From assembly GCA_002707905.1 (NCBI GenBank), contig PAOF01000006.1, positions 5,144 to 15,147 on the forward strand: a stretch of DNA of 10,004 nucleotides, in the 5' to 3' direction. The DNA is from Fidelibacterota bacterium. Lineage in GTDB: Bacteria > Fidelibacterota > Marinisomatia > Marinisomatales > S15-B10. The position numbers and the translations under genes were made by a program. The notes under the pieces were generated by a model. The model did no database searches and was not told the origin of the DNA. It saw only the letters and a program-made list of their open reading frames with translations. Shown here one piece after another: positions 1-10,004 of this stretch. Positions within the stretch are counted from its first letter, which is position 1. Every line of letters starts with the position of its first letter.

Positions 1-63
1 AAGAAAAAAAATAAATATGATAGAAAGAAATTAAAATTAGAGCTAAAAAAAAATATTGATTGA
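1..63 (+). CDS. Possible C-terminal end of a gene entering from the left
   Basis: Frame 1 is open from the first base to a TGA at 61-63 and encodes 20 residues, very rich in lysine (KKKNKYDRKKLKLELKKNID). It ends two bases before the stop codon of the M23 gene on the other strand, so the two would be convergent. A Lys-rich charged tail is a common protein ending, but in A-rich DNA an open frame of this length also arises by chance. No family can be recognised, and the call rests only on the open frame and the tight fit with the neighbour. Confidence 0.3.
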   Translation, partial: KKKNKYDRKKLKLELKKNID

Positions 64-65
64 AT

Positions 66-1094
66 TTATTTATGAGAAAAAATTCTATTAAGTAATTTAA
101 CTAATTCTTCACCATAAATATTTTTTCCCAAGTATCTTTCACCATCTTTATCTTGAATTATTAATTCAAAATGTAAATGTGCTGATTTCTTATTTCCTTT
201 TGCACCATCACTTGTTCCACTATTTCCAACATTTCCAATAATAGCTCCCCTAGAAATATATTCACCAACTTTTATTTCTGGATTTATTTTTGACAAGTGT
301 GCATAAATAGAAATTATTCTTTTGTCTTTTATAATATCAAAACCGTGGTCAATCATTACAGTTCTTCCGTAAAGAATATTTACGAAAATATCTGATGGAG
401 TGCGATTAATTTTAGATGCTTTGTTTAGCAAATTATTTCTGAATTCATTTGACACTTCGTTGTAATGATGATCGCTTCTAATTACTACACCATTATAGAC
501 ATTTCTAACTTCAGAACCATAATATCCAGCAAAATCGATACCTTGATGAGTACCACTTCTGTATTTTCTAGGAGCATTTGGTAGAAGATTTAATGATTGG
601 GGAATATCAATGTTTGGGCATGGAAATAAAAGTTGATTTGTTTTAATATAATTGAATTTATCTAATGAATCATTTTCTTTTTGATTTACAATTTTTGGAT
701 AAAAAAAATTTTGTTTTAATAGATTAATTCTACTTGAATCTATTTTATATATAACTTGATTTAATGTATCAGATAAACTGATTTTATGTAATATATATGG
801 ATGTTGATTATTATTTACAAAAAAGGACTTTATTTTATTAGTAGAACTTGAATCTTCAATATTTAGAATATTAGAATAATTAATCTTTCGTGAAATTTTA
901 TTTAATTCTTTGTTTATTAAACTATCGACAACAATAAAATTATTTGGAAAACGAAAATATACATATTCATTTTCATTTGAATTGGTAATTACTAGATTCT
1001 GTTCTACTTCTATTCCGTTAAAGGATACATCAGGTTTTGGTGTACATGCAATCATAAATAAAAAAAATAACAGTAATATATTACTTTGAATCAT
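66..1094 (-). CDS. M23-family zinc peptidase lipoprotein
   Basis: This 342-residue protein is probably a cell-envelope murein hydrolase, or a LytM-type activator of one. Residues 1-17 form a lipoprotein signal: a hydrophobic stretch (ILLLFFLF) and the lipobox MIAC, with Cys17 as the predicted lipidation site. Residues 18-165 are a non-conserved N-terminal region that I cannot assign. The C-terminal part is an M23/LytM domain. It has HQGID (His183, Asp187), YAHLS (His265) and HLHFE (His306, His308), so the zinc ligands and catalytic histidine look intact. About 30-40 residues (roughly 205-243) are inserted between the first motif and the RTVMIDHG strand, longer than in a typical LytM domain. 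The start overlaps the end of the upstream AroQ-like gene by 14 nt, which suggests translational coupling. Substrate and cleavage site are unknown. Confidence 0.85.
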   Translation of the reverse strand: MIQSNILLLFFLFMIACTPKPDVSFNGIEVEQNLVITNSNENEYVYFRFPNNFIVVDSLINKELNKISRKINYSNILNIEDSSSTNKIKSFFVNNNQHPYILHKISLSDTLNQVIYKIDSSRINLLKQNFFYPKIVNQKENDSLDKFNYIKTNQLLFPCPNIDIPQSLNLLPNAPRKYRSGTHQGIDFAGYYGSEVRNVYNGVVIRSDHHYNEVSNEFRNNLLNKASKINRTPSDIFVNILYGRTVMIDHGFDIIKDKRIISIYAHLSKINPEIKVGEYISRGAIIGNVGNSGTSDGAKGNKKSAHLHFELIIQDKDGERYLGKNIYGEELVKLLNRIFSHK

Positions 1095-1521
1095 TTTTTA
1101 AATTTAAGATTTCTTCTATCCCATTAATAAAAATTTCCTCAGGATTGCCAATGAAAGTTTTCGATGATAATTTTGTAAAAATAGAATTTTTATAAAATTT
1201 GTTTGTGTCATACTTCTCATTAAGATAAAGATCAACTAATGGTTTATTAAAAATCTGAAGAGTTTCAAAGAGATCATATTGATTTATGCTCCATGAAGAG
1301 GGAGCAATTAAAACCGCTTCAGACCAATTCCTATTTTTGTGAAGAAAATTAATTGTTTTTCCTACGACATTTGATTGTAATATTTTTAAGTTTACTTTTT
1401 TATTTTTAATTCGGTTTTTAATTTTTTTGTTTATTTTGTTTAAAGTAATTTTTTTGTTAAGTGATGCAGATTTTACACCAATTAAATTAAAATTTGGTCC
1501 ATATATAATTAAAATATTCAT
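1081..1521 (-). CDS. AroQ-fold protein (type II dehydroquinase-like), probably catalytically inactive
   Basis: At 146 residues this has the usual length of a type II 3-dehydroquinate dehydratase. It keeps the fold landmarks: GPNFNLIG at 8-15, LQSNVVGKTINFLH at 48-61 (family: QSNxEGxLIdxiH), a strand plus turn at 70-79, and FYKNS at 109-113. The catalytic residues, in Mycobacterium tuberculosis numbering recalled from the family, are replaced: Arg19 by Lys17, Tyr24 by Asn22, Asn75 by Ala73, His81 by Ile79, His101 by Tyr99, Arg108 by Thr106 and Arg112 by Tyr110. Glu99 becomes Asp97. Dehydration of 3-dehydroquinate in the shikimate pathway is therefore unlikely. The frame is intact, so this looks like a repurposed pseudoenzyme rather than a pseudogene. 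It is first in an apparent two-gene operon with the M23 lipoprotein. No Shine-Dalgarno is visible upstream of its ATG. Confidence 0.7.
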   Translation of the reverse strand: MNILIIYGPNFNLIGVKSASLNKKITLNKINKKIKNRIKNKKVNLKILQSNVVGKTINFLHKNRNWSEAVLIAPSSWSINQYDLFETLQIFNKPLVDLYLNEKYDTNKFYKNSIFTKLSSKTFIGNPEEIFINGIEEILNLKNDSK

Positions 1522-1551
1522 TTTAAATATTTTTGTTTGTTGACTGTTATG

Positions 1552-1557
1552 AGTATA
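1552..1557 (-). promoter_or_regulatory. Candidate -10 box for the AroQ-like/M23 operon
   Basis: Read on the minus strand, this is TATACT, close to the sigma-70 -10 consensus and about 30 nt upstream of the ATG at 1521. No good -35 element is seen at the expected distance. In such AT-rich DNA a six-base match is weak evidence. Confidence 0.25.
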
Positions 1558-1646
1558 GGTAAATTCAATTATTATATTTGTATCTAATTTTTATTAATTT
1601 AATTAAAAAAAGTATAGACTTAATATAAAAATTCAAATAAAATAAA

Positions 1647-1674
1647 TTGACGAAAAAAATAAAAAATATATTTT
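1647..1674 (+). promoter_or_regulatory. Candidate carAB promoter
   Basis: TTGACG at 1647-1652 and TATTTT at 1669-1674 are separated by 16 nt, a reasonable sigma-70-like pair in the divergent gap. Transcription would begin near 1681, inside or at the foot of the hairpin at 1679-1692. That hairpin would then sit at the very 5' end of the mRNA. If the true promoter is further upstream, the hairpin would act as a leader terminator instead. Confidence 0.3.
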
Positions 1675-1678
1675 GCAA

Positions 1679-1700
1679 AGCCCTTACGGGCTATTTTTTT
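1679..1700 (+). terminator. Terminator-like hairpin directly upstream of carA
   Basis: AGCCC (1679-1683), loop TTAC and GGGCT (1688-1692) form a 5-bp stem followed by A and seven Ts. This is a compact intrinsic-terminator shape on the plus strand, ending only 10 nt before the carA ATG. No plus-strand gene is seen upstream for it to terminate, because the genes to the left run the other way. It is either an attenuator in the car leader or a 5'-end hairpin. I found no upstream GGGC segment that could form an alternative antiterminator. Confidence 0.5.
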
Positions 1701-1710
1701 ATAAAAAATT

Positions 1711-2820
1711 ATGTCATTCGTTAATTTTTTAAATCAAAAACCTGCAATATTAATTCTTGAAGATGGTAGACATTTTGATGGCTTCTCATTGGGTAAAGAA
1801 GGTGAAACTTCAGGGGAGGTTTGTTTCAATACAGGAATGTCAGGTTATCAAGAAATAATCACTGACCCATCATATAGCGGACAAATTGTTGCTATGACTT
1901 ATCCTCACATTGGTAATTATGGAACAAATCAACATGATGTTGAATCATCAAAAATTCAAGTTTCTGGTTTTATCATTAAAGAAGAAACTTTGATACCTTC
2001 AAACTTCAGATCCAATGAATCATTAAGAAATTATTTAAAAGAAGTTGGTATTGTGGGTATTCAAGGCATAGACACTAGAGCTTTAACAATTCATTTGAGA
2101 AATAATGGTATGATGAATGGTATTATAAGCACCATTGATTTTGATAAAACATCACTAATGAAAAAATTAAATAAAGTTCCTCAAATGAGTGGATTAGATT
2201 TAGTAAAAAATGTTTCAACCAATAAAAAATATTTTTATGAGTCAAAACAAAATTCAAAAAATAATAAAATTGTTGCTATTGATTTTGGAATAAAAACTAA
2301 TATACTAAGATTGCTAAATCATTTTGAATGTGAAATTGAAGTAGTTCCTGCAAATACTGATGCTGAAGAAATTTTAAATTTAAATCCAGATGGAATTTTT
2401 TTATCAAATGGTCCAGGAGACCCGTCAGCTGTTAGTTATGGTATAAGTACAATAAAAAAATTGATAGGTAAAAAACCAATCTTTGGAATTTGTTTAGGTC
2501 ACCAATTATTAGCACTAGCACTTGGGGCTAAAACATATAAATTAAAGTTTGGTCATCATGGTATAAATCACCCAGTAAAAAACTTAAATAAAAATACTAT
2601 TGAAATTACTAGTCAAAATCATGGTTTTGCAGTTGATCCAGATTCATTACCCAATGATACTGAAATAACTCATATAAATTTAAATGATAATACCCTTGAA
2701 GGTTTTAAATCAGATTCTAACAGAGCTTTCTGTGTGCAATATCATCCTGAGTCAGGTCCAGGTCCCCATGATAGTAGGTATCTATTTAAAAAATTTAAAA
2801 ATCTAATGAAAAATGCCTAA
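1711..2820 (+). CDS. carA: Carbamoyl-phosphate synthase, glutamine-hydrolysing small subunit
   Basis: This subunit releases ammonia from glutamine and channels it to CarB for carbamoyl phosphate synthesis, feeding arginine and pyrimidines. At 369 residues it has near-usual length. The N-terminal CPSase domain shows LILEDG (14-19), [19 protein letters not shown] (39-57) and [11 protein letters not shown] (116-126). The class I glutamine amidotransferase domain follows, with SNGPGDPS (232-239), the nucleophile Cys261 in GICLGHQ, and His345/Glu347 in VQYHPE, so the catalytic triad is complete. The ATG at 1711 is the first possible start, since an in-frame TAA lies at 1702-1704. It has no Shine-Dalgarno; a terminator-like hairpin and an A/T stretch precede it. 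Its last 8 nt overlap carB, typical of co-translated subunits. Confidence 0.97.
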
Positions 2821-5800
2821 AAGAAAAGATTTAGATTCAATATTAATCATTGGTGCAGGCCCAATAATAATTGGTCAAGCCTGTGAGTTTGATTATTCTG
2901 GAACCCAAGCATGTAAAGCTTTAAAAGAAGAAGGGTATAGAATAATTTTAGTTAACTCGAATCCTGCTACTATAATGACAGATCCCGAAATGGCTGATGC
3001 AACCTATATAGAGCCATTAACGCTAGATTCATTAACAGCAATTATAGAAAAAGAAAAGCCAAATGCTATTTTACCAACAGTTGGTGGCCAAACTGCATTA
3101 AACCTTGCAGTTGAACTAAAAGAAGCGAATGTTTTAAAAAAAAATAAAGTGGAATTAATTGGCGCCAACATAAAAGCTATTCAAAAAGCAGAAGATAGAG
3201 AAAAATTTAAGGAAGCAATGGAATCAATAAATATTGATATTGCTAATGGGGGATTTGCAAAAACATTAAATGAATCAAAAAATATAATTAAAAAAATGGG
3301 TTTTCCAATAATTATCAGACCTTCTTTTACTTTAGGTGGCACTGGTGGATCAATTGCGTATAATTATGAAGAATTTCTAAAATTGGCTAAAAAAGGTATA
3401 GAATCAAGTCCAATTTCTGAAATATTAATTGAGGAATCCTTATTAGGTTGGAAGGAATTTGAGCTAGAGGTTATAAGGGATAAAAATGATAACGTGATAA
3501 TTATTTGTTCAATAGAAAATGTGGATCCTATGGGTGTACATACAGGAGATTCGATAACAGTTGCTCCTGCACAAACTTTGACAGATCAAGAATATCAGCT
3601 AATGAGAGATTCTGCAATAAAATGTATAAGAGAAATAGGTGTTGATACAGGAGGTTCTAATGTCCAATTTGCCGTAAATCCAAATAACGGAAGAATGGTT
3701 ATAATTGAAATGAATCCAAGAGTATCCAGATCATCAGCTTTAGCATCAAAAGCAACAGGTTTCCCAATCGCTAAAGTAGCAGCTAAACTCGCAGTTGGAT
3801 ATACCCTTGATGAATTAGATAACGATATAACTGGTAAAACATTAGCAGCTTTTGAACCAACAATTGATTATGTTGTTACAAAAATTCCAAGATGGGATTT
3901 TGAAAAATTTCCTTCTGCTTCAGGACAGTTAGGTGTCCAAATGCAATCAGTTGGGGAAGTAATGTCTTTTGGAAGAAACTTTAGAGAATCTCTTCAAAAA
4001 GCTTTTAGATCTTTGGAAATTGGGCTTCATGGTTTAGAGCCTAAGGAAGGACATAGGCCATTAAACATGTCAAACTTAACCTATGCAACAACTTTTAGGT
4101 TACTTAAAATTAGACAAGCTTTTGTTGAAGGAAAAAGTATTGAAGATATTTACGAATTAACAAAAATTGACAAATGGTTCTTAAGAAATATTCAACAAAT
4201 TGTTTTTGATAGTCAACTTGTTGATATAGACTTAAAAAAAATAAAGTATCTTAAACAAGAGGGTTTTTCTGATTTCCAATTAGCTAAAATAACTAATAAA
4301 AATGAAAAAGAAATTCGTTCAATTAGAAAAGAAAACCAAATTATACCTACCTACAAAGTAGTTGATACTTGTGCTGCTGAGTTTGAAGCTAAAACTCCTT
4401 ATTGTTATTCTACATATGAGCAAGAAAATGAAATCAAACCTCTTAAAGGTAAAAAAATTGTTATTTTGGGAGGTGGTCCTAATAGAATTGGTCAAGGTAT
4501 TGAATTTGATTATTGTTGTGTTCAAGCAGTTTTTGCAGCAAAGGCACTTGGTTGGAAAGCAATAATGATTAACTGTAATCCTGAAACCGTTTCAACTGAT
4601 TTTGACATAACAGATCGGCTTTATTTTGAACCTGTAACTTTTGAAGATGTTATGAATATTATTGATTTAGAAAAACCTGATGGAGTTTTAGTGCAATTTG
4701 GGGGACAAACCCCACTAAATATTGCAAGAAAATTATTAGATGCTGGTGCCCCAATAGTAGGTACTTCTCCAAATGCTATAGATTTAGCTGAAAACAGAGA
4801 AAAATTTGGTGCAATATTAGATAAATTAAATATTCCAAAACCTGAATATGGAATAGCTTTTTCTACTGATGAAGCTAAAATAGTTACCCAAAGAATTGGA
4901 TATCCTGTTCTTGTAAGACCTTCTTATGTTCTTGGTGGTAGAGCAATGGAAATTGTTTATGATGATAGACATCTAATTAATTATGTTCAAAGAGCAGCAG
5001 ATATTTCGCCAGAACATCCAATTTTAATTGATGCTTTTTTAGAAGATGCATTTGAATTTGATGTTGATGCGATATGTGATGGAAATGATGTTTACATTGC
5101 TGGAGTAATGCAACATATTGAAGAGGCTGGAATTCATAGTGGTGATTCATCATGTGTTTTACCACCTTATTGGTTGAGTGAAGATTGTTTAGAAAAAATA
5201 GAAAACTATACAAGACAACTATCGATTGAAGTTGGAGTAAAAGGATTAGTAAATATTCAATTTGCTGAAAAAAATGGAATAGTTTATGTTATTGAAGTTA
5301 ATCCCAGAGCTAGTCGTACGGTTCCATTTGTAAGTAAAGCTACTAATGTTCCATTAGCTCAAATTGCAACAGGGATAGCATTAGGAAAGAAGTTGAAGGA
5401 TTATAAATTAAAAAAATGGTCAACTAATAATCATATAGCTGTAAAAAAACCAGTTTTTCCTTTTAATAAATTTCCTAATGAAAATATTTTTTTAGGTCCA
5501 GAAATGAAATCAACTGGTGAGGTAATGGGGATTGCTCCTGAATTTGGTGACGCTTTTTCAAAAGCAATTATGGGTGATGGAAATCAGCTTCCAAAGAAAG
5601 GAAAAGCTTTTATTTCAGTTAATGACTTTGATAAACCTAAATTGATTTCAATTGCAAAGGATTTATTAAATGTAGGTTTTAATATTTCAGCTACTAAGGG
5701 AACAGCTGAATTTTTGACGAAGGAAAATTTAAAAGTAGATACAATCTATAAAGTAGGTGAAGGTAGGCCTAATGCATTAGATGGAATTAAGAACAAAGAA

Positions 5801-5989
5801 ATAACTTTGGTTATAAATACACCACTTGGAGCACAATCTAGATTTGATGAGAATTCAATTGGAATTGCAGCTACTCAGGCTCGAATTCCCGTGTTAACAA
5901 CATTATCAGCTGCTCAAGCTTTAATAAAGGCTATAAAATCAAATAATAAAAATCAAGTTAGATCTATTCAAGAAATTCATAATTTTTAG
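2813..5989 (+). CDS. carB: Carbamoyl-phosphate synthase large subunit
   Basis: This is the synthetase subunit, which makes carbamoyl phosphate from bicarbonate, ammonia and two ATP. The 1058 residues are full length. The N-terminal half carries [19 protein letters not shown] and the first ATP-grasp domain, with [12 protein letters not shown] and [18 protein letters not shown] (Glu299, Asn301, Arg303, the same numbers as in E. coli). The second half repeats the design with [32 protein letters not shown] and [17 protein letters not shown] (Glu828, Asn830). A C-terminal MGS-like allosteric domain begins near residue 930, with [11 protein letters not shown] and LVINTP, so nucleotide/ornithine control appears preserved. 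The start overlaps carA by 8 nt (ATGCCTAA). The 187-nt leader before argG follows. Confidence 0.97.
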
Positions 5990-6043
5990 CTTTTATTTAA
6001 GTTCTTTGTTTTGATTATTAAATAATTTATTTTAAAGGCTATT

Positions 6044-6097
6044 ATGGGAATCATATTAAATCAATTAAAGCGAAAAAAAAATTCTAAAAAAAAGTAA
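6044..6097 (+). CDS. Candidate leader peptide of the argG attenuator
   Basis: A 17-codon ORF, MGIILNQLKRKKNSKKK, lies between carB and argG. An AAAGG ribosome binding site at 6034-6038 sits 5 nt before its ATG. It contains one arginine codon (CGA, 6071-6073) and six lysine codons. Its last codons and stop overlap the proposed antiterminator strand at 6091-6103. A ribosome stalled at CGA would leave that strand free, while one that reaches the stop would cover it. The geometry matches translation-coupled attenuation. Against this, lysine codons are expected by chance in A-rich DNA and there is only one arginine codon. I see the ORF, its ribosome binding site and the pairing directly; the regulatory role is inferred. 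Confidence 0.45.
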   Translation: MGIILNQLKRKKNSKKK

Positions 6098-6137
6098 TTA
6101 GGGATATATATTTAATTTTAAAACCCCCAATTACTTT
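6091..6137 (+). promoter_or_regulatory. Proposed antiterminator of the argG leader
   Basis: AAAGTAATT at 6091-6099 is perfectly complementary over 9 bp to AATTACTTT at 6129-6137. Beyond one unpaired A, GGG at 6101-6103 can pair with the C-run at 6124-6128. This alternative helix uses the 5' arm and loop of the terminator at 6120-6151, so the two structures exclude each other. The upstream strand includes the stop codon of the leader ORF. Confidence 0.5.
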
Positions 6138-6151
6138 GGGGGTTTTTTTTT
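6120..6151 (+). terminator. Intrinsic terminator/attenuator upstream of argG
   Basis: AAAACCCCCAA (6120-6130) pairs with TTGGGGGTTTT (6136-6146) to give an 11-bp stem with a TTACT loop, followed by a T-run to 6151. It is a strong rho-independent terminator on the plus strand. It lies 130 nt after the carB stop and 25 nt before the argG GTG. It could simply end the carAB transcript, but the competing upstream pairing and its place in front of argG favour attenuation. Confidence 0.75.
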
Positions 6152-6176
6152 AAAGATCTAGGGAGATATAAAAGTT

Positions 6177-7403
6177 GTGAAAAAAATTGTTCTAGCATAT
6201 AGTGGTGGATTAGACACATCTGTAATTTTAAAGTGGTTGTCAAATTCAGGATTTGAGGTCTTTTGTTTCATTGGGAATGTTGGACAGAAAGAAAATTTTC
6301 AAGAAATTGAAAAAAAAGCCCTTAAAACTGGAGCAGCAAATGTATTAACATATGATTTAAGAAAAGAATTTGTTACAGATTTTATTTTTCCAGCATTAAA
6401 AGGTAATGCATTATATGAAGGCAGGTATTTATTAGGAACCTCTTTGGCAAGACCTATTCTTGCTAAAGCACAAATAGAAATGGCCAAAGATTTGAATGCC
6501 AAATATGTTGGTCACGGTTCAACTGGTAAAGGGAATGATCAGGTGAGATTTGAATTAGCTTATTATGCACTTAATCCTGAAATAGAAGTAATTGCACCTT
6601 GGAAAGATTCTACTTTTCTAAATCAATTTAAAGGAAGAAATGATTTAATTGCATATGCAAAAAAATATGATATCCCAATTGGCGTTTCAAAAAAAAGACC
6701 ATATAGTGAAGATGAAAATTTAATGCATATAAGTCATGAAGCAGGAATGTTAGAAGATCCAAATTATAGGCCTGAAGAATCAGTTTTCACTCACACATCA
6801 TCATTAAAAGATACACCTGAAGATGAAGAAATAATCGTTATTTCTTTTAAAGATGGAATACCTATTTCTGTGTTTAATGAATCAAAAAAAGTTAAAATTA
6901 CTGACCCTTTAGAATTATTTGTTTATCTTAATGATATCGGAAGTAAACATGGAATTGGTAGGTTGGATATGGTTGAAAATCGATTTATTGGCATAAAATC
7001 CAGAGGAATTTATGAAACTCCTGCGGGTAAAATTTTATGGACAGCTCATAGAGATATTGAGGGTTTAGCAATGGATAAAGAGGTTATGCATTTGAGAGAC
7101 TCTTTAATTCCTAAATTTAGTGAATTGATTTATAATGGACTTTGGTATTCCCCTGAAATGGACTTTATCATGAGTGCTTTTAATAAGAGCCAAGAAGAAA
7201 TTGATGGTGATGTTACATTATCTCTTTTTAAAGGTAATGTTACTACAATTGGAAGAAAGTCGCCAACTTCTTTATATGATCAAGATTTTTCCAGCATGGA
7301 TAAAGAAGGTGGATTTGATGCTATTGATGCAAAAGGTTTTATCAATATTCACTCAATTAGATTGAAAGCTCATAATCTTCTAATTAATAAGAAAAAAAAA
7401 TGA
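6177..7403 (+). CDS. argG: Argininosuccinate synthase
   Basis: ArgG joins citrulline and aspartate with ATP to give argininosuccinate, the penultimate step of arginine synthesis. The 408 residues cover the whole family. The N-terminal PP-loop AYSGGLDTS (7-15) binds [16 protein letters not shown] (81-93) and [14 protein letters not shown] (113-126) are the conserved substrate-binding segments, and the C-terminal synthetase/multimerisation part follows. The start is GTG at 6177, because the conserved [10 protein letters not shown] begins there; GGGAG at 6161-6165 is a rather distant ribosome binding site (11 nt). An attenuator-like terminator ends 25 nt upstream. The stop codon overlaps an ATG (ATGA at 7400-7403) that opens a 16-codon ORF leading into argH, so argG and argH are almost certainly co-transcribed. 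Confidence 0.97.
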
Positions 7404-7442
7404 CAAAAAATTTACAATCATTTGAATGGAGAAATGATACTT

Positions 7443-8618
7443 ATGGGTAAAATTTGGGATAAAGGATTTGAAGTAGATAAAAGAGTTGAAGAATTTACTG
7501 TGGGTAATGATTTTCTGATTGATATGAAGTTAATTAATTATGATTGTAAAGCTTCTATAATTCATGCGAAAATGTTAAGAAAAATAGGAGTTTTATCAAA
7601 AACTGAATTAAAAAAGATAATTAATGCATTAAATGAAATAATTAATTCAAATGATTTAACTATCAAAATCAATGATGAGGATTGTCATACTGCCATAGAA
7701 AATTATTTAATTAAGAAAATTGGAGATGCTGGAAAAAAGATACATACCGCAAGATCAAGGAATGACCAAGTTTTAACTGCCTTAAGATTATATTATTTAG
7801 ATAATATTAAAAATTGTGATTTATTACAAAAGGAATGGATTAAATCTTTAAAAAATTTTAAAAATAAATTTGGAACAATTAATTTTCCAGGCTACACCCA
7901 TTTTAGAAAAGCAATGCCTTCATCAATTAATATGTGGTCAGAAGCATTTATTGAATCATCCATTGATAATACTAAATTATTGAAAGTGTCTAAAAATATA
8001 ATAAATAAATCTCCATTAGGAACAGCTGCAGGGTATGGTGTTCCAATGAATATTGATAGAGAATTTACAGCAAAAGAAATGGGGTTTGATTCCAATCAGA
8101 ACCCAATTTATGCTCAAATAAGTAGGGGCAAGTTTGAGAAACTATTGATTCATTCATTAGTTCAAATAATGTATGATATAAATAAAATATCTTCAGATTT
8201 AATTTTATTTTCAATGGACGAATTAGGTTATTTTGAAATTCCAGAAAAATTTTGCACCGGAAGTTCTATTATGCCTCAAAAAAACAACCCTGATGTTTTA
8301 GAATTACTAAGAGCGAAATATAACAATGTCAGATCATATGAATCAGAAGTTTTAAATATTACAAGTAATTTGCCATCTGGTTTTCATAGAGATTTTCAAT
8401 TAACAAAAGAACCTACAATGAAAGCTATAGAAACAACTTTAGATTGCATAAAAATGATTACCATGTTAATTAATGAGCTAGTTGTTAATGAAAAAAGATG
8501 CGATGAGGCTCTCTCTGAGGAAATATATGCTACTGAAAAGGCATATAAATTAGTAGAAAAAGGAGTTCCTTTTCGTTCTGCTTATAAAATTATTGCAAAG
8601 GAATTAAGTAAAAAATAA
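7443..8618 (+). CDS. argH: Argininosuccinate lyase (short C-terminus)
   Basis: ArgH cleaves argininosuccinate to arginine and fumarate. I chose the ATG at 7443 (391 residues) because MGKIWDKGFEVDKRVEEF lines up with the usual family start. ATG 7434 and TTG 7422 are in-frame alternatives. Visible motifs are HTARSRNDQV (101-110), FPGYTHFRKAMP with the conserved His153, and the fumarase/lyase signature GSSIMPQKNNP (273-283) carrying the catalytic serine loop. The N-terminal style is Bacteroidota/FCB-like. The protein stops soon after VPFRSAYKIIAKEL, where most homologues continue for several tens of residues, so the C-terminus is short. The active-site regions are intact, so I expect a working enzyme. 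It follows argG by 39 nt. Confidence 0.93.
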   Translation: MGKIWDKGFEVDKRVEEFTVGNDFLIDMKLINYDCKASIIHAKMLRKIGVLSKTELKKIINALNEIINSNDLTIKINDEDCHTAIENYLIKKIGDAGKKIHTARSRNDQVLTALRLYYLDNIKNCDLLQKEWIKSLKNFKNKFGTINFPGYTHFRKAMPSSINMWSEAFIESSIDNTKLLKVSKNIINKSPLGTAAGYGVPMNIDREFTAKEMGFDSNQNPIYAQISRGKFEKLLIHSLVQIMYDINKISSDLILFSMDELGYFEIPEKFCTGSSIMPQKNNPDVLELLRAKYNNVRSYESEVLNITSNLPSGFHRDFQLTKEPTMKAIETTLDCIKMITMLINELVVNEKRCDEALSEEIYATEKAYKLVEKGVPFRSAYKIIAKELSKK

Positions 8619-8669
8619 TGAGTAAATATATCTCTTGCTTAAACATATGTAATAATTATAAATTTTATA

Positions 8670-8738
8670 ATGATAAATTTTCGTTTAATAGAAAAACAAA
8701 TACCGTCATTCCCTTATTTTTGGGGGGAAGTTGTGTAA
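8670..8738 (+). CDS. Possible short leader ORF before lysW
   Basis: This is a 22-codon ORF starting MINFRLIEKQ and ending FWGEVV. It has no clear ribosome binding site. It spans the G-run at 8722-8727 that could act as antiterminator, and its stop at 8736-8738 is placed so that a terminating ribosome would cover that run. It has only one arginine codon. A 43-codon ORF in another frame (8618-8749, ATG overlapping the argH stop) competes with it. Either or both may be chance. Confidence 0.2.
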   Translation: MINFRLIEKQIPSFPYFWGEVV

Positions 8739-8773
8739 GTAAATATTAAGCAGCTTTTATATTAACCCCCGAA
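8719..8773 (+). promoter_or_regulatory. Proposed antiterminator of the lysW leader
   Basis: TTTGGGGG at 8719-8726 can pair with CCCCCGAA at 8766-8773 over 8 bp, including one G-U pair and leaving a 39-nt loop. This takes up exactly the 5' arm of the terminator at 8764-8797. Runs of five or six G or C are rare in this AT-rich DNA, so two G-runs competing for one C-run is suggestive. The mechanism is inferred. Confidence 0.4.
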
Positions 8774-8797
8774 TAAAATTGTTTGGGGGTTTTTTTT
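8764..8797 (+). terminator. Intrinsic terminator/attenuator upstream of lysW
   Basis: AACCCCCGAA (8764-8773) pairs with TTTGGGGGTT (8782-8791), 10 bp with one G-U pair and an 8-nt loop, followed by a T-run to 8797. It would end the argGH transcript or attenuate transcription into lysW. The T-run ends 25 nt before the lysW start, the same distance as in the argG leader, and the C5/G5 stem core is also the same. Confidence 0.75.
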
Positions 8798-8810
8798 AAC
8801 TAAAAAAGAA

Positions 8811-8816
8811 AAGGAG
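8811..8816 (+). promoter_or_regulatory. Strong Shine-Dalgarno of lysW
   Basis: AAGGAG lies 6 nt before the lysW ATG and is the best ribosome binding site in the window. Most other genes here have weak or no Shine-Dalgarno. Strong translation would suit a carrier protein needed in stoichiometric amounts. Confidence 0.7.
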
Positions 8817-8822
8817 AATGTA

Positions 8823-8993
8823 ATGTCTCAAGGTACATGTGAAGAATGTGGATCAGAAATTGAACTTGAAAGTGGAACTGTTGAAAATGAAATCATAGAT
8901 TGTGATGATTGTGGAGCAGAGCTAGAAGTTATTTCATTAGATCCTGTAAAGTTAGATCCTGCGCCAGAAGAACAAGAGGATTGGGGTGAATAG
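8823..8993 (+). CDS. lysW: LysW amino-group carrier protein
   Basis: LysW is a small acidic carrier whose C-terminal Glu side chain is joined to the amino group of 2-aminoadipate (lysine route) or glutamate (arginine/ornithine route). This shields the amino group and presents the intermediate to later enzymes. The 56-residue product has the hallmarks of the family: a four-cysteine zinc site (CEEC, Cys6/Cys9; CDDC, Cys27/Cys30), the segment [20 protein letters not shown] close to Thermus LysW, and the C-terminal signature EDWGE ending in Glu56. It is easily missed because of its length. A strong AAGGAG precedes the ATG. The ligase gene begins 33 nt downstream. The position next to argGH suggests a role in arginine synthesis, though lysine synthesis is not excluded. 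Confidence 0.95.
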
Positions 8994-9026
8994 TATTTTT
9001 TTTATTGAATTCTTAGGCTCCTAATT

Positions 9027-9857
9027 GTGAATATAGGAATTTTATTTTCAAAAATACGTGTTGAAGAGAAACTTCTAATTGAGGAGATGAAGAAAAGAAG
9101 AAATGTTACATTAAAATTAATTGATAGTAGAAAATTAATAATTAATCCTGAAGACAATTTAGGAATAGATGTTCTTCTTGATAGAGAAATTGCTTCATCT
9201 AAAGCACTACATGTTGTAGAAATGTTAAAAAACTCAACAGTAAGATGTATAAATAGTTACGATGTAATTAGAATTTGTGGTGATAAAGTTTTTACATCGA
9301 GATGGTTAAGTAAAAAAGGGGTTCCAACGCCAAGAATAAAAGTAGCTTTCACAAAAGAAAGTGCTCTAGAGGCAATTGAGGAAATGGGATATCCAGTTGT
9401 TCTTAAGCCTGTTGATGGTTCTTGGGGTAGATTGATTGCAAAAATTGAAAATAAAAATTCTGCTCTCGCTATTTTGGAACACAAATCATATCTAAGTTCA
9501 TTTTATCATTCCATTTTTTATTTACAAGAATATATTAATAAACCAGATAGAGATATTAGAGTATTAATGATTGATGATGAACCAATTTGTGCATCTTATA
9601 GAAAATCTTCTGATTGGTTAACGAATGTATCAAAAGGTGCAACTACTGAAGAATGTATTATTACTCCGGAATTAGAAAAGATTTCAATCATGGCTTCCAG
9701 AGCGGTTGGAGGAGGTGCTTTGGCAATTGATATTATGGAAACATCAGATGGTTTTACTGTTAATGAAATTAATTGTTCAATGGAATTTAAAGGTAGTATG
9801 CATGCTGTAAAAACAAATATTCCAGCTATAATAGTAGATTATTGTTTAAAAAATTAA
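9027..9857 (+). CDS. lysX: LysX/ArgX-family LysW-amino acid ligase
   Basis: This ATP-grasp enzyme ligates 2-aminoadipate or glutamate to the C-terminal Glu of LysW. The 276 residues match the family length. The N-terminal segment IGILFSKIRVEEKLL (3-17) is typical. The ATP-grasp core includes GDKVFTSRWLSKKGVPTPR (85-103), VVLKPVDGSWGR (124-135; Lys127 contacts ATP) and ALAIDIM (231-237). The metal and substrate end is VNEINCSMEFKGSMH (245-259; Glu247, Asn249). The segment NCSMEFKG resembles the NHTMEFKN-like segment I recall from Thermus LysX. This region helps set glutamate versus aminoadipate specificity, but I cannot decide the substrate from it. The GTG start at 9027 is the first one after an in-frame TGA (9006-9008). 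RimK-type glutamate ligases are related, but the adjacent lysW settles the assignment. A second copy starts 10 nt downstream. Confidence 0.92.
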   Translation: MNIGILFSKIRVEEKLLIEEMKKRRNVTLKLIDSRKLIINPEDNLGIDVLLDREIASSKALHVVEMLKNSTVRCINSYDVIRICGDKVFTSRWLSKKGVPTPRIKVAFTKESALEAIEEMGYPVVLKPVDGSWGRLIAKIENKNSALAILEHKSYLSSFYHSIFYLQEYINKPDRDIRVLMIDDEPICASYRKSSDWLTNVSKGATTEECIITPELEKISIMASRAVGGGALAIDIMETSDGFTVNEINCSMEFKGSMHAVKTNIPAIIVDYCLKN

Positions 9858-9867
9858 TTTAAGAATT

Positions 9868-10004
9868 ATGAGTATAAAAATAGGATTGCTATTATCAAGA
9901 GTTCGCCAAGAAGAGAAATTACTTCTCAAAGAAGCTGAAAATCGAAATTTAAACATCATAAAAATTGATAGTAGATATTTAAAATTAGGCTTAAATGATA
10001 AATA
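9868..10004 (+). CDS. Second LysX/ArgX-family ligase, 5' part only
   Basis: Forty-five codons are visible before the window ends. KIGLLLSRVRQEEKLLLKE (4-22) and IKIDSRYL are clearly paralogous to the preceding ligase (NIGILFSKIRVEEKLLIEE and LKLIDSRKL), with about half of the aligned residues identical. The ATP-grasp core lies outside the window. The gene starts 10 nt after the first ligase and is surely co-transcribed with it. Two neighbouring ligases with one LysW suggest one for glutamate (ArgX) and one for 2-aminoadipate (LysX), as known in Sulfolobus, where both share a LysW. Which is which cannot be told here. Confidence 0.85.
   Translation, partial: MSIKIGLLLSRVRQEEKLLLKEAENRNLNIIKIDSRYLKLGLNDK

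Follow-up and report, generated by a model that had tools for sequence, protein, structure and literature searches.

A probable ribosome-mediated attenuator between carB and argG in Candidatus Neomarinimicrobiota and its arginine-rich counterparts in two phyla

The carB–argG gap and its operon

The window, the whole 10,004-nucleotide stretch of DNA analyzed here, comes from an uncultured marine bacterium of Candidatus Neomarinimicrobiota, represented by an assembly (G000) of 1.0 Mb in 42 contigs that is ~64% complete. In a homologue search, its argG shared 92% identity with the gene of Candidatus Neomarinimicrobiota isolate MED647. The genes run in the order carA, carB, gap, argG, argH, gap, lysW, and two LysX-type ligases, and are followed 3′ of the LysX pair by argC/lysY, a LysW-aminoadipate kinase, an ArgD/LysJ-type aminotransferase, a LysW-lysine hydrolase, and his genes. 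A short terminator-like hairpin with T's (1679–1692) lies immediately 5′ of carA. The reading frame at 8823..8993 is presumed to be lysW. The genes of the window are:

1711..2820, + strand: carA, an open reading frame (ORF) similar to the same-genus locus L032; 5′ of the proposed attenuator
2813..5989, + strand: carB, an ORF conserved in L032; 5′ of the proposed attenuator
6177..7403, + strand: argG, an ORF supported by homologue searches; first gene 3′ of the proposed attenuator
7422..8618, + strand: argH, an ORF that adjoins argG in relatives
8823..8993, + strand: presumed lysW, an ORF for a 56-aa carrier protein, 94% identical in L032
9027..9857, + strand: first LysX-type ligase, a divergent paralogue and putative ArgX (TIGR02144, 296.1 bits; cut-off 275.6)
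9868..10004, + strand: second LysX-type ligase, truncated at the window end; complete gene in L176 (TIGR02144, 337.3 bits)

The gap between carB and argG holds a compact set of elements, each of which overlaps or closely precedes the next:

6034..6038, + strand: weak Shine-Dalgarno-like AAAGG, read directly; 5′ of the leader ORF
6044..6097, + strand: leader ORF MGIILNQLKRKKNSKKK, from a predicted start at ATG 6044 to TAA 6095–6097; 17 sense codons plus stop
6068..6079, + strand: decoding codons AAG CGA AAA AAA (Lys-Arg-Lys-Lys, codons 9–12), 24–15 nt 5′ of the antiterminator strand
6091..6103, + strand: antiterminator strand AAAGTAATTAGGG, overlapping the leader stop codon
6125..6137, + strand: antiterminator partner (terminator 5′ arm and loop); hairpin fold −9.4 kcal/mol
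6120..6151, + strand: intrinsic terminator AAAACCCCCAA-TTACT-TTGGGGGTTTT; 11-bp stem 6120–6146, T-tract 6143–6151

The leader ORF, its CGA codon, the antiterminator strand, and the terminator are read directly from the DNA where the initial annotation had placed them. Its proposed pairing of 9 contiguous bp plus 3 bp between 6091–6103 and the terminator 5′ arm and loop (6125–6137) is likewise confirmed, with one mismatch between the two blocks. The ORF runs in the same direction as the transcript and ends inside the antiterminator strand, as it does in relatives. The ribosome binding site claimed in front of it fared less well: a weak AAAGG is present, but no counterpart is seen at the corresponding position of the same-genus relative, several of whose bases in the alignment are unresolved. 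The CGA at 6071–6073 encodes the single arginine of the leader peptide, and is a rare codon, accounting for 2 of the 85 Arg codons in five genes of the window.

From this arrangement we infer translation of the ORF, a stall, read-through, and the amino acid sensed in this genome. RNA polymerase moving past carB would transcribe the short ORF, whose codons 9–12 specify Lys-Arg-Lys-Lys. With ample charged Arg (and Lys) tRNA, the ribosome would reach the stop codon and cover 6091–6103, upon which the terminator would form and argG and the following genes would be off, with carAB still made. When a basic amino acid is scarce, the ribosome would stall on codons 9–12 and leave 6091–6103 free to pair with 6125–6137, disrupting the terminator. 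A stalled ribosome should free a strand that starts ~12–15 nt past its A-site codon; in the window, the distances from the Lys, Arg, Lys, and Lys codons to the antiterminator strand are 24, 21, 18, and 15 nt. The earlier proposal of a stall at CGA is tempered by decoding codons that are mostly Lys. A stall site appears to be retained, mostly in lysine form, and a codon cluster for the regulated amino acid, a hallmark of attenuators, is there only if lysine is counted. The initial annotation had also proposed comparing the free energies of the two folds. Both exist, and when folded separately the antiterminator hairpin (−9.4 kcal/mol) is weaker than the terminator (−16.1 kcal/mol); it would therefore have to win by forming first. 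Very probably, the device switches the argG genes on at arginine shortage, and here perhaps at lysine shortage too.

Shuffled sequences set the scale for these features. None of 300 dinucleotide shuffles of the 187-base gap yielded a terminator of ≤ −12 kcal/mol, and 17 of 1000 contained an ATG ORF that was 12–40 codons long with at least seven Lys/Arg; the Lys/Arg-rich ORF is moderately beyond chance in the gap, bearing in mind that Lys-rich ORFs arise readily because the window DNA is AT-rich. A laxer scan of the whole window returned 3 terminator-like sites versus 3.1 in shuffles; a stem followed by T's is therefore no rarity in itself. The exclusive antiterminator/terminator pairing exists, but taken alone in the window it lies within chance (89 of 200 shuffles pair equally well), and the minimum free energy fold of the complete 143-base leader is no better than that of shuffles (z −0.04). 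These numbers bear on a simpler reading of the gap, in which a plain intrinsic terminator separates carAB from argG, argG is expressed from an unseen promoter behind it or by constant partial read-through, and the ORF is a product of chance in AT-rich DNA. The strong terminator and weak antiterminator, the window pairing within chance, and the equally many terminator-like sites in shuffles all fit it; a consensus scan of the window for an argG promoter gave 53 sites versus 59.7 in shuffles, no excess. This reading nonetheless appears quite unlikely given what stands before argG in other genomes, described below, and given the preservation of the ORF frame in the same-genus relative.

Arginine-rich leaders before argG and the distribution of ArgR

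The genus of the window is sampled by two genomes, 64% and 76% complete, and the leader of the relative has unresolved bases. The two leader ORFs align without insertions or deletions, and, those bases aside, codons 3–12, the antiterminator strand, and the terminator are identical. The four codon differences that can be resolved are non-synonymous, and the antiterminator pairing of the relative is no better than in shuffles (44 of 200). Beyond the genus, carB was found directly 5′ of argG in further genomes of the phylum, nine in all, and the leader is present in all nine, its ORF ending just before the terminator. The leader peptides are Arg-rich in the seven that lie outside the genus, as in MLSLRRNNRQNRRRSNFLEGHR, MLNNRRNNRQDRRRSNSLVGHR, and MKIITRNHAIERRRSIIFGGT, and the ORF end can pair with the terminator 5′ arm in each of these relatives, albeit not always better than in shuffles. 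A candidate for the compensatory change that the initial annotation had suggested looking for is L015, where both strands have changed together to GGGGGG/CCCCCC from the usual GGAGGG/CCCTCC. In L014, the pairing is shifted. Both cases were judged by eye in an eight-row alignment (A3) that has two rows out of register. In L048, L015, L029, L030, and L148, the leader start codon lies inside CCGTTATG, with no clear Shine-Dalgarno site by eye.

The leader is also found ahead of argG genes that do not adjoin carB, and an account that binds it to the carB gap was rejected as too narrow. In the window's own family it precedes argG in G006 (MIGFSNRSGLVRRASENARREDVGVAI) and G008 (MVERRRQVRRSRTPRQNWRFRGIL), and it is found in other families of the phylum and in Thermotogota (e.g., ...NIRRRTRCRWVMNGA). 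The KSB1 genome L046 has an apparent argG leader whose antiterminator pairing is not significant. The survey covered 147 non-redundant argG upstream regions, 44 of them with a terminator-like hairpin among the final 300 bases, and a stricter set of 31 with a terminator of ≤ −12 kcal/mol within 125 nt. By the same thresholds, 22 of the 64 argG upstream regions of the phylum have a strong terminator, and every one of the 22 carries an ORF with at least four Lys/Arg ending 10–75 nt before it; outside the window's genus, Arg exceeds Lys in 20 of 20 such ORFs. A search for terminators kept without the ORF or the strand, the outcome named beforehand as contrary to attenuation, thus gave the opposite, which supports the attenuator interpretation and argues against a plain terminator.

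The threshold of at least four Lys/Arg is lenient, being passed by 28 of the 31 regions versus 10.2 (about a third) in shuffles. A far sharper contrast comes from RRR or two RR in the leader ORF, found in 21 of the 31 non-redundant regions across phyla versus 0.53 in shuffles, which again speaks against the plain terminator. The notion that any terminator hairpin might be accompanied by a lucky ORF was ruled out by these shuffle controls. When leader ORFs were picked regardless of residue, they were found in 27 of the 31 regions, and Arg was the most enriched residue: 131 versus 64.3 expected (z 10.1), with a maximum of 82 in 500 shuffles and only 37 and 39 when that DNA was read in its two remaining frames. 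The excess is nearly the same without the window's genus (128 vs. 62.7), and outside that genus Lys is not enriched. Asn is the second most enriched residue (73 vs. 34.2, z 7.9), for which there is no explanation.

The antiterminator pairing is within chance in the window alone; across the 31 argG regions, no more than 5% of shuffles pair as well in 15, where ~1.6 would be expected. This count includes L240, which together with L222, L230, and L242, all of the class of the KSB1 genome, is a doubtful leader or a non-leader kept in the counts; for L085 and L189 of Thermotogota, the pairing test used an upstream hairpin rather than the terminator adjoining argG. At least two Arg codons lie 12–27 nt before the antiterminator strand in 12 of the 25 leader rows outside the window's genus, four of them with Arg codons at 24 and 21 nt (L013, at 27 and 24, is not among the four), and fewer than two do so in the other 13. 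In Thermotogota, the Arg cluster is closer to the strand, the called start of which is soft. Nine Thermotogota without ArgR (L184, L185, L189–L192, L194, L197, and L208) have argG leaders that share a conserved GGCCATATC...GATATGGCC terminator; in the seven of the nine for which pairing was tested on this terminator, the antiterminator partner extends upstream beyond its 5′ arm.

Across these leaders the paired bases vary, and the recurring element is a basic peptide encoded immediately ahead of the terminator. This argues against a metabolite-binding riboswitch or T-box in place of a leader peptide, which is highly improbable even though an intrinsic terminator in the leader is also an output of such systems. 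Riboswitches, including the lysine riboswitch, and T-boxes were rejected as candidates: no Rfam family reached the gathering cut-off in the window or in 13 loci of relatives.

Textbook control of arginine synthesis in bacteria is by ArgR. The ArgR family (PF01316) was not found in G000 or in the same-genus relative (64% and 76% complete); of the 245 genomes of the phylum, 23 have it above cut-off. In 22 of these 23, the ArgR gene lies immediately 5′ of argG, where the leader stands elsewhere; these loci include L119, L121, L123, and L126–L140, genomes of f23, f27, and f29 among them. Apart from one region that was too short, the phylum offers 64 argG regions with sufficient upstream sequence: 22 with the leader only, 22 with ArgR only, 20 with neither, and none with both (Fisher p 1.2e-5). 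In Thermotogota, ArgR is above cut-off in 8 of 103 genomes, and 29 regions, from 33 genomes with argG, comprise 9 with the leader, 8 with ArgR, 12 with neither, and none with both (p 0.03). Both p-values are too small because shared ancestry is ignored, though the same pattern appears in two phyla. Since some regions have neither leader nor ArgR, other arrangements exist.

The anatomy of the gap, the recurrence of Arg-rich leaders in relatives, and the finding of no leader and ArgR together in the regions examined are the data that carry the interpretation. On these grounds, the carB–argG gap is taken to be a ribosome-mediated transcription attenuator within the operon, with a probability of about 0.83. 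The finding is real, and larger than the initial annotation supposed.

Lysine codons, the second leader, and the LysX pair

With Lys-Arg-Lys-Lys at the decoding position, the leader may respond to Arg alone, to Lys alone, or to both. The LysW cluster and two LysX paralogues downstream indicate that the operon probably serves lysine too. This modifies the proposal that arginine genes are gated apart from carAB: argG does lie behind the terminator, but the genes that follow it include this probable lysine cluster. A working attenuator that senses arginine only, its lysines having drifted from arginine in an AT-rich genome, is possible at somewhat less than even odds. It would account for argG leaders elsewhere being Arg-rich without Lys enrichment, for the rare CGA in the decoding site, and for the codon usage of five window genes, where Lys already makes up 9%. 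It sits uneasily with Lys at three of the four decoding codons in both genus genomes, and with the downstream LysW cluster and its two LysX paralogues. The decoding site combined with this cluster makes dual Lys/Arg sensing plausible, and it is preferred here over arginine sensing with drift, at about even odds.

A second candidate attenuator, at 8618–8791, lies before lysW, and its predicted elements are:

8618..8749, + strand: second leader ORF of 43 codons, before lysW, overlapping the argH stop; alternative ORF 8670–8738
8718..8735, + strand: antiterminator strand, pairing with 8749–8774 (duplex −19.8 kcal/mol; 6 of 200 shuffles as good); identical in the same-genus relative
8764..8791, + strand: intrinsic terminator, −16.7 kcal/mol

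Arg-Lys, or Lys-Lys in the relative, lies 28 and 25 nt before its antiterminator strand. This antiterminator strand carries GGGGGG, and the leader has a possible TTCCC/GGGAA pre-hairpin. Its presence raises the prospect that the first leader is decaying in the genus, an ancestral arginine sensor that has lost most Arg codons and most of its antiterminator strength as control moved to the lysW leader. The one remaining Arg and the weak antiterminator pairing in both genomes would agree with such decay, as would the second leader's antiterminator, which is stronger than its terminator (−19.8 vs. −16.7) and identical in its core in the same-genus relative G001. The identity of codons 3–12, strand, and terminator of the first leader in the two genomes, unresolved bases in one aside, is hard to square with it, and decay is judged rather unlikely.

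The lysW leaders of other genomes have a character of their own. A terminator is present in 10 of 11 non-redundant lysW upstream regions, the leader ORFs are Lys-enriched (52 vs. 32.2, z 5.8), RRR or two RR occurs in 0 of 10, and in 6 of 10 regions no more than 5% of shuffles equal the antiterminator pairing. Outside the genus, eight of nine non-redundant lysW regions have Lys-rich or mixed Lys/Arg leaders (L148–L151, L153, and L155–L157). Tsubouchi et al. reportedly described, in 2005, leader-peptide attenuation of the LysW-type lysine cluster of Thermus, which differs from the window in taxon and gene order. Among precedents for the lysW leaders, the Thermus attenuator comes closest, and it may reduce their novelty.

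The composition of these leaders appears related to the number of LysX genes. Genomes with a single strong LysX match have lysW leaders such as KKAKK (G088) and KKAKKAKK (G152), and those with a LysX pair have mixed ones, such as RRAKR (G002) and RRAK (G030); G076 (single strong LysX, Lys plus Arg leader) and G185 (single, KAKAR) fit the pattern less well. In the LysX tree, the window's first paralogue falls in a starred clade with the first pair members of G002 and G030, and the second paralogues and single LysX proteins are placed weakly. The first paralogue may be ArgX, an assignment weakened by the single LysX proteins of G088 and G152, which lie not with the second paralogues but, weakly (73/73), on the side of the first. 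In an alignment that includes the two paralogues of the window's operon (9027–9857 and L176:12–851), the first members of the pairs have C[SA]MEFK[GE]S and the remaining rows [TK][VIM]EFRNS, which may mark an ArgX/LysX difference. A homocitrate-synthase-like match in G000 scores 403.9 bits, just under the family cut-off of 413.55, which is passed in 2 of 10 genomes; weaker matches of this kind are unspecific, because all 14 control genomes give them.

Relation to known attenuators and implications

The carB–argG leader shares with leader attenuators of the trp/his type a short ORF whose codons specify the product amino acid, an antiterminator strand at the ORF end, and a terminator before a biosynthetic gene. 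It differs from them in its arginine and lysine signals, in its two exclusive helices as opposed to the three-helix trp scheme, and in its position inside an operon, between carB and argG. The kind of mechanism is known; the setting was not found described. In line with the statement of the initial annotation that no argG attenuator of this kind was known in LysW-using bacteria, neither an argG attenuator nor an arginine-codon leader before an arginine biosynthesis gene was identified in a search of full texts that took in few subscription papers. The main text of a premature-terminator survey contains neither arginine nor argG, and arginine is absent from the consulted passages of a leader-gene survey.

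Several systems come close in one respect or another, as far as the consulted passages of each paper describe them. In Salmonella orf34-speF, two consecutive Arg codons stall the ribosome at low arginine, and their replacement by Lys abolishes arginine control; the regulated gene is an ornithine decarboxylase, acted on via Rho, the ribosome-binding site, and RNase G, with no intrinsic terminator and no arginine synthesis (PMC6386406). In Pseudomonas, the carbamoyl-phosphate synthase gene carA has a leader peptide and may be attenuated, but the leader lies before carA, and attenuation is tied to pyrimidines and arginine to transcription control (PMC4997734). Sinorhizobium SEP5 has been proposed as a leader peptide; its six Thr and three Lys codons represent two amino acids, and it precedes a shared-pathway gene. 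It differs in responding to threonine and lysine, in preceding an aspartate dehydrogenase gene, and in its restriction to one genus, and those passages mention no terminator or antiterminator (PMC10117765). The cysS uORF motif uORFC-8-2 has tandem cognate codons and proposed ribosome-mediated attenuation, but concerns cysteine and a tRNA synthetase gene of Rhodobacterales; the carA motif of the same study is a structured RNA before carA, but a beta-proteobacterial hairpin (PMC8632094). In 2010, the authors of a Firmicutes case wrote that, to their knowledge, leader peptides had until then been shown only in Proteobacteria and Actinobacteria (PMC2965389).

At its broadest, the pattern may reflect a wide, retunable class of basic-amino-acid attenuators that replaces ArgR in at least Neomarinimicrobiota and Thermotogota, a proposal as apt to prove wrong as right. 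Its leader codons would track the operon product, with Arg codons ahead of argG, Lys codons ahead of a lysW accompanied by one LysX, and a mixture ahead of a LysX/ArgX pair. G076, G185, and the tree position of the single LysX proteins of G088 and G152 count against it. The window's genus would have two such attenuators in series in a carAB-argGH-lysW-lysX-argX operon, the first retuned from arginine to joint arginine and lysine. The class is testable in cultured Thermotogota.

In two distant phyla, a peptide-coded RNA switch appears to replace ArgR. Such a switch would account for the ability of uncultured marine bacteria to keep making carbamoyl phosphate for pyrimidines with the arginine branch off. 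A leader that reads two amino acids of one shared pathway would, if true, be a sensor that tracks enzyme evolution.
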